NCBI RefSeq assembly: GCF_029210365.1
Contig: NZ_JARGES010000056.1
Span: forward strand, 248,001-312,000
Length of the DNA stretch: 64,000 bases
Direction of reading: 5' to 3'
Source of the DNA: Mesorhizobium sp. YIM 152430
Lineage (GTDB): Bacteria; Pseudomonadota; Alphaproteobacteria; Rhizobiales; Rhizobiaceae
In this document: in pieces, positions 1 through 64,000 of the stretch
Layout of the letters: each line of letters opens with the position of its first letter
Position numbering within the stretch: position 1 is the stretch's first letter
Notes under the pieces: model-generated
Told to the model about the DNA's origin: nothing
The model's input: the letters and a program-made list of their open reading frames with translations, nothing else
Database searches by the model: none
Position numbers and translations under genes: made by a program

Positions 1-513
1 GTTTTCGCCGCGACCCTACTCTTCTATTTCTGGAATTCCGCGCGCACCAAGATCGGCGAGGGATTTTTCGGATTTTTCTCCATCTCGGACAACGCCTACT
101 ACCAGATCGCCCTTCCAGCCGTGGAAGCGGCCGGCGGCGACGTTTCCCAGGTCCCGTTCCTGCCCTGGGGATTGATGGTGTGGGCCGGCACCTATGCCGA
201 GTTCATCCTGCCCTTCCTCATCGTGGTGGGGCTGGCGACGCGCATCGCGGCGCTCGGCATGATCTGCTTCGTGATCGTGCAGAGCGCCGTCGACATTTTC
301 GTTCATCAGGTGGGGGCGGAAACGACGGGCGCGCTTTTCGACCGCTTTTCCGACGGACTGATCGCCGATCAGCGCCTGTTCTGGGCTTTTCTGTTCACCA
401 TCCTGGTGGTGAAGGGCGCGGGCGCGCTGTCACTGGATGCGATCATCCTGAAACGCACAGCGGCGCCCGCAAGGGGCGCCGCTGGATCGTCGCGGATCGC
501 TCAGATCAGTTGA
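1..513 (+). CDS. DoxX-family membrane protein, C-terminal part (5' end off the window)
   Basis: The reading frame is open from base 1, so the start lies upstream and only 170 residues are seen. The visible part has hydrophobic stretches typical of the small four-helix DoxX/YphA family: an FYFWNSARTKIG segment, a central helix around AEFILPFLIVVGLATRIAAL and a last helix around FWAFLFTILVVKGAGALSLD. DoxX proteins are inner-membrane proteins often linked to redox or thiol stress, but this copy has no assigned substrate. Its 3' end overlaps the convergent hsp20 gene by 8 bases. Family assignment rests on topology and the conserved GAGALSLD-type end; function is unknown. Confidence 0.7.
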   Translation, partial: VFAATLLFYFWNSARTKIGEGFFGFFSISDNAYYQIALPAVEAAGGDVSQVPFLPWGLMVWAGTYAEFILPFLIVVGLATRIAALGMICFVIVQSAVDIFVHQVGAETTGALFDRFSDGLIADQRLFWAFLFTILVVKGAGALSLDAIILKRTAAPARGAAGSSRIAQIS

Positions 514-970
514 CCGCCTGACCCTCGATCTGCTTGGTCGAAGCCGGGGCCGGCTGGATCTCGATCTTGCGCGGCTTCATCTCTTCCGGCACCGAGCGCT
601 TGAGGTCGATGTGCAGGAGGCCGTTCTTCAACAAGGCGCCGACGACCTCGACATGGTCTGCAAGCTGGAAGCGGCGCTCGAAGGCCCGCGCGGCGATGCC
701 CCGATGCAGGAATTCGGACGCCTCGTCCTGCGTTTCCGGCTTCTCGCCCTTGATGGTCAGCACGTTGCGATGGGCCTCGATCGAGATGTCGTCTTCGGCA
801 AAGCCGGCGACGGCCATCGAGATGCGATAGGCATCCTCGCCGGTGCGCTCGATATTATAGGGCGGATAGGACTGGCCATTATCGGGCTGCGCCAGGGAAT
901 CGAGCATCGTGAAGAGGCGATCAAAACCGACGGTCGAACGATAGAGCGGCGAAAAATCAACGTGACGCAT
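506..970 (-). CDS. Small heat-shock protein Hsp20 (IbpA type)
   Basis: A 154-residue alpha-crystallin chaperone that binds unfolding proteins in the cytoplasm during heat stress. The N-terminus MRHVDFSPLYRSTVGFDRLF and the YPPYNIERTGEDAYRI entry into the alpha-crystallin domain are typical of rhizobial IbpA proteins; the domain continues through GIAARAFERRFQLADHVEV and LLHIDLKRSVPEE. The open frame continues upstream, but the ATG at 970 is chosen because the family starts there, GGAG lies 8 bases ahead and a thermometer-like hairpin covers that GGAG. It is convergent with the doxX fragment. Confidence 0.93.
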   Translation of the reverse strand: MRHVDFSPLYRSTVGFDRLFTMLDSLAQPDNGQSYPPYNIERTGEDAYRISMAVAGFAEDDISIEAHRNVLTIKGEKPETQDEASEFLHRGIAARAFERRFQLADHVEVVGALLKNGLLHIDLKRSVPEEMKPRKIEIQPAPASTKQIEGQAVN

Positions 971-1080
971 GGTCTGTTCTCCAGTTGAGCAACATGGTTT
1001 GCGAGTGGAGCATCCGTGGGAAAACGCTTTGCGTCTTTCCGGTCGATGTCCAGCGGCCCCGAAAATCGGCGACCGCAAGC
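971..1080 (-). promoter_or_regulatory. ROSE-like RNA thermometer in the hsp20 leader
   Basis: Read on the minus strand, the bases just before the hsp20 ATG (976-993) can fold as GUU-G-CUC, loop AACUG, GAG-AAC. CUC pairs with the GAG of the ribosome-binding site, GUU pairs with AAC, and one G is bulged. A UUGCU strand with an unpaired G opposite the Shine-Dalgarno sequence is the signature of ROSE elements, which melt on heating to allow translation. The upstream 85 bases can form further stems that I did not fold rigorously. The hairpin is read directly; the thermosensor role is inferred from the family. Confidence 0.75.
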
Positions 1081-1082
1081 CA

Positions 1083-1112
1083 AATGTGGTTTTTCGCCTG
1101 CCCGCTTTCAAG
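1083..1112 (-). promoter_or_regulatory. Possible heat-shock promoter of hsp20
   Basis: On the minus strand, CTTGAA (1107-1112) is followed after 17 bases by CCACAT (1084-1089). CTTGAA is the usual -35 of alphaproteobacterial sigma-70 and RpoH promoters, and the -10 resembles the CCAnnT core of RpoH promoters. Transcription would start near 1075 and give a leader of about 105 nt, the normal size of a ROSE leader. This is an inference from spacing. Confidence 0.4.
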
Positions 1113-1179
1113 AGTTCGGCGCACGCCCTGCCGATGAACCGAAAATGAACCGGCGCTTCGGATTTCATTCAGCCCGGCG

Positions 1180-1325
1180 GCGATAGTTTCGGCTCATCGA
1201 ATTCGAACAGGCGGCCCTCAAGCCACTGGTCGTCTCCGAAGCCGGACCGGGTGTAACGTCCCTTCCTCCCGGTTCGTCAGAGGCCGGAAGCGTCCCACAA
1301 GGATCTTCCGGCCTTACTTTTTTCC
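1180..1325 (+). ncRNA. Candidate small RNA ending in a strong terminator
   Basis: There is no convincing ORF between hsp20 and the hydrolase gene, yet a textbook plus-strand terminator sits at 1282-1323 with no plus-strand gene in the 760 bases before it (doxX ends at 513). The region before the stem contains CCCTTCCTCCCGG, an anti-Shine-Dalgarno type sequence like those in loops of rhizobial trans-acting sRNAs. The 5' end is not defined and no clear promoter was found. It could equally be a leftover terminator or the end of a leader. Confidence 0.3.
1282..1323 (+). terminator. Rho-independent terminator
   Basis: GGCCGGAAG (1282-1290) and CTTCCGGCC (1305-1313) form a perfect 9-bp stem, followed by TTACTTTTTT. 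The T-run marks it as terminating plus-strand transcription. Confidence 0.8.
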
Positions 1326-1407
1326 GGCCCGCCGATTCGATTGTCTTTGCCTTTGGGCTTGCCGCTTTCTATCACGGCACGACAATCAGACAGGCAGACG
1401 CTGCTTC

Positions 1408-2367
1408 ATGGCCGACCAGATTTTCGCCAGTGCCGGCAATCCCCTCCCCGATAATGCCCACACCGGAACGTTTCTGGGCAAGGGAAAGGTCAAGCTGCGT
1501 TACGCGCGCTTTGCCGCGACGGGCCGTCCGCTCAAGGGCACCGTGCTGATCTTTCCCGGCCGCAACGAGGCGATCGAGAAATATTTCGAGACCATCGGCG
1601 AATTGCAGGCGCGCGGTTTCGGCGTCGCCATCTTCGACTGGCGCGGCCAGGGCGGATCGCAGCGCCTGACGCGCAATCCGCGTCGCGGCTATGTTCGCTC
1701 CTTCGACGACCACGTCGCCGACATCGAGCGCTTCATGGAGCACATCCTCCTGCCGGACTGCCGCGCACCGTTCTATCTGATCGGCCATTCGACCGGCGCG
1801 CTGGCCGCGCTTGTCGCCTCGCGCAAGCTCACCAACCGCATCCGCCGCATGGTGCTGCTTGCCCCGCTCCTGACGCTGGAGCGCATCCCCGTGGGCATGG
1901 CGACGCTCCGGCGCGCGACCGGCATTCTGACCTGGCTCGGCTTCGGACGGATGTTTCTCGCCCGCGGCCAGCGACGGCCGGCCAAACAGATCTTCGAGGG
2001 CAATATCGTGACGAGCGACCCCGACCGCTTCGCACGCAACCAGGCGATCTACGAGGAGCATCCCGCGCTCGGGCTCGGCGCGACAACGGTCGGCTGGGTC
2101 CATGCCGCGACCGTCGCTTCGGCGCGCGTCCACGAACGCGATTTCCTGCGCAACCACCGCATCCCGACACTGCTGGTCGCTGCCGGCGCCGACACGCTGG
2201 TCTCGACGCCGGCGATCGAAGCCTATGCGCGGCAGTTGCGGGGCGCCTCGCTCGTCACCATCGACGGCGCGAGGCACGAAATCTTGCAGGAGCAGGACCG
2301 TTACCGCGAACAGTTCTGGGCGGCGTTCGACGCCTTCGTTCCAGGCGAGGTGCCGGAACTGGCCTAG
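1408..2367 (+). CDS. Alpha/beta hydrolase, lysophospholipase (PldB/serine aminopeptidase S33) type
   Basis: A 319-residue cytoplasmic hydrolase. The nucleophile elbow GHSTG places the catalytic serine near residue 128, the acid is the Asp of AGADTLVS near 261, and the base is His290 in GARHEIL. LIFPGRNEAIEKYFE and FDWRGQGGS (oxyanion-hole region) are typical of the lysophospholipase L2/monoacylglycerol lipase group. No signal peptide is seen. The true substrate cannot be read from sequence; a lipid ester or similar is likely. It is convergent with the GGDEF-EAL gene, with only 4 bases between stops. Confidence 0.88.
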   Translation: MADQIFASAGNPLPDNAHTGTFLGKGKVKLRYARFAATGRPLKGTVLIFPGRNEAIEKYFETIGELQARGFGVAIFDWRGQGGSQRLTRNPRRGYVRSFDDHVADIERFMEHILLPDCRAPFYLIGHSTGALAALVASRKLTNRIRRMVLLAPLLTLERIPVGMATLRRATGILTWLGFGRMFLARGQRRPAKQIFEGNIVTSDPDRFARNQAIYEEHPALGLGATTVGWVHAATVASARVHERDFLRNHRIPTLLVAAGADTLVSTPAIEAYARQLRGASLVTIDGARHEILQEQDRYREQFWAAFDAFVPGEVPELA

Positions 2368-2371
2368 CCGC

Positions 2372-4684
2372 TCAGGAACGGCCGTCGGACCAGCGGACGC
2401 TCTTGAGTTCCTTGGCGAAGGGCCAGGTCGTGTGCGCCATGGTCTCGATGCCGGATGCGGTCAATGCCGCACCGAACAAAAAGCCCTGCAAGAGGTCGGG
2501 CTTGATGTGCTCGGCAAGCGTCTTCAATTGCTCGAAAGTTTCCACGCCCTCGATCGTCACCGTCAGGCCGAGCGGGCGCGACATGTTGACGATGCCGCGC
2601 AGAAGTTCGAGCGCGCGGTCGTTCTGGGTCACGTCGATCAGGAAGGATCTGTCGATCTTGATCTTGTCGAGCGGCAGCGTGTGCAGATAGCTGAGCGACG
2701 AATAGCCGGTGCCGAAATCGTCGAGCGCGATTCTGACGCCGATCGTCTTCATTTCCTCGATGTAGCGGCGCGTCATTGCCTTGTCGTCGAGAAGCGCCGT
2801 CTCGGTCACTTCGATTTCGAGGCGGCGCGGGCAAAGGCCGCTGCGGTCGAGCGCGCGGCGGACATGGTCGATGATGTCGGCGGAGCGGAAATCCTTGGCG
2901 GACAGATTGACCGAAACGCCGATATGCTCGGGCCAGCGCGCGCATTGCAGCGTTGCCGCCTCGAGAACGAAATGGCTGATCTCGGAGACGATGCCCATCT
3001 CCTCGGCGAGCGGGATGAACACGGCCGGCGAGATCGGCCCGAGTTCGGGATGATCCCAGCGGCACAGCGCCTCGCAGGTCGAAATCTGCATCGTCTCCAT
3101 CGCCACGATGGGCTGGTAGACGACGCGCAGCCCCTTGGCGGCGATGGCCGAGCGCAAGTCGGCCTTCAATATCTGCTTGCGGCGGAACGCCTGGTCCATC
3201 TCGTCTTCGAACAGGTGCCAGGACGCCTTGCCGAGTTCCTTGGCTTTGTAGAGCGCAAGATCGGCCTTCACCACCATGCCATCGACATCGGCGCCATGGA
3301 CCGGCGACAGGACGGCGCCGGCGGATGCCTGAATGAGCAGTGCGTGGCCGGCGACGTCGACGTCGCCCTTGAGCGCGGCGAAGATGCCGTTCATCCGCGT
3401 CGCGAACGCCTCATGGTCGTGAATGTCGTCGAAATAGATCGCGAACTCGTCGCCGCCGAACCGGCTGACGACGATGTCCTCGCTCTGGAACTGCCGCAAT
3501 TTGTCGGCGACGGCATAGATCAGCCCGTCACCGACGGGATGTCCGAGCGTATCATTGACCGTCTTGAAGTCGTCGAGATCGAACACGGCCAGGCCGATCG
3601 TGCGGCGGCGGTCGCCTACGGCGACGGCTTCGGCGACGAGTTCGTTGAAATATTCGCGATTGGGCAGACCGGTCAGGCCGTCATAGCGGGCCATGTAGCG
3701 GATCTTGTCTTCCGATTCGACGCGCTGCGTCACCTCCTCGAACGTGATCACGCCGAGCTCGTCGCGGCCCGAGCGTGCGGCGAATTCGAGAAAGCGGCTA
3801 TCGGTCAGTTTCAGGAGGAGCTTGCGGTCGCGCCCTTCCCGGATCGCCTTCATGAGCTCGACATCGGCGAAATTGGCGTCCGCCGTGGACAGCCGTCCGC
3901 TCGCGGCGACACGCAGGAGCAGCGCCTTCAAGGTCCGGTTCTGAAGCTGCGAGGCATCCTCGAAGCCGAGCGCGGACGCCGCCTGGCTGTTCGCCACCAC
4001 CACCTTGCCCTCCGGGCTCAGCATGACGAGCCCATGCGGCATGGTGTTCAGCGCGCGGTCGAAGCGCTGCGCCAGATATTTCGAGTTCCGCTCCTCCGAA
4101 ATCGCCGCGAACAGCATCGTGCGCACGTTCTCCGCCATCTTGGCGATGATGAACATGAACGGGATGATGTAGAGACCGAGAACGAAATAGTTGAGGCTGC
4201 CCTTGAGGATCAGGCCGAGCGCGATCGGCAGCACGCCGGTGACGGCGAGCACCGCGACCATGCGCTTCGAGCCGTAATTGCGCCCAACGATGGTGACGGA
4301 GCCGCCCATGATGACGGCGACGGCGGCAAGCTCGCCGAACGCGTCCGGGATCAGCACGATGGAGGTGAAGCAGAACGCTCCCGCACAGGCGCCCTGGATC
4401 GCACCGCCGATAATGTAGGATCGTTCCGCCTCCCGTGCCGAGGGGACGTCGACGATCGCATTGGTCTTCTGCACCCTGCGGATGGTCCAGTATCGGTAAA
4501 AGGCGGACAGGAACAGGGCGGCGGCCAGCCCGGCATAGACCAGGCTTTCCGTCGTGCGATAGACGAGAAGCGCAATGAGCCCCTGGCACAGGCCGCCGAT
4601 CAGCAGGATGCCCGGATCGTTGAACAACGACCGGACGAAGCCGACATAGATATCCTGTGGAACTGAGTTTCTGGCGTTTTTCAA
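2372..4684 (-). CDS. Membrane GGDEF-EAL cyclic-di-GMP signalling protein
   Basis: 770 residues with several hydrophobic segments in roughly the first 200, then a PAS-like region (about 215-330), a GGDEF domain and an EAL domain. The GGDEF motif is intact (SRFGGDEFAIYF, near 408), so diguanylate cyclase activity is possible. The EAL part keeps CEALCRWDHP (near 535) and DDFGTGYSSLSYL, so phosphodiesterase activity is possible too. The net direction cannot be decided from sequence. It is a stand-alone gene at the inner membrane. Confidence 0.93.
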   Translation of the reverse strand: MKNARNSVPQDIYVGFVRSLFNDPGILLIGGLCQGLIALLVYRTTESLVYAGLAAALFLSAFYRYWTIRRVQKTNAIVDVPSAREAERSYIIGGAIQGACAGAFCFTSIVLIPDAFGELAAVAVIMGGSVTIVGRNYGSKRMVAVLAVTGVLPIALGLILKGSLNYFVLGLYIIPFMFIIAKMAENVRTMLFAAISEERNSKYLAQRFDRALNTMPHGLVMLSPEGKVVVANSQAASALGFEDASQLQNRTLKALLLRVAASGRLSTADANFADVELMKAIREGRDRKLLLKLTDSRFLEFAARSGRDELGVITFEEVTQRVESEDKIRYMARYDGLTGLPNREYFNELVAEAVAVGDRRRTIGLAVFDLDDFKTVNDTLGHPVGDGLIYAVADKLRQFQSEDIVVSRFGGDEFAIYFDDIHDHEAFATRMNGIFAALKGDVDVAGHALLIQASAGAVLSPVHGADVDGMVVKADLALYKAKELGKASWHLFEDEMDQAFRRKQILKADLRSAIAAKGLRVVYQPIVAMETMQISTCEALCRWDHPELGPISPAVFIPLAEEMGIVSEISHFVLEAATLQCARWPEHIGVSVNLSAKDFRSADIIDHVRRALDRSGLCPRRLEIEVTETALLDDKAMTRRYIEEMKTIGVRIALDDFGTGYSSLSYLHTLPLDKIKIDRSFLIDVTQNDRALELLRGIVNMSRPLGLTVTIEGVETFEQLKTLAEHIKPDLLQGFLFGAALTASGIETMAHTTWPFAKELKSVRWSDGRS

Positions 4685-4764
4685 CTCGGGGTCCTGGTTT
4701 CTGCCGGCCTTAGCAGTGCCAGAACCCCCTTAAATATTCATTGATGTGCAATGATGGTAAGTCT

Positions 4765-7700
4765 TCACTCCGCCGCTTGGAGGCGGGAGGCGGCAGGCGC
4801 CGCCTTGAGCCGCTCGACGAGGCGAGCGTGTTCGGCCAGCGCCTTCGCGGCGTTTGCCGCCTTGACGTGACCGAAGCCGCGAATGGTCTGCGGCAATGAC
4901 GCCAGGGCCGTCGCCTCGACGATGCGCCCCGGCGCGACGAGCGAGCGGATCAGTTCGAGATCGCGCTCATAGGCCGCAAGCAGCGTGCGCTCGTGACGCC
5001 GTTCGGCCGTATAGCCGAAGAGGTCGAACGGCGTTCCGCGCAGGCCCTTGAGCCTCGCCAGCAGGCCGAACGCCTTCAACATCCAAGGCCCGAAGCTCGA
5101 CTTGCGCGCCAAGCCGTCGGAGCCCTTCCGGCCGAGGATCGGCGGGGCCATGTGGAACTCTAGCCGATCATAATCGGCAAATTCGCGCGCAAGCTGGCGC
5201 TTAAAATTCCCGTCCGTATAAAGCCGCGCGACTTCATATTCGTCCTTGATCGCCATCAGCTTGAAAAGGCCGCGTGCGACCGCTTCGCTGAGCGCGGTCG
5301 AACCCGGCAGGGCGGACTGCTCGGCGGCACGAACGGATTCCACCTGTCGCCGGTAGCGGCTTGCATAGGCGGCGTTCTGATAGTCGCTGAGGAACTCGGC
5401 TCGCCGGTCGACGATTTCCTCCAGCGTCTCGCTGAGCTTCGTCACGCGCGTCGCGCCGGCTTCGACGATTTCGGCGATCTCCTGCGGTTTCACCGCTGCG
5501 CGGCGACCCCAGCGGAATGCCTGAACGTTCATCGCAACCGCCTGGCCGTTGAGCTCGATGGCCTTTTCGATCGCCTCGGCGCCGAGCGGCAATGCGCCAT
5601 GCTGATAGGCGAAGCCGAGCATGAACATGTTGGCCGCGAGTGCATTGCCGAACAGCGTCTGCGCGGCGCGCGTGGCATCGAAGAAATGCGCGTTCTGCTC
5701 GCCGACGGCCTTGGTTATGGCCCGCTTGACGCGCTCGACCGGCAGCGAGAAATCGGCCGAGCGGGTGAAATCGCCCGGCATGACCTCGGCGGTGTTGCCG
5801 ACGAAGACCGTCTTCCCCTCGCGCACGGAGGAGAGAATCTTGGCGCTGCCCGAGACGACGAGATCGCAGCCGAGAACCATGTCCGCCTTTCCCGCCGAGA
5901 CGCGGATGGCGTGGATGTCCTCGGGCGTTTTCGCGATGCGCATATGGCTGAAGACGGCGCCGCCCTTTTGCGCCAGACCCGCCATGTCGATGACCCCGCA
6001 GCCCTTGCCTTCCAGATGAGCCGCCATGCCGATGACCGCGCCGATGGTGACGACGCCGGTGCCGCCTATCCCGTCGACGATGCCGGACCAGCCGCTTTCC
6101 AGCGAGGCAAGGCGCGGCTCGGCCACGCCGTCCAGCGGATCGGCGCCGCCCGCGCGCCCCTCGGCCTTGCGGATCTTGGCGCCATGGACGGTGACGAAGG
6201 ACGGGCAGAAGCCGTTGACGCAGGAAAAATCCTTGTTGCAGGACGATTGATCGATGCGCCGCTTGCGGCCGAACTCGGTTTCGAGCGGCTGCACGGAAAC
6301 GCAGTTGGACTTCACGCCGCAATCGCCGCAGCCTTCGCAGACGAGTTCGTTGATGATGACGCGCTTGTCGGGATCGGGAAACGTGCCGCGCTTGCGCCGG
6401 CGGCGTTTCTCCGCGGCGCAGGTCTGGTCGTAGAGCAGCACCGAGACGCCCTTGACGTCGCGCAACTCGCGCTGGACGGCATCGAGATCGTCGCGGTGAT
6501 GGATCGTGGCTCCCGCCGGGAACTGGACGCGCCCGCCATATTTGTCCGGCTCGTCGGTGACGATGGCGATGCGCTCGACGCCCTCGCCGCGCACCTGGTT
6601 GGCGATCATGTCGACGGTCAGGCCGCCTTCATGCGGCTGCCCGCCGGTCATCGCGACGGCATCGTTATAGAGGATCTTGTAGGTGATGTTGGCATCCGAG
6701 GCGAGCGCGAAGCGCAGCGCCAGCGAGCCGGAATGGTTGTAGGTGCCGTCGCCGAGATTCTGGAAGATGTGCTCGCGCTTGGAGAACGGTGCCTGGCCGA
6801 CCCATTGCGCGCCCTCGCCGCCCATGGCGGTGAAGCCGACCGTGCTGCGGTCCATCCACAGCGACATGAAATGGCAGCCGATGCCGGCGGCGGCGATCGA
6901 GCCTTCCGGCACCTTGGTCGAGGAATTGTGCGGGCAGCCCGAGCAGAAATAGGGCGTACGGTTCGAGACGTTCTGCGTCTCGGCCATCATCGCCTGGAAC
7001 TGGCGCATCTGGGCGACGCGGGCGGCGATTTCCTCCGAATGACCGATGGTGCGCAGGACGCGTTCGCCGATGGCGATGGCGATGTCGTTCGGATCGAGCG
7101 CGCCGCGCGCCGGGAACAGCCAGTCGCCGCGTTCGTCCTTCTTGCCGACGATTTCAGGCTGCATCGCGGTGCCGTAGAGGTTCTCGCGCATCTGCACCTC
7201 GATCAGCGAGCGCTTTTCCTCGACGACGATGATGGATTCGAGGCCGTTGGCGAACTGGCTGATGTGCTCGTAGTCGAGCGGCCACGGACAGGCGACCTTG
7301 AACAGGCGGATGCCGAGCTGGTTGGCGCGCGCCTCGTCGATGCCGATGTCGTCGAGCGCCTGGCGGACGTCGAGATAGGACTTTCCGACCGTGATGATGC
7401 CGATCCGGGCGTTCGAGCCGCCCGAATAGACGATGCGGTTCAAGGGATTGGCGCGGATGAAGGCGGCGGCGGCGGTGCGCTTGTATTCGTGGAGCCGCGC
7501 CTCCTGCCCCATCTGGTCGATCTCGTGACGGATGGAAAGCCCGCCCTGCGGCATCTCGAATTCGGGCAGCGTGATGTTCACCCGGTCGAACGAGACGTCG
7601 ACCGAGGCGGTCGATTCGATGTTGTCCTTGACGCATTTCATCGCCGACCAGACGCCGGCGAAGCGTGACAATGCGTAGCCGTAGAGGCCGTAATCGACAA

Positions 7701-8235
7701 GTTCCTGAACGCCGGCCGGGTTGAAGATCGGGCTCATCGTGTCGACGAAGAGGAATTCCGTCGCATGAGCGTTGGTTGAGGATTCGGCCGTGTGGTCGTC
7801 GCCCATCAGCGCCAGAACGCCGCCATGTGGCGAGGTGCCGGCGAGATTTGCGTGCCGGAAGACGTCGCCGGAGCGGTCGACGCCGGGGCCCTTGCCGTAC
7901 CAGAGCGCGAAGACGCCGTCATGCCTGCCTTCGCCGAGCAATTCGGTCTGCTGCGAGCCCCAGCAGGCCGTCGCGGCCAGTTCCTCGTTGAGTCCCGCCT
8001 GGAAGACGATGTCGGATTGCTGGAGTTCGCGCCTGGCCTTCCAGAGCTGCTGGTCGAGACCGCCAAGCGGCGAGCCGCGATAGCCCGAGACGAAGCCGGC
8101 GGTGGACAGGCCCGCGCGCCGGTCGCGCTCGCGCTGCATCATCAACATGCGCACAATGGCTTGTGCGCCTGAAATGAAGATGCGCTCCTTCGACAGGTCG
8201 TATTTGTCGTTCAGCGCGACATCGTGCAGCGTCAT
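4765..8235 (-). CDS. Indolepyruvate ferredoxin oxidoreductase, fused alpha-beta (IorAB) form
   Basis: A 1156-residue fused enzyme that oxidatively decarboxylates aryl-pyruvates or other 2-oxo acids to acyl-CoA with thiamine diphosphate and ferredoxin. The N-terminal domain (GYRGSPLGGLDQQLW) is the pyrimidine-binding half. The TPP/metal motif is around 490 (QNLGDGTYNHSG and NDAVAMTGGQPHEGG). Cysteine clusters for Fe-S centres lie around 630-690 (VCEGCGDCGVKSNC, SSCNKDFSCVNGFCP). The gamma-type domain follows (GIGGTGVVTIG), then a C-terminal extension typical of the long proteobacterial proteins. The divergent TRAP transporter suggests an imported oxo acid as substrate. Confidence 0.92.
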   Translation of the reverse strand: MTLHDVALNDKYDLSKERIFISGAQAIVRMLMMQRERDRRAGLSTAGFVSGYRGSPLGGLDQQLWKARRELQQSDIVFQAGLNEELAATACWGSQQTELLGEGRHDGVFALWYGKGPGVDRSGDVFRHANLAGTSPHGGVLALMGDDHTAESSTNAHATEFLFVDTMSPIFNPAGVQELVDYGLYGYALSRFAGVWSAMKCVKDNIESTASVDVSFDRVNITLPEFEMPQGGLSIRHEIDQMGQEARLHEYKRTAAAAFIRANPLNRIVYSGGSNARIGIITVGKSYLDVRQALDDIGIDEARANQLGIRLFKVACPWPLDYEHISQFANGLESIIVVEEKRSLIEVQMRENLYGTAMQPEIVGKKDERGDWLFPARGALDPNDIAIAIGERVLRTIGHSEEIAARVAQMRQFQAMMAETQNVSNRTPYFCSGCPHNSSTKVPEGSIAAAGIGCHFMSLWMDRSTVGFTAMGGEGAQWVGQAPFSKREHIFQNLGDGTYNHSGSLALRFALASDANITYKILYNDAVAMTGGQPHEGGLTVDMIANQVRGEGVERIAIVTDEPDKYGGRVQFPAGATIHHRDDLDAVQRELRDVKGVSVLLYDQTCAAEKRRRRKRGTFPDPDKRVIINELVCEGCGDCGVKSNCVSVQPLETEFGRKRRIDQSSCNKDFSCVNGFCPSFVTVHGAKIRKAEGRAGGADPLDGVAEPRLASLESGWSGIVDGIGGTGVVTIGAVIGMAAHLEGKGCGVIDMAGLAQKGGAVFSHMRIAKTPEDIHAIRVSAGKADMVLGCDLVVSGSAKILSSVREGKTVFVGNTAEVMPGDFTRSADFSLPVERVKRAITKAVGEQNAHFFDATRAAQTLFGNALAANMFMLGFAYQHGALPLGAEAIEKAIELNGQAVAMNVQAFRWGRRAAVKPQEIAEIVEAGATRVTKLSETLEEIVDRRAEFLSDYQNAAYASRYRRQVESVRAAEQSALPGSTALSEAVARGLFKLMAIKDEYEVARLYTDGNFKRQLAREFADYDRLEFHMAPPILGRKGSDGLARKSSFGPWMLKAFGLLARLKGLRGTPFDLFGYTAERRHERTLLAAYERDLELIRSLVAPGRIVEATALASLPQTIRGFGHVKAANAAKALAEHARLVERLKAAPAASRLQAAE

Positions 8236-8656
8236 TGGCAGTTCCTCCCGCTCGTTTGACCTCGAAAGGTCACCCTGGCTGACCCAATTTCGAACCGCTG
8301 TCCGCCATTCGTCAAACCTTTTCGCAACGGCAGCGAAAAGAGCAACACCTGTAAACGATCACATCATGACACGGTAACATTATGTCGTGCCGTGCGACCG
8401 CCTTGTCTCGTTGTGTCACGAGAGGGCTTTGTTTGCTCCAGCAAAGCTGATAGAGGACGCCCCGCAGGCGCTGCGGGAACCGGTTCGGGGCTGTGCAGCA
8501 GCGTGCATTCCGAAAATCCGGGAACGAGATGGCCGGCACAAAAGACCGTTCAAGGTTGCCGGCACGAAAATCGGGGGGCCTGATGTTCCACGCCAACGCA
8601 TATGGCGCCAATGGGCGGCACGAAGGTGCGACGCGCGCCTCGGGGAGAAACCTGCA
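8236..8656. promoter_or_regulatory. Divergent intergenic region, IorAB / TRAP transporter
   Basis: 421 bases without a gene I can support. It must hold the promoters for both divergent units. The clearest element is TCTCGT-tgtgtc-ACGAGA at 8406-8423, a perfect 6-6-6 inverted repeat suited to a dimeric repressor. The long leader before dctQ (to GGGGAGA at 8641-8647) is GC-rich and contains a spurious open frame. Confidence 0.3.
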
Positions 8657-9214
8657 ATGCGGATTCTAGCAGCTTTGGTGCGCGCGATCGGCGGTCTCAA
8701 CTGGCTGATCGGCAATGTGTTTTCTTGGCTTGCTCTGGCGATCGTCCTGGTCTGCTTCACGGTCGTCGTTCAGCGCTACGTCTTCTCGACAACGCAACTG
8801 TGGATGCAGGACCTCTATGTCTGGCTGAACGGCGCGATGTTCACCGCAGTCGCCGGTTTCGCGCTCCTGCGCAACGACCATGTGCGCGTCGACATCTTCT
8901 ACAGGCCCGCCTCCACGCGCACCAAGGCGATCATCGACATCATCGGCGTCGTCCTGTTCCTGTTGCCGTTCTGCTTCGTCGTCTATGCCTACGGGATCAC
9001 CTTCGTGCAGCGCTCCTGGCGCATCTACGAAGCCTCGGCCAATCCGGGCGGCTTGAGGGGCCTTTTCATCCTCAAATCCTTCATCATCGTCTTTGCCGCA
9101 CTGATCGCGTTGCAGGGCGTCGCCATGGTGTTACGGTCCATTCTCGTGCTCGCGCGAAGCGAACACCTGCTTCCGGCCGATCTGCGCTACGAATCCGACG
9201 GGAGCTCCCACTGA
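8657..9214 (+). CDS. TRAP transporter small permease (DctQ type)
   Basis: 185 residues with four predicted membrane helices (WLIGNVFSWLALAIVLVCFTVV, a WLNGAMFTAVAGFALL segment, IIGVVLFLLPFCFVVYAYG, and FIIVFAALIALQGVAMVL). The start at 8657 follows GGGGAGA with good spacing and begins just before the first helix; the frame is open further upstream. It resembles the FcbT2-type small subunits of 2-oxo-acid or chloroaromatic-acid TRAP systems. Its stop overlaps the dctM start by one base, so the two are translationally coupled. Confidence 0.9.
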   Translation: MRILAALVRAIGGLNWLIGNVFSWLALAIVLVCFTVVVQRYVFSTTQLWMQDLYVWLNGAMFTAVAGFALLRNDHVRVDIFYRPASTRTKAIIDIIGVVLFLLPFCFVVYAYGITFVQRSWRIYEASANPGGLRGLFILKSFIIVFAALIALQGVAMVLRSILVLARSEHLLPADLRYESDGSSH

Positions 9215-10605
9215 TGGACCCGGTACTGCTCGGCGAGATTCTCGCCGGTACGATGTTCTTCGGCATCATCGCCTTTCTCATGCTCGGCTTTCCCGTCGCC
9301 TTCACGCTGGCCGGCGTCTCGTTGATGTTCGGCGCGGTCGGCATGTGGTTCGGGGTGTTCGACCCGTCCAATTTCGGCTCGCTCGCCAACCGTTATATCG
9401 GCTTCATGACCAATGAAGTGCTGGTCGCCGTGCCGCTCTTCATCTTCATGGGCGTGATGCTGGAGCGCTCCAAGATCGCCGAGCAATTGCTGCTGACGAT
9501 GGGCAAGCTGTTCGGCAACATGCGCGGCGGCCTCGGCATCTCGGTCATCCTTGTCGGCGCGATGCTGGCGGCCTCGACCGGCGTCGTCGGTGCCACCGTC
9601 GTCACCATGGGCCTGATCTCGCTGCCGGCCATGCTGCGCGCAGGCTACGACGCCCGCCTCGCCTCGGGCGTCATCTGCGCCTCCGGCACGCTCGGCCAGA
9701 TCATCCCGCCCTCGACCGTGCTCATCTTCATGGGCGACATGCTGTCGGGCATCAACGCGCAGGTGCAGATGGCCAAGGGCAATTTCGCCCCCACGCCCGT
9801 CTCGGTCGGCGACCTTTTCGCCGGCGCGCTACTGCCCGGCCTCATGCTGGTCGGTCTTTATCTGGGCTGGATGATCTTCAAGGCGATCTTCGACCCGCAG
9901 TCCTGCCCGGCGACGCCGGTGCCGGCGGAAGAGAAGAAGGACCTTGCCCGCGAAGTCGCTGTCGCGCTGATCCCGCCGCTGGTCCTCATCATCGCCGTTC
10001 TCGGCTCGATTCTCGGCGGCATCGCGACGCCGACCGAAGCAGCGTCCGTCGGCGCCGTCGGCGCCATGGTGCTCGCCGCCCTGCGCTGGCGCCTGTCGCT
10101 GCGGGTGCTGCGCGAGGCGGTCATCGCAACCGCGACGATCACCTCCATGGTTTTCATCATCCTGTTCGGCGCCTCGGTCTTCTCGATCGTCTTCCGCCTG
10201 ATGGGCGGCGACAATCTCGTCCACGAATTCCTGTCGAACCTGCCGGGCGGCGTCATCGGCCCGGTAATCGTCGTCATGGCGATCATGTTCCTGCTCGGCT
10301 TCATCCTGGACACGTTCGAGATCATTTTCATCGTGATCCCGATCACCGCGCCGATCCTGCTCAATCTCGGCGTCGATCCGGTGTGGCTCGGCGTGATGGT
10401 GGGCGTGAATTTGCAGACTTCATTCCTGACGCCGCCCTTCGGCTTCGCGCTCTTCTACCTGCGCGGCGTGGCGCCGCGAACGGTGAGCACCGGAATGATC
10501 TACAAGGGCGTCATTCCCTTCGTCTTCCTGCAAATCCTGGCTCTCGCGCTGCTCTTCATCTTCCCCGGCATCGCCACCTGGCTGCCGCGTTTCCTCTATA
10601 GCTGA
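9214..10605 (+). CDS. TRAP transporter large permease (DctM type)
   Basis: 463 residues, about 12 hydrophobic segments, the sodium-coupled transport subunit. Typical DctM signatures are seen: FTLAGVSLMFG, VAVPLFIFMGVMLERS, ASTGVVGATVVTMG, GTLGQIIPPSTVLI, and near the end NLQTSFLTPPFGFALFYLRG. The SLTPP-like helix break and the IIPPS motif are family hallmarks. It is coupled to dctQ and converges on the binding-protein gene. Confidence 0.94.
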   Translation: MDPVLLGEILAGTMFFGIIAFLMLGFPVAFTLAGVSLMFGAVGMWFGVFDPSNFGSLANRYIGFMTNEVLVAVPLFIFMGVMLERSKIAEQLLLTMGKLFGNMRGGLGISVILVGAMLAASTGVVGATVVTMGLISLPAMLRAGYDARLASGVICASGTLGQIIPPSTVLIFMGDMLSGINAQVQMAKGNFAPTPVSVGDLFAGALLPGLMLVGLYLGWMIFKAIFDPQSCPATPVPAEEKKDLAREVAVALIPPLVLIIAVLGSILGGIATPTEAASVGAVGAMVLAALRWRLSLRVLREAVIATATITSMVFIILFGASVFSIVFRLMGGDNLVHEFLSNLPGGVIGPVIVVMAIMFLLGFILDTFEIIFIVIPITAPILLNLGVDPVWLGVMVGVNLQTSFLTPPFGFALFYLRGVAPRTVSTGMIYKGVIPFVFLQILALALLFIFPGIATWLPRFLYS

Positions 10606-10635
10606 GGCGTCCACCGCCCGGTCGAATGCAACGAA

Positions 10636-10661
10636 AAGGCCCGGAATCGCTTCCGGGCCTT
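10636..10661. terminator. Bidirectional terminator between dctM and the binding-protein gene
   Basis: AAGGCCCGGAA (10636-10646), a four-base TCGC loop, and TTCCGGGCCTT (10651-10661) form a perfect 11-bp stem between two convergent genes, flanked by A-rich and T-rich bases on the two sides. Confidence 0.8.
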
Positions 10662-10686
10662 CGTCGTTCGCAATGATCGATCGCGA

Positions 10687-11784
10687 TCAGATCTGGAAGT
10701 ACTTCTCGCGCGCCTGGATGAAGAGCGAATCGGTGCCTTCGGTCTTCTGGCGGACGATGTTGAGAGCCGAGACGAAGCTTTCGGCCGTCTTCTTGGTCAG
10801 CGCATCATCGGATTCGAGAAGGCCCTGCATGATTTCCTTGGCGGCATTGGCGCCGGCCTCGAGGATTTCGTCCGGGAACTGTCTGATCTGGACGCCGTGA
10901 TCGTTGACGAGCGTTTGCAGCGCGCGCGGATCGTTGGCCGCGAAGTCGGCAGCGACATTGTCGTATTCGGCCGCACAGGCTGTTTTGACGACCGCCTGCA
11001 AATCTTCCGGCAGTTCCTGGAACTTCGCCTTGTCGACGACAAGCTCGGTCGCCAGGCCCGGCTCGATGAAGGACGGGAAATAGTAGTTCTTGGCGATCTG
11101 GTGGAAACCGAGCGCGAGGTCGTTGTACGGACCCACGAATTCGGCCGCGTCGAGCGTGCCCGACTGGAGTGCCTGGAAGATTTCGCCGGCCGCCATGTTG
11201 GTGACGGATGCGCCGAGCTTCTCCCAAACCTGGCCGCCGAGGCCGGGAGTGCGGAAACGAAGGCCCTGGACGTCGGAGACGCCGGTCAGTTCGTTGCGGA
11301 ACCAGCCGCCGGCCTGCGTGCCGGTATCGCCCGACAGGAAGCCCTGGACGCCGAACTGGTCGTAGATTTCGTCCCAGATTTCCTGGCCGCCCAGATGATG
11401 GACCCATGCGGTCAGTTCGCGCGAGGTCATGCCGTAGGGAACGCCGGTGAAGAAGTTGAGGCCCGTCGACTTGTTCTGCCAGTAATAGGCGGCGCCGTGG
11501 CTCATCTCGGCCGAACCGTCGATGACGGCGTCGAGCGACTGAAGCGGCGGCACGAGTTCGCCGGCGGCATAGAGCTGGATCGTCAGGCGGCCGCCCGACA
11601 TGGTGGTGATGCGGTCGGCCAGGCGCTGCGCACCGACGCCGAGACCGGGAAAGTTCTTCGGCCAGGTCGTGACCATTCGCCAGGTCTGATTGCCCTGGGC
11701 GATGGCAGGCGCGGAAAGCGTGGACGCGGCAACCGCGCCGACGCCGGCAAAGCCTGCCTTGGTGATAAAGGAACGACGATCCAT
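10687..11784 (-). CDS. TRAP transporter substrate-binding protein (DctP; TakP/FcbT1-like)
   Basis: 365 residues, periplasmic. The start at 11784 gives DRRSFITKAGFAGVGAV, a twin-arginine type signal ending near APAIAQ, with GGGAGG 7 bases ahead; a start 15 bases earlier would use the ribosome site itself as coding sequence. TTWPKNFPGLGVGAQRLAD and AAGELVPPLQSLDAV are characteristic of the branch that binds 2-oxo acids and aromatic acids. Placement convergent to dctQM rather than in the same operon is unusual. Given the neighbouring indolepyruvate oxidoreductase, an aryl- or alkyl-2-oxo acid is the likely ligand (inference). Confidence 0.9.
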   Translation of the reverse strand: MDRRSFITKAGFAGVGAVAASTLSAPAIAQGNQTWRMVTTWPKNFPGLGVGAQRLADRITTMSGGRLTIQLYAAGELVPPLQSLDAVIDGSAEMSHGAAYYWQNKSTGLNFFTGVPYGMTSRELTAWVHHLGGQEIWDEIYDQFGVQGFLSGDTGTQAGGWFRNELTGVSDVQGLRFRTPGLGGQVWEKLGASVTNMAAGEIFQALQSGTLDAAEFVGPYNDLALGFHQIAKNYYFPSFIEPGLATELVVDKAKFQELPEDLQAVVKTACAAEYDNVAADFAANDPRALQTLVNDHGVQIRQFPDEILEAGANAAKEIMQGLLESDDALTKKTAESFVSALNIVRQKTEGTDSLFIQAREKYFQI

Positions 11785-11871
11785 AAGAAAACCTCCCATA
11801 TACGGATCTGAAAATATCGGTATTCGGGATTCCGACGAGGCGTCATTGCGCGTCCTCCCCCCGAGGCCGGG

Positions 11872-11887
11872 GCGTATAAATACACGC
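11872..11887. promoter_or_regulatory. Palindrome upstream of the TRAP binding-protein gene
   Basis: GCGTATAAATACACGC contains GTAT-AA-ATAC, with near-symmetric flanks. It lies 88 bases upstream of the binding-protein start and could be a GntR-type operator. No regulator gene is adjacent. The remaining 287-base gap between the two divergent genes shows nothing else clear. Confidence 0.3.
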
Positions 11888-12071
11888 GTCCTCCCTCAAG
11901 TCCAGCGCGGAGCCGACGCGCGTGCGGACTTGCCTAACGCGCTGGTAAAGCGACGCAAGACTGCCGTTTCGACAGGCAGATGCGGCCATGCGATCTTCCC
12001 GCGCCAGCTTGGTCCCGAAACGATTTCGCGCTAAACCTGAACGAATTCGTTTTCACGGACGCAACAGACCC

Positions 12072-12845
12072 ATGGCACAACCACTCGTCGCCGTTTCGAC
12101 GGACATCCGCCAGTTCGAGAACTACACCTGGCACGCTGCCCCGCATCAATATCTCGAGGCGGCGCTGTCGCAGGCCGGCGTGCTGCCGATTCTGGTGCCC
12201 GCTTTCGGCGGCCGGATCGACTATGACGCGCTTCTGGCGCGCGTCGACGGCGTGATGCTGACCGGCTCGAAGTCGAACGTCCATCCCGCGCTTTATGGCG
12301 GTGATGCTTCGGAAGCGAACGGCCCCTATGACGAGGCGCGCGACGCCACGACCATGCCGCTGATCCGCAAGGCGATCGAGCGTGGCGTACCGCTGCTGGC
12401 TATCTGCCGCGGCATCCAGGAACTCAACGTCGCTCTGGGCGGCTCTCTGGCAACCGAAATACAGGAGGGTGAAGGCATGTGGGACCATCGGGCACCGCAA
12501 AGCGACAGCCAGGACGAACGGTTTGCCATCCGCCAATCGGTAAGGATTGCAGAAGGCTCGTGCCTGGCAGCAATCTTCGGCCCGCGCGAAATCGAGGTGA
12601 ATTCGGTTCACCGCCAGGCGATCGGCGACATCGCGCCGCGGCTAAAGGTCGAAGCGCTTGCCGAGGACGGCACGATCGAGGCGGTGTCGGTGACCGACGC
12701 CAAGGACTTCGCGGTCGGCGTGCAGTGGCACCCGGAATACTGGGCGGCGAAGGATCGCGCCTCCGCGCAGATCTTCGAAGCGTTCGGCGAGGCGGTCAGG
12801 GCGCATGAGGCACGCCGCGCGGACCTGGTCCACGCGGCAGAGTAG
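12072..12845 (+). CDS. Class I glutamine amidotransferase, gamma-glutamyl-GABA hydrolase type (peptidase C26)
   Basis: 257 residues. Catalytic Cys112 lies in AICRGIQELNV, with His220 and Glu222 in VQWHPEYW; VNSVHRQAI is typical of gamma-Glu-GABA hydrolases. The start MAQPLVAVSTD is chosen over upstream codons because the fold begins there. The usual role is cytoplasmic hydrolysis of gamma-glutamyl-GABA from putrescine breakdown or a related amide. A PuuA-like ligase is encoded about 10.6 kb away at 22665, so a shared gamma-glutamylation pathway is possible but not shown. Confidence 0.87.
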   Translation: MAQPLVAVSTDIRQFENYTWHAAPHQYLEAALSQAGVLPILVPAFGGRIDYDALLARVDGVMLTGSKSNVHPALYGGDASEANGPYDEARDATTMPLIRKAIERGVPLLAICRGIQELNVALGGSLATEIQEGEGMWDHRAPQSDSQDERFAIRQSVRIAEGSCLAAIFGPREIEVNSVHRQAIGDIAPRLKVEALAEDGTIEAVSVTDAKDFAVGVQWHPEYWAAKDRASAQIFEAFGEAVRAHEARRADLVHAAE

Positions 12846-12850
12846 GTGCG

Positions 12851-13231
12851 TCAATCCACCGCGACGAGACGGATGAGCGGCGACAAGGGCTCATAGGAAA
12901 TGTGCGTGTCACCTTCCGCGGCCGCGAAGCGGACGACCGCCGACCCGTCCTGACGAAGAAGGTCGATCGTTCCGTCGTCGTTCTGCTCGATCATCGCAGC
13001 CTGCGAAGCGGGGCTCGACGGACCGGTGCAGTTCGGATCGAGATTCAGGCGGGCGATCTTCTCGCGCGCCGCGCCCTGGCTGATCCGGCATTCCGTGGTG
13101 CCGGAAATCAGGATGAAATCGCTGGGCTTTCCGGCTTCCGCGCGCGCGGCGCCCGAATTCTCGTTCATCCCGTGCGACAATGTCGCAATCACGGCTGTCG
13201 TCGCAACAAGGGCGGCGATCATCGTCTTCAT
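12851..13231 (-). CDS. Small exported protein resembling the AprI/Inh protease-inhibitor family
   Basis: 126 residues with an N-terminal signal-like segment (MKTMIAALVATTAVIATLS). The mature part has two cysteines (TECRIS and DPNCTGP) that could form the single disulfide of Inh-type beta-barrel inhibitors, followed by GTIDLLRQDGSAVVRF, which resembles the family's last strands. Likely periplasmic. The family match is by pattern only; it could be an unrelated exported beta-barrel. It converges with the amidotransferase gene 5 bases away. Confidence 0.55.
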   Translation of the reverse strand: MKTMIAALVATTAVIATLSHGMNENSGAARAEAGKPSDFILISGTTECRISQGAAREKIARLNLDPNCTGPSSPASQAAMIEQNDDGTIDLLRQDGSAVVRFAAAEGDTHISYEPLSPLIRLVAVD

Positions 13232-13321
13232 GTGGTCACTCCGTATCGCCTCCCCGCCCGAGGTTGGACCGTCATGCTTAATGAAGCGTTAAGTTCGACC
13301 TATGTCATGAACAAGGCCGAT

Positions 13322-14299
13322 CTAGCCCCTTTTCCCTAGGTCAGCAGTTTCCGGCACCGGCGTCAATGCCGCGCCGGTTGAAAACCAGGCGATCAGATTG
13401 TCGACGACGAGGTCCGCCATCGCCTGACGCGTATGGATCGTCGCCGATCCGACATGCGGCAGGAGCGAGGCGTTGGAGGCCGAGAGAAGATCCTCGGGAA
13501 CGTTCGGCTCATCTTCGAAGACGTCGAGACCGGCAGCCTGGATGGTGCCCGCATGGAGCGCGGCGGCGAGATCGGCTTCATCGACCGTCGTGCCGCGGCC
13601 GATATTGACGAAGACGCCCGTCGGCCCGAGCGCGGAGAGGATTTCGGCATTGACGGCCTTTTCGGTCTGCGGCGTCGAGGGTGCGACGGAGATCAGCGTG
13701 TCGACATTCGCCGCCAGTTCGACGAGGCTGCCGAAATAGCGGTAGGGCACCCCGTCGACGGGGCGGCGGTTGTGGTAGCTGACCGGCAGGCCGAATGCCT
13801 CGATGCGCCGCGCGATGGCAAGGCCGATCCGACCCATGCCGAATATGCCGACGCGCCTACCGCGCAGGGTACCGCTGGTCAACCGGTACGGGCCTTCCGC
13901 GACCCATCGTCCCTCGCGCAGCCATTGCTCTGCCTTCGGCAATTCGCGCACGGTGTTGATGAGAAGCCCGATCGCCGTGTCGGCCACTTCCTCAGTCAAC
14001 ACGTCGGGCGTGTTGGTGACGACGACGTTGCGCGTGGCCGCGTGTTTGGCGTCGACATGGTCGTAGCCGACGCCGAAGCTCGACACGATCTCCAGATGCG
14101 GCAGCGAATCGATGAGCGAGGCATCGATGCGGGTCATCGCGGCGATGCCCCTGATCTGGGCGGCGTGCTGCGAGGACACCGCATCGCCCGCCGGTCGGTC
14201 GGACCGCACGATCTGGAACTGCTCCTCGAGCCGCGCCACGGCGTGCGGATGAAGGCGCCCCGGAATAAGGATCGCGATCGATTTCAAGCCTGTCGTCAT
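13322..14299 (-). CDS. D-2-hydroxyacid dehydrogenase (GhrB/hydroxypyruvate reductase type)
   Basis: 325 residues with an NAD(P)-binding GMGRIGLAIARRI motif and the catalytic Arg (NIGRGTTVDE), Glu (DVFEDEP) and His (LPHVGSAT) of the family. GVGYDHVDAKHA is also typical. It probably reduces glyoxylate or hydroxypyruvate in the cytoplasm, which would fit the glyoxylate-producing ureide pathway in this window, but it is 25 kb from that cluster and the substrate is not determined by sequence. Confidence 0.92.
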   Translation of the reverse strand: MTTGLKSIAILIPGRLHPHAVARLEEQFQIVRSDRPAGDAVSSQHAAQIRGIAAMTRIDASLIDSLPHLEIVSSFGVGYDHVDAKHAATRNVVVTNTPDVLTEEVADTAIGLLINTVRELPKAEQWLREGRWVAEGPYRLTSGTLRGRRVGIFGMGRIGLAIARRIEAFGLPVSYHNRRPVDGVPYRYFGSLVELAANVDTLISVAPSTPQTEKAVNAEILSALGPTGVFVNIGRGTTVDEADLAAALHAGTIQAAGLDVFEDEPNVPEDLLSASNASLLPHVGSATIHTRQAMADLVVDNLIAWFSTGAALTPVPETADLGKRG

Positions 14300-14478
14300 G
14301 CGGGTTCCTCCGATTCATGCGCAGACACTAAGCACCCCGGCGCATTTCCTCAATGAACGTGTTCACGAAAATTTTGACCCGCTCCCGCGGAAAGCAGGAA
14401 CTTTCATTTTGACCCCTCGTTTACTTGTCATCGAACAGCAGTTTCGACTGTCAAAAGATAACAGAGAGGAAAATCCCA

Positions 14479-14847
14479 ATGAAGATTAAGATGATTCTCG
14501 CCAGCGCCGCCATCGTTGCAATGTCGGGCGCGGCCTTCGCGCAGGACGCTGGCACCACGATGGACAATGCCGCCGGCACCGCCAGCACCGAGCCCCAGCA
14601 TACCATGACCTATGCATCTGAGGCCGAAGAGACCATGTGGACGACCAACAGTGAATATATGGGTGGTTTCTTCACTGACGACACGATGGCCGAGCTGCGT
14701 TCGGAAGAGGAAATCACGACCGCCTATGGCGGCCTGACGGCCGACCAGCAGGCGCAGCTCAAGGCTGACTGTGAAGCGGCCGAACTCAACCGCGGCGATT
14801 ACGGCGAAGTTTCGCTGACGCTCTGCTCGCAGCTCGGCGCCCTCTAA
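14479..14847 (+). CDS. Small exported protein of unknown function
   Basis: 122 residues. The start at 14479 follows AGAGAGGA and gives a clear signal peptide (MKIKMILASAAIVAMSGAAFAQ). The mature part is acidic, rich in Thr, Glu and Ala, with two cysteines (KADCEAAE and LTLCSQL) near the C-terminus that may pair in the periplasm. I do not recognise the family. Upstream, ATTTTGACCC occurs twice, 35 bases apart (14371-14380 and 14406-14415); one may be a -35 element. Confidence 0.75.
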   Translation: MKIKMILASAAIVAMSGAAFAQDAGTTMDNAAGTASTEPQHTMTYASEAEETMWTTNSEYMGGFFTDDTMAELRSEEEITTAYGGLTADQQAQLKADCEAAELNRGDYGEVSLTLCSQLGAL

Positions 14848-14871
14848 GCAGCCGACATGCAGCGAACGATG

Positions 14872-14894
14872 ATGGCGGGCTTCGTGCCCGCCAT
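14872..14894 (+). terminator. Rho-independent terminator
   Basis: ATGGCGGGC, loop TTCGT, GCCCGCCAT, then TTTTC: a perfect 9-bp stem just after the small exported protein gene and before the convergent LacI gene. Confidence 0.75.
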
Positions 14895-14910
14895 TTTCAT
14901 GTCCGGCGGC

Positions 14911-15924
14911 TCATTTGGGGGCCGAGGTCGACTGCCTGATGTGAAGCTCGGGCGTGATCAGATCCTGGTCGCCATGGACTTCGATGCCCGCGAGCCTGTC
15001 CACGAGCGCCTTGGCGGCCTGTCGTCCGACTTCGCGCTGCCCGTTCCACACGGTCGTCAGCGCCGGTGTGGCGATCGCCGCTTCCTCCAGATCGTCATAG
15101 CCGGTGACGGAGATGTCGATGCCCGGCTTCAGCCCCGCCCGCGCGAGGCCGTTCATCAGGCCGATCGCCACCAGATCGTTCCAGCAGACGGCCGCCGTCG
15201 GCTTGTCGGGCAGGTTGAGGAATTGCCCTGCGGCATCGAACCCGCCCTGCTTGGTGCGAGGGCCGGCGATGCGCCACTCGGGACGCGGATCGAGCCCCGC
15301 CCGCTTCATCGCCACCACATAGCCGCGATAACGCTCGCGCCCCGTCGAGGTCTGGTCGGTGCCGCCGATCATGGCGATGCGGCGGTGGCCGAGGCCGATC
15401 AGGTGATCGGTGGCAAGCCCGACCCCATAGGCATCGTCGCCGCGGAAGACGGGCACGTCCGCCCCCTCGACCGAACGCGCGATAAGCACGGCAGGCAGGC
15501 CATTGTCCTCGGCAAGCGCGATGTCGGCCGCCGGCGTCCCGATCGCCGGCGACATGATCACGCCATCGGCGCCGAGTTGCAGCAGCGTATCGATGAAGTT
15601 GCGCTGCTTTTCGAGGTCGTCATAGTGGTTGGACAGGATGAAGGTCTGTCGCGACCGGTCGAGCTCATGCTCGATCGATTTCAGGATTTCGGCGAAGAAC
15701 GGGTTCATGATGTCGTGGACGACGACGCCAACGATCCCCGAACGGGAGGTTCTGAGCGATGCCGCGCGGCGGTTGTAGATGTAGCCGATCTCGCGGGCAT
15801 GGTGCTTGATGCGCTCGCGCGTCGCATCTGCGACCAGCGGACTGTCGCGTAATGCGAGCGATACCGTCGCGGTCGAAACCCCGAGCGCGTCGGCGATGGT
15901 CGATAGCTTGATCTTCTGGCCCAG
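14911..15924 (-). CDS. LacI-family transcription regulator with apparent CTG start
   Basis: 337 residues if translation begins at CTG 15924. The frame holds the full LacI helix-turn-helix and hinge (KLSTIADALGVSTATVSLAL, then NRRAASLRTSRSG) and a periplasmic-binding-type ligand domain (VVHDIMNPFF onward). No ATG, GTG or TTG occurs in frame before the helix-turn-helix; a TAA lies 10 codons upstream of CTG. GGGAGG sits 6 bases before the CTG. An in-frame ATG at 15708 would remove the DNA-binding domain, so it is not the true start. No sugar genes adjoin, so the target is unknown. Confidence 0.85.
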   Translation of the reverse strand: MGQKIKLSTIADALGVSTATVSLALRDSPLVADATRERIKHHAREIGYIYNRRAASLRTSRSGIVGVVVHDIMNPFFAEILKSIEHELDRSRQTFILSNHYDDLEKQRNFIDTLLQLGADGVIMSPAIGTPAADIALAEDNGLPAVLIARSVEGADVPVFRGDDAYGVGLATDHLIGLGHRRIAMIGGTDQTSTGRERYRGYVVAMKRAGLDPRPEWRIAGPRTKQGGFDAAGQFLNLPDKPTAAVCWNDLVAIGLMNGLARAGLKPGIDISVTGYDDLEEAAIATPALTTVWNGQREVGRQAAKALVDRLAGIEVHGDQDLITPELHIRQSTSAPK

Positions 15925-15951
15925 AATTCCCCTCCCGGAAACGGCACAGGA

Positions 15952-15964
15952 TTAAACCGTTTAA
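15952..15964. promoter_or_regulatory. LacI-type operator, probable autoregulation site
   Basis: TTAAAC-C-GTTTAA is a perfect inverted repeat 27 bases upstream of the lacI start, in the size and form of LacI/GalR-family operators. Its position suggests the regulator controls its own gene. Confidence 0.55.
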
Positions 15965-15989
15965 ACCTATGCCATCGCGAACCGGGGAT

Positions 15990-16943
15990 TCAAAGCTTTT
16001 TTGCCAGATCGCGCGCTTCGGAGTTCGGCAGCGATCGGCTTTGCAACCTGAGGCGGCTTTCACGGTGGACGATGTAGAGCCCGCTCGACACGATGATGGC
16101 AGAGCCGATCAGTGTCCACCGGTCAGGCAGGTCGGCGAAGACCAGATATCCGAGCGCGATCATCCACACCATCTGAAGGTAGGGATAGGGCGCCAGCGCC
16201 GAGGTCGTCGCCTGCTTGTAGGCGTGGATCAGGAGCCAGTGACCGAACGCGCCGTAAAAGCCGAGCGACAGGAGCACGAACCATTGCACGCCCGTTTCAG
16301 GAAGGGAGCCCGAGAACGGAACAGTCGGCGCCATCAGGATCACCGGCGCTAGCGCGGAATAGAAGATCAGACTTTCGGCGGTCTCCTTCGCCCCCATCTG
16401 CCGCGTCATGATCACGTAGATGCAGTAGGACATCATCGCGCCGAGCGCATAGACATGGCCGAGCCCGAACGTGCCGTAGCCCGGCCGCGTGATGACCAGA
16501 ACGCCGATGAAGCCGATCAGAACCGCCAGCCAGCGCCGCCAGCCCGCCCATTCGCCGAGCAGCGGACCGGCGATCGCGGTGATCACCATCGGCGCGAAGA
16601 AGAAGATCGACACCGTCTCGGCAAGCTGCAACGTGCGCAGCGCCAGGAAGTTGAAGAAGGTCGAGCCGAACAGGAAGATGCCGCGGACGAATTGCCGCGG
16701 CAGGCTGACCACCTTGAACATGGCCCGGTTGGACCATGCCCGGAACAGGATGAGCACCAGAACGACATGGACGGCAAAGCGCGTCCAGGCGACGAAGGGT
16801 GCCTCCATGCCGGAAACGACGAGATATTTCGCGCTGGTGTCGAGACAGGTGAAGACGAGACCCGCCGCCAGGACGAGCAGAATCGCCCTGAGCGGTGTGG
16901 CGGTATCGGAAGTTGCAGAAGAATGAGGCACGCGATCGGGCAT
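15990..16943 (-). CDS. EamA/DMT-family transporter
   Basis: About 317 residues with ten predicted membrane helices in two EamA repeats (AILLVLAAGLVFTCLDTSAKYL through ITRPGYG, and HVYALGAMMSYCIYVIM through IVSSGLYIVHRESR). The start at ATG 16943 (MPDRVPHSS) is preferred to a TTG 48 bases upstream; neither has a strong ribosome site. Likely a metabolite exporter of the inner membrane with no substrate predicted. It lies downstream of lacI on the same strand's upstream side, separated by the operator region. Confidence 0.88.
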   Translation of the reverse strand: MPDRVPHSSATSDTATPLRAILLVLAAGLVFTCLDTSAKYLVVSGMEAPFVAWTRFAVHVVLVLILFRAWSNRAMFKVVSLPRQFVRGIFLFGSTFFNFLALRTLQLAETVSIFFFAPMVITAIAGPLLGEWAGWRRWLAVLIGFIGVLVITRPGYGTFGLGHVYALGAMMSYCIYVIMTRQMGAKETAESLIFYSALAPVILMAPTVPFSGSLPETGVQWFVLLSLGFYGAFGHWLLIHAYKQATTSALAPYPYLQMVWMIALGYLVFADLPDRWTLIGSAIIVSSGLYIVHRESRLRLQSRSLPNSEARDLAKKL

Positions 16944-17022
16944 CCGGCTGGTTGCTTCGCATGGTTTGGAAGCTTCACGCGGCAAGCGCAAGCGAAAAGC
17001 TGAACATGATCACGATTGGCGG

Positions 17023-17502
17023 TCAGGCGGCCGTTTCGACGATCTCGTCCTCGGCCTCTTCATCCTCCTCGACGATCTCGGACAGGTTCGCCTCGATGCG
17101 CGAAAGCAGCTTGGCGAGCAGTTTCTGGTCCTTCTTGTCGAGCCCCTTGAGTGCCTGTTTCTCGGTTTTCCTCAAGGTCTTCTCGATCGACCGGATCGCC
17201 TCGCGGCCCGGCTCGGCGAGATGGACATGCGCCTGGCGGGCATCGGTTTCGGAAGCCTGCTTGGTCAGGAAACCCTGCACCTGAAGCCGGTTGATCGTCT
17301 TGGTGATGGTCGGCGGGCGCACGCCGAGGCGCTGCGCGAGTTGGCCCGGCGTCTGGCCGTCCTCATCCGCCAGAGCCATGATGATCTGCTCCTGTCCGGC
17401 ATAAAGGCCGTGCGCCAGAAGCCGCGCAGCGAGCGCGGTACGCGTCAGACGCGCGGCCGATTGAAGCCGCATCACCGTAGCCCGCTTGTCGCCCTTCGCC
17501 AT
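17023..17502 (-). CDS. MarR-family transcription regulator
   Basis: 159 residues. ATG 17502 is chosen because GGGGAGAG precedes it with good spacing and the family starts there. The winged helix is seen in EDGQTPGQLAQRLGVRPPTITKTINRLQ with the wing in QASETDARQAHVHLAEPG. The C-terminus is strongly acidic (IVEEDEEAEDEIVE). It is divergent from the creatininase-like gene 97 bases away, and TTGCGCAA at 17562-17569 in that gap is a candidate operator. Confidence 0.9.
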   Translation of the reverse strand: MAKGDKRATVMRLQSAARLTRTALAARLLAHGLYAGQEQIIMALADEDGQTPGQLAQRLGVRPPTITKTINRLQVQGFLTKQASETDARQAHVHLAEPGREAIRSIEKTLRKTEKQALKGLDKKDQKLLAKLLSRIEANLSEIVEEDEEAEDEIVETAA

Positions 17503-17599
17503 GAAACTCTCCCCTCGGCCGATCGCTTGCGTCGCGGCGCGCGCCTGATAGCCTGCCGTCGTTGCGCAAGCCCTCTTACGAAAGCCACATATCAGAAAG

Positions 17600-18355
17600 A
17601 TGACAGCCAGCGAAACAACTGCCCCGGCCGCGATCGCCGTTCTGCCGCTGGGTGCGACCGAGCAGCACGGGCCGCATCTGCCTTTCGAGACCGATACCCT
17701 GATCGCAGAGGCGGTCGCGAGCCGGCTCAAGGCACGTTTGGCCGGCGAATTGAACGTCCGGTTCCTGCCGACCGAGCCGGTCGGATATTCGATCGAACAT
17801 ATGGACGCTGACGGCACGAAGAGCCTGACCTTTCAGGAAGCAATCGACCGCTGGATCGGCATCGGCGCCAAGCTGTCGCAACTCGGCACGAGAAAACTCG
17901 TGATGCTCAACGCTCATGGCGGCAATTCGCCCTTGATGACGATCGTCGCCACCGAACTGCGCGTGCGGCACGCCATGCTCGCCGTCGCGACGAGTTGGAC
18001 GCGTTTCGGCTATCCCGCCGACATCGTGACACCGCAGGAAAAAGCGATTGGCATTCACGGCGGGTTGGTCGAGACCAGCGTCATGCTGGCGATCCGCCCG
18101 GACCTCGTCGATCTGTCGAAGACCCGCGACTTCGCCTCGGCGCACTCGCGGTTTGAACGGGACTTCACCCATCTGCGCGCCTATGGACCACATGCGTTCG
18201 GCTGGAAGATGTCGGACCTGTCCCCCGACGGCGTCACCGGAAACGCCGCCGCCGCGACAGCCGAAAAGGGCGAGCGCATCCTGGACCACGCGGTTTCGGG
18301 ACTGGCCGACCTTGTCCGCGACGTGGCGAAATTCGACCTCGCAACCCTCGCCTGA
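17600..18355 (+). CDS. Creatininase-family amidohydrolase
   Basis: 251 residues with the metal-binding LPLGATEQHGPHLPFETD and NAHGGN motifs and a later HGGLVETSVML segment, so all creatininase-fold metal ligands (Glu, His, Asp, His, Glu) appear present. Family members hydrolyse cyclic amides or formamides (creatinine, FAPy intermediates, mycofactocin precursor). Nothing nearby fixes the substrate. The divergent MarR gene may regulate it. The ribosome site before ATG 17600 is weak (CAGAAAG). Confidence 0.88.
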   Translation: MTASETTAPAAIAVLPLGATEQHGPHLPFETDTLIAEAVASRLKARLAGELNVRFLPTEPVGYSIEHMDADGTKSLTFQEAIDRWIGIGAKLSQLGTRKLVMLNAHGGNSPLMTIVATELRVRHAMLAVATSWTRFGYPADIVTPQEKAIGIHGGLVETSVMLAIRPDLVDLSKTRDFASAHSRFERDFTHLRAYGPHAFGWKMSDLSPDGVTGNAAAATAEKGERILDHAVSGLADLVRDVAKFDLATLA

Positions 18356-18361
18356 AGGAAG

Positions 18362-19060
18362 TCAGCCGATGGCTATGACCAACGCAGATTGCAGGCGTTG
18401 GCCGGCCCGCGCCATCTCGGCAAGCGCGGTCCGGCCGGCGCGCTGCGCGATCCCGTCGCGGTCGTTGAACACGGCGCCGGACAGCGGCCGGTCGCGATAG
18501 GGTGAAACGCTCGAATAGATCTCCCGGCTGAGCGCGTCGGGAAAGAACATCTGCCCCGTCACCTGCGCCCTGTCCTCGACGATCGCGGAAAAATGGATAT
18601 GCGGCGTCCGCCCGGGATACCAGCCGGGATAGATGGTCGAGAAGGAAACGATACCGTCCGCGTCGGCGAACTGCGTGCCGCGCATGAAGGTCTGCCCGCG
18701 CGTGTCCAGTCCGCCCGGCTGTCCGCGGTAGCCTGAGTAGACGCCCTGCGCATCGCAATGCCAGATGTCGAGCCGGGCACCGCCGAGCGGACGGCAATCC
18801 GCGCCGACGATCTGGAACCGGGCCGTCAGCGGCACGCCGGGACGGCCCTCGGCAATGTCGGATCGTCTCAGTTGCGGATCGAAATAGAACGGCCCTGCGG
18901 TGGTCTGCGGCATCAGCCTGCAAACGCCGGCTCCGGAAATCAAGGGCTGCGCAGCGGCCGGCCGCATCGACGCGGCGACGAAGACCCCGCTGGCCGTCAC
19001 GGCGATCATGCCGAGCGCTTCGCGTCGGGTCGCGCGTCCTTGTTCGGATCGGTGGGTCAT
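18362..19060 (-). CDS. Tat-exported intradiol ring-cleavage dioxygenase family protein
   Basis: 232 residues from ATG 19060. The N-terminus [20 protein letters not shown] is a twin-arginine signal ending near PAAAQP, so export is likely. The catalytic domain shows the non-haem iron ligands of protocatechuate/catechol dioxygenases: Tyr in GVYSGYRG, Tyr in YPGWYPGR, then His-x-His in TPHIHF. Most intradiol dioxygenases are cytoplasmic and two-subunit or larger, so this is one of the exported single-domain relatives of unknown substrate. It converges with the creatininase gene 6 bases away. Confidence 0.85.
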
Positions 19061-19213
19061 GGCTCCGGTGCCTCCGTTCGATCCGAATGCTACATCGACT
19101 GCCGGCGATGGACGAATGAACAGTTCGTCAGGCCGTTCACCCCCGTGCAAAACGGGACAACCGGCCTTATATGGGGCCAACCTCTTTCATCCTCCCCAAA
19201 GGAGACGCGATCC

Positions 19214-20242
19214 ATGTCCGACGCGCAGCCCCAGATTCCCGTTACCGTCCTCACCGGATATCTCGGTTCCGGCAAGACGACCCTTCTCAATCGCATCCTC
19301 TCCGAGGACCACGGCAAGCGCTACGCCGTCATCGTCAACGAGTTCGGCGAAATCGGCATCGACAACGACCTGATCGTGGAATCCGACGAGGAAATCTACG
19401 AGATGAACAATGGCTGCATCTGCTGCACGGTGCGCGGCGACCTGATCCGCACCGTCGAGACGCTGATGCGCCGCCCCGGCCGCTTCGATGCGATCCTGGT
19501 CGAGACGACGGGCCTTGCCGACCCCGCCCCCGTCGCCCAGACCTTCTTCATGGACGACGACGTGCGCGCCAAGACGCGGCTCGATGCGGTCGTCGCGCTG
19601 GTCGATGCCAAGCACCTGCCGCTTCGCCTCAAGGACTCGCGCGAGGCCGCCGACCAGATCGCATTCGCCGACGTCGTCGTCCTGAACAAGACCGACCTCG
19701 TGACCGACGATGAGTTGCGCCAGGTCGAGGCATCCATCCGCCGCATCAACCCCTCGGCCCGCATCCATCGCACCGAGCGTTCGGCGGTCGACCTTGCCGA
19801 GGTTCTCGACCGCGGCGCCTTCGACCTGAAGCGCGCGATGGAAAACGACCCGCATTTCCTCGACGACGACCATGATCACGAGCACAGCCACGATCATGAC
19901 GACCACGATCATCATCATGATCACGCGCATTCCTCCCATATCGAAGCTTCGGGCGTGAAGTCGATCGCGCTGCGTGGCGGCGACATGGACCCGAAGAAAT
20001 TCTTCCCGTGGATCGAGAAGACCACCCAGATCGACGGCGCCAATATCCTGCGTCTGAAGGGCATCATCGCCATCAAGGACGATCCGGAGCGGTATGTCGT
20101 CCAGGGCGTTCACATGATCCTGGAAGGCGACCACCAGCGCGCGTGGAAGGACGGCGAGAAGCGCGAGAGCCGGCTGGTGTTCATCGGGCGCGAGCTGGAC
20201 GAGGAACGCCTGCGGCGCACGTTCGAAGCGTGTCAGGCATAG
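19214..20242 (+). CDS. CobW-family GTPase, zinc-chaperone type
   Basis: 342 residues. [14 protein letters not shown] is the Walker A motif, [13 protein letters not shown] carries the metal-binding CxCC, and VVLNKTDL is the guanine-specificity motif. From about residue 217 a His/Asp-rich stretch (more than ten His within 30 residues) precedes the CobW C-terminal domain. The start [18 protein letters not shown] is chosen over a longer frame. Role by family: GTP-dependent delivery of zinc or another metal in the cytoplasm. No Zur-like box was evident. The WD40 gene follows after 15 bases. Confidence 0.93.
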
Positions 20243-20257
20243 GAAGCCCACCGACCC

Positions 20258-21235
20258 ATGCCCACAGTCGCCCCGCTCGACATTTCCGCCCATTGCATCA
20301 CGGCGGCTTTCGTTTCCGACATTCCGCATTTTGCGCTGGCCGACGGCACCGTCCATCGCCTCGACCACGGCCACAAGCATGTCGACGCCCATGAAGGCGG
20401 GCTGCTCTGCGCCGTCGCCAACGAGGCGCGCGACCGCCTCCTGACAGGCGGCGAAGACGGCAAGGTGCTCTCGCTTGGTGCGGACGGGACATCCGAAACG
20501 CTTGCCGAGATCGGCCGCAAGTGGGTTTCGGCCATCGCCGCCGGCCCGCGCGGCGCGGTCGCCTTTGCGACCGGCAGGGCAGCGCATGTGCTGCTGCCCG
20601 ATGGTGCGGAGAATACGTTCGACCATCCGCGGACCGTCGAAGGTCTCGCCTTCGCGCCGAAGGGGATGCGCATCGCCGCCGCGCGCTACAATGGCGCCAC
20701 GCTGCATTTCCCCGCGACCGCCGGCAAGCCTTCCGAGCTCGAATGGGCGGGTGCGCATATCGGCGTCACCTTCTCGCCGGACGGCAATTTCCTCGTTACC
20801 GCCATGCAGGAAAACGCGCTTCACGGCTGGAAGCTCGCCGACGGCAAGCACATGCGCATGTCGGGCTATCCGGCCAAGGTAAAGAGCCTGTCCTGGGGAC
20901 CGAAGGGCAAATGGCTGGCAAGTTCGGGCGCGCCGGCGGCGATCGTCTGGCCGTTCCAGACAAGGGACGGGCCGATGGGCAAGGCACCGCTGGAACTGGG
21001 CACGCGCGGCGACACGATGGCCACCGCCGTCGCCTTCCACCCGACCGAGGAAATCCTCGCCATCGGCTATCGCGACGGCATGGTGATGGCCGCGCGCGTG
21101 GCCGATGCCAAGGAAGTGCTGTTGCGAAGGCCCGGCAGCGGCGCGATCACCTCGATGGACTGGGACCGGGAAGGCCGCCGCATCGCCTTCGGCTCGCAGG
21201 CCGGTGATTGCGGCGTCATCGACGTCGCCGGCTGA
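20258..21235 (+). CDS. WD40-repeat protein linked to the CobW GTPase
   Basis: 325 residues built of beta-propeller repeats (for example GGLLCAVANEARDRLLTGGEDGKV, the AHIGVTFSPDGNFLVTAMQEN repeat, SLSWGPKGKWLASSG, AITSMDWDREGRRIAFGSQ). No signal peptide. Propellers of this kind act as binding platforms. The tight spacing after the CobW gene implies a shared function in metal handling, but no activity is known to me. Confidence 0.85.
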   Translation: MPTVAPLDISAHCITAAFVSDIPHFALADGTVHRLDHGHKHVDAHEGGLLCAVANEARDRLLTGGEDGKVLSLGADGTSETLAEIGRKWVSAIAAGPRGAVAFATGRAAHVLLPDGAENTFDHPRTVEGLAFAPKGMRIAAARYNGATLHFPATAGKPSELEWAGAHIGVTFSPDGNFLVTAMQENALHGWKLADGKHMRMSGYPAKVKSLSWGPKGKWLASSGAPAAIVWPFQTRDGPMGKAPLELGTRGDTMATAVAFHPTEEILAIGYRDGMVMAARVADAKEVLLRRPGSGAITSMDWDREGRRIAFGSQAGDCGVIDVAG

Positions 21236-21291
21236 CCGATTGCGGTCGGGCAACCCGCGAGCTAGAACCGGCGGCGATTGGAGCTCATTCG

Positions 21292-22668
21292 ATGGACGGA
21301 CAGGATTCGCAAGCGATATGCGGCGTCGACGCTGCGCGCATCCGCGAGCTGCGGGCGCGCGAGGAACGCGCCTACGCCAAGGCGCGGCCCAAATCGCATA
21401 AAGTCGCAGGCCACGGCCTGACCGGCTTTCTGGGCGGCGTGCCGATGCACTGGATGGCCGACTGGCCGATGCCGTTCCCGATGATCGTCGACAAGGCGTC
21501 GGGCGCGACGCTGACCGACATGGACGGCAATGCGCTCGACGATTTCTGCCTCGGCGACACCGGCTCGATGTTCGGCCATTCGCCGGCGCCGGTGGCGCGC
21601 GCGATCCGCCGGCAGGCGCGGCGGGGCCTCACCTACATGCTGCCGAGCGAGGACGCGCTTAATCTCGGAAAGCTTCTGACGGACATGTTCGGCCTGCCCT
21701 TCTGGCAGATCGCGACAACGGCGAGCGATGCCAACCGCTTTGCCCTGCGTGTCGCAAGAGCGGTGACCGGGCGCGACAGGATCCTCGTCTTCAACGGCTG
21801 CTATCACGGCGCGGTCGACGAAACGATGGTGCGGCTGAAAGACGGCAAGCCGGTCAACCGGCCGGGCCTTGCCGGCGAGTTCCGCGACCTGACGCAGGCG
21901 ACACGCATCATCGAGTTCAACGATGTCGAGGCGCTTGAAGGCGAACTGGCGCATGGCGACGTCGCTTGCGTCATCACTGAGCCGGTGCTGACCAATTCCT
22001 GCATGGTGCTGCCAGATGAGGGCTTCCATGCCGCCCTGCGCGCGGCGACGCGCGAGCACGGCGCGCTGCTGCTGATCGACGAAACGCACACCATCTCGAC
22101 CGCGCACGGCGGCTACACCGCAGCGCAAGGGCTGGAGCCCGACCTGTTCGTGCTCGGCAAGCCGGTCGCCGGCGGTGTTCCGGCCAGTGTCTGGGGCATG
22201 AGCGCTGCCGTCGCGGCGCGCTGGGCGACCTATCAGGCGACGAAGGAACCGGGCTATTCGGGCATGGGCACGACGCTGTCCGCCAACCCGCTCCAGTTCG
22301 CCGCCATGCGCGCGATGCTGGAAGAGGTGATGACGCCGGCCGCCTATGAGCACATGGAAAAGCTCGCCGCGCGGCTGGAAAAGGGCCTCGCCAGGGCGAT
22401 CGCCAGGCACGGCCTGCGCTGGCACGTCGTCCGCGTCGGCGCGCGCGTCGAGTTCATCTGCGCGCCCGGGCCGCTGAAGAACGGCGCCGAGGCGGAAGCC
22501 GCGCACAAGCCCGAACTGGAAGCCGCGATCCATCTCGCACTCGTCAATCGCGGCTGCCTCATCGCACCGTTCCACAACATGATGCTGGTTTCGCCGGCGA
22601 CGCGGAAGCGGCAGGTGGATGGGCTGGTGACGGCGTTCGGAGCGATTTTGGGGGAACTGGCGGCATGA
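21292..22668 (+). CDS. Class III (glutamate-1-semialdehyde aminomutase-like) aminotransferase
   Basis: 458 residues, PLP enzyme. The PLP lysine is Lys290 in FVLGKPVAGGVPASVWG; CYHGAVDETMV and LLIDETHTISTAHGG are typical cofactor-binding segments. The start MDGQDSQ is chosen because upstream sequence shows no homology pattern. Its stop overlaps the next start (ATGA), so it is translationally coupled to a glutamine synthetase-like ligase. That pairing suggests an amine or amino acid is both glutamylated and transaminated; the substrate is unknown. Confidence 0.87.
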   Translation: MDGQDSQAICGVDAARIRELRAREERAYAKARPKSHKVAGHGLTGFLGGVPMHWMADWPMPFPMIVDKASGATLTDMDGNALDDFCLGDTGSMFGHSPAPVARAIRRQARRGLTYMLPSEDALNLGKLLTDMFGLPFWQIATTASDANRFALRVARAVTGRDRILVFNGCYHGAVDETMVRLKDGKPVNRPGLAGEFRDLTQATRIIEFNDVEALEGELAHGDVACVITEPVLTNSCMVLPDEGFHAALRAATREHGALLLIDETHTISTAHGGYTAAQGLEPDLFVLGKPVAGGVPASVWGMSAAVAARWATYQATKEPGYSGMGTTLSANPLQFAAMRAMLEEVMTPAAYEHMEKLAARLEKGLARAIARHGLRWHVVRVGARVEFICAPGPLKNGAEAEAAHKPELEAAIHLALVNRGCLIAPFHNMMLVSPATRKRQVDGLVTAFGAILGELAA

Positions 22669-24050
22669 CCTCCCCTTCCGGCTCCACCGCCAGTGAAGCC
22701 CGCGACTTCCTCGACGCCCACCCCGAGATCGAAGCCTTCGACATCGTGCTGACCGACGCCAACGGCATCGGTCGTGGGAAGATCATCCGCCGGCATGAAC
22801 TGACCGGCCTCTACGAGAACGGCCGGCATTTGCCGATCTCGATCCTCGGCCTCGACATCGTCGGCGAGGACGTTCACGAGACGGGGTTGATCTGGGATTC
22901 GGGCGACGGGGATTTGCGCGCCTGGCCGATCCCCGGCACGCTCATGCCGCTCCACGGCACGCGGCCCGCGCGCGGTCAGGTGCTTATGTCGATGTACCAT
23001 CTCGACGGCACGGCCATGGGCTCCGACCCGCGACACGCGCTGGCGCGGCAGGTCGAAGCCTTCGCGGCCAAGGGCCTCAAGCCCGCCGGCGCTTTCGAAC
23101 TGGAATTCTTCCTGCTTGCCAACGAGCGCGACGGCAATGGCCGCATCCAGCCCGCCCGCGCCGTGCTCGACGGGCTCGCGAGCGCCAAGACCGAGGTCTA
23201 TTCGGTCGACCATCTGCACGGCATGGAGCCGCTTTTCTCCGACATCTACGCGGCCGCGAAAGCGCAGGACATCCCCGCCGAAACGGTGATTTCCGAATAC
23301 GCGCCCGGCCAGTACGAACTGACTCTGAACTATCGCAACGACATTTTGCGCGCGGCCGACGACCTCCTGATGCTGAAGCGCCTGGTGCGGCTTCAGGCGC
23401 GTCGACACGGCGTCACCGCCTGCTTCATGGCCAAGCCCATCGAGGATTATGCGGGATCGGGGATGCATCTGCATGTCTCGATGCAGGACGAGGCCGGCCG
23501 CAACGTTTTCGCCGAGGCACGTGAGGGCGCGTGGAACGACACCATCCTCAACGCCCTCGGCGGGCTTGCCGGCACGATGGGCGAATCGATGCTCGTCTTC
23601 GCTCCTCACGCCAATTCCTGGCGGCGGTTCGTCTCGCAATCCTATGCGCCGGTCGCGCCGACCTGGGGCGTCAACAACCGCTCGGTCGCGCTGCGAATCC
23701 CGGCAGGATCGAAATCGGCGCGGCGTATCGAGCATCGGCCTTCAGGCGTCGACGCCAACCCGTATCTGGTCGCCGCGACCGTGCTCGCAGGCATCGCCAA
23801 GGGCATGGACGAACGGCTCGATCCGGGCCCGGAGACGACCGGAAACGGATATGCAGACGAGGCGTCCGGCCCGACGATGCCCTCCAACTGGCTTGCCGCG
23901 ATCGAGGCCGCCGAAGCTTCGGCCTTCCTCAAATCCGCGCTCGGGCCGGAGATGCACCGCACCTTCTGCGCCATCAAGCGCGCCGAATATCTGCGCGTTG
24001 CCCGCACCGTGAGCGAACTCGACTACCACCTCTATCTGCACACGGTTTGA
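22665..24050 (+). CDS. Glutamine synthetase-family ligase (gamma-glutamylamine synthetase, PuuA type)
   Basis: 461 residues. GS hallmarks are present: ELEFFLLANE, GMHLHVSMQ, NNRSVALRIPAG, and RIEHRPSGVDANPYL. Length and N-terminus match PuuA/GlnA3-4-like gamma-glutamylpolyamine or amino-acid-amide ligases rather than GlnA (no adenylylation-site pattern recognised). It joins glutamate to an amine using ATP in the cytoplasm. Coupled to the upstream aminotransferase by a 4-base overlap; an amidotransferase of the matching hydrolase type lies at 12072. Confidence 0.88.
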   Translation: MTSPSGSTASEARDFLDAHPEIEAFDIVLTDANGIGRGKIIRRHELTGLYENGRHLPISILGLDIVGEDVHETGLIWDSGDGDLRAWPIPGTLMPLHGTRPARGQVLMSMYHLDGTAMGSDPRHALARQVEAFAAKGLKPAGAFELEFFLLANERDGNGRIQPARAVLDGLASAKTEVYSVDHLHGMEPLFSDIYAAAKAQDIPAETVISEYAPGQYELTLNYRNDILRAADDLLMLKRLVRLQARRHGVTACFMAKPIEDYAGSGMHLHVSMQDEAGRNVFAEAREGAWNDTILNALGGLAGTMGESMLVFAPHANSWRRFVSQSYAPVAPTWGVNNRSVALRIPAGSKSARRIEHRPSGVDANPYLVAATVLAGIAKGMDERLDPGPETTGNGYADEASGPTMPSNWLAAIEAAEASAFLKSALGPEMHRTFCAIKRAEYLRVARTVSELDYHLYLHTV

Positions 24051-24094
24051 TTCTCGCCTCATCACGTCAAAGTTAATGGCGCCTCGCGATACAA

Positions 24095-24109
24095 GAACAT
24101 AACAAGAAC
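24095..24109. promoter_or_regulatory. SOS (LexA) box at the radical SAM/UdgX operon
   Basis: GAAC-ATAACAA-GAAC is an exact GAAC-N7-GAAC, the complement of the GTTC-N7-GTTC LexA site known for alphaproteobacteria. It ends 2 bases before the ATG of the first gene, so LexA binding would block transcription or elongation at the start. Sequence match is direct; LexA binding is inferred. Confidence 0.75.
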
Positions 24110-24111
24110 GA

Positions 24112-25347
24112 ATGACCGTTCTTTCGACTCGCGACAAGCTGGCGATCCTGTCGGACGCCGCCAAATACGATGCTTCCTGCGCTTCCTCCGGCGCAGCCAA
24201 GCGCAATTCGCTGAAATCGGGCGGCATCGGTTCGACGGAAGGGTCCGGCATCTGTCATTCCTATGCGCCGGACGGCCGTTGCATCTCGCTCTTGAAAATC
24301 CTTCTGACCAATTTCTGCATCTACGATTGCAGCTACTGCATCAACCGCTCCTCCTCCAATGTGAAACGCGCGCGCTTTTCGATCGAGGAGGTGGTGCGGC
24401 TGACGCTGGAATTCTACAAGCGCAACTACATCGAGGGCCTGTTCCTCTCCTCCGGCGTCATCCGCTCGCCCGACGAGACGATGGGCGAGATGGTGGAAAT
24501 CGCGCGCCGGCTGCGCGTCGACGAGAAGTTCGGCGGCTACATCCACTTGAAGACCATCCCCGAATGCGCACCCGAACTGCTTGAACAGGCCGGTCTTTAT
24601 GCCGACCGCCTGTCCATCAATGTTGAACTGCCGACCGATGAGGGCGTGAAGCGGCTGGCTCCCGAAAAGCGGCCCGAGACGATCCGTCTCTCGATGGCGA
24701 AGCTGCGCGCCAAGATCGAGGAGAAGGCCGAGCCGACGCTGAAGACGAAGAAACGCCAGCGCTTCGCGCCAGGCGGCCAGTCGACGCAGATGATCGTCGG
24801 CGCCGATGCGACGAACGACGCCGAAATTCTCGGTGCCAGCGCGCGGCTTTACGGCAGCTACCAGCTTCGGCGCGTCTACTATTCCGCCTTCAGCCCGATC
24901 CCGGACGCCTCGTCGGCGCTGCCCTTGATGAAGCCGCCGCTGATGCGCGAGCACCGCCTGTATCAGGCCGACTGGCTGATGCGCTTCTACGGCTTCGACC
25001 GGCATGAGATCGTCGCGGGCCGGCAAGACGGGATGCTCGATCTGGAGATCGACCCGAAGCTGTCATGGGCACTCGCCAATCGCGGCGCTTTCCCCGTCGA
25101 CGTCAACCGGGCGCCGCGCGAAATGCTCCTGCGCGTGCCCGGTTTCGGCACCAGAGCGGTGCAGAAGATGCTCGACATGCGCCGCTTTCGTCGTCTGCGG
25201 CTCGAGGATGTCGGCCGGCTGTGCCAGTCGATCGCGAAGGTCCGCCCCTTCATCGTCGCCGAAGGTTGGTCGCCGGGCGGGACGACGGATGCGCAACATC
25301 TGCGGGCACGGCTGATTGGCAGGCCGACGCAGTTGAGTTTGTTCTGA
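24112..25347 (+). CDS. Radical SAM protein of the UDG-linked DNA modification/repair family
   Basis: 411 residues. The SAM 4Fe-4S motif is C69-IYD-C73-SY-C76. The C-terminus holds a helix-hairpin-helix (VNRAPREMLLRVPGFGTRAVQKML), which implies DNA binding. The pattern matches the radical SAM family found beside DUF4130 and uracil-DNA glycosylase-like genes (called a putative DNA modification/repair radical SAM protein). The reaction is unknown; repair of a damaged base by radical chemistry is plausible. The next gene starts one base after its stop. The GAAC-N7-GAAC box just before the start suggests induction by DNA damage. Confidence 0.9.
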   Translation: MTVLSTRDKLAILSDAAKYDASCASSGAAKRNSLKSGGIGSTEGSGICHSYAPDGRCISLLKILLTNFCIYDCSYCINRSSSNVKRARFSIEEVVRLTLEFYKRNYIEGLFLSSGVIRSPDETMGEMVEIARRLRVDEKFGGYIHLKTIPECAPELLEQAGLYADRLSINVELPTDEGVKRLAPEKRPETIRLSMAKLRAKIEEKAEPTLKTKKRQRFAPGGQSTQMIVGADATNDAEILGASARLYGSYQLRRVYYSAFSPIPDASSALPLMKPPLMREHRLYQADWLMRFYGFDRHEIVAGRQDGMLDLEIDPKLSWALANRGAFPVDVNRAPREMLLRVPGFGTRAVQKMLDMRRFRRLRLEDVGRLCQSIAKVRPFIVAEGWSPGGTTDAQHLRARLIGRPTQLSLF

Positions 25348-25348
25348 G

Positions 25349-26818
25349 ATGATTGTGCTCCACGCCACCACTCTCCAAACCGTCCACCTTTCTTCCCAGA
25401 CCGACTTCCCCGCCTGGCGCGATGCCGCCCGCCGTCTCGCAACCAACGACATCCCCCCGGCCGACATCGTCTGGAACGTCGGCGAAAGCGATGACCTCTT
25501 CGCCGACGACGCCTCCTTGCCCGAGGTCGCACCCCAGGTGGCGCTCAACGTTCCGCGTGAATTCATCGACCGCGCCGAGGCGGTGATCTGTCATTCCGAC
25601 CCGGCCCGTTTCGCCCTCCTCTACCGCATCCTTGTCCGGCTGCGCGCCGATCCGAACCTGTTGAAGATCGCGTCCGATCCGGACGTGATGAAGCTCAACG
25701 AGATGGAAAAAGCCGTCCGCCGCGACATTCACAAGATGCGCGCCTTCGTGCGGTTCGTGGAAATCGGCGAGGGCGAGGACGCGCGCTATGCCGCGTGGTT
25801 CGAGCCCGATCATTTCATCGTCGAGCGCAACGCACCCTTCTTCGTGCGCCGGTTCACCGGGATGAAATGGGCCATCCTGACGCCCAAGGGCACCGCCGAA
25901 TGGGACGGCGAAAGCCTGACCATCGGTCCGCCCGCCTCGAAGGCCGACGCGCCGGCGGCCGATGCGACCGAGGACCTTTGGCTCACCTATTTCACCAACA
26001 TCTTCAACCCCGCGCGGCTGAAGGTGAAGGCGATGCAGGCCGAGATGCCGAAGAAATACTGGAAGAACCTGCCCGAGGCGGCGCTGATCCCCGACCTGAT
26101 TAGGGGCGCGGACCGGGCTGCCAGGGAGATGATCGAAAGAATGCCCACCCTGCCGGCGCCGCATCATGCGAAGGTTCAGGAGAAATACTGGTCGGCGAAG
26201 GAAGCGACTGCCGCCCCCGAGGCGCCCGCCGGCTCGCTGGACGAGGCGCGCAGACAGGCCGAGGGCTGCCGCCGCTGCCCGCTCTGGCGCGACGCGACGC
26301 AGACCGTGTTCGGCGAGGGACCGCACGATGCGCGGATCGTCTTCGTCGGCGAACAGCCGGGCGACCGGGAGGACATTGCCGGCAAGCCCTTCGTCGGCCC
26401 GGCCGGCAAGGTCTTCAACGACGTGCTCGACGAAGCCGGGATCGACCGGCGCATAACCTATGTCACCAATGCGGTAAAGCACTTCAAGTTCGAGCCGCGC
26501 GGCAAGCGGCGCATTCACTTCAAACCCAATGTGGTCGAGGTGCTGGCCTGCCGCTGGTGGGTGGAGCAAGAACTGGGCCTCATCCAGCCGGACCTCGCCG
26601 TGGCGCTCGGCGCGACCGCGGCGCTGTCGTTGCTCGGCAGAGCGATCCCGGTGACGAAGCTGCGGGGCGAGGTTCTGACGCGCGACGACGGCCTGCGAGT
26701 CTTCATCACCATCCACCCCTCCTTCATCCTGCGCATCAGTGAGCGCGCGGACGCCGAGGCGGAGCGGACGCGTTTCGTGGAGGACATGGTGGCGGTGAGA
26801 AAGTTGATGGCGGCGTAG
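25349..26818 (+). CDS. DUF4130 domain fused to UdgX-type uracil-DNA glycosylase
   Basis: 489 residues in two parts. Residues about 1-250 match the DUF4130/TIGR03915 domain of unknown function (FARRILVRLRADPNLLKI-like core, WFEPDHFIVERNAPFFVRRF, MPKKYWKNLPEA). Residues about 290-489 are a UdgX-type glycosylase: CxxC in EGCRRCPLW, GEQPGDRED near 334, NAVKHFKF, and the KRRIH loop at 386-390. In characterised UdgX the His of this loop (here His390) becomes covalently joined to DNA after uracil removal. The gene is coupled to the radical SAM gene and under the same SOS-type box. Whether this fusion keeps the suicide reaction is untested. Confidence 0.92.
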   Translation: MIVLHATTLQTVHLSSQTDFPAWRDAARRLATNDIPPADIVWNVGESDDLFADDASLPEVAPQVALNVPREFIDRAEAVICHSDPARFALLYRILVRLRADPNLLKIASDPDVMKLNEMEKAVRRDIHKMRAFVRFVEIGEGEDARYAAWFEPDHFIVERNAPFFVRRFTGMKWAILTPKGTAEWDGESLTIGPPASKADAPAADATEDLWLTYFTNIFNPARLKVKAMQAEMPKKYWKNLPEAALIPDLIRGADRAAREMIERMPTLPAPHHAKVQEKYWSAKEATAAPEAPAGSLDEARRQAEGCRRCPLWRDATQTVFGEGPHDARIVFVGEQPGDREDIAGKPFVGPAGKVFNDVLDEAGIDRRITYVTNAVKHFKFEPRGKRRIHFKPNVVEVLACRWWVEQELGLIQPDLAVALGATAALSLLGRAIPVTKLRGEVLTRDDGLRVFITIHPSFILRISERADAEAERTRFVEDMVAVRKLMAA

Positions 26819-26820
26819 TT

Positions 26821-28083
26821 TTACACAACGAGGATCGCCCGCAGATCATTGACATTCGTTCCCGTCGGACCCGGCGTAAACAAATCCCCCAGCGCTTCGA
26901 ACGCCGCCCAGGCATCGTGCCGCGCAAGCAGCCCGCGCGGATCATGCCCCATCGCGCGCAGGCGCGTCGCTGTCGTGCCGTCGGCGAATGCGCCTGCATT
27001 GTCTTCCGACCCGTCGATCCCGTCCGTATCGGCTGCAAAGGCGTGAACGCCGGGCAGGCCTTCGATGCCAAGCGCAAGCGACAGCAGGAACTCCGTGTTG
27101 CGCCCGCCCCGGCCGCCCTTTTGCGCAATCGTCACCGTCGTCTCGCCGCCGGACAAAATCAGCACGGGCCTGGCGAAAGGCCGGTCGCGCAGCGCGATCT
27201 CGCGGGCGATTGCGGCGTGGACCTTGCCGACTTCACGCGCCTCGCCCTCGATCGCGTCGGAGAGGATGACGGCCTCGATGCCATGACGTCTTGCCTCGGC
27301 GACAGCCGCGTCGAGCGAGATGCCTGCCGATGCAATGATGCGCAATTCGTTCCCGGCAAAGCCCGGATCGTCCGGCATCGGCGCATCGGCGGCGGATGAC
27401 CGAATATGCGCCATGACGGCATCCGGCAGGTTCAGCCTATAGGTCTCGACAACCGAGAGCGCGTCGGTACGGGTGGCTGCGTCCGGAACGGTCGGACCGG
27501 AGGCGACATGGGCGGGATTGTCGCCGGGAATGTCGGAGACGATCAGCGAGACGACGCGCGCCGGATGCGCGGCGGCCGCAAGCCGCCCGCCCTTGATCGC
27601 CGAGACGTGCTTGCGGATCGTGTTCATGGCGGAGATCGGCGCACCGGAGGCGAGCAGCGCTTCGTTGACCGCAATCTCGTCGGCCAGCGTCAGCCCGGCA
27701 GGCGGTGCGGGCAAAAGCGCCGAGCCGCCCCCTGAGATGAGCGCGATGACGAGGTCGTCTGTCGTGAGATTTTCGACGGTGGCAAGCAGGCGCTGGCCGG
27801 CCTTCAGCCCCGCCTCGTCGGGCACGGGATGGGCGGCGTCGATGATCTCGATGCGTTCGCAGTCGCAGCCATAGCCGTAGCGTGTGACGACGAGGCCTTC
27901 GAGCGGACCGTCCCACGCACGCTCCAGCGCCCGCGCCATCTGCGCCGAGCCCTTGCCGGCCCCGATCACGACCGTGCGCCCCTTCGGCCGTACAGGAAGG
28001 TAGTCGCGGATGATGCGTTGGGGATCGGCGGCGTCGACGGCGGCGGAGAAGATGGAGGTGAAGAGTGCGCGCGGGTCGGTCAT
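26821..28083 (-). CDS. Glycerate 2-kinase / hydroxypyruvate reductase family (MOFRL, GckA/TtuD)
   Basis: 420 residues from ATG 28083; a GTG at 28092 is an alternative. VVIGAGKGSAQMARALE, ALISGGGSALLPAPPAG, the VLSGGETTVTI segment and the MOFRL end (FLLSLALGIEG, ADTDGIDGSEDNAGA) are diagnostic. By family it phosphorylates glycerate to 2-phosphoglycerate with ATP. Its place at the end of the puuD-guaD unit suggests it feeds carbon from purine-derived glyoxylate into central metabolism, although glyoxylate carboligase is not in the window. Converges with the UdgX gene, 2 bases apart. Confidence 0.92.
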   Translation of the reverse strand: MTDPRALFTSIFSAAVDAADPQRIIRDYLPVRPKGRTVVIGAGKGSAQMARALERAWDGPLEGLVVTRYGYGCDCERIEIIDAAHPVPDEAGLKAGQRLLATVENLTTDDLVIALISGGGSALLPAPPAGLTLADEIAVNEALLASGAPISAMNTIRKHVSAIKGGRLAAAAHPARVVSLIVSDIPGDNPAHVASGPTVPDAATRTDALSVVETYRLNLPDAVMAHIRSSAADAPMPDDPGFAGNELRIIASAGISLDAAVAEARRHGIEAVILSDAIEGEAREVGKVHAAIAREIALRDRPFARPVLILSGGETTVTIAQKGGRGGRNTEFLLSLALGIEGLPGVHAFAADTDGIDGSEDNAGAFADGTTATRLRAMGHDPRGLLARHDAWAAFEALGDLFTPGPTGTNVNDLRAILVV

Positions 28084-28108
28084 TGCCGGCACTTTTGCCC
28101 GTCACGCG

Positions 28109-29422
28109 CTAGCTGGCAAGGTCGCTCTTCGCCCGCTTGCCCGCCACATAAACCTCTCGCACGCATCGGTCATCCCCCATGGTCTGCATCAAGAACAGCT
28201 CTTCCGCCAGCGTCTCGATCCGCTCCATGCGCAGCCGCATCGCGGGCGTCGCCTTGGCATCGAGCACGACGAGATCGGCATCGGTGCCGATATCGAGCGT
28301 GCCGATCTTCCCTTCGAGCGACAGCGCCTTGGCGTTGCCGAGCGTGATCTGCCAGAAGGACGCGAGCGGGTTCAGCTTTTCGCCGTTGAGCGCGATGATC
28401 TTGTAGCCCTCGTCCATCGTGCGCAGCATCGAATAGTTGGTGCCGCCGCCGACATCCGTGGCCGTGGAAATGCGCAGCGGCTTGGCGCGCTTGCGGTAGC
28501 GCTGATAGTCGAAGAGGCCCGAGCCGAGGAAGAGGTTCGAGGTCGGGCAGAAGACGGCGATCGAGCCGGCATCCGAAAGCGCATCCGCTTCGCGTTCCGA
28601 TAGATGGATCGAATGGCCGAAGAGCGTCTTCGAGCCGGCGAGGCCGTAATGCTCGTAGATGTGCGTATAGTCCTCCGACCAGGAATAGAGCTCCTGCGTG
28701 AAGGCGACCTCGGCGTGGTTTTCGGACAGATGGGTCTGGATGTGGAGGTCGGGATGCTCGGCGGCGAGCGCGCCCGCCATCTCCATCTGCTCGGGCGAGC
28801 AGGTGATCGCAAAGCGCGGCGTGATGGCGTAATGGCCGCGCGCGCGGCGGTGCCAGCGGGCGATCAGTTCCTTCGTGTCGTCATAGGAGGATTGCGGCGT
28901 GTCGGTCAGCGCGTCCGGCGCGTTGCGGTCCATCATCACCTTGCCGCCGACGACCAGCATGTCGCGGCTTTCCGCCTCGGCGAAGAACGCGTCCGCGCTC
29001 TCCTTGTGGACCGAGCAATAGGCGACGACCGTCGTCGTGCCTTGGCGGATCAGTTCGTCGAGGAACAGCCGCGCGATGCGCCGGCCGTGCTGGAGGTCGG
29101 CGAAGCGCGTCTCCTCCGGAAAGGTGTATTTGTTGAGCCATTCGAGAAGCTCGGCGCCGTAGCTCGCGATCACCTGCATCTGCGGGAAATGCGCGTGGGT
29201 ATCGATGAAGCCCGGCAGGATGAGGTGCGGACGATGGTCGACGATGGCCACGTCCCGGCCCGCCTCGCGCGCGACGAGATGGAAATCCCCCATTGCCGCG
29301 ATCTTCCCGTCGCGGATCAGGAGCCCGCCATCTTCCTCGTAGCGATACGAGGCGCGGTCCTCGATGCTTTCCGGCTCGGTGAGGAAGGACAGCAGGCGGC
29401 CACGCAGGACAAGCGTCGACAT
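28109..29422 (-). CDS. guaD: Guanine deaminase
   Basis: 437 residues, amidohydrolase fold, converts guanine to xanthine. Zinc ligands are in FIDTHAHFPQ (HxH), LHIQTHLSENHAEV, LFGHSIHLSE and TATDVGGGTNYSML; the PQMQVIASYG and LLEWLNKYTFPEE segments are specific to GuaD. ATG 29422 overlaps the stop of the upstream urate hydroxylase gene (ATGATGA arrangement), with GAGG 7 bases ahead; ATG 29425 is also possible. First step of the purine pathway encoded around it. Confidence 0.95.
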   Translation of the reverse strand: MSTLVLRGRLLSFLTEPESIEDRASYRYEEDGGLLIRDGKIAAMGDFHLVAREAGRDVAIVDHRPHLILPGFIDTHAHFPQMQVIASYGAELLEWLNKYTFPEETRFADLQHGRRIARLFLDELIRQGTTTVVAYCSVHKESADAFFAEAESRDMLVVGGKVMMDRNAPDALTDTPQSSYDDTKELIARWHRRARGHYAITPRFAITCSPEQMEMAGALAAEHPDLHIQTHLSENHAEVAFTQELYSWSEDYTHIYEHYGLAGSKTLFGHSIHLSEREADALSDAGSIAVFCPTSNLFLGSGLFDYQRYRKRAKPLRISTATDVGGGTNYSMLRTMDEGYKIIALNGEKLNPLASFWQITLGNAKALSLEGKIGTLDIGTDADLVVLDAKATPAMRLRMERIETLAEELFLMQTMGDDRCVREVYVAGKRAKSDLAS

Positions 29423-30633
29423 CATCTTCCCTCGAACCAGACGACCAGCAGGCGGCGCTCGTCTTCGGTCATGCCCGAAACGTTGCCGGGCGGCATGGCG
29501 TGGCTGCGGCCGGCCTGGAGATAGATTTCGCGCGCGTGTTCGGCGATCTGGGTCTCGCCGTCGAGCAGCACGCCTTTCGGCGCGAAATAGACGCCCTCCC
29601 AGCCGGGCTCTGCCGCATGGCACATGGCGCAGCGGCCCATGACCGTATCGCGCACGGCATCGAAATGCCCGGACGCCATCAGCGTCTCCGCGCGGGCGGA
29701 GGCGCGCGGCTCGCCCGTCAGTGCGGCTGGCACCGTCGACAGCCACATGATGACGATGAAGAGCACCGTCGCCGCGCCCCATGTCCAGTGCGGCTTTGCC
29801 CCGGTCGCGTGCATCGTGTTGAAATAGTGCCGGATCAGAACGCCGATGATGAACACAAGCGAGGCGATCACCCAGTTGAATTCCGTGGCATAGGCCAGCG
29901 GATAGTGGTTCGACAGCATCAGGAAGATGACGGGCAGTGTCAGGTAATTGTTGTGCGTCGAGCGCTGCTTGGCGATCTTGCCGTATTTCGGGTCCGGTGC
30001 GCGTCCGGCCTTCAAATCCGCGACGACGATCTTCTGGTTCGGGATGATGATCAGGAAGACGTTGGCCGACATGATCGTGGCCGTAAAGGCGCCCAGATGC
30101 AGGAAGGCGGCGCGGCCGGTGAAAAGCTGCGTATAACCCCAGGCCATCGCGACCAGCACGCCATAGAGGATCAGCATCAGCGCGGTGTCATTGTTGCCGA
30201 GCGGCGACTTGCAGAGCAGGTCGTAGATCAGCCAGCCGACGGCCAAAGAAGCGACCGAGATCAGGATTGCGACGGGCACGGAAATGTCGAGGACGTTGCG
30301 GTCGATCAGATAGAGATCGGCGCCGGCATAGTAGACGATCGCGAGCAGGAAGAAGCCGGACAGCCAGGTCGCGTAGCTCTCCCATTTGAACCAGATCAGG
30401 TGCTCCGGCATGTTGGGCGGCGCGACCATGTATTTCTGGATGTGGTAGAAGCCGCCGCCATGGACCTGCCATTCTTCGCCATTGACGCCGGGCGGCAACT
30501 GGCCGTGACGGCGCAGGCCGAGGTCGAGCGCGATGAAATAGAAGGACGAGCCGATCCATGCGATCGCCGTGATGACGTGCAGCCAGCGCGCGGCAAAGCT
30601 CAACCAGTCCCAGAAGATCGCGAAATCGTACAC
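29422..30633 (-). CDS. puuD: Membrane urate hydroxylase with cytochrome c domain
   Basis: 403 residues: eight or so membrane helices (AARWLHVITAIAWIGSSFYFI onward) followed by a C-terminal c-type cytochrome domain with the haem motif CAMCH and Met ligand region (SHAMPPGN). This is the architecture of the membrane-bound PuuD urate oxidase of Agrobacterium-like bacteria, which passes electrons to the respiratory chain rather than to oxygen. Start codon is GTG 30633; the ribosome site is weak. First gene of a puuD-guaD-glycerate kinase unit, divergent from the LysR gene. Confidence 0.93.
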   Translation of the reverse strand: MYDFAIFWDWLSFAARWLHVITAIAWIGSSFYFIALDLGLRRHGQLPPGVNGEEWQVHGGGFYHIQKYMVAPPNMPEHLIWFKWESYATWLSGFFLLAIVYYAGADLYLIDRNVLDISVPVAILISVASLAVGWLIYDLLCKSPLGNNDTALMLILYGVLVAMAWGYTQLFTGRAAFLHLGAFTATIMSANVFLIIIPNQKIVVADLKAGRAPDPKYGKIAKQRSTHNNYLTLPVIFLMLSNHYPLAYATEFNWVIASLVFIIGVLIRHYFNTMHATGAKPHWTWGAATVLFIVIMWLSTVPAALTGEPRASARAETLMASGHFDAVRDTVMGRCAMCHAAEPGWEGVYFAPKGVLLDGETQIAEHAREIYLQAGRSHAMPPGNVSGMTEDERRLLVVWFEGR

Positions 30634-30708
30634 TCGTCAGCCCTCGGCAAATCCCAGCCTCGGACTTTACCCGCGACCGTTCAATGCGGAAGAGGGAAGC
30701 GATGCGAT

Positions 30709-30719
30709 GACTTTCAAAA
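30709..30719. promoter_or_regulatory. Shared motif GACTTTCAAAA, copy 1 (puuD/LysR promoter gap)
   Basis: This 11-base word lies in the 128-base gap between puuD and the LysR gene and recurs at 36807-36817 in the hiuH/puuE gap, the only two divergent promoters of the purine cluster. Here it begins TTTC...GAAA (30712-30734), an inverted arrangement. A binding site for the purine LysR regulator is a reasonable reading. Confidence 0.4.
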
Positions 30720-30761
30720 AAAAATCGAAAATGTTAGGCCGCAAAGGCCTGGGAGCGAGAG

Positions 30762-31682
30762 ATGGCCTATCTGGACAATGTATCGGTTTTCGTGCGCGTG
30801 GTGGAACTCGGCAATCTGTCGGCCGCCGGGCGCGACATGCGCATTTCGCCCGCCGTCGCCTCGAACCGCATCAAGGAACTGGAAAAACATCTGGGCGTGC
30901 GGCTCTTCAACCGCACCACGCGGCAACTGATGCCGACCGAGCATGGCCGCATCTTCTATGAAGGGGCCAAGAAGGTGCTCGATGCGGTGACGGATGCGGA
31001 AGCGGCCGTGACCTCGCTCTCCGGCCAGCCGCGCGGGACGATCCGCGTCACCGCGCCGCTCGGCCTCGGCCGCCGGCTGATCGCGTCGGGCATCCCCGAT
31101 TTCCACGACCGCTACCCCGACATCGAGGTGCGGCTGCGCCTTTCGGACCACAATGTCGACATGATGAAGGAAGGCATCGACGTCGCCTTCCGGCTCGGCC
31201 AGTTGGAGGATTCGAGCCTTCGGATGCGCGGCGTCATGGACTGCGAGCGCGTCCTGGTCGCCGCGCCGCAATATCTCGAAGCACGCGGCGATCCCGTAAA
31301 GCCGCAGGACCTGATCGACCAGCGCCACGACTGCCTGCTCCTGCGCTTCCCCGGCGCGCGCGAGTTCTTCTGGCCGTTGCAGACCGCCGAGGGCGTGCAG
31401 AAGTTCGAGGTGCGCGGGCCGTTCGATTCCGACGATGGCGACGTGTTGACGAGTTGGGCGCTGTCGGGCCGCGGCATCGTCATGAAGCCGCGCTTCGAGG
31501 TCGAGCCTTTCATCCGCGACTGGCGGCTGAAGGTGATTTTGCCGCAAACGCCGCCGACGCCGGTGCAGCTTGCCGCGGTCTATCCGCACCGCAAGTTTCA
31601 GGACCCCAAAGTGCGCCTGCTGCTCGATTTCATGGCCGAACGCTGCCAGCGACTCATTCGCGAGATCATGAAACCGAGCTGA
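30762..31682 (+). CDS. LysR-family regulator of the purine-catabolic cluster
   Basis: 306 residues with an N-terminal winged helix (VRVVELGNLSAAGRDMRISPAVASNRIKELE region) and a LysR substrate-binding domain (GTIRVTAPLGLGRRLI and later). It lies between puuD and xdhC, which makes it the obvious candidate regulator of the surrounding purine genes. Its 3' end overlaps the convergent xdhC gene by 17 bases. Confidence 0.92.
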   Translation: MAYLDNVSVFVRVVELGNLSAAGRDMRISPAVASNRIKELEKHLGVRLFNRTTRQLMPTEHGRIFYEGAKKVLDAVTDAEAAVTSLSGQPRGTIRVTAPLGLGRRLIASGIPDFHDRYPDIEVRLRLSDHNVDMMKEGIDVAFRLGQLEDSSLRMRGVMDCERVLVAAPQYLEARGDPVKPQDLIDQRHDCLLLRFPGAREFFWPLQTAEGVQKFEVRGPFDSDDGDVLTSWALSGRGIVMKPRFEVEPFIRDWRLKVILPQTPPTPVQLAAVYPHRKFQDPKVRLLLDFMAERCQRLIREIMKPS

Positions 31683-32472
31683 AAAGCGCGGCTGAAATCT
31701 CCGCCGCCGCCATCGCCGCAATGACCGCCGGCCGTTTGTCCTTCACCGCCGAACCGCCGATCGGGCAGACGAGGCGCGCAAGATCGGTCTCCGAGCCGCC
31801 GGCCTCCTTCAGATACCAGCTTTTGAACGTCGCCCGCTTGGTCTTCGAGCCGATCATGCCGACATAGGCCGCGTCGTCGCGCTTGAGCGCTTCGGCGACG
31901 ATCAGGAAGTCGAGCGCATGGTCGTGGGTAAGGACCACGAAGGCGGAGTGGGCTGGCGTATCGCGCACGCTCTCCTCGGGAACCGGCGTCAATCGCGTCG
32001 TGACGCCGTCCGGCATCCCGCCGAGCGCCTCGGCACGCGTTTCGACGATGGTCACGCGGAACGGCATGAGCGCGAGCGCCGCCGCCAGCGCGTGGCCGAC
32101 ATGGCCGCCACCGAAGAGCAGGACGTGCGGATAGGTTGCCTCTTCCGATTCGAGCCGCTTCGGGATCGCCGCGCGCAGTTCGGCGTCGACAAGCGCGATG
32201 TCGACGCTGGTCCGCCCGCCGCAACACTGGCCTATTTCAGGTCCGAGAGGGATGTCGAGAAGGTCGGCTTTCGGGCTTCCGGCGGCGATCATTTCGCGGG
32301 CACGGTCGATCGCCCTGAATTCGAGCTGCCCGCCGCCGATCGTGCCGAAGATGGCGGTCGGAGAGACCAGCATCCAAGCGCCGACCTCGCGCGGGGTGGA
32401 GCCGATGGCGGAGCGGACCTCGACGATGGCGAGGTGGGGGTGGGCGGCGAGGAAAGTGGCGAGGGTGGTCAT
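31666..32472 (-). CDS. xdhC: Xanthine dehydrogenase accessory protein XdhC
   Basis: 268 residues from ATG 32472 (another ATG lies at 32484). It shows EVRSAIGSTPREVGAWMLV, GTIGGGQLEFRAI, PEIGQCCGGR and the NAD-like fold LFGGGHVGHALA, all XdhC features. XdhC binds and sulfurates the molybdenum cofactor before insertion into XdhB. It is last in the hiuH-xdhA-xdhB-xdhC unit and converges on the LysR gene. Confidence 0.94.
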   Translation of the reverse strand: MTTLATFLAAHPHLAIVEVRSAIGSTPREVGAWMLVSPTAIFGTIGGGQLEFRAIDRAREMIAAGSPKADLLDIPLGPEIGQCCGGRTSVDIALVDAELRAAIPKRLESEEATYPHVLLFGGGHVGHALAAALALMPFRVTIVETRAEALGGMPDGVTTRLTPVPEESVRDTPAHSAFVVLTHDHALDFLIVAEALKRDDAAYVGMIGSKTKRATFKSWYLKEAGGSETDLARLVCPIGGSAVKDKRPAVIAAMAAAEISAALFSSVS

Positions 32473-32553
32473 GGGGCGCGCCATGATTGGGAGGCGTGAA
32501 GGATCACAAGCATCGGTGTTCTATAGCCTGTCCACGCGCGCGCATAAACCGCG

Positions 32554-34899
32554 CTACCCGCGCGCGATCCCTCGAACCCGCTCCACCGCCATCAGCACCC
32601 GCTCCGGCGTCGCCGGCGCATCGAGCGCGGGGAACACCTTGTGCCCGCCGACGCTCGCCACCGCGTCCGACAGCGCATGGAAAACCGACATCGCCAGCAT
32701 GAAAGGCGGTTCGCCAACGGCCTTGGAGCGATGCACCGTCGGCTCGTGCGCCTCCGGCCAATCCGCCAGCGTCACGTTGAAAATCTTCGGACGGTCCGAA
32801 GCGAGCGGAATCTTGTAGGTCGACGGAGCATAGGTTCTGAGGCGCCCCTTTTCGTCCCAGACGAGTTCCTCGGTCGTCAGCCAGCCCATGCCCTGCACGA
32901 AGCCGCCCTCGATCTGGCCGAGATCGATGATCCGGTTCAAGGAGCGTCCCGTCTCGTGCAGGATGTCGGTGCGCTCGACGACATATTCGCCCGTCAGCGT
33001 GTCGATCGAAACTTCCGAGCACGATGCGCCATAGGCGAAATAGTAGAATGGCCGGCCCTCGCCCTTGTCGCGGTCCCAGTGGATTTTCGGCGTCTTGTAG
33101 AAGCCGGCCGCCGAGAGTTGCACGCGCGCCATATAGGCCTGCTTGACGAGATCTGCGAAGGGGATTTCCTGATTTCCGATCCGCACCCGATTGGGCAGGA
33201 ACACGATCTGGTCCTTCGGCAGGCCATATTTTTCGGACGCGAAATCGCAGAGCCTGTTCTTGATCTGACGCGCGGCATTCTGCGCGGCCATGCCGTTCAA
33301 ATCCGTGCCGGACGAGGCGGCGGTGGCCGAGGTGTTCGGCACTTTGCCCGTCGTCGTCGCGGTGATCTTCACGTTGGAAATGTCGATCTGGAACTCCTCG
33401 GCCACCACCTGCGCGACCTTGACGTAGAGCCCTTGCCCCATCTCGGTGCCGCCATGGTTCAGGTGAACCGAGCCGTCCGTATACACATGCACCAGCGCGC
33501 CCGCCTGGTTGAAATGGGTCGCCGTGAAGGAGATGCCGAACTTGACCGGCGTCAGCGCAAGGCCGCGCTTGACGATGCGGCTCTTCGCATTGAAGGCGGC
33601 GATTTCCTCGCGTCGGCGCTGGTAGTCGCAGGACGCTTCCAGTTCGGCGACGATGCGGTGGACGATGTTGTCCTCGACGATCTGATGGTAGGGCGTGACG
33701 TTCCGGTCGGACGTGCCGTAGAAATTCGTCTTGCGAACCTCCAGTGGGTCCTTCCCCAGCGCGAAGGCGATCTCGTCGATGACGCGCTCCGCGCCCATCA
33801 TGCCCTGCGGGCCGCCGAAGCCGCGAAACGCGGTGTTGGACACGGTGTTGGTGTAGAGCGGCGCGGATTGCGCGTGGACCGCAGGGTAGAAATAGGCGTT
33901 GTCGCAATGGAACAGTGCGCGGTCGGTGACGGGACCGGAAAGGTCCGACGAAAAACCGCAGCGCGCGGCATAGGTGTAGTTGACGCCGCGGATCGTGCCG
34001 TGCTCGTCGAAGCCGACCTCGTAGTCGATGAGGAAGTCGTGGCGCTTGCCCGTGGCGATCATGTCGTCGTCGCGGTCGGGACGGATTTTCACCGGGCGCT
34101 TCAGCTTCTTTGCCGCAATGGCGGCGATGGCGGCGAACTGGTTCGACTGCGTCTCCTTGCCGCCGAAGCCGCCGCCCATGCGCCGTACCTCGACGGTGAC
34201 GGCGTGCGAGGCCACGCCAAGCGCGTGCGCGACCATGTGCTGGACTTCGCTCGGATGCTGGGTCGAGGAATGGACGGTCACGTCGTCGTCCTCGCCGGGA
34301 ATGGCGAGCGCGATATGGCCTTCGAGATAGAAATGGTCCTGCCCGCCGACGCGCATCCGGCCCTTGAGCCGGTGCGGGGCCGACGCGATCGCATCTGCCG
34401 CTTCGCCACGCCTCAGCGTCAGCGGCGGGGCGACCATCCGGGCCGACTTCGCGTCGAGTTCGCCGATATCGGTGACGAATGGCAGCGCGTCATAGTCGAT
34501 CTTCGCCAGTTGGCACGCCCGCCGCGCCACCTCGCGCGTTTCGGCGATGACGGCGAAGAGCGGCTGGCCGAAAAACTCGACCTTTTCCGTCGTCAGCACC
34601 GGCTCGTCGTGCCGCCCTGTCGGCGAGATGTCGTTGACGCCCGGCACGTCATGGCCGGTCAGCACCGCGACGACTCCCGGCGCGGAACGAACCGCATCGA
34701 GGTCGATGGACTTGACGGTGCCGTGTGCGATGGTCGAGAGGCCAAGACAGCCATGCAGCGTGCCGGCCGGCTCGGCGATGTCATCGATATACACGGCCTG
34801 GCCGGTGACGTGCTTGGCGGCGGAATCGTGGCGCTGGTCGCTCGCGACCCCGCCCTTGATGGCGGCGGCGGTCAGGTCGGGCTGGGCGTGCTTGTTCAT
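32554..34899 (-). CDS. xdhB: Xanthine dehydrogenase molybdopterin-binding subunit XdhB
   Basis: 781 residues. Moco-binding segments include VEVRRMGGGFGGKETQ, NTAFRGFGGPQGM, GTEMGQGLYVK, and the catalytic-glutamate region SKAVGEPPFMLAMS close to the end. It oxidises hypoxanthine and xanthine to urate with XdhA. The ATG at 34899 overlaps the xdhA stop (TGATG). Confidence 0.96.
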   Translation of the reverse strand: MNKHAQPDLTAAAIKGGVASDQRHDSAAKHVTGQAVYIDDIAEPAGTLHGCLGLSTIAHGTVKSIDLDAVRSAPGVVAVLTGHDVPGVNDISPTGRHDEPVLTTEKVEFFGQPLFAVIAETREVARRACQLAKIDYDALPFVTDIGELDAKSARMVAPPLTLRRGEAADAIASAPHRLKGRMRVGGQDHFYLEGHIALAIPGEDDDVTVHSSTQHPSEVQHMVAHALGVASHAVTVEVRRMGGGFGGKETQSNQFAAIAAIAAKKLKRPVKIRPDRDDDMIATGKRHDFLIDYEVGFDEHGTIRGVNYTYAARCGFSSDLSGPVTDRALFHCDNAYFYPAVHAQSAPLYTNTVSNTAFRGFGGPQGMMGAERVIDEIAFALGKDPLEVRKTNFYGTSDRNVTPYHQIVEDNIVHRIVAELEASCDYQRRREEIAAFNAKSRIVKRGLALTPVKFGISFTATHFNQAGALVHVYTDGSVHLNHGGTEMGQGLYVKVAQVVAEEFQIDISNVKITATTTGKVPNTSATAASSGTDLNGMAAQNAARQIKNRLCDFASEKYGLPKDQIVFLPNRVRIGNQEIPFADLVKQAYMARVQLSAAGFYKTPKIHWDRDKGEGRPFYYFAYGASCSEVSIDTLTGEYVVERTDILHETGRSLNRIIDLGQIEGGFVQGMGWLTTEELVWDEKGRLRTYAPSTYKIPLASDRPKIFNVTLADWPEAHEPTVHRSKAVGEPPFMLAMSVFHALSDAVASVGGHKVFPALDAPATPERVLMAVERVRGIARG

Positions 34900-36362
34900 C
34901 ACGCCGCCTCATGGCGCAAAACGGTAGCCGTCTCGCCGCTGCTTTCGAGAAACACCCGCATCAACAGATTCTTCGCCGTCATCATCCGATAGTCAGCGCT
35001 CGCCCGCATGTCCGAAATCGGCTGGAAATCCTGCGCATAACCCGCCATCGCAGCCTCGACCGTCTCATTCGTCCACGGCTTCCCGACGAGTCCCGCCTCG
35101 ACAGCCTTCGCGCGTTTCGGCGTCGCTGCCATGCCGCCATAGGCGATGCGGGCCGATGTCACCTTCCCATCCTCGACCCTCAGCAAGAACGCCCCCAGCA
35201 CCGCCGTGATGTCCTCGTCGCGGCGCTTCGTGATCTTGTGGACGGCGAACAGCGCCCCCGCCTCGGGCACCGGCACATGCACCGCCTCGACGAATTCGCC
35301 GGGCGCGCGGTCCTGCTTGCCGTAGTCGATGAAGAAGTCCTCGAGCGCGATCGTTCGACGACTCGCGCCTTTGCGCAGTGTCACCGACGCGCCGAGCGCG
35401 ATCAGGGGCGGCGGCGTGTCGCCGATGGGCGAGCCATTGGCGATGTTGCCGCCGATCGTGCCCATGTTGCGCACCTGATCGCCGCCGATCCGGTCGAGCA
35501 GCGGGCGCAGCGCAGGGATGCGCGACGCCAGTGCCGCATAGGCATCCGTATAGCTGACGCCGGCGCCGATGGTGATCGTGCCGTCCGTCTCCGACACCTG
35601 CCGCAATTCGTCTAGCCCGCCGATGAAGACGACAGGCGAGATGTCGCGGAAATGTTTCGTCACCCAGAGCCCGACATCGGTCGAACCGGCGACGATGCGC
35701 GCGTTCGGCTCGGCGTCCAGAACAGTCGCGAGGTCGTCGACCGACGACGGCACGACGAGCCGGTCCTTGCCCGTGCCGATCTCGACGCGCGCGCCGTCAC
35801 GCATGGCTTTCAGTCTTGCGATCACGTCTGCGCGCTCAGTGACGAGCGGGTCGCGCCCGGCCTCGCCATAGGACGAGATCGCCCGCGCCGCACGCATGAT
35901 CGCCTCGTAGCCGGTGCATCGGCACAGATTGCCTTGCAGCGCCTTTTCGATGATCGCATCGGACGGGTTCGGCTCGCGCATCCACAACGCGTAGAGCGAC
36001 ATCACGAAGCCCGGCGTGCAGAACCCGCATTGCGAACCATGGAAATCGACCATCGCCTGCTGGACGGGGTGAAGCCCCCCATCCGAACCGCGCAGATGCT
36101 CGATGGTGACGACATGGCAACCGTCAAGCGAGCCGGTGAACCGGATGCAGGCATTGACGCCTTCATAGACGAGCCCGTCGCCGGCAAGCCGACCGACCAA
36201 CACCGTGCAGGCGCCGCAATCCCCTTCCGCGCAGCCTTCCTTGGTGCCCTTCAGCGCGCGGTCGAGGCGCAGGAAATCGAGCAGCGTCGCATCGGGGCGC
36301 ACGTCGGTGAGGGTGATCACTTCGCCGTTGAGGAGGAAGCGGATGTGGGAGCGGGAGCCCAT
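34899..36362 (-). CDS. xdhA: Xanthine dehydrogenase iron-sulfur/FAD subunit XdhA
   Basis: 487 residues. Two [2Fe-2S] domains are visible: CAEGDCGACTVLV with a later Cys, and CGFCTPGFVM with GNLCRCTGYEAI. The FAD-binding domain follows (ARIVAGSTDVGLW, GTIGGNIANGSPIGD). It transfers electrons from XdhB to NAD. One base separates it from the upstream hiuH stop, so the four genes form one unit. Confidence 0.96.
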   Translation of the reverse strand: MGSRSHIRFLLNGEVITLTDVRPDATLLDFLRLDRALKGTKEGCAEGDCGACTVLVGRLAGDGLVYEGVNACIRFTGSLDGCHVVTIEHLRGSDGGLHPVQQAMVDFHGSQCGFCTPGFVMSLYALWMREPNPSDAIIEKALQGNLCRCTGYEAIMRAARAISSYGEAGRDPLVTERADVIARLKAMRDGARVEIGTGKDRLVVPSSVDDLATVLDAEPNARIVAGSTDVGLWVTKHFRDISPVVFIGGLDELRQVSETDGTITIGAGVSYTDAYAALASRIPALRPLLDRIGGDQVRNMGTIGGNIANGSPIGDTPPPLIALGASVTLRKGASRRTIALEDFFIDYGKQDRAPGEFVEAVHVPVPEAGALFAVHKITKRRDEDITAVLGAFLLRVEDGKVTSARIAYGGMAATPKRAKAVEAGLVGKPWTNETVEAAMAGYAQDFQPISDMRASADYRMMTAKNLLMRVFLESSGETATVLRHEAA

Positions 36363-36363
36363 C

Positions 36364-36729
36364 TCAACTCCCCCGATACGTTGAATAGCCGTAAGGCGAG
36401 ATCAGCAGGGGCACATGGTAGTGCGCCGCCTCCGCCATCCCGAACCGGATCGGCACCTCGTCGAGGAAGGCGGGTTCGGGCAGGGTCAGGCCCGAGCCTC
36501 GCAGATAATCGCCTGCCGCGAACACCAGCTCATACTGCCCCGGCGCGAAATCAGCGCCCTGAAGCAGCGGCGCGTCGCAACGGCCGTCGGCATTGGTGGT
36601 GACGGACTTGACGTGCGCGCGCTCGTCTCCGTCGAGCCTGTAGAGCGCGATCTTCAGCCCCGCAGCCGGCCGCCCCGACGCCGTGTCCAGTACGTGGGTG
36701 GTCAGGCGACCCGAATTGGCGTTGGCCAT
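36364..36729 (-). CDS. hiuH: 5-hydroxyisourate hydrolase (transthyretin-like)
   Basis: 121 residues; start at 36729 follows AAGGGAG. The N-terminal [15 protein letters not shown] and the C-terminal STYRGS tetrapeptide are the diagnostic HIU hydrolase motifs. It converts 5-hydroxyisourate from PuuD into OHCU in the cytoplasm. First gene of the hiuH-xdhABC unit and divergent from puuE. Confidence 0.96.
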
Positions 36730-36806
36730 ATGCGCTCCCTTTTGTTCTTCTTGGCACGGACTGTAAGGCAAGTCATAAGCCCTCTGGAGGCGAGCGGCCA
36801 CAAAAA

Positions 36807-36817
36807 GACTTTCAAAA
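36807..36817. promoter_or_regulatory. Shared motif GACTTTCAAAA, copy 2 (hiuH/puuE promoter gap)
   Basis: Same 11-base word as at 30709. Here it continues as CTTTCAAAATTTTCG, nearly symmetric about AAAATTTT. It lies in the 150-base divergent gap and could serve both hiuH-xdhABC and the puuE operon. Confidence 0.4.
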
Positions 36818-36879
36818 TTTTCGTCGGGAATGCGCGCCCGCGACAGCGCCTATTCTGCCATGGTGATGGGGAAAATTCG

Positions 36880-38325
36880 ATGACCGAGCCGAAGCGATAT
36901 GTCCGCAATATGCGCGGCTATGGCGCCAATCCGCCGAAGGCGAACTGGCCGGGCGGCGCGCATGTGGCCGTGTCCTTCGTCGTCAACTACGAGGAAGGCG
37001 GCGAGAACTGCGTCCTCCACGGCGACGCCGCCTCCGAGGCGTTCCTGTCCGAAATCGTCGGCGCCGCGCCATGGCCGGCCAAGCGCCACTGGAACATGGA
37101 ATCGATCTACGAATACGGCGCGCGGGCCGGTTTCTGGCGGCTCCATCGCCTGTTCACGGAGGCCGGCCTTCCAGTGACGGTCTACGGTGTCGCGGACGCC
37201 CTCGCCCGCTCGCCCGACCAGGTGGCGGCGATGCAGGAGGCGGGCTGGGAAATCGCCTCGCACGGGTTGAAATGGATCGACTATCGCGACCATGAAGAGG
37301 ATGCCGAGCGCGCCGATCTGGCCGAAGCGATCCGGCTCCATACCGAAGTCGTCGGCGAGCGTCCGAAGGGGCTCTATGTCGGCCGCACATCGGTCAACAC
37401 CGTGAAGCTGGCGGCGCAGGAAGGTGGCTTCACATGGATTTCCGACACCTATGACGACGACCTGCCCTATTGGCTCGACCATGACGGCCAGGGCCGCGCG
37501 ATCGACCCGCAACTTGTCATTCCCTATACGCTGGACGCCAACGACATGCGCTTTGCGACGGCTCAAGGGTTCAATTCGGGCGACCAGTTCTTCGCCTATC
37601 TCAAGGACGCGTTCGACACGCATTACGCGGAAGGCGAGGCTGGCCGACCGTCGATGATGAGCATTGGGCTGCACTGTCGGCTCGTCGGGCGGCCGGGGCG
37701 CGTGGCGGCGCTGAAGCGCTTCGTCGACTATGTGAAGAGCCACGACAATGCGTGGGTGGCGCGCCGCATCGACATCGCCGAGCATTGGATCGCGAAACAT
37801 CCCTACAAGCCGCATGGGCTACGGCCGAGCCGGATGGGGCGCAAGGCGTTCGTCTCACGCTTCGGCTCGATCTTCGAGCATTCGCCATGGATCGCCGAAC
37901 GCGCCTTCGAACTTGAACTCGGCCCCGCTCATGACAGTGCCGACGGCCTGCACAACGCACTGGCGCGCATGTTCCGTTCGGCGAGCGAGCCGGAACGGCT
38001 GGGCGTGCTGCAAGCCCATCCCGACCTTGCCGGCAAGCTGGCGCAGGCGAGGCGCCTCACCGAGGAATCGACCAGGGAACAGGCGTCCGCCGGGCTCGAC
38101 GCGCTGACCGACGACGAGCGCGCGGCCTTCACCGAACTGAACGAGACCTATGTCGCAAAATTCGGCTTCCCGTTCATCATCGCCGTCAAGGACAACACCA
38201 AGGCGTCGATCCTCGACGCCTTCCGGCACCGCATCGCCAATGACCGCGACACCGAATTCGCCACCGCGTGCAAGCAGGTCGAGCGCATCGCCTATCTGCG
38301 GCTGAAGGACATCCTGCCCCAATGA
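36880..38325 (+). CDS. puuE: Fused allantoinase (PuuE) - OHCU decarboxylase (UraD)
   Basis: 481 residues. Residues about 1-310 form a cofactor-independent polysaccharide-deacetylase-type allantoinase (NYEEGGENCVLHGD, SHGLKWIDYRDH, GLHCRLVGRPGR). Residues about 320-481 form OHCU decarboxylase (FEHSPWIAERAF, LQAHPDLAGKLA with the catalytic-type His, FPFIIAVKDN). Together they turn OHCU to S-allantoin and then allantoate. The start at 36880 is where the PuuE fold begins. The next gene overlaps by 4 bases. Confidence 0.95.
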   Translation: MTEPKRYVRNMRGYGANPPKANWPGGAHVAVSFVVNYEEGGENCVLHGDAASEAFLSEIVGAAPWPAKRHWNMESIYEYGARAGFWRLHRLFTEAGLPVTVYGVADALARSPDQVAAMQEAGWEIASHGLKWIDYRDHEEDAERADLAEAIRLHTEVVGERPKGLYVGRTSVNTVKLAAQEGGFTWISDTYDDDLPYWLDHDGQGRAIDPQLVIPYTLDANDMRFATAQGFNSGDQFFAYLKDAFDTHYAEGEAGRPSMMSIGLHCRLVGRPGRVAALKRFVDYVKSHDNAWVARRIDIAEHWIAKHPYKPHGLRPSRMGRKAFVSRFGSIFEHSPWIAERAFELELGPAHDSADGLHNALARMFRSASEPERLGVLQAHPDLAGKLAQARRLTEESTREQASAGLDALTDDERAAFTELNETYVAKFGFPFIIAVKDNTKASILDAFRHRIANDRDTEFATACKQVERIAYLRLKDILPQ

Positions 38326-39152
38326 ACGAGCGAACCTATTACGCCCCCACTGGCGGCCTGCCGGCGCAGACTGAACTCCACACCGGCCGCGCCGTCTTCA
38401 CCGACGCCTATGCCGTGATCCCCAAAGGTGTCATGAGCGACATCGTGACGAGCTACCTGCCCTTCTGGGACAAGACGCGGCTCTGGGTCCTCTCGCGCCC
38501 GCTCTCCGGCTTCGCCGAGACCTTCTCGCAATACATCATGGAAGTGCAGCCGGGGGGCGGGTCGGACCGACCGGAGCCGGAAGCGGATGCGCAGGGCGTG
38601 TTCTTCGTCGTCGAAGGCGAGATCACGGTGACGCTGGACGGCGAGCGCCACACCCTGACGCCCGGCGGCTACGCCTATTTGCCGCCAGCCAGCGGCTGGA
38701 CGCTCAGGAACGATGGCAAGGACGTCGCCCGCTTCCACTGGATCCGCAAGGCGTATGAGTTCGTGGAAGGTCTCGACGTCCCCGACCCGCTCTTCCTTAA
38801 CGAGAGGGACATCGCGCCCGCGCCGATGCCCGATACCGGCGGCGCATGGGCGACGACGCGTTTCGTCGACCCGGCGGACCTTCGCCATGACATGCATGTC
38901 ACCGTCGTCACCTTCGAGCCCGGCGGACTGATCCCGTTCGAGGAAACCCATGTCATGGAGCACGGGCTTTACGTGCTTGAGGGCAAGGCGGTCTACAAAC
39001 TCAATAGAGATTGGGTGGAGGTCGAGGCCGGCGACTACATGTGGCTGCGCGCCTTCTGCCCTCAGGCCTGCTATGCAGGCGGTCCGGGGCGTTTTCGGTA
39101 TTTGCTTTATAAGGACGTCAACCGCCACGCCAAGCTTGGAATCGGCCGATGA
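38322..39152 (+). CDS. allE: (S)-ureidoglycine aminohydrolase (bicupin, AllE/UGLYAH)
   Basis: 276 residues with two cupin domains. The second carries the metal site and substrate region (MHVTVVTFEPGG, FEETHVMEHGLYVLEGKAVY, GDYMWLRAFCPQACYAG). The enzyme releases ammonia from ureidoglycine to give ureidoglycolate. The ATG overlaps the puuE stop (ATGA) and its own stop overlaps allA, so translation is coupled. Confidence 0.93.
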   Translation: MNERTYYAPTGGLPAQTELHTGRAVFTDAYAVIPKGVMSDIVTSYLPFWDKTRLWVLSRPLSGFAETFSQYIMEVQPGGGSDRPEPEADAQGVFFVVEGEITVTLDGERHTLTPGGYAYLPPASGWTLRNDGKDVARFHWIRKAYEFVEGLDVPDPLFLNERDIAPAPMPDTGGAWATTRFVDPADLRHDMHVTVVTFEPGGLIPFEETHVMEHGLYVLEGKAVYKLNRDWVEVEAGDYMWLRAFCPQACYAGGPGRFRYLLYKDVNRHAKLGIGR

Positions 39153-39658
39153 CCCGCACCATAACCGCCCGCCCCCTCACCCGCGAAGCCTTCGCCCCCT
39201 TCGGCGACGTCCTCGACACCGCCGGCGACAACCACTTCCCGATCAACAACGGCAAATGCGAGCGCTATCACGACCTGGCCAATGTCGAGGCCAAGGGCCC
39301 GAACGCCCGCGTGCTCGTCTCGATCGCCCGCGGCACGCCCTACGAAATGCCGCTGGCGCTGAAGATGGTCGAGCGCCATCCTTTCGGCAGCCAGATCTTC
39401 ATGCCGCTCGATCAGCGCCCGTTCCTCGTCGTCGTCTGCCATGACACCAATGACGGCCCCGGCGAACCGAATGCCTTCGTCACCGCACCCGGCCAAGGCG
39501 TCAACTATCATCGCAACACATGGCACGCAGTCCTGACGCCGATCGGGCAGAGCCAGGATTTCATCGTCGTCGACCGGGGCGGCGACGGCAGCAACCTGGA
39601 GGAATTCTTCTTCGAGGAGCCCTGGGAAGTCCGCCTGCCGCAAGGTTTCCAGACGTGA
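39149..39658 (+). CDS. allA: Ureidoglycolate lyase
   Basis: 169 residues, usual length. It shows EAFAPFGDVLD, FGSQIFMPLDQRPFLVVV and GVNYHRNTWHAVLTP, all conserved in AllA. It splits ureidoglycolate into glyoxylate and urea. It overlaps both neighbours by 4 bases. Confidence 0.95.
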   Translation: MTRTITARPLTREAFAPFGDVLDTAGDNHFPINNGKCERYHDLANVEAKGPNARVLVSIARGTPYEMPLALKMVERHPFGSQIFMPLDQRPFLVVVCHDTNDGPGEPNAFVTAPGQGVNYHRNTWHAVLTPIGQSQDFIVVDRGGDGSNLEEFFFEEPWEVRLPQGFQT

Positions 39659-40245
39659 GCGCAGCGCTGATCAACCGTCTGTTCGACGTCATCGAGAACG
39701 ACATCGTGCCCAAGACGCAAGCGGGCGTCGCCGCCGGCAACAAGATCTTCGGTGCCGCGATCCTGCGCAAGTCGGACTTCTCGCTGATCATCGCCGAAAC
39801 CAACAATGAGATCGAAAATCCGCTCTGGCATGGCGAGATGCACGCCATGAAGCGCTTCTACGAACTGCCGAAGGCTGAACGGCCCGACACGAAGGATTGC
39901 GTCTTCCTGTCGACGCACGAACCCTGTTCGCTGTGCCTGTCGGCGATCACTTGGGCGGGCTTCGACAATTTCCATTATTTCTTCAGTCATGAGGATTCGC
40001 GCGACGCGTTCGCGATTCCGCACGATCTGAAGATCCTGAAAGAGGTCTTCGGTCTCGAACCCGGCGGCTACCGTGCTGAAAACGCCTACTGGAAAAGCCA
40101 CTCCATCCGGCGCGAGATCGCCGCAATGGGCGAAGCAGAACGCTCCGAACTGTCCAGTCGCGCGGCAGGAATTTCCCGTCGCTACGACGCCCTTTCGCAC
40201 GTCTATCAGGCGTCGAAGGACGCCAACGACATTCCCCTCAATTGA
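39655..40245 (+). CDS. Cytidine/deoxycytidylate-deaminase-like protein in the ureide operon
   Basis: 196 residues from GTG 39655, which overlaps the allA stop (GTGA). The zinc site is intact: HGEMHA (His plus catalytic Glu) and STHEPCSLC (PCxxC). The rest (GFDNFHYFFSHEDSRDAF and the C-terminal KSHSIRREIAAMG) does not match CDA, TadA or GuaD as I know them. Coupled translation with allA points to a nucleobase or ureide amine as substrate. Substrate unknown. Confidence 0.82.
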   Translation: MSAALINRLFDVIENDIVPKTQAGVAAGNKIFGAAILRKSDFSLIIAETNNEIENPLWHGEMHAMKRFYELPKAERPDTKDCVFLSTHEPCSLCLSAITWAGFDNFHYFFSHEDSRDAFAIPHDLKILKEVFGLEPGGYRAENAYWKSHSIRREIAAMGEAERSELSSRAAGISRRYDALSHVYQASKDANDIPLN

Positions 40246-40489
40246 CAGGCTGCCGACAGGTCCGCACGACCAACTATCGGCAAATCCTCACGAATTTTCC
40301 CTTCGCGGTTGATCCCTCGGCGCGGGTGGCTATAGTTCGCCTCGTCTCAGGCGGAACCATTTACGCCATCCAATGTCGCAAACGGCCATGTGAAATGTCG
40401 CATGATGCCGTCAATATCCTTACCTAACGAGACCCGCAAACGGGTCCGCTCAATGGGTTCGGATCACACGATCGAATGAGGAACAGGCA
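40246..40489 (+). promoter_or_regulatory. Promoter region of the peptide-type ABC operon with direct repeats
   Basis: AATGTCGCA occurs at 40372-40380 and 40394-40402, 22 bases apart, two helical turns, as expected for a regulator binding one face of DNA. GACCCG-caaa-CGGGTC (40432-40447) forms a short hairpin or operator. No regulator gene is adjacent. Confidence 0.35.
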
Positions 40490-42082
40490 ATGTCGAAAGA
40501 ACTGGAATTTTTGAGCCGCTATGTCGCACGCGGCAAGCTGAACCGTCGCGATTTTCTGGGCCGTGCGGCCGCGCTCGGCGTCACCTCGACATTCGCAAAC
40601 TCGCTGCTGATCGGCGCTGCGCGCGCACAGGGACCGCAAAAGGGCGGCGACCTGCGCCTGGGCCTGACCGGCGGCGAATCCACCAACAGCCTCGACCCCG
40701 CCCAGTGGCTGACGCAGGTGCCGCAGAATTTCGGATCGACCTGGGGTGAACTTCTCGTCCTCCAGTCGCCGCAGGACGGCACGCCGCAGCCCGTGCTCGC
40801 CGAATCCTGGGAAGCATCCGAAGATGCGATGGAATGGCGCTTCAGGATCCGCAAGGGCGTGACCTTCCACAACGGCAAGGACATGACGCCCGAGGACGTG
40901 GCGCAGACCATTCGCCGCCATTCGGACGAAGCGACCGAATCGGCCGCCCTCGGCGTCCTCCGCGACATCGAGGATATCTCGGTCGACGGCGACAATGTCG
41001 TCTTCAAGCTGGCCTCCGGCAATGCGGACCTGCCGCTGCTCCTGACCGATTACCATCTCGTGATCCAGCCGAATGGCGGCTATGACGATCCGTCGGCCGG
41101 CATCGGCACCGGTCCCTACAAGGTCGAGGTCAACGAGCCGGGCATCCGCCACGTCTCGACCAAGTATGACGGCTACTGGAGCGACGAGATCGGCCATGTC
41201 GCCTCGGTCGAGGTCGTGGTCATGAACGATGCGACCGCACGCACCTCGGCCTTGCAGTCCGGCCAGGTCCACATCATCAACCGCGTCGAGCCGCGCACGG
41301 TGGCGCTTCTGTCGCGGATGCCGGGCGTCCACATCGAAGCAGTGCCCTCCAAGGGGCATTATGTCTTCATCATGCACTGCAACACGGCGCCCTTCGACAA
41401 TCACGATCTGCGCATGGCGCTGAAACTCGCCATCGATCGCGAGCAGATGGTGGAGCAGATCCTTGCGGGTCACGCCTCGGTCGGCAACGATTTCCCGATC
41501 TCGCCTTCCTATGCGCTCTATCCGGAGGGCATCGAGCAGCGCGCCTACGATCCCGAACAGGCGGCCTTCCACTACAAGAAGTCCGGTCATTCCGGCCCCA
41601 TCTTGCTGCGCACGTCCGAAGTCGCCTTCCCCGGCGCGGTCGACGCCGCACAACTCTACCAGCAGCAGGCGCAGGCCGCCGGCATCGAAATCCAGGTCCA
41701 GCGCGAGCCGGGCGACGGCTACTGGACGGAAGTCTGGAACGCGCAGCCCTTCTGCGCTTCCTACTGGGGCGGCCGTCCGACGCAGGATTCGATGTATTCG
41801 ACCGCCTACATCACCGGCGCGGACTGGAACGACACGCGTTTCTTCGACGAGGGCTTCGATACGCTCATCCGCACGGCCCGCGCCGAACTCGACGAGTCCA
41901 AGCGCGCCGAGATGTACCGCGAAGCGGCGACCAAGGTGCGTGACGATGGCGGCCTGATCCTGCCTATGTTCAACGACTTCCTCGACGCCCGCCGCGAGGA
42001 GGTTCAGGGCTGGGTGCAGGATCCCAACCACGAGACGTCCAATCTGAGGGCGGCGACCCGCGTCTGGCTCGACCAGGCGTGA
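40490..42082 (+). CDS. ABC transporter substrate-binding protein, dipeptide/oligopeptide (family 5) type
   Basis: 530 residues. The N-terminus KLNRRDFLGRAAALGVTSTF is a twin-arginine signal ending near GAARAQG, so it is periplasmic. The fold is the DppA/OppA type (PQPVLAESWEASEDAMEWRFRIRKGVTFHNG, GTGPYKVE). Family 5 proteins bind peptides, but also nickel, sugars, opines and phospho-compounds. GAGGAACAG precedes the start. It heads an operon with two permeases, a fused ATPase and a phosphodiesterase. Confidence 0.93.
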   Translation: MSKELEFLSRYVARGKLNRRDFLGRAAALGVTSTFANSLLIGAARAQGPQKGGDLRLGLTGGESTNSLDPAQWLTQVPQNFGSTWGELLVLQSPQDGTPQPVLAESWEASEDAMEWRFRIRKGVTFHNGKDMTPEDVAQTIRRHSDEATESAALGVLRDIEDISVDGDNVVFKLASGNADLPLLLTDYHLVIQPNGGYDDPSAGIGTGPYKVEVNEPGIRHVSTKYDGYWSDEIGHVASVEVVVMNDATARTSALQSGQVHIINRVEPRTVALLSRMPGVHIEAVPSKGHYVFIMHCNTAPFDNHDLRMALKLAIDREQMVEQILAGHASVGNDFPISPSYALYPEGIEQRAYDPEQAAFHYKKSGHSGPILLRTSEVAFPGAVDAAQLYQQQAQAAGIEIQVQREPGDGYWTEVWNAQPFCASYWGGRPTQDSMYSTAYITGADWNDTRFFDEGFDTLIRTARAELDESKRAEMYREAATKVRDDGGLILPMFNDFLDARREEVQGWVQDPNHETSNLRAATRVWLDQA

Positions 42083-42095
42083 TCGGGGCGGGCAA

Positions 42096-43058
42096 GTGGG
42101 GGCACACCCGGTACTGACACTCATCGCCCAGCGCATCGCGCTGGGCTTCCTTCTCCTTCTGGCTGTCTCGGTGCTGATCTTCCTCGGCACCGAGATTTTG
42201 CCGGGCGACGTTGCCCAGTCGATCCTCGGCCAGGCGGCGACGCCGCAGGCGCTTGAGAATCTTCGCCGTGAACTCGGCTTGAACGATCCGGCCTATGTCC
42301 GCTATTTCCGCTGGCTCGGCGGCGTCATGACCGGCGATCTGGGCACGGCCCTGTCGAACCGGCTCGACATCGCATCGTCGATCTGGCCGCGACTGAAGAA
42401 CACGCTCTTTCTCGCCTTCTGGGCCGCGATCGTATCCGTTCCGCTGGCGATCCTTCTCGGCCTGATCGCCGTGCGCTACCGCAACGGCTTCGTCGACAAG
42501 ACGATCTCGGGGCTTGCCCTGTCGGCGACCTCGCTGCCTGAATTCTTCATCGGCTATGTGCTGATGTATGTCTTCGCCGTCCAACTCGGCTGGTTCCCGA
42601 GCGTCTCGACAGTCTACGACACGATGCCGTTTGCCGACCGGATGCGCGCCATCGCACTGCCGGCGACCGCGCTGACGCTCGTCGTGCTGGCACACATGAT
42701 GCGCATGACGCGCGCGGCGATCCTCAACGTCATGCAGTCCGCCTACATCGAAACCGCCGAACTCAAGGGCCTGTCGCTGTTCGAGATCATCCGCAAGCAC
42801 GCCTTTCCGAACGCCATCGCGCCGATCGTCAACGTGGTGATGCTGAACCTCGCCTTCCTCGTCGTCGGCGTCGTCGTGATCGAGGTCATCTTCGTCTATC
42901 CGGGCATGGGTCAATACCTCGTCGACCATGTCTCCAAGCGCGACGTCCCGGTGGTGCAGGCGGTCGGCCTCATCTTTGCGGCCGTCTATATCGGCTTGAA
43001 CCTCGTTGCGGACATCGTGGCGATCCTCGCCAATCCGCGCCTCAGGCACCGGAGGTAA
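42096..43058 (+). CDS. ABC transporter permease (DppB type)
   Basis: 320 residues from GTG 42096. Six membrane helices; ILPGDVAQSILG near the N-terminus, LRRELGLNDPAYVRYFRWL, and the EAA loop (ETAELKGLSLFEIIRKHAFPNAIAP) that contacts the ATPase. Second gene of the operon. Confidence 0.93.
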   Translation: MGAHPVLTLIAQRIALGFLLLLAVSVLIFLGTEILPGDVAQSILGQAATPQALENLRRELGLNDPAYVRYFRWLGGVMTGDLGTALSNRLDIASSIWPRLKNTLFLAFWAAIVSVPLAILLGLIAVRYRNGFVDKTISGLALSATSLPEFFIGYVLMYVFAVQLGWFPSVSTVYDTMPFADRMRAIALPATALTLVVLAHMMRMTRAAILNVMQSAYIETAELKGLSLFEIIRKHAFPNAIAPIVNVVMLNLAFLVVGVVVIEVIFVYPGMGQYLVDHVSKRDVPVVQAVGLIFAAVYIGLNLVADIVAILANPRLRHRR

Positions 43059-43062
43059 CCCG

Positions 43063-43890
43063 ATGATGTTCAAGCGAATGCCCATCGGCGCGGCCATCGG
43101 GCTCGTCATCACCATCGCCCTTCTCGTCGTCGCGATCTTCGCGCCGTGGATCGCGCCCTATCCCGGTTCACGGGTTCTCGGCGGCGTCTGGGAGCCGTCC
43201 TCGGCCCAATTCTGGCTCGGCACCGACAATCTCGGCCGCGATCTCCTGTCGCGCATGATCTATGGCGCGCGGATCACCGTCTTCATCGCCGTTGCCTCCA
43301 CCGCGCTGGCCTTTACGCTGGGCTCGATTCTCGGCTTCATGGCGGCCGTCATCGGCGGCTGGTTCGACACGCTGATGTCACGTTTCGTCGATCTGTTGAT
43401 GTCGATCCCGACGCTGATCTTCGGCCTCGTCGTCCTGTCGGTGCTGCCCTCGACGATCCCGATCCTGATCCTCGTCATGGGCATTCTGGATTCGACCCGC
43501 GTCTACCGCCTGTCGCGCGCGGTCGCGGCCGACATCAACGTGATGGATTTCGTCGAGGCGGCGAAGCTGCGCGGCGAAGGCACGGGCTGGATCATCTTTC
43601 GCGAGATCCTGCCCAATGCGCTCTCGCCGCTCGTCTCCGAACTCGGCCTGCGATTCATCTACGCCGTCCTGTTCCTCTCCGCGCTCTCCTTCCTCGGCCT
43701 CGGCGTCCAGCCGCCGGACGCGGACTGGGGCGGCATGGTCCGCGAGAACAGGGAAGGCATCGTCTTCGGCATTCCGGCAGCGCTGATCCCGGCCGGCGCC
43801 ATCGCCGCGCTGGCGATCTCGGTCAATCTCGTCGCCGACTGGATCCTGAACCGCACCACCGATCTGAAGGGAGGGCGCGGCAATGCCTGA
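43063..43890 (+). CDS. ABC transporter permease (DppC type)
   Basis: 275 residues; ATG 43063 follows GGAGGTAA. FWLGTDNLGRDLLSRMIYGAR and the EAA loop EAAKLRGEGTGWIIFREILPN are DppC features. Its 3' end overlaps the ATPase gene by 8 bases. Confidence 0.94.
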   Translation: MMFKRMPIGAAIGLVITIALLVVAIFAPWIAPYPGSRVLGGVWEPSSAQFWLGTDNLGRDLLSRMIYGARITVFIAVASTALAFTLGSILGFMAAVIGGWFDTLMSRFVDLLMSIPTLIFGLVVLSVLPSTIPILILVMGILDSTRVYRLSRAVAADINVMDFVEAAKLRGEGTGWIIFREILPNALSPLVSELGLRFIYAVLFLSALSFLGLGVQPPDADWGGMVRENREGIVFGIPAALIPAGAIAALAISVNLVADWILNRTTDLKGGRGNA

Positions 43891-45544
43891 GGAACCGATC
43901 CATCTGAAGGGCGCCCCGCTGCTCGACATCCGTGACCTGAAAATCGAGGCCACGGTCTATCCCCCGGACGAGGATCCGCACGACATCACCATCGTCGACG
44001 GCGTGTCGCTGACGCTCCACAAGGGAAAGGTGCTCGGCCTGATCGGGGAATCGGGGGCCGGCAAATCGACCATCGGCCTGTCGCCCATGGCCTATGGCCG
44101 GGGCGGCGTTCGGATCACCGGCGGCGAAGTGCTGGTCAACGGTCGCGACATGCTGAAGGAGGGTCACCGCAAGGTGCGCCGCCTGCGCGGGCGCGAGGTG
44201 TGCTATGTCGCGCAATCGGCCGCCGCGGCCTTCAATCCCGCCCACAAGCTGATGGACCAGGTCGTCGAGGCTACGTTGAAGCATGGCGTGTCCTCGCGTC
44301 GCGAGGCCGAAGCGCGTGCAGTCGAATTGTTTCGCAAGCTGTCGCTTCCCGACCCCGAGAACATCGGCAAACGCTACCCGCATCAGGTCTCCGGCGGCCA
44401 GCTCCAGCGCGTGATGACGGCGATGGCGCTGTGCTCGCAACCCGACCTCATCATCTTCGACGAACCGACGACCGCGCTCGACGTGACGACCCAGATCGAC
44501 GTTCTCGCCGCGATCAAGGAGGCGATCCGCGACACCGGCGTCGCCGCGCTCTACATCACCCACGACCTTGCCGTCGTCGCGCAGGTCTCCGACGAGATCA
44601 TGGTGCTGCGCCACGGCAAGATGGTGGAATGGGGCGACACGCGCCAGATCATCGATCAGCCACGCGAAACCTATACGCAGCAACTCGTCGCCGCCCACCA
44701 TGTCGAGCATGACGAGCAGGCGCCGGAAGGCACGCCGCTCCTGTCGGTGAAGAATGTCACGGCGGCCTATGGCGGTGGGCACATCAACGTCCTGAAGAAT
44801 GTTTCCGTCGACATCCTGCCCGGCCAGACGCTCGCGGTCGTCGGCGAATCGGGTTCGGGCAAGTCGACGCTGGCGCGCGCCATCACCGGCCTTCTGCCGC
44901 CGAAGGAAGGAGCGATCAGTTTCGACGGACGCGAACTGCCCGCGCGTCTCGCCGACCGCAAGCGCGAGGATCTGCGCGAATTGCAGATGATCTACCAGAT
45001 GGCGGACGTGGCGATGAACCCGCGCCAGACGGTTTCGACGATCATCGGCCGGCCGCTCGAATTCTATTTCGACATGCGCGGCGCCGAGCGCGACAAGCGC
45101 GTGAACGAGCTTCTGGAAAAGATCGAGATGGGCCGCGGCTTTGCCGACCGCTATCCGGCCGAGCTTTCCGGCGGCCAGAAGCAGCGCGTCTGCATCGCCC
45201 GCGCGCTGGCAGCCAACCCGAAGCTGATCATCTGCGACGAGGTGACGAGCGCACTCGACCCGCTGGTCGCCAACGGCATCCTCAAACTGCTCCTGGAACT
45301 GCAAAAGCAGGAACAGGTCTCCTACCTCTTCATCACCCATGACATCGCGACCGTGCGCGCAATCGCGGATTCGATCGCGGTCATGTATCGCGGCGAGGTC
45401 GTGCGCTACGGGCAAAAATCGAAGGTGCTCGAACCGCCCTTCGACGACTACACCCAGCTTCTGCTCTCTTCCGTCCCGGAGATGGAGATCGGCTGGCTCG
45501 AAAAAGCCATCGCCGGCCGTCGCATGGCGGCGGCGGGGAATTGA
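43883..45544 (+). CDS. ABC transporter ATPase, fused DppD-DppF type
   Basis: 553 residues with two complete nucleotide-binding domains: Walker [10 protein letters not shown] and GESGSGKST, signatures VSGGQLQR and LSGGQKQR, Walker [13 protein letters not shown] and [12 protein letters not shown]. The second Walker B has Val instead of the usual Pro, which is common in this group. It powers import through the two permeases. The fusion of both ATPases fixes their stoichiometry. Confidence 0.95.
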
Positions 45545-45554
45545 CCTGATCGTT

Positions 45555-46394
45555 ATGGCGCTGCGTGCAAAACTTCTTCTGGTCGTGCTTGACGGCGTGC
45601 CCTGGCGAAACTGGCGGCGGTTTATGGGCAATCTGGAAGGCTGGGTTCGGACGGGCGAGGCACGGGTCTGGCGGATGCGCTCGGTCCTGCCGTCGACATC
45701 GGCCAGTTGCTATGCCTCGATCCATACCGGCACTGCGCCGCAGACGCATGGCATCCTCGCCAATGAAATCCGCTTCCGTGTCGATCTGCCGGACATCTTC
45801 TCGGAGGTCGCCCGCGCTGGCGGCGTCTCGGGCGCAGTGACGCATTCATACTGGTCCGAATTCTTCAATCGGTTTCCTTTCGACGCCGTGCGCGACATCG
45901 AATACGACGAGGTGAATGGCCCGATCCATCATGGCCGGTTCCACACCATGTCCGGCTACGGCCACGACAACCAGATGACGCCGGCCGACGCCGACCTGTT
46001 TGCGACGCTGACCTTGCTCGCCAGCCGGTACAGCATCGATTATGGCATTCTCCACACCTGCACGCTCGACAGCATGGGGCATCGATTCGGACATGATTGC
46101 CGCGAAATGGACAAGGCGCTGTTCGCCGCCGACGCGACGCTCGCATCCTTTCTGCCGCGATGGCAGGAGGCGGGATACGAGATCATCGTGACCGCCGACC
46201 ATGGCCAGACCGATCGCGGCCACCATGGCGGTAATGACGACGAACAACGCGATTTCGCGCTCTATTATTTCGGAACGGGCACGGGTCCGGAAGAATCGGT
46301 CCTGCTCGACCAACTGCAACTTGCCCCGACAATCCTTGAACGTCTCGGCATATCTGTGCCTCAGACGATGCAGGCAAAACCGTTCCTCACCTGA
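45555..46394 (+). CDS. Alkaline-phosphatase-superfamily phosphodiesterase (nucleotide pyrophosphatase type)
   Basis: 279 residues, no signal peptide, so probably cytoplasmic. Metal ligands are all visible: Asp in LLVVLDG, Asp/His in LDSMGHRFGH, Asp/His in VTADHGQTD and His in RGHHGG. The nucleophile region reads LPSTSASCYASIHTG, where NPP enzymes have Thr; here Ser is the likely nucleophile. It starts 10 bases after the ATPase gene, so it probably hydrolyses a phosphodiester or phosphomonoester brought in by the importer. Its 3' end overlaps the convergent AraC gene by 8 bases. Confidence 0.85.
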   Translation: MALRAKLLLVVLDGVPWRNWRRFMGNLEGWVRTGEARVWRMRSVLPSTSASCYASIHTGTAPQTHGILANEIRFRVDLPDIFSEVARAGGVSGAVTHSYWSEFFNRFPFDAVRDIEYDEVNGPIHHGRFHTMSGYGHDNQMTPADADLFATLTLLASRYSIDYGILHTCTLDSMGHRFGHDCREMDKALFAADATLASFLPRWQEAGYEIIVTADHGQTDRGHHGGNDDEQRDFALYYFGTGTGPEESVLLDQLQLAPTILERLGISVPQTMQAKPFLT

Positions 46395-47367
46395 CTTTGC
46401 GCATCGCGCTCGGTGGCTTGCCGAAAGCGCGGGCGAATGCGCGCGAGAAGGCGGCGGCACTTGAAAAGCCGGTCCGCGCGGCGATGTCCGCCATAGGCTC
46501 GCGCGTGTCGAGCACAAGTCGCCGCGCCGCGTTGAGCCGCAAGCGAAGATAATAGGCGCCGGGACTCTCGCCGATGGCGCGGCGAAAGACGAGTTCCATC
46601 GCCCGCACGGACGTCTTCGATCGTCGCGCGATGGCCGCGATGGTGAGCGGCCGGTCGACATGGCTTTCCATGATCCGCACCGCCTGCGCGAGCCGCGTGT
46701 CGTGACCGTCGAGCCGGCCGAGCGAGACGAGCGGCTGCGCATCGCTCGCCGCGCGTATTTGGTCGTAGATGAAGACACTCGCCACATCGAGCGCAACGCT
46801 CATGCCGAGCCGCGAGCGGATGAGATGCAGCATCAGGTCGAAGCCGGGCGATGCGCCGCCAGCGGTGACGGCGGGACCGTCGATCACGTAGCGATCCGGC
46901 CTGACCTCGGCTTCCGGGAAGGCGGCAGCGAAATCTTCGAGGTCCTCCCAATGCGTGGTCGCGGCGCGGCCGTCGAGCAGCCCGGCATGGCCGAGCACCC
47001 AGGTTCCCGCCTCGATCCCGCCGACCGCGCGCGAAGCGCCGGCCGCGCGCTTGAAAGCTGCCAGTTCCGGGCCGCTCAAGGCGCTGCGCGAACCGAACCC
47101 GCCGATCGCGATGACGAAATCGCCCGCGCGTGCGGCGTCGAACGGTCCTGAAACGGCAATCGGCAGCCCGCTGGTGGTTTGCGGCGACGTGCCGTCCACA
47201 GAGACGATACGCCAGTCGAAAACCTGTCGTCCGCATATGCGGTTTGCAGCGCGCAACGGGTCGATGACGGAAGCGACGCACATCAGCGAGCATCCCGGCA
47301 GGACCAGAAATGTCACGGCCAAAGGCGTGGCTTCGGCCCGAAAGATCGACGATTTTTCGCTTTGCAT
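46387..47367 (-). CDS. GlxA/CdhR-type AraC-family regulator
   Basis: 326 residues: an N-terminal DJ-1/PfpI-like domain (TFLVLPGCSLMCVASVIDPLRAAN start, GGIEAGTWVLGHAGLLDG) and a C-terminal double helix-turn-helix (PLTIAAIARRSKTSVRAMELVF, MADIAARTGFSSAAAFSRAF). This architecture is shared by regulators of carnitine, choline and betaine genes. It is divergent from BKACE and carnitine dehydrogenase, so it is the likely activator of that cluster. ATG 47367 is preferred to TTG 47370. Confidence 0.92.
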   Translation of the reverse strand: MQSEKSSIFRAEATPLAVTFLVLPGCSLMCVASVIDPLRAANRICGRQVFDWRIVSVDGTSPQTTSGLPIAVSGPFDAARAGDFVIAIGGFGSRSALSGPELAAFKRAAGASRAVGGIEAGTWVLGHAGLLDGRAATTHWEDLEDFAAAFPEAEVRPDRYVIDGPAVTAGGASPGFDLMLHLIRSRLGMSVALDVASVFIYDQIRAASDAQPLVSLGRLDGHDTRLAQAVRIMESHVDRPLTIAAIARRSKTSVRAMELVFRRAIGESPGAYYLRLRLNAARRLVLDTREPMADIAARTGFSSAAAFSRAFARAFGKPPSAMRKVR

Positions 47368-47441
47368 CAATTCAGATGCGTAAATCGCAAATCATGTTGA
47401 CGCAAGGGCCGCGAAACTAGCGGCAATATTGGAGGATGCCC

Positions 47442-48359
47442 ATGCCGCTCGAAATGAACCGCGAGGTCTTCATCACTGCCGCCATCACGGGCTCGGGAAG
47501 CACGCAGGACCGTTCGCCGCATGTGCCGCGTTCGCCGAAGCAGATCGCGGATTCGGCGATCGAGGCGGCCAAGGCTGGCGCGGCGATCGTCCACTGCCAC
47601 GTCCGCGACCCCGAGACCGGTGCGCCAAGGCGCGACATCGCGCTTTACCGCGAGGTAACCGAGCGCATCCGCGACGCGGACGTCGACGTGGTCCTGAACC
47701 TCACCGCCGGGATGGGCGGCGACATGGTGTTCGGCTCGACGGACAAGCCCCTGCCGCTGAAGGAAAAGGGCACCGACATGGCTGGCGCCGCCGAGCGCGT
47801 CGAGCATGTTCGACAGTGCCTGCCGGAAATCTGCACGCTCGACTGCGGCACGATGAATTTCGCCGAGGCCGACTATGTGATGACCAACACTCCCGGAATG
47901 CTGCGCGCCATGGGCGGCATGATGACGAAGATGGGCGTGAAGCCGGAAATCGAGGCCTTCGATACGGGCCATCTCTGGTTCGCAAAGGAACTGGTCAAGG
48001 AAGGCGTGCTGGCGCCCGACGCGCTGGTGCAGCTTTGCATGGGCGTGCCCTGGGGCGCACCGGACGACCTCAACACCTATCTGGCCATGGTCAACAACGT
48101 GCCGAAGGACTGGACCTGGTCGGCCTTCTCGCTCGGCCGCAGCCAGATGGCCTATGTCGCCGCCGCCGTTCTCGCCGGCGGCAATGTCCGCGTCGGGCTG
48201 GAAGACAATCTGTGGCTCGACAAGGGCGTGCTCGCGACGAATGCGCAGCTTGTCGAGCGCGCGGTGACGGTCGTCGAGAACATGGGCGCGCGGGTCATCG
48301 GGCCGGACGAAGTGCGCAAACTGCTCAATCTGACGAAGCGCGCGCCGGTGGCTGTCTGA
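47442..48359 (+). CDS. BKACE-family enzyme (DUF849), dehydrocarnitine cleavage
   Basis: 305 residues from ATG 47442, with GGAGG 6 bases ahead (an ATG at 47436 overlaps that site). The zinc motif IVHCHVRDPETG and EICTLDCGTMNF are BKACE hallmarks. By family and context it condenses 3-dehydrocarnitine with acetyl-CoA to give betainyl-CoA and acetoacetate. The next gene encodes the enzyme that makes 3-dehydrocarnitine. Confidence 0.92.
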   Translation: MPLEMNREVFITAAITGSGSTQDRSPHVPRSPKQIADSAIEAAKAGAAIVHCHVRDPETGAPRRDIALYREVTERIRDADVDVVLNLTAGMGGDMVFGSTDKPLPLKEKGTDMAGAAERVEHVRQCLPEICTLDCGTMNFAEADYVMTNTPGMLRAMGGMMTKMGVKPEIEAFDTGHLWFAKELVKEGVLAPDALVQLCMGVPWGAPDDLNTYLAMVNNVPKDWTWSAFSLGRSQMAYVAAAVLAGGNVRVGLEDNLWLDKGVLATNAQLVERAVTVVENMGARVIGPDEVRKLLNLTKRAPVAV

Positions 48360-48370
48360 GGAGATCGACC

Positions 48371-49423
48371 ATGGCAATTTCCAAGGCAGCGTGCATCGGC
48401 GGGGGCGTCATCGGGGCGGGCTGGGTTGCCCGACTCGTGCTGAACGGCATCGACGTCACCATTTTCGATCCCGACCCTGAGGCCAAACGCAAGGTCGACG
48501 AAGTCATGGCCGGCGCGCGCCGCGCCTACAAGCGCCTGGCAACCGCCGGTCGTCCGAAGGAAGGCGCGATCACCTATGCCGCGAGCATCGCCGAGGCCGT
48601 GGCGGACGCCGATTTCATCCAGGAAAGCGTGCCCGAACGGCTCGACCTGAAGCACAAGGTGCTGGCCGAGATCGACACTCACGCGCCCTCCTCCGCGCTC
48701 GTCGGCTCGTCGACCTCCGGCATCAAGCCGACCGACATGGCCGTCGCGATGAAGAATCATCCCGAACGGCTGGTCGTCGCGCACCCCTACAATCCCGTCT
48801 ATCTCCTGCCCGTCGTCGAGATCGTCGGCGGCGAGCAGACCTGGCCGGAAGCGATCGAGCTTGCCCGCGAATGCTACGCCGAAATCGGCATGAAGCCGGT
48901 CGTGATCCGCAAGGAAATCGAAGCCTTCGTCGGCGACCGCCTGCTCGAAGCCATGTGGCGCGAGGCGCTGTGGCTGATCAAGGACGGCATCTGCACGGTC
49001 GAGGAACTCGACGACATCATGCGCTACGGCTTCGGCCTACGCTGGGCGCAGATGGGCATGTTCCAGGTCTATCGCATCGCCGGCGGCGAAGCCGGAATGC
49101 GTCACTTCATGGCCCAGTTCGGCCCCTGTCTTTCCTGGCCGTGGACCAAATTGATGGACGTGCCGGAATTCAACGACGAACTGGTCGAGTTGATCGCCAG
49201 CCAGTCCGATGCCCAGTCGGGCAAATGGTCGATCCGCGAGCTGGAAAAGATTCGCGACGACAACCTCGTCGCGATCATGGAAGCGCTGTCGAAGGAGAAC
49301 AGGGGCAAGGGCTGGGGCGCGGGGCAACTGCACAAGACCTATGTCGACCGGCTCGGCAATGCGGCAACGGTATCGAAGGCCGCCGCGAAGGCGAAAGCGG
49401 ACAAGCCGAGGAAGAAGAAATGA
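48371..49423 (+). CDS. lcdH: L-carnitine 3-dehydrogenase
   Basis: 350 residues, 3-hydroxyacyl-CoA dehydrogenase fold: NAD site ACIGGGVIGAGWVARL, VGSSTSGIKPTDM, HPYNPVYLLPVVEIVGG, and EAFVGDRLLEAMWREAL. It oxidises L-carnitine to 3-dehydrocarnitine. It has a short Lys-rich tail (AKADKPRKKK) and lacks the C-terminal thioesterase domain fused to some homologues, so no betainyl-CoA thioesterase is visible in this cluster. Stop overlaps the next ATG. Confidence 0.93.
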   Translation: MAISKAACIGGGVIGAGWVARLVLNGIDVTIFDPDPEAKRKVDEVMAGARRAYKRLATAGRPKEGAITYAASIAEAVADADFIQESVPERLDLKHKVLAEIDTHAPSSALVGSSTSGIKPTDMAVAMKNHPERLVVAHPYNPVYLLPVVEIVGGEQTWPEAIELARECYAEIGMKPVVIRKEIEAFVGDRLLEAMWREALWLIKDGICTVEELDDIMRYGFGLRWAQMGMFQVYRIAGGEAGMRHFMAQFGPCLSWPWTKLMDVPEFNDELVELIASQSDAQSGKWSIRELEKIRDDNLVAIMEALSKENRGKGWGAGQLHKTYVDRLGNAATVSKAAAKAKADKPRKKK

Positions 49424-50583
49424 ACTTCTCCCTCACTGACGAACAACGTCTCATCGTCGACACCACGCGCGCCTTCGTCGAAAACGAACTCTACCCGCAC
49501 GAAGCCGAGGTCGAGCGCATCGGCCATCTGCGCATGGACCTCGTCAGGGAGTTGCAGGCCAAAGCCATCGCAGCCGGCCTCTACGCTGCCAACATGCCGG
49601 AAGAAGTCGGCGGCGCGGGCCTCGATACGCTGACCTGGCTGCTCTACGAAAAGGAGCTCGGCCGCGCCAATTACGCGCTGCACTGGACCTGTGTCGCACG
49701 GCCATCCAACATTCTTCTCGCCGGCACCGACGAGCAGAAGGAGCGCTATCTTCACCCCAGCATTCGCGGCGAGAAATGGGACTGCCTCGCCATGACCGAA
49801 CCCGGCGCCGGTTCCGATCTGCGCGGCATGAAGGCCAGCGCGCGCCCGGACGGCGGCGACTGGATATTGAACGGCACCAAGCACTTCATCTCCCACGCCG
49901 ACCTCGCCGATTTCGCCATCGTCTTCATGGCGACCGGCGAGGAAGACACATCGCGAGGCAGGAAAAAACTGATCACCGCCTTCTTCGTCGACAAGGGCAC
50001 GCCCGGCTTCACGGTGCGCGACGGCTATCGCAACGTCTCGCATCGCGGCTACACCAACTCCATCCTCGAATTCGACGATTGCCGCCTGCCTACGTCCCAA
50101 ATTCTGGGCGAGGTTCACAAGGGCTTCGAGGTCGCCAATTCCTGGCTCGGCGCGACACGCCTCCAGGTCGCCGCGACCTGCATCGGCCGCGCCGAACGCG
50201 CGCTCGGCCATGCCGTGGACTGGGCCGCCAACCGCGAACAGTTCGGCCAGCAGATCGGCAAGTTCCAGGGCGTCTCCTTCAAGCTGGCCGACATGGCGAC
50301 GGAATTGAAGGCCGCCGATTTGATGCTGATGGAAGCCGGCTGGAAATACGACGCCGGCACGGTCACCGAGATGGACATGGCGATGGCCAAGCTGAAGGCC
50401 ACCGAAATGCTCGCCTTCGTCGCCGACGAGGCGATCCAGATCCATGGCGGCATGGGCCTGATGGACGAACTGCCGCTCGAGCGCATCTGGCGCGACGCGC
50501 GCGTGGAGCGCATCTGGGAAGGCACGAGCGAAATCCAGCGGCATATCATCTCGCGGGCATTGCTGCGGAGGGTGGGCGGCTGA
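49420..50583 (+). CDS. Acyl-CoA dehydrogenase, probable gamma-butyrobetainyl-CoA dehydrogenase
   Basis: 387 residues, FAD enzyme: AMTEPGAGSDLRGMKA, QIHGGMGLMDELPLERIWRDAR, and the IWEGTSEIQRH end. By context it would oxidise gamma-butyrobetainyl-CoA to crotonobetainyl-CoA, the substrate of the CaiD-like hydratase encoded after it. Coupled to lcdH by overlap (ATGA). Confidence 0.9.
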   Translation: MNFSLTDEQRLIVDTTRAFVENELYPHEAEVERIGHLRMDLVRELQAKAIAAGLYAANMPEEVGGAGLDTLTWLLYEKELGRANYALHWTCVARPSNILLAGTDEQKERYLHPSIRGEKWDCLAMTEPGAGSDLRGMKASARPDGGDWILNGTKHFISHADLADFAIVFMATGEEDTSRGRKKLITAFFVDKGTPGFTVRDGYRNVSHRGYTNSILEFDDCRLPTSQILGEVHKGFEVANSWLGATRLQVAATCIGRAERALGHAVDWAANREQFGQQIGKFQGVSFKLADMATELKAADLMLMEAGWKYDAGTVTEMDMAMAKLKATEMLAFVADEAIQIHGGMGLMDELPLERIWRDARVERIWEGTSEIQRHIISRALLRRVGG

Positions 50584-50606
50584 TGTTGGGCTGTTCCGCG
50601 CGTCAG

Positions 50607-50744
50607 CCCCCCACCCTCTATCCCTCCCCACAAGGGGGAGGGAGGGCATCCACGTTACGCCAGCCTTACCAGACGCCTCGCTCGAAAAAGTGGATCGAGG
50701 CTGACGTCTCCCTCCCCCCTGTGGGGAGGGATAAAGGGTGGGTG
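50607..50744. repeat. Intergenic palindromic repeat element
   Basis: The arms at about 50607-50645 (CCACCCTCTATCCCTCCCC then AAGGGGGAGGGAGG) and 50708-50744 (CTCCCTCCCCCC then GTGGGGAGGGATAAAGGG) are long inverted copies with a few differences. Each arm also contains a small hairpin of its own. It resembles the mosaic palindromic elements of rhizobial genomes and is related in sequence to the element inside the next gene. Confidence 0.75.
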
Positions 50745-50770
50745 TCCCTTCGCAAGACTCCTTCCACCGC

Positions 50771-52930
50771 ATGACCCGCCTCGACCGCCTCCTCCGTCCC
50801 CGCTCCATCGCCGTCGTCGGCGGCGGCGCCTTCGCGACCAACGTCGTCAAGCAATCGCTCAAGATGGATTTCGCCGGCGACATCTGGCCGGTCCATCCGA
50901 CCCGGTCCGAGATCGAAGGCGTATCGGCTTTCCAATCCATCGCCGACCTGCCCGCCCCACCGGACGCGGCCTTCATCGGCGTCAACCGCTTCGCCACGAT
51001 CGACATCCTGCGCGACCTGTCCGCGATGAACGCAGGCGGCGCCATCTCCTTCGCGGCCGGCTTCCTCGAGGCCGACGACCCGGACGGCCCACGTCTCCAG
51101 CGCGAACTCATAGAGGCCGCCGGCGACATGCCGGTCATCGGGCCGAACTGCTATGGCCTGATCAACTATGCCGACGGCGCGCTTTTGTGGCCGGACCAGC
51201 ATGGGGGTCGGCGCCTGACGCCCGGCACGCGCGGCGCGGCGATCATCACGCAGTCCTCCAACATCGCCTGCAATCTCACCATGCAAAGACGCGGCCTGCC
51301 GATTGCCTTCCTGATGACGGCGGGCAACCAGGCGCAGACCGGCCTGTCGGAAATGGCGCTCGGCCTGATCGAGGACGAGCGCGTGTCGGTGCTCGGGCTC
51401 CACATCGAGGGTTTCGACAGCGTTCCCGGCTTCGAGCGGCTCGCCGCCCGCGCGCGCGAACTGAACAAACCGATCGTCGCCATGAAGGTCGGCCGATCCG
51501 AACAGGCGCGCGCCGCGACCATCTCGCACACTGCGTCGCTGGCGGGATCTGACGCGGGTTCGGACGCCTTCCTGAAACGCCTCGGCATCCCTCGCGTCCA
51601 CTCGATCCCCGCCTTCCTCGAAACGCTGAAGCTTCTCCACGGCGTCGGGCCGCTGGCCGGCAATCGGCTGTCCTCGATGAGTTGTTCGGGCGGCGAAGCG
51701 TCGGTGATGGCGGATGCCGCGGACGGGCGCGCGGTGACCTTTCCGCCGTTGACCTTGGCGCATCGCGCCGAGATCAAGGAAACCCTTGGGCCGCTGGTCG
51801 CGGTCGCCAATCCGCTCGACTACCACACCTTCATCTGGAACGACGAACCGGCCATGACCGCGACCTTCGCGGCGATGGTTTCGGGCGGCTTCGACCTCAA
51901 CATGCTGGTGCTCGACTTTCCCCGCACCGACCGCTGCTCGGACGCCGACTGGTGGCCGACCGTTCGCGCATTCGAAGCGGCATTGAAGGCGAATAGCGCG
52001 CGCGGCGCGATCGTGGCATCGATTGCGGAGAATTTGCCGGAAGAAACCGCGGACGATCTTTTCGCGCGCGGGATCGTGCCGTTGCATGGAATCGAAGAGG
52101 CGATGGAGGCGGCGGACGCGGCGGCGTTTGTGGGACAAGCCTGGCGCGATCCTTCCTCTACCCCTTTCGGGAGGAGAGGTGGCCCGGCGAAGCCGGGACG
52201 GAGTGGGGGGGAGGCGTCGGCGCATAACCCCCACTCCGCCTCGCTTGGCTCGGCACCTCTCCCCCTCAAAGGGGGAGAGGAACGGCGCCCGCTAGACGAA
52301 GCATTCGCCAAATCTCTGCTCGCCTCACGCAATCTCCCCGTTCCCCCCGGCTGCCGCGTATCCTCCGCGCAAGAAGCCCTCTCCGCAGCCCAATCCCTCG
52401 GCACCCCCGTCGCGGTCAAGGCGCTCGGCCTCGCCCACAAATCCGAGCACGGCGCCGTCCGTCTGAACCTGCGAACGCCTGACGAAATCGAAGCTGCCGC
52501 GACCGCACTTCTCCCCCTCGGCACCGGCCTTTACATCGAGCGCATGATCGAAGGCGCGGTCGCCGAACTCATCGTCGGCGTCACGCCGGATCCCGTCTTC
52601 GGCGCACTCCTGACCGTCGGCTCGGGCGGTGTTCTGGTCGAACTCCTGGCGGACAGCCGCACGCTTATCCTCCCCGCAACCCACGACGAGATCGAAAAGG
52701 CGCTGCGCTTCCTGAAGCTTTTCCCGCTCCTCGACGGCTATCGCGGCCGCCCGAAGGCCGACATCGCCGCCGCGATCGACACGATCCTCGCCATTTCCGA
52801 TTTCGTCGTCGAAAATGCCGACCGGATCGTCGAACTCGACATCAACCCGCTGATCGTCTGCGCGCAAGGCACGTTCATCGCCGATGCGCTGCTGGTCGGC
52901 GATTTCGAAACTCTGGAGAAAACCGCATGA
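50771..52930 (+). CDS. NDP-forming acyl-CoA synthetase (acetyl-CoA synthetase-like, fused alpha-beta)
   Basis: 719 residues. A CoA-binding domain (RPRSIAVVGGGAFATNVV), succinyl-CoA-ligase-like domain with ATISHTASLAGSDAGSD (the phospho-His is near 253), and a C-terminal ATP-grasp domain (VAVKALGLAHKSEHGAVRLN, GAVAELIVGVTPDPVFG, VELDINPLIV). It makes or breaks acyl-CoA with ATP or GTP. Here it probably activates gamma-butyrobetaine or carnitine. Residues about 461-505 are encoded by an inserted palindromic repeat between the two halves. The next gene overlaps by 4 bases. Confidence 0.9.
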   Translation: MTRLDRLLRPRSIAVVGGGAFATNVVKQSLKMDFAGDIWPVHPTRSEIEGVSAFQSIADLPAPPDAAFIGVNRFATIDILRDLSAMNAGGAISFAAGFLEADDPDGPRLQRELIEAAGDMPVIGPNCYGLINYADGALLWPDQHGGRRLTPGTRGAAIITQSSNIACNLTMQRRGLPIAFLMTAGNQAQTGLSEMALGLIEDERVSVLGLHIEGFDSVPGFERLAARARELNKPIVAMKVGRSEQARAATISHTASLAGSDAGSDAFLKRLGIPRVHSIPAFLETLKLLHGVGPLAGNRLSSMSCSGGEASVMADAADGRAVTFPPLTLAHRAEIKETLGPLVAVANPLDYHTFIWNDEPAMTATFAAMVSGGFDLNMLVLDFPRTDRCSDADWWPTVRAFEAALKANSARGAIVASIAENLPEETADDLFARGIVPLHGIEEAMEAADAAAFVGQAWRDPSSTPFGRRGGPAKPGRSGGEASAHNPHSASLGSAPLPLKGGEERRPLDEAFAKSLLASRNLPVPPGCRVSSAQEALSAAQSLGTPVAVKALGLAHKSEHGAVRLNLRTPDEIEAAATALLPLGTGLYIERMIEGAVAELIVGVTPDPVFGALLTVGSGGVLVELLADSRTLILPATHDEIEKALRFLKLFPLLDGYRGRPKADIAAAIDTILAISDFVVENADRIVELDINPLIVCAQGTFIADALLVGDFETLEKTA
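52151..52284. repeat. Palindromic repeat inserted in frame within the CoA-synthetase gene
   Basis: Nested inverted repeats: GGAGTGGGGG (52200-52209) with CCCCCACTCC (52228-52237), AGAGGTG (52175-52181) with CACCTCTCC (52254-52262), CCCGGC-gaa-GCCGGG (52183-52197), and CCCCCT-caaa-GGGGGA (52261-52276). Arms, CCCCCTCAAAGGGGGAG style and Gly/Pro/Arg/Ser-rich translation are like non-coding repeats of rhizobia, yet the frame stays open. Confidence 0.85.
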
Positions 52931-53712
52931 GCGACGATGTCGTCAAAACCCGCCGCGAAGGCGCCATCCTGGAGATGACGCTCGACCGGCCGAAGGCGAA
53001 TGCGATCGACCTCGCGACCTCGCGTCTGCTGGGCGAAACCTTCAAATCTTTTCGCGATGACCCCGAATTGCGCGTCGCCATCGTCAAAACCGCCGGCGAC
53101 AAGTTCTTCTCCGCCGGCTGGGACCTCAAGGCGGCGGCGGAGGGCGATGCGGTCGACGGCGACTATGGCGTCGGCGGCTTCGGCGGGTTGCAGGAATTGC
53201 GCGACATGAACAAACCGGTGATCGCCTGCGTCAATGGCATGGCCGTCGGCGGCGGGTTCGAACTCGCGCTGTCCTGCGACCTCATCTACGCGTCCGAAAC
53301 CTCGAGCTTTGCCCTGCCGGAGATCAAGGCCGGTACGCTTGCCGATGCCGCGACGATCAAGCTGCCGCGCCGTATCCCCTATCACGTCGCGATGGACATG
53401 CTCCTGACCGGGCGCTGGATGGACGTGCTGGAGGCCCATCGCTGGGGCCTTGTCAATGAGGTCCACCCGGCCGACCAGTTGGAAGAACGCGTCTGGGACG
53501 TCGCGCGCCTTCTTGCCTCCGGCCCGCCGCTCGTCTTCGCCGCGATCAAGGAAGTCGCGCGCGAGGCCGAGGGGCAAAGCTTCCAGACGGCCATGAACCG
53601 CATCACCAAGCGTCAGTTCGCCACGGTGGACCGGCTTTACGATTCGGAAGACGGGCTTGAAGGCTTCAAGGCCTTTGCGGAAAAGCGCGACCCGGTGTGG
53701 AAGGGCAGATAG
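52927..53712 (+). CDS. caiD: Crotonobetainyl-CoA hydratase (carnitinyl-CoA dehydratase), CaiD type
   Basis: 261 residues, crotonase fold. FFSAGWDLKAAAEG, GGGFELALSCDLI, FALPEIKAG and the C-terminal AFAEKRDPVWKGR are very close to CaiD signatures. The two active-site-type glutamates in GGFELA and LPEIKAG are present. It hydrates crotonobetainyl-CoA to L-carnitinyl-CoA. Last gene of the carnitine unit; coupled to the synthetase. Confidence 0.94.
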   Translation: MSDDVVKTRREGAILEMTLDRPKANAIDLATSRLLGETFKSFRDDPELRVAIVKTAGDKFFSAGWDLKAAAEGDAVDGDYGVGGFGGLQELRDMNKPVIACVNGMAVGGGFELALSCDLIYASETSSFALPEIKAGTLADAATIKLPRRIPYHVAMDMLLTGRWMDVLEAHRWGLVNEVHPADQLEERVWDVARLLASGPPLVFAAIKEVAREAEGQSFQTAMNRITKRQFATVDRLYDSEDGLEGFKAFAEKRDPVWKGR

Positions 53713-53719
53713 CGAAGAC

Positions 53720-53778
53720 AGGCGTCATCCCGGAGTGACGCAGCGCGTCAGCGATGCGGCGAATCCGGGATGACGCCT
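53720..53778. repeat. Inverted repeat between convergent caiD and pcaF
   Basis: AGGCGTCATCCCGGA (53720-53734) and TCCGGGATGACGCCT (53764-53778) are perfect 15-base inverted copies. GTCATCCCGGA-type palindromes recur widely in alphaproteobacterial genomes. Its position between two stops would also let it act as a terminator. Confidence 0.75.
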
Positions 53779-53786
53779 TGCCGAGA

Positions 53787-54995
<1,209 letters not shown>

Positions 54996-54997
54996 GT

Positions 54998-55669
54998 TCA
55001 AACCTCCGGTACGTTCAGATCCTTGCAAGCGCCCTCGACCACGAGCTTCGCCCCGGTCACGGCCTGCAACTCTTCCATGCTGATGGATGGCAGCTTTTCG
55101 CGCAGGACGAAACGCTTGTCGATGATTTCGACGACGGCAAGGCTCGTATAGACCGTCGTCACGCAGCCGACGCCGGTCAGCGGCAGCGAACAGCGCTCGA
55201 CGAGCTTCGGCTTGCCGTCCTTGGTGACGTGGTCAGTGATGACGCAGACGCGTTTGGCGCCATGGACGAGGTCCATCGCGCCGCCGACGGCCGGCACCGA
55301 TTTCGGACCCGTCGACCAATTGGCGAGGTCGCCGTTCTCCGCAACCTCGTAGGCGCCGAGGATCGCGACGTCGAGATGCCCGCCGCGCACCATGGCGAAG
55401 CTGTCGGCGTGGTTGAAAAAGGACGCGCCCGCATTGAGCGTGACCGCCTTCTTGCCGGCATTGATCAGATCCCAGTCTTCCTCGCCCGCGGGCGGCGCTT
55501 CGCCGAAATCGAGCACGCCGTTCTCGGTATGGTAGATGACCTCGCGGCCCTTGGGCTTGAACTTCGCCACCATCTCGGGAAAGCCGATCCCCAGATTGAC
55601 ATAGGCGCCGTCCGGAATGTCCTGCGCCGCGCGCCAGGCGATCTGGGCGTTGGTGAGTTTCGCTTTCAT
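54998..55669 (-). CDS. pcaJ: 3-oxoadipate CoA-transferase subunit B
   Basis: 223 residues. IPDGAYVNLGIGFPEMVAKF and the catalytic-Glu region YHTENGVLDFG, then KAVTLNAGASFFNHADSFAMVRGGH are beta-subunit features of class I CoA-transferases. Start overlaps the pcaI stop (ATGA). With PcaI it moves CoA from succinyl-CoA to 3-oxoadipate, and related enzymes use acetoacetate. Confidence 0.93.
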   Translation of the reverse strand: MKAKLTNAQIAWRAAQDIPDGAYVNLGIGFPEMVAKFKPKGREVIYHTENGVLDFGEAPPAGEEDWDLINAGKKAVTLNAGASFFNHADSFAMVRGGHLDVAILGAYEVAENGDLANWSTGPKSVPAVGGAMDLVHGAKRVCVITDHVTKDGKPKLVERCSLPLTGVGCVTTVYTSLAVVEIIDKRFVLREKLPSISMEELQAVTGAKLVVEGACKDLNVPEV

Positions 55670-56403
55670 GCTGTGCCCCCGTCCTGCAAGAGCGCCGCTT
55701 CGCGCAACAATGCCTCTTCCTGTTTCGCATCCGCGATCTCGACGATCGTGTCGACGAAGATGCCGGGCGTGACGACATGTTCGGGATCGATTCCGCCCGG
55801 CTCGACCACCTGCCGCGCCTGCACGATCGTGGTCGCGGCGGCCATCGCCATCAATGGCGCGAAGTTCCGCGCGGCCTTGTTGTAGGTCAGGTTGCCCTTG
55901 CGGTCCGCCAGTTCCGCCTTGATGATCGCGACATCCGCCTTCAGCCAGCGCTCCTGCACGTAAAGCCGGCCGTCGAACTCGGCGACCGGCTTGCCCTTGG
56001 CGATGTCCGTGCCGAAGCTCGTCGGTGTATAGAAGGCCGGAATGCCTGCACCGCCCGCACGGATACGCTCGGCCAGCGTGCCCTGTGGCACCAGTTCGAG
56101 TTCGATTTCACCGGCATGGTAGCGCTCGGTGAAGGCGCGCGAATCGGTCGATCGCGGAAACGAACAGATGATCTTGGCGACCATGCCGGCATAGATCATC
56201 GCCGCAATGCCGATGGCCCCATTGCCGGCATTGTTGTTGATGACGGTCAGCCGGCCGGGCGAGCCTGTCGCTTTGTAGCGCGCGACGAGCGCGTCGATCA
56301 GTTCGATCGGCGCGCCCGAGCCGCCGAAGCCGCCGATCATGACGGTCATGCCGTCCTCTATGCCGGCAATCGCATCCTCGATGCTAGGGGTGATCTTGTT
56401 CAT
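55666..56403 (-). CDS. pcaI: 3-oxoadipate CoA-transferase subunit A
   Basis: 245 residues; ATG 56403 follows GGGAG. GMTVMIGGFGGSGAPIELID, NNNAGNGAIGIAAM, KIICSFPRSTDS and ELVPQGTLAERIRAGGAG match PcaI closely. It precedes pcaJ and pcaF in one unit, divergent from an IclR gene. Confidence 0.94.
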   Translation of the reverse strand: MNKITPSIEDAIAGIEDGMTVMIGGFGGSGAPIELIDALVARYKATGSPGRLTVINNNAGNGAIGIAAMIYAGMVAKIICSFPRSTDSRAFTERYHAGEIELELVPQGTLAERIRAGGAGIPAFYTPTSFGTDIAKGKPVAEFDGRLYVQERWLKADVAIIKAELADRKGNLTYNKAARNFAPLMAMAAATTIVQARQVVEPGGIDPEHVVTPGIFVDTIVEIADAKQEEALLREAALLQDGGTA

Positions 56404-56451
56404 CTCGCTCCCGGATACCTGTCGGTCGGCAGAAGACCGCTCGATGTAAAA

Positions 56452-56466
56452 GTTCGTATTGCGAAC
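56452..56466. promoter_or_regulatory. Probable PcaR operator
   Basis: GTTCG-TATTG-CGAAC is a perfect inverted repeat centred in the 92-base gap between pcaI and the IclR-family gene, the expected form and place for an IclR/PcaR binding site. Confidence 0.6.
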
Positions 56467-56495
56467 AAATGTTCCATATGCGATACATTCTCTAG

Positions 56496-57290
56496 ATGAC
56501 TGAAGGGAACGTGTCAATCGAAGGGCCACCAAGCCGGACCGACCGTGTCGGCTCGCTGGAACGCGGGCTGGGCGTCATGGAAATCCTGGCGGCGCATCCG
56601 GCCGGGCTGTCAATGAGCGAGGTCGCCGACCGCGCCGGCCTGACGCGCGCCGGCGCCCGGCGTTTCCTTCTGACGCTGGTCGCCGCCGGCTATGCGTTGC
56701 AGGACGGACGCATCTTCCGCCTCTCGCCGCGCCTGATCACGCTTGGCCGAACATGGCTGTCGGGCGCCTCGCTGTGGACCTATGCCGAACCCTTCATGCG
56801 CGAGGTTTCAAAAACTCTGAACGAAAGCTGCTCGGCAGCCGTGCTGGCGAATGAAGACGTGGTCTATGTGGCCCGCATCGCCGGCGCGCGGATCGTCGGC
56901 GTCGCGCTCCATGTCGGCACGCGGCTGCCGGCGCATTGCACGTCGATGGGCAGGGTCTTGCTGTCGGGCCTTTCAGCAGACGAACTCGACGCCTTTCTCA
57001 CGCGAGCGACGATCACCGCCAAGACTGACCGTACGATCACCGACCGCGCCGAACTCAGCCGCCTCGTCGCCAAGGCAGGGGCGGATGGCTATTCCATCGT
57101 CGATCAGGAACTGGAAATCGGGTTGCGTTCGATCGCCGTGCCGATCCGCGACCGCACCGGCACGATCGTTGCGGCGATCAACGTCTCGACGCAATCGGCC
57201 CGGATGCCGCTGTCGGAGATGGAGCGCGAATTCCTCCCGCTCCTGAAGAAGGCTGCCGGTTCGATCGAGGATTTCTTCGTGGTGCAGTAG
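56496..57290 (+). CDS. pcaR: IclR-family regulator, probably PcaR
   Basis: 264 residues. N-terminal winged helix (LERGLGVMEILAAHPAGLS, MSEVADRAGLTRAGARRFLLT) and IclR effector domain (ESCSAAVLANEDVVYVARI, HCTSMGRVLLSGL, YSIVDQELEIGLRSIAVPI). Divergence from pcaIJF identifies it as the PcaR/PcaU-type activator. ATG 56496 has no clear ribosome site; GTG 56511 follows GAAGGG closely and is an alternative that leaves the domain intact. Confidence 0.9.
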   Translation: MTEGNVSIEGPPSRTDRVGSLERGLGVMEILAAHPAGLSMSEVADRAGLTRAGARRFLLTLVAAGYALQDGRIFRLSPRLITLGRTWLSGASLWTYAEPFMREVSKTLNESCSAAVLANEDVVYVARIAGARIVGVALHVGTRLPAHCTSMGRVLLSGLSADELDAFLTRATITAKTDRTITDRAELSRLVAKAGADGYSIVDQELEIGLRSIAVPIRDRTGTIVAAINVSTQSARMPLSEMEREFLPLLKKAAGSIEDFFVVQ

Positions 57291-57293
57291 CGA

Positions 57294-57515
57294 TCAGGCC
57301 GCTTCGCAGCCGCGATGATCATCGCGCTCGATCAAGTTCCTGATCGTGCGGGCGAGCGTCAACTGCCGGTGCTGCGCGATGGCGCGGTCGATCTCGTTTT
57401 CGGTCTCCGGCAGTTCGGCAACGGCGAGCAGCCGGTCGACAATCGACCCCGTGTCGGCGGAATCGTTGCAGAGCATGCGGTCCGCATGGGCGTTCTGGTG
57501 CAGTTGATGAAGCAT
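57294..57515 (-). CDS. Small hypothetical protein
   Basis: 73 residues. The start at 57515 has an excellent ribosome site (AAAGGAGGAATCG before ATG). The protein begins MLHQLHQNAHADRML and is His-, Asp- and Glu-rich with a predicted amphipathic middle (LPETENEIDRAIAQHRQLT). No membrane segment or known motif. It converges with pcaR, 3 bases apart. The longer open frame in register is discounted because of this ribosome site. Confidence 0.6.
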   Translation of the reverse strand: MLHQLHQNAHADRMLCNDSADTGSIVDRLLAVAELPETENEIDRAIAQHRQLTLARTIRNLIERDDHRGCEAA

Positions 57516-57592
57516 CGATTCCTCCTTTCGTCGATTGCGCGAAGAAATAGCCGGGATCGATGACAGCGCGAAGACAAGCGCGCGTCGAAATT

Positions 57593-57629
57593 GGGGCGGT
57601 TGCGAGACTTTCGTTCCCGTTCCCGCCCC
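57593..57629 (-). terminator. Possible terminator after xylA
   Basis: GGGGCGG (57593-57599) and CCGCCCC (57623-57629) can form a 7-bp stem with a 23-base loop downstream of xylA on the minus strand, followed by AATTTC. A weak candidate. Confidence 0.35.
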
Positions 57630-57658
57630 AGGAGTAAACAAGTCGTCCTTCCGCGCCG

Positions 57659-58984
57659 CTAGACGTAACGGTTGACGACGTTCTCCAACCGCTCCTGCCG
57701 TCCCGAAACGGGCTGCGGGTCGAGGTTCGCATCGAGCGCCCTGGTCGAGATCTCCGCAAGCGAATACGAGCCGTCGAGCATCTTCTTCGCATCCGGGTCG
57801 GACCAGCCTGCATAGCGCTTCTCGAGCGGCGCGGAGAGCGCCTTGTCCTCGATGATCCTCGCCGCCGCCTTCAGGCCGCGCGCACAGCAATCCATGCCAC
57901 CGACATGGGCTGCGAGAAGGTCGACCGGGTCGAGCGACTGGCGGCGCAGCTTGGCGTCGAAATTGGTGCCGCCCGTCGTGAAACCGCCGGCCTTCAGCAC
58001 CTCGAGATAGGCGAGCGCCATTTCCGGCACGTTGTTGGGAAACTGGTCGGTGTCCCAGCCGGACTGGTAGTCATTCCGGTTCATGTCGATCGAACCGAAG
58101 ATGCCGAGCGCGCCGGCAAGGGCCAGTTCGTGCTCGAAGGAATGGCCGGCGAGGATGGCGTGGCCTTGCTCGATATTGACCTTCACCTCCTTCTCCAGCC
58201 CGAAATCCTTGAGGAACCCGTAGACGGTCGCAACGTCGAAATCATACTGGTGCTTGGTCGGCTCCTGCGGCTTCGGCTCGATCAGGATCGTGCCGGAAAA
58301 GCCGATCTTCTTCGCATAGTCGACGACGAGCGACAGGAATCTGCCCGCCTGCTCGCGCTCGCGCTTCATGTCGGTGTTCAGCAGCGTCTCGTAACCCTCG
58401 CGCCCGCCCCACAGCACATAGTTTTGACCGCCGAGCCGCTTGGTGACGTCGACGCAACTCTTCACCGTCGCGGCCGCATAGGCGAAGACGTCCGGGTCCG
58501 GATTGGTCGCAGCGCCCGCCATGTAGCGGCGGTGCGAGAAGAGGTTGGCGGTGCCCCAGAGCAGCTTGACGCCGGTCTCTTCCTGCTTCTTCGCGAACAC
58601 ATCGCCGATCTCGTCGAGCCGCGAGATGCTCTCCCTGAGCGTCGCGCCCTCGGGGCGCACATCCGCATCGTGGAAGCAGTAGAAGGGCGCACCGAGAAGC
58701 TGGAACATTTCGAAGGCGACGTCGGCCTTCATCCTGGCCGCTTCCATCGTGTCCGCCGAACCCTCTTTTGGGAACCAGGGCCGTTCGAAGGTCTGCCCGC
58801 CGAACGGGTCGCCGCCCGGCCAGGCGAAGGAGTGCCAGTAGGCGACGGCGAAGCGCAGATGGTCCTCCATCCGCTTGCCGAGCACGACCTCGTCCGGATC
58901 GTAGTGCCGATAGGCGAGTTCGGACGTCGATTGCGGGCCTTCGAACCTGATCGGCTTGGTATCGCCGAAGAAACCGGTGCTCAT
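57659..58984 (-). CDS. xylA: Xylose isomerase
   Basis: 441 residues, TIM-barrel enzyme converting xylose to xylulose. [16 protein letters not shown], the [13 protein letters not shown] active-site His, [17 protein letters not shown] and [20 protein letters not shown] are the metal and substrate motifs, all intact. AAAGGAG precedes the ATG by 8 bases; xylB ends 3 bases upstream. Confidence 0.97.
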
Positions 58985-58987
58985 GGG

Positions 58988-60436
58988 TCAAACTCCTTTG
59001 AGTGCAGGATAAAGCGCGCGGAAACGCGCATAGGCGTCCCCATAGGCAGAAGCCAGCGCGTAATCGGGTTCGATGGTCGAGGCGATGCGTGGCCGCGTCA
59101 GGACGGAATCCGGCTCGGCGTTCTCCGCCGCGATGAGGCCGAGGCGCGCGGCACCGAAGGCCGCGCCGAAATCGCCGTCGGCGGGCAACTCGACCGGAAT
59201 GCCGAGCACTGTGGCGATCGTCTTCAGCCAGAGTTGCGAGCGCGAACCGCCGCCGACCGCCATGACGGAGGCAAGCTCCGTTCCGGCGGAACGCAGCGCT
59301 TCGAGATTGTCGCGCAGCGCGAAGGCGACACCTTCGAGCACCGCCTGCGTCAGGCTCGCACGGTCGCTCTGGTGCGACAGGCCAATGAGGGCGCCGCGGA
59401 TGGTGGCATCGTTGTGCGGCGTTCGCTCGCCGGAAAGGTAGGGCAGGAAGGTGACGCCGGACGGCGCGCGCAATTCGGCGCCGAGTTCGCCCGTCAATTC
59501 TGCCGGCTTCGCGCCGGTGACGCCGGCCAGCCAGTTCAGTCCGTCCGTCGCCGAAAGGATGACACCCATCTGGTGCCATGTCGTGGGGAGCGCATGACAG
59601 AAGGTGTGAACCGCGCTTTGCGGGTTCGGCAGATAGGCGTCGGTGGCGGCAAAGACGACGCCCGACGTGCCGAGCGACACGAAGGCCTCGCCGCCTTTCG
59701 CGACGCCCAGCCCGCAGGCCGAGGCCGCATTGTCCCCTGCTCCGCCGGCAATGACGACATGGCCCGTCATCCCCCATTTCGCCGCAAGTTCGCCGCGCAA
59801 CCTGCCGGCAGATGCGGTGCCCTCGACGAGGCTCGGCATGTGCTGCTCGCCCAAGCCGGTCGCCGCGAGAAGGTCCGGCGACCAGCGCCGGCTGGCGACG
59901 TCGAGCCAGGACGTTCCGGCCGAATCCGACATGTCCGAAATCGTCTCGCCGGCGAGCCAGAGGCGCAGATAGTCTTTCGGCAACAGCACCTTCGCCACGC
60001 GGTCGAAGATCTCCGGCTCGTTGGCGCGGACCCAGGCGAGCTTCGGCGCGGTGAAGCCGGGAAAGACGATGTTGCCGGTGATCTGCCGGAAGCGCGGATC
60101 GGCGTCGAGCGCGCGCGCTTCTTCGTGGCTGCGCGTGTCGTTCCAGAGGATTGAGGGGCGCAGCACCATGCCGGCCGCATCGACAAGCGTCGCGCCGTGC
60201 ATCTGGCCAGAAAGGCCGATGCCGCGCAGTGCCGACATTTGCCTGGGATGCGAGCGGACGAGCGCGCCGATCGCTTCCTCGGCCGCAGCGATCCAGTCGG
60301 CCGGCTCCTGCTCGGACCAGCCTTCATGCGGCCTTGAGACCGAAAGCTCGGCCGTCGCCGACGCGACCGCCTTCTGCTCGCCATCGACCAGCAGCGCCTT
60401 CAGACCGGACGTGCCCAGATCGAGCCCGAGATACAT
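58988..60436 (-). CDS. xylB: Xylulokinase
   Basis: 482 residues, FGGY kinase fold. LGLDLGTSGLKALLVDG (ATP), GLSGQMHGATLVD, LWNDTRSHEE, GGAGDNAASACGLG and AVGGGSRSQLWLKTIA are family motifs. It phosphorylates xylulose. GGGAGGAATTC precedes the ATG. First gene of xylBA; no xylose regulator adjoins. Confidence 0.97.
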   Translation of the reverse strand: MYLGLDLGTSGLKALLVDGEQKAVASATAELSVSRPHEGWSEQEPADWIAAAEEAIGALVRSHPRQMSALRGIGLSGQMHGATLVDAAGMVLRPSILWNDTRSHEEARALDADPRFRQITGNIVFPGFTAPKLAWVRANEPEIFDRVAKVLLPKDYLRLWLAGETISDMSDSAGTSWLDVASRRWSPDLLAATGLGEQHMPSLVEGTASAGRLRGELAAKWGMTGHVVIAGGAGDNAASACGLGVAKGGEAFVSLGTSGVVFAATDAYLPNPQSAVHTFCHALPTTWHQMGVILSATDGLNWLAGVTGAKPAELTGELGAELRAPSGVTFLPYLSGERTPHNDATIRGALIGLSHQSDRASLTQAVLEGVAFALRDNLEALRSAGTELASVMAVGGGSRSQLWLKTIATVLGIPVELPADGDFGAAFGAARLGLIAAENAEPDSVLTRPRIASTIEPDYALASAYGDAYARFRALYPALKGV

Positions 60437-60482
60437 GGCGAATTCCTCCCGGACGGACTCATATCAGATTGATCGCCCCCGC

Positions 60483-60506
60483 CGAGTCGAATTTTTTCGG
60501 AACTCG
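60483..60506. promoter_or_regulatory. Candidate operator upstream of xylBA
   Basis: CGAGT (60483-60487) and ACTCG (60502-60506) enclose CGAA-TTTT-TTCG, a nearly symmetric 24-base site about 50 bases before the xylB start. Its location suits repression by a sugar-responsive regulator such as a LacI or ROK protein. The regulator is not identified. Confidence 0.45.
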
Positions 60507-60639
60507 CAATAAATCGCGACCTGCGGCCGAAACTCACATCGCCAGCCGCGCGGTAACATCTCGTCAACCACGAGGCGACAATCATGCGGACAAGGCCGGG
60601 CGATTCGCACCGGCGGACTTGCATTTCGTGACCGAGGGG

Positions 60640-60945
60640 ATGGGTAGCGTGCGTTTGAACGAAGAAGAAGCGGCCAGCGCCGCAATCCGGCTGTTTCCGA
60701 TGGAGCGCCGGCAGGGACGCATCGAGGCCGTGGCCACAGCGTTGCAGCGTGCCAGCAGCGACCGCGTCGCGGACCGCTATGCAGGCAGGGTGGCGCAGAC
60801 CATGTTCGCCGAACTGGAACTCCTCGGCCTGCCGGAACTTGCGCAGGATGAGGCCGTCGGCGCGTTCTTCCACGAGGTGGATCAGGCGATCGCCGCGCGC
60901 CGCGACGCGGAGCCATGGATGGCCGAAATCATCTCGTTGCGCTGA
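60640..60945 (+). CDS. Small hypothetical protein (DUF6074-like)
   Basis: 101 residues from ATG 60640; GTG 60649 is perhaps better placed relative to GAGGGG. The segment RLFPMERRQGRIEAVATALQ resembles the basic motif of small rhizobial DUF6074 proteins, followed by a helical, acidic part (FAELELLGLPELAQDEAVGAFFHEVDQAI). Cytoplasmic, function unknown. The gene stands alone, divergent from xylB. Confidence 0.55.
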   Translation: MGSVRLNEEEAASAAIRLFPMERRQGRIEAVATALQRASSDRVADRYAGRVAQTMFAELELLGLPELAQDEAVGAFFHEVDQAIAARRDAEPWMAEIISLR

Positions 60946-60952
60946 GGGAGAG

Positions 60953-60979
60953 GCCGGGCGCCCGCATCCGCCGCCCGGC
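60953..60979. terminator. Stem-loop between convergent genes
   Basis: GCCGGGCG and CGCCCGGC form a perfect 8-bp stem with an 11-base loop between the DUF6074-like gene and the RraA-family gene. No clear T-run on either side. Confidence 0.4.
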
Positions 60980-60987
60980 AGGTTGCC

Positions 60988-61698
60988 TTACCCGGACAAA
61001 CCGGCCTTAAAGGCTTCGTAGCGGGCCTTGGTCTCGGCATTCATCGGATAGAGGCCCGGCAGCGCGACGCCGCGCTCGACCTCTTCCATGATCCAGGCTT
61101 CCATGCGCTCCTGCTCGGGTGCCTCAGTCAGAACCTCGTCCAGCAGCGCCGCGGGAATGACGACGGCGCCATCATCGTCGACGACGATCACATCGTCCGG
61201 GAACACCGCGACGCCGCCGCAGCCGATCGGCTCCTGCCAGTTGACGAAGGTCAGCCCGGCCACCGAGGGCGAGGCCGCGACGCCATTGCACCAGACCGGA
61301 AAATTCGCACCGAGGACGCCAGCAAGGTCGCGCACCACGCCGTCCGTCACCATGGCGGCGACGCCGCGCTTGGCCATGCGCGAGACGAGGATGTCGCCGA
61401 AGACGCCCGCATCCGTCACGCCCTGTCCGTCGATGACCGCGATCGCGCCTTCCGGCATCGCCTCGATGGCGGCGCGCGTCGAGATCGGCGAACCCCAGCT
61501 TGCCGGCGTCGCAAGATCCTCGCGCGCGGGCACGAAGCGGAAGGTGAAGGCCGGGCCGACCGAGCGCGGCTGGCCGGGACGCAGGGGCTTTGTGCCGCGC
61601 ATCCACACATTGCGCAGCCCCTTCTTCAACAGAACCGTGGTGAGCGTCGCCGTTGAAACGCCCTTCAGCGTCTCGATTGCCGCCTGATCCAATGCCAT
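60988..61698 (-). CDS. RraA/HMG-aldolase family protein
   Basis: 236 residues; ATG 61698 follows GGGAG by 8 bases. ALDQAAIETLKGVSTATLTTVL, AIAVIDGQGVTDAGVFGDIL, AMVTDGVVRDLAGV (GxxRD) and DDVIVVDDDGAVVIP are shared by RraA-like aldolases such as 4-hydroxy-4-methyl-2-oxoglutarate/oxaloacetate aldolase. A retro-aldol or decarboxylase on an oxo-dicarboxylate is likely; RNase E inhibition is unlikely for this lineage. Context gives no further clue. Confidence 0.82.
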   Translation of the reverse strand: MALDQAAIETLKGVSTATLTTVLLKKGLRNVWMRGTKPLRPGQPRSVGPAFTFRFVPAREDLATPASWGSPISTRAAIEAMPEGAIAVIDGQGVTDAGVFGDILVSRMAKRGVAAMVTDGVVRDLAGVLGANFPVWCNGVAASPSVAGLTFVNWQEPIGCGGVAVFPDDVIVVDDDGAVVIPAALLDEVLTEAPEQERMEAWIMEEVERGVALPGLYPMNAETKARYEAFKAGLSG

Positions 61699-61817
61699 GC
61701 CCCAAACTCCCTGAAGTCTCTGTTTCGCCCTTCGTCTAGAACATCGAAGCGCAAAGTGGAATCCGATATTGCGATCGTGCCGATGCCGTTTCGCTCCGGC
61801 GCCAACCCCCGCAAAAA

Positions 61818-61855
61818 ACAAAATACCGTATACTCTTACAAAATACTCATGAGTA
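61818..61855. promoter_or_regulatory. AT-rich regulatory site ahead of the livF remnant
   Basis: ACAAAATAC occurs at 61818-61826 and 61838-61846, 20 bases apart, and TACTCATGAGTA (61844-61855) is a perfect 12-base palindrome. Possible operator for the nearby TetR. The segment is markedly AT-rich compared with its surroundings. Confidence 0.4.
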
Positions 61856-61862
61856 AAAAATT

Positions 61863-62177
61863 TTGTTTATGAGGATGGCAGGCGAGTTGGGACGCCCGCA
61901 ACTTCTGCTGGTCGACGAATTGTCGCTCGGCCTCGCCCCGCTCCTTGTCCGCTCGATCTATGAGGAACTGAAAAAAGTGCGCGAACTCTTCGGCTCCTCC
62001 ATGCTCATCGTCGAACAGAACGCCAAGATCGCGCTTGGCTTTGCCGAACATGCCTATGTGCTGGATCGGGGCCGGATCGCCATCTCGGGCACGGCGGCGG
62101 AAGTCGCCGCGAGCGACGCCATTCGCGAGTCCTATCTTGGCGCGGAACGCGCGGCCGGCGAAGGAGCGCCCGCATGA
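61863..62177 (+). pseudogene. Truncated branched-chain ABC ATPase (livF), N-terminal part missing
   Basis: About 104 residues equal to the C-terminal third of LivF: Walker B LLLVDELSLGLAPLLV (Leu where Pro is usual), MLIVEQNAKIALGFAEHAYVLDRGRI, and the tail. Walker A and the LSGG signature (about 150 residues) are missing; AT-rich sequence stands where they should be. Without them it cannot bind ATP. Its end overlaps the livG remnant (ATGA), preserving the original coupling. Confidence 0.85.
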
Positions 62178-62630
62178 CCCGGCCGCTTCTCGAGATCAAT
62201 GCGCTTCACCTGCGCTTTCAGGGCATCGTCGCCCTCGACGACGTTTCCTTCACGCTCGATGAAGGCAATGTGACGGCTCTCATCGGCCCCAACGGTGCCG
62301 GCAAGACGACGATGTTCAATTGCGTGACCGGCATGTACAAGCCGACCGAAGGCGCGGTCCGTTTCGATGGCGAGGCCATCACCGGCCTGAAGGCGCACCA
62401 CATCGCCCGCCACGGCATCGCGCGCACCTTTCAGAACCTGGCGCTGTTCTCGGGTCTGACGGTCCTTCAGAATCTTCTCGTCGGCGCCTATCTCAAGGGT
62501 TCGTCGGGCCTGCTGCAAGGCATGTTCCGCAGCGCGGCGACGCGCACGGAAGAAGCGGAGGCCGAAGCGCGGGCGCGCGGTCCGGTCCGATCCCGCCGTG
62601 ATCGCCGCCTATCTCGGCGCCGACGAATAG
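62174..62630 (+). pseudogene. livG remnant with internal deletion and frameshift
   Basis: The N-terminal 130-140 residues are good LivG: LHLRFQGIVALDDVSFTL, Walker A IGPNGAGKTTMFN, GIARTFQNLALFSGLTVLQNLL. After ATRTEEAEAEARAR the frame no longer codes for LivG. In the +1 frame, SDPAVIAAYLGADE followed by a stop (62628-62630) is the normal LivG C-terminus. So roughly 90 residues, including the signature and Walker B, are deleted and the ends are joined out of frame near 62575-62585. Confidence 0.85.
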
Positions 62631-62633
62631 GAC

Positions 62634-63332
62634 TCAGCTTGCCGCGGCCTCGACCGGCTTGCGCTTGATCGGAGTGCGTTTGGCGCCGGCGATGCCAAGG
62701 ATCAGCCGCGTCATCTCGGAGGCGATGCCCGCCACTTCCAGCCGGCCGTCGGGCTTGTACCAGAATGTCGACCAGCTCACCGCGCCGCCGATCGCGAGCG
62801 CGCCCATCTTGGCATCCTCCAGATCGAACTCGCCCGCGTCGGACCCCGCCTGCAACAGGCTCGCCACCTGCGCGAAGAAAAGGCGGCGCATCTCGCCAAG
62901 GCGCCTTGCATCGGATGGTTCGAGGTTCTTTTCCTCGCGCGTATAGATCGCGATGTTCTTCTGGTTCATCAGGATCGAGGTCACATAGCGCCGGCCGAAC
63001 AGCCGCAAGCTGTCCGTTGGTCCGAGGTCTTCGGACAGCACGCCCTCGATCTCGTCGAGCGCCGCGCGAACTCCGCGTTCGCAGATTTCGGCCAGAAGCT
63101 CGCTCTTGGAACCGAAATTGGCATAGATGAAGGGCTTGGTGACGCCCAGCCGCTCGGCGACTTCGTCGAGCGTGGTGTTGTCATAGCCCTTTTCGTAGAA
63201 CAGGTCGGCCGCCGCGCTGACCGTACGCTCGCGCTTCAGCGCCGCGACCTCGTCGCGGATCTTGAGACGCTCCTGGGGCTGCTCGGCCATCGGCTTCATT
63301 TTTCCTTCCAAGGCCACGTCCTGAACGGTCAT
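62634..63332 (-). CDS. TetR-family transcription regulator
   Basis: 232 residues, intact. Helix-turn-helix in TTLDEVAERLGVTKPFIYANFGSKSELL; the C-terminal ligand domain is of the type that accompanies CoA-ligase and branched-chain-type ABC clusters. Starts at 63332; later ATGs (63299, 63290) could also serve. It follows the CoA-ligase pseudogene by 25 bases on the same strand and converges with the livG remnant. Confidence 0.9.
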   Translation of the reverse strand: MTVQDVALEGKMKPMAEQPQERLKIRDEVAALKRERTVSAAADLFYEKGYDNTTLDEVAERLGVTKPFIYANFGSKSELLAEICERGVRAALDEIEGVLSEDLGPTDSLRLFGRRYVTSILMNQKNIAIYTREEKNLEPSDARRLGEMRRLFFAQVASLLQAGSDAGEFDLEDAKMGALAIGGAVSWSTFWYKPDGRLEVAGIASEMTRLILGIAGAKRTPIKRKPVEAAAS

Positions 63333-63357
63333 TGTCCCAGATTACGCGATTCCCGCC

Positions 63358-64000
63358 TCAAAGCGACAGGATGTCCCTTACTTCCGTCATGTAGAGTTTG
63401 CCAGTCTCGACATCGACGACCGTCACCTCATGGCGCACGTAGCGCCGCTCCCGCTTGACATATTTGTCGATCGCCCGCGTCGTGATGGCGCGCTGGGTAA
63501 GCAGGAACTTGCGCGCGCGACCCGAGGGGGTCGTGGGCAGGTCTTCGGCCCGGGTCGGCAGCACATATTTCGGCACCTTGAAGCGCGCCAGCCTGTCGGC
63601 GCACAAGGCGATGAGTTCGTCGGCGTCACCGGCACGCCGTCACGCAGCACGACATAGACCGCCCCCGCTTCGCCCATCCGCCTGTCCGGCACCGGCACGA
63701 CATGCACCTGAAGCACGGCCGGATGCGCCGTCAGCACGTCCTCGATCTCGGTCGGCATCACCTACCTGCTCGCCGCCGCAGCGATAGGATTCCTTGCGCC
63801 GCCCGACCAGCGTCATGTAGCCGTCGACATCGAACCGCGCGAGATCGCCGGTGTGGAGCCAGCCCTCCTTGTCGAACGCTTCCGCCGTCGCATCGGGCTT
63901 GTTGTAGTAGCCTTTGGTCACGCCCGGCCCCTTGGCCATCAACTCGCCAACCTCACCCGGCCCGAGCACCTTGCCCGTCTCGGGATCGACGATGCGATAG
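63358..64000 (-). pseudogene. AMP-dependent acyl-CoA ligase, C-terminal part, two frameshifts (runs off the window)
   Basis: Three successive frames together spell the C-terminal domain of an AMP-forming acyl-CoA ligase: EVGELMAKGPGVTKGYYNKP and GWLHTGDLARFDVDGYMTLV, then MPTEIEDVLTAHPAVLQVHV, then ALCADRLARFKVPKYVLPTR with SGRARKFLL (catalytic-Lys region). Around 63758-63768 a 4-base duplication breaks the frame after YRCGGEQV; around 63620-63630 a single base is missing after DGVPVT. The upstream part is not in the window. Real decay or sequencing error cannot be told apart, but the neighbouring livFG remnants favour decay. Confidence 0.82.

Follow-up and report, generated by a model that had tools for sequence, protein, structure and literature searches.

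Three linked protein families, the radical SAM (rSAM) family TIGR03916 (rSAM_link_UDG), the DUF4130 family TIGR03915 and the UdgX family TIGR03914 (COG4277 with COG1573), have a stated function that goes no further than “putative DNA modification/repair,” the label that NCBIfam gives to TIGR03916. A link between the gene pair and the SOS response is already published and is not new here: for Bacteroidetes, a passage of PMC8565304 predicts SOS control of the COG1573–COG4277 pair, and it refers to previous accounts of such a link in Verrucomicrobia and Alphaproteobacteria. A portion of PMC3765255 associates DUF4130 with SplB-like radical SAM proteins and UDGs, with thymines as a possible target of modification. 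UdgX protein has been used to map uracil in genomes, and its physiological role, on which the present locus bears, is called largely unknown in one section of PMC10359453. Here we analyzed a 64,000-nucleotide stretch of the Mesorhizobium sp. YIM 152430 genome (the window), which carries all three families in one predicted operon. We consider the chances about evenly balanced that this operon is a LexA-repressed, damage-induced, clamp-tethered radical SAM repair module, with rSAM and DUF4130 as its core and UdgX as an optional covalent cap.

LexA box and predicted promoter

The sequence-only reading of this DNA had described an exact GAAC-N7-GAAC box ending two bases ahead of the start codon of a radical SAM gene, followed after one base by a gene fusing DUF4130 to UdgX, with a KRRIH loop that places His390 in the UdgX part. 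The positions, the residue numbering and the profile scores of all three families bear out this description (Table 1).

Table 1. Features of the operon, in window coordinates
Feature	Position	Strand	Evidence
Predicted promoter	24077..24105	+	-35 region 24077-24082 TGGCGC; -10-like hexamer 24100-24105 TAACAA; 17-bp spacing
LexA box GAAC-N7-GAAC	24095..24109	+	Exact match; sequence GAACATAACAAGAAC
Radical SAM protein, TIGR03916 (rSAM_link_UDG), 411 aa	24112..25347	+	Profile 563 bits vs cut-off 343.5; Pfam Radical_SAM
Extra conserved cysteines C23, C48, C57	24178..24282	+	Kept in 19/20 aligned proteins
C69xxxC73xxC76, radical SAM cluster motif	24316..24339	+	Invariant in alignments of 50 and 17 rows
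Helix-hairpin-helix (HhH) region, about aa 325-371	25084..25224	+	Weak Pfam HHH_3; weak ComEA/RuvA similarity, E 0.06-0.7
C-terminal QLSLF, predicted beta-clamp (DnaN) binding motif	25330..25344	+	Sequence motif comparison
Fusion ORF DUF4130-UdgX, 489 aa	25349..26818	+	TIGR03915 219 bits (cut-off 112); TIGR03914 315 bits (cut-off 190)
DUF4130 / TIGR03915 domain	25394..26080	+	219 bits; Pfam DUF4130 137 vs cut-off 27
UdgX (TIGR03914) domain	26084..26794	+	315 bits; M. smegmatis UdgX structures are best solved relatives, E 7e-73
KRRIH R-loop, aa 386-390; His390 predicted DNA-linking residue	26504..26518	+	R388 and H390 invariant

The box is conserved ahead of orthologous operons. It occurs within 150 bp upstream of the rSAM gene at 121 of 125 alpha-type loci, the window's own included, compared with 17 of 553 control ORFs, and is found both at loci retrieved with the rSAM profile (47/48) and at those retrieved with the fusion as query (74/77); the exact box is absent from these 150 bp at 4 of the 125. 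The upstream boxes comprise 61 distinct sequences, and the 125 loci are those left from a sample of 140 (L001–L140) once 15 without a usable rSAM were excluded. Across the window the pattern is only mildly enriched (5 matches against 1.86 expected, a count reached in 1 of 100 shuffles), so the case for a box at this operon rests on its position and conservation. In the genome itself, which has a LexA gene and GAAC-type boxes at lexA, recA and dinB, GAACAT-N5-GAAC occurs at 12 sites and the reversed pattern at none. Chance occurrence of the box was rejected on this contrast, on that between loci and control ORFs and on the counts within the window.

The alphaproteobacterial operator is given for Caulobacter, in a portion of PMC9578287, as GTTC-N7-GTTC; an operator of this type marks the alphaproteobacterial LexA regulon, and one lies at the predicted promoter of the operon. 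This promoter, which is new in this analysis, would overlap the box, its -10-like hexamer falling within the box spacer, and the start is predicted to be leaderless. The promoter signal is weak in the window's own sequence; a logo of 103 distinct upstream regions has T at box-18 (65%), G at box-16 (55%) and a TATAxT-like element from box+5 to +10.

Beyond the alpha-type loci, the comparison covered 22 non-alpha Pseudomonadota genomes: 14 have an exact E. coli-type box at the operon and 5 more have one with a single mismatch, 4 of these 5 boxes being identical and from one genus and hence not independent; no recognized box was found at the remaining three loci (L163, L170 and L176). The 19 fetched stretches, 154 kb in all, hold 16 exact sites of this type, 14 of them at the rSAM operon. 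LexA control of the operon is thus nearly certain, and LexA would be expected to bind at the predicted operator. That the control is of the damage type, and is exerted through LexA motifs of two unrelated kinds, also argues for repair and against a role in which the rSAM protein makes a protective DNA modification, a reading that the NCBIfam name would accommodate but that we consider very improbable, PADLOC having matched neither protein. An anti-phage defense system was rejected on the same search (0 families for both proteins).

The radical SAM protein and its C-terminal tail

The rSAM protein, modeled by AlphaFold with a pLDDT of 86.5, finds its best Foldseek matches in HydE, HydG, ThiH and BioB and carries the CxxxCxxC motif of TIGR03916. 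Three further conserved cysteines, C23, C48 and C57, are a new observation here and could possibly hold a second Fe-S cluster. The 20 proteins compared for them come from alphaproteobacterial records, from those of other Pseudomonadota and from plasmid and phage-labelled ones, and the one exception is L161 (Gemmatirosa), which was aligned as a member at first and, as a 35% relative, left out of the counts, but stays in this alignment and in one other. The 20-protein alignment includes L210, whose DUF4130 row breaks off at the end and which was left out of the 22-member DUF4130 comparison described below. The HhH region scores 14.5 bits with HHH_3, below the cut-off of 27, in the window protein and 28.0 bits in a relative (L159).

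A clamp-type motif lies within the last 14 residues of 146 of 150 rSAM proteins (122/123 alpha-type, the window's included, and 24/27 others) and of none of 659 control ORFs. This tail class was drawn up after the tails had been seen; the narrower pattern Q[LM]x[LM][FWLI] gives 118/150 against 0/659. Q407 is invariant in both alignments (50/50 and 17/17). According to parts of PMC3919608 and PMC12309361, the clamp motif has the consensus QL[S/D]LF, in which positions 1, 4 and 5 matter most, and the rSAM tail has this form, as expected of sliding-clamp-binding proteins. The C-terminal end of the genome's own DinB, used as a positive control, lacks a clamp-type motif. Collectively, the tails suggest docking of the rSAM protein on the replication clamp, which makes the motif a candidate tether, new here.

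SOS control and a clamp motif would also suit an accessory to mutagenesis or tolerance, in which error-prone polymerases induced by SOS work on the clamp with help from the pair, for example the alteration of a blocking base so as to allow copying, with no true repair, and a figure legend in PMC3765255 calls DUF4130 a predicted mutagenesis-related enzyme. However, the operon has no polymerase or imu gene and the neighbors examined are metabolic, and we regard this explanation as unlikely.

A core pair with an optional UdgX

Among 349 genomes, 70 have both rSAM and DUF4130 over cut-off, 3 have DUF4130 only and none has rSAM only. Within the family, both occur in 66 of 151 genomes, in two of which (G022 and G124) the genes are separated by about 0.5 Mb or sit on separate contigs. 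UdgX is distributed otherwise. On the rSAM tree, its fusion has changed state no fewer than 7 times, and 19 of 21 genomes without the fusion have no UdgX over cut-off. The pair occurs without UdgX on a Parabacteroides plasmid and in an Acinetobacter-labelled record, and 14 of the 22 non-alpha Pseudomonadota genomes have the pair with no UdgX fused to it; the control genome Bacteroides ihuae matches the rSAM and DUF4130 profiles and not that of UdgX. Among the controls, the species Caulobacter crescentus has matches to all three families, in rows that identify the genome above cut-off in some cases only. Seven alpha-type loci have a DUF4130 ORF without a UDG, all among the rSAM-profile loci, from which 23 complete DUF4130 ORFs were recovered, longer ones often being cut by the locus end. 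In most sampled alpha loci, as in the window's own genome, DUF4130 is fused to UdgX, but UdgX presence in the 140-locus sample is biased because the fusion served as query in finding 80 of these loci. Three of the excluded loci (L088, L107 and L130) hold a UdgX fusion with no rSAM in the locus. A DNA-level search gave no E. coli match. A phage module was rejected: relatives occur in only 10 of 50,697 phage records and 2 viral contigs, and PHROGs matched one weak, generic radical SAM family. These distributions suggest that rSAM and DUF4130 form the conserved core and that UdgX is optional, a view that is new here.

The sequence-only reading had proposed first that rSAM and DUF4130 process or release the covalent UdgX–DNA product. 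Fusion and operon do bring the three together, and a passage of PMC10359453 suggests RecA-dependent pathways or proteases for UdgX adducts. The core pair nevertheless persists where UdgX is missing or not fused, in the plasmid, the Acinetobacter-labelled record, the non-alpha genomes and the seven alpha-type loci, and the solved M. smegmatis UdgX chains comprise only 205–229 aa, without DUF4130. Adduct release is disfavored and scarcely probable as the purpose of the pair. Support remains for a module of two proteins under LexA control, one with a uracil domain of the UdgX type, its boxes being conserved ahead of orthologs. The alternative offered in the same reading, that rSAM and DUF4130 act on an unusual damaged base, may apply.

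The UdgX active-site motifs of the fusion protein (the KRRIH loop, GEQPG and HP) are intact, R388 and H390 are invariant across 55 aligned fusion proteins, and the 50 Foldseek matches listed for this protein all have the UDG fold. The motifs would fit a base-excision system, put forward for the gene pair in a passage of PMC8565304, in which UdgX is the main enzyme and acts on uracil or nucleotides wrongly inserted by SOS polymerases. We find this distinctly unlikely, given the many members that lack UdgX yet keep rSAM and DUF4130. In 22 diverse members, three arginines of DUF4130 are invariant and none of its acidic, His or Cys residues is, and it resembles a partner that binds DNA or lesions more than it does a hydrolase; E243, D110, H128 and E152 are almost invariant, however, and DUF4130 may have a catalytic function after all. 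A Pfam search at E values up to 10 returned, apart from DUF4130, a single weak match, to DUF317.

Proposed mechanism and comparison with known systems

In the module that we favor, DNA damage would lead to cleavage of LexA and open the promoter that overlaps the box. The rSAM protein would dock on the sliding clamp through its QLSLF tail while its HhH region contacts DNA, and, together with DUF4130, would apply a 5′-deoxyadenosyl radical to a damaged base, repairing or editing it where forks have stalled or gaps are left. The UdgX part of the fusion may cap uracil sites covalently near this machinery. The basis of the model in sequence is the box, the conservation of such a box in two forms that belong to unrelated LexA motifs, the rSAM–DUF4130 pairing, the dispensability of UdgX, the tail motif and the conserved cysteines; LexA binding, clamp binding, complex formation and radical chemistry on DNA are what we infer. 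A core of rSAM and DUF4130, an optional UdgX and probable clamp riding change the choice of first experiment, make the job of the module easier to test and direct attention to radical reactions on DNA at replication forks.

By its scores with the same three profiles, the locus is an ordinary member of the TIGR03916/TIGR03915/TIGR03914 families, to whose description the present analysis adds the optional UdgX, the clamp-type rSAM tail and the predicted promoter overlapping the box. The UdgX part resembles UdgX of Mycobacterium smegmatis in about 48% identity (Foldseek), the KRRIH loop and the GEQPG and HP motifs, but is fused to DUF4130 and adjoins an rSAM gene. Spore photoproduct lyase (SPL, SplB) is likewise a radical SAM DNA-repair enzyme and, according to a passage of PMC8565304, is SOS-regulated in several species. 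The rSAM protein, in contrast, matched only TIGR03916 and no SPL profile, and the 50 Foldseek matches listed for it include none to SPL; they are of the HydE, HydG, ThiH, BioB, LipA and viperin types. We tentatively propose, as a possibility that falls somewhat short of an even chance, that the family is, alongside SPL but separate from it, a second class of radical SAM enzyme in DNA repair, working in a clamp-tethered state with DUF4130 as its lesion-binding partner and UdgX as a bolt-on covalent uracil cap. The clamp-bound polymerases PolC and DnaE carry the same pentapeptide, the C terminus of PolC also being QLSLF in a portion of PMC12309361, whereas here it sits on a radical SAM protein, a clamp binder as predicted from its sequence.

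The two-gene unit and its proteins

The arrangement read from sequence alone, an exact LexA-type box ahead of a radical SAM (rSAM) gene followed by a DUF4130–UdgX fusion gene, was confirmed by the open reading frames, the box pattern and profile scores over cut-off. The unit is most likely these two genes alone, because the neighboring genes examined belong to metabolism: a glutamine-synthetase-like gene lies upstream, and a MOFRL/glycerate-kinase-like gene, an amidohydrolase gene and a urate oxidase gene lie downstream on the other strand. At 11 loci, mainly of Sphingomonas, a hemerythrin-like gene seemingly lies between the two genes; Pfam Hemerythrin HHE was confirmed in all three such genes tested (62–64 bits), and the product might shield the oxygen-sensitive rSAM enzyme.

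Features of the locus in the window, with the hemerythrin-like gene at collected loci (L handles)
Feature	Position	Evidence
LexA box GAACATAACAAGAAC	24095-24109	exact pattern match
rSAM ORF	24112-25347	TIGR03916, 563 bits, over cut-off
DUF4130-UdgX fusion ORF	25349-26818	TIGR03915 (DUF4130) 219 bits, TIGR03914 (UdgX) 315 bits, both over cut-off
Hemerythrin-like gene	L071:5525-6001; L104:2862-3347; L123:4153-4638; similar loci	loose pattern

The rSAM protein is highly conserved (47–66% identity to the window protein in a diverse set, n = 17), DUF4130 far less so (15–52%, n = 14). Among solved structures, rSAM best matches HydE, HydG, ThiH, and BioB. Beyond C69/C73/C76 (window numbering), cysteines C23, C48, and C57 are present in 19/20 proteins (all but L161, a 35% relative) and could form a second cluster. 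Across 22 diverse DUF4130 members, R135, F136, P153, R168, I176, R223, and P234 are invariant, besides the first residue, and no acid, His or Cys is; because H128 (20/22), E152 (19/22), and E243 (21/22) are near-invariant, we would only lean toward a binding partner rather than a hydrolase, and do not count this as a result. All 55 aligned fusion proteins share R388 and H390 in the UdgX domain, together with GEQPG and the motif B HP, and all nine nonalphaproteobacterial fusions inspected have His at the place matching H390, with an altered loop in L211. The fused UdgX of two loci, L043 and L046 (genomes G355 and G413), keeps the KRRIH-type loop and its His and has lost a CxxC and a later Cys that other members keep, which we take to be probable Fe-S cluster ligands. 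In the available text of two UdgX papers (PMC10359453, PMC10776899), a term search found no occurrence of SOS, operon, DUF, or fusion; our literature search found no paper mentioning both UdgX and radical SAM, and one mentioning DUF4130.

A conserved pair with UdgX as accessory

Across 349 Pseudomonadota genomes, rSAM and DUF4130 both score over cut-off in 70, DUF4130 alone in 3, and rSAM alone in none; the three exceptions (G614, G630, and G697), with no rSAM over cut-off, all belong to one genus. In the window's family both genes occur in 66 of 151 genomes, rSAM over cut-off without DUF4130 is confined to an incomplete genome (G043, 76%), and G082 holds an rSAM fragment. Both genes are retained in G022, where they lie ∼0.5 Mb apart, and in G124, where they are on different contigs. 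A diverged second DUF4130–UdgX copy without rSAM was seen in genome G728 (L212, contig C5).

As one option, the sequence-only reading had suggested that rSAM and DUF4130 may process or release the UdgX–DNA adduct. UdgX is unfused in 14 of all 22 nonalphaproteobacterial Pseudomonadota genomes with DUF4130 over cut-off (loci L163, L170, and L176 plus 19 fetched stretches) and in seven alpha-type loci. These seven, out of 100 complete DUF4130 ORFs recovered, all belong to the 23 from rSAM-profile loci. No UdgX is fused in a Parabacteroides plasmid or an Acinetobacter-labeled record, and the control genome of Bacteroides ihuae matches the rSAM and DUF4130 profiles, not the UdgX profile. On a tree of 62 rSAM proteins, with fused alphaproteobacterial rows thinned, the fusion label has to change 8 times, or at least 7 times when only supported branches are counted, and the midpoint root does not distinguish gain from loss; a Parabacteroides/Acinetobacter/L162/L163 group and locus L033 are without UdgX. 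A search for UdgX elsewhere, which recovered 5/5 fused controls, was positive in 2 of 21 no-fusion genomes (G183 and G410) and found none over cut-off in the other 19, some of which hold ordinary family-4-like matches (110–139 bits). Since UdgX thus does not track the pair, the core substrate is probably something other than its adducts, and adduct processing is disfavored. A second UDG-like match in the window's own genome (G000:C40:260696-261244; 130 bits, under the UdgX cut-off) is probably an ordinary family-4 UDG. The 240-kb record CAKLQH020000003.1 ("Acinetobacter phage MD-2021a"; L159) may be misfiled chromosomal DNA rather than phage, because glyQ, glyS, and acyl-CoA dehydrogenase genes adjoin the pair.

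A clamp-type tail on the radical SAM protein

The window rSAM ends in PTQLSLF; the clamp-binding consensus is QL[S/D]LF, in which, according to the accessible parts of PMC3919608 and PMC12309361, positions 1, 4, and 5 matter most. A clamp-type motif, of a class picked after the tails had been seen, occurs in the C-terminal 14 residues of 122/123 alpha-type rSAM proteins (window included) and 24/27 others but in none of 659 control ORFs; with a tighter class the counts are 99/123 and 19/27, again with no control ORF. Three of the four motif-less proteins are near-misses (L124, QFELF; L170 and L176, QGSLF), and the last 14 residues of the fourth, L162, hold no such motif. In 50 aligned rSAM proteins the motif ends a variable tail, with Q407 invariant, L410 kept in 46, and F411 in 36 (Leu in 13). 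QL[SD]LF was not found in 100 fusion protein sequences, nor a clamp-type tail in the DinB of the window's genome. A literature search, whose wordings were not exhaustive, found no paper joining a clamp-binding motif to radical SAM. The best account is a clamp-tethered DNA-repair pair of rSAM and DUF4130, in which rSAM is predicted to dock on the sliding clamp through its C-terminal tail and UdgX would be an optional cap.

Predicted LexA operators across lineages

The proposed check, a box ahead of this gene pair in other genomes, bore out the LexA part of the reading. Of 140 loci collected, 125 have a usable rSAM, and 121 of these, the window's included, have an exact box no more than 150 bp from where rSAM starts, vs. 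17 of 553 other ORFs from the same loci; the window itself holds 5 pattern matches vs. 1.86 expected. There are 61 distinct box sequences, and 36 of 40 positions upstream of GAAC-oriented boxes carry <0.2 bits, so box conservation is not mere relatedness. GAAC orientation predominates (110/126), the commonest position starting 17 bases ahead of the start codon (40 boxes); the 16 GTTC-oriented boxes sit between −50 and −108, most of them around −97, at loci of Bradyrhizobium/Tardiphaga/Afipia type and a few that are unassigned. Loci L033, L065, L082, and L101 lack an exact box within 150 bp, L065 and L082 having a site with 7/8 box letters. The logo has T at box −18 and G at box −16, resembling a −35 element, and, 17 bp away within the box spacer, a TATAxT-like hexamer; LexA would therefore occupy this predicted promoter, and transcripts of the −17 class would lack a leader.

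The window's genome encodes LexA, with a box ∼50 bp ahead of lexA, one 124 bp before a gene that we take from its protein sequence to be recA (L146), and one right at the likely start of another presumed, likewise, to be dinB (L151). An AT-type box pattern gives 12 sites there vs. 0 for the reversed pattern; several are within ORFs or distant from any start and are probably not operators.

Beyond the Alphaproteobacteria, the expectation of a box ahead of orthologous operons held in another form: the Escherichia coli-type operator CTGT-N8-ACAG precedes rSAM as an exact match in 14 of the 22 genomes and as a one-mismatch version in another 5, 4 of these being identical and from a single genus. 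It was not found ahead of rSAM in L163 (132 bp upstream only), L170 or L176. The 19 fetched stretches (154 kb) hold 16 such sites, 14 of them at this operon; 7 of 73 control ORFs have one nearby, 5 divergent from the rSAM promoter and 2 being the DUF4130 gene itself. With the alpha-type box in alphaproteobacterial loci and the E. coli-type operator in most of the other Pseudomonadota examined, the operon would therefore appear to be controlled by whichever LexA motif its host uses. SOS control of the pair is near certain and already in print: as far as the available text of PMC8565304 goes, it was predicted for COG1573–COG4277 in Bacteroidetes, with reports cited for Verrucomicrobia and Alphaproteobacteria, in agreement with the present result.
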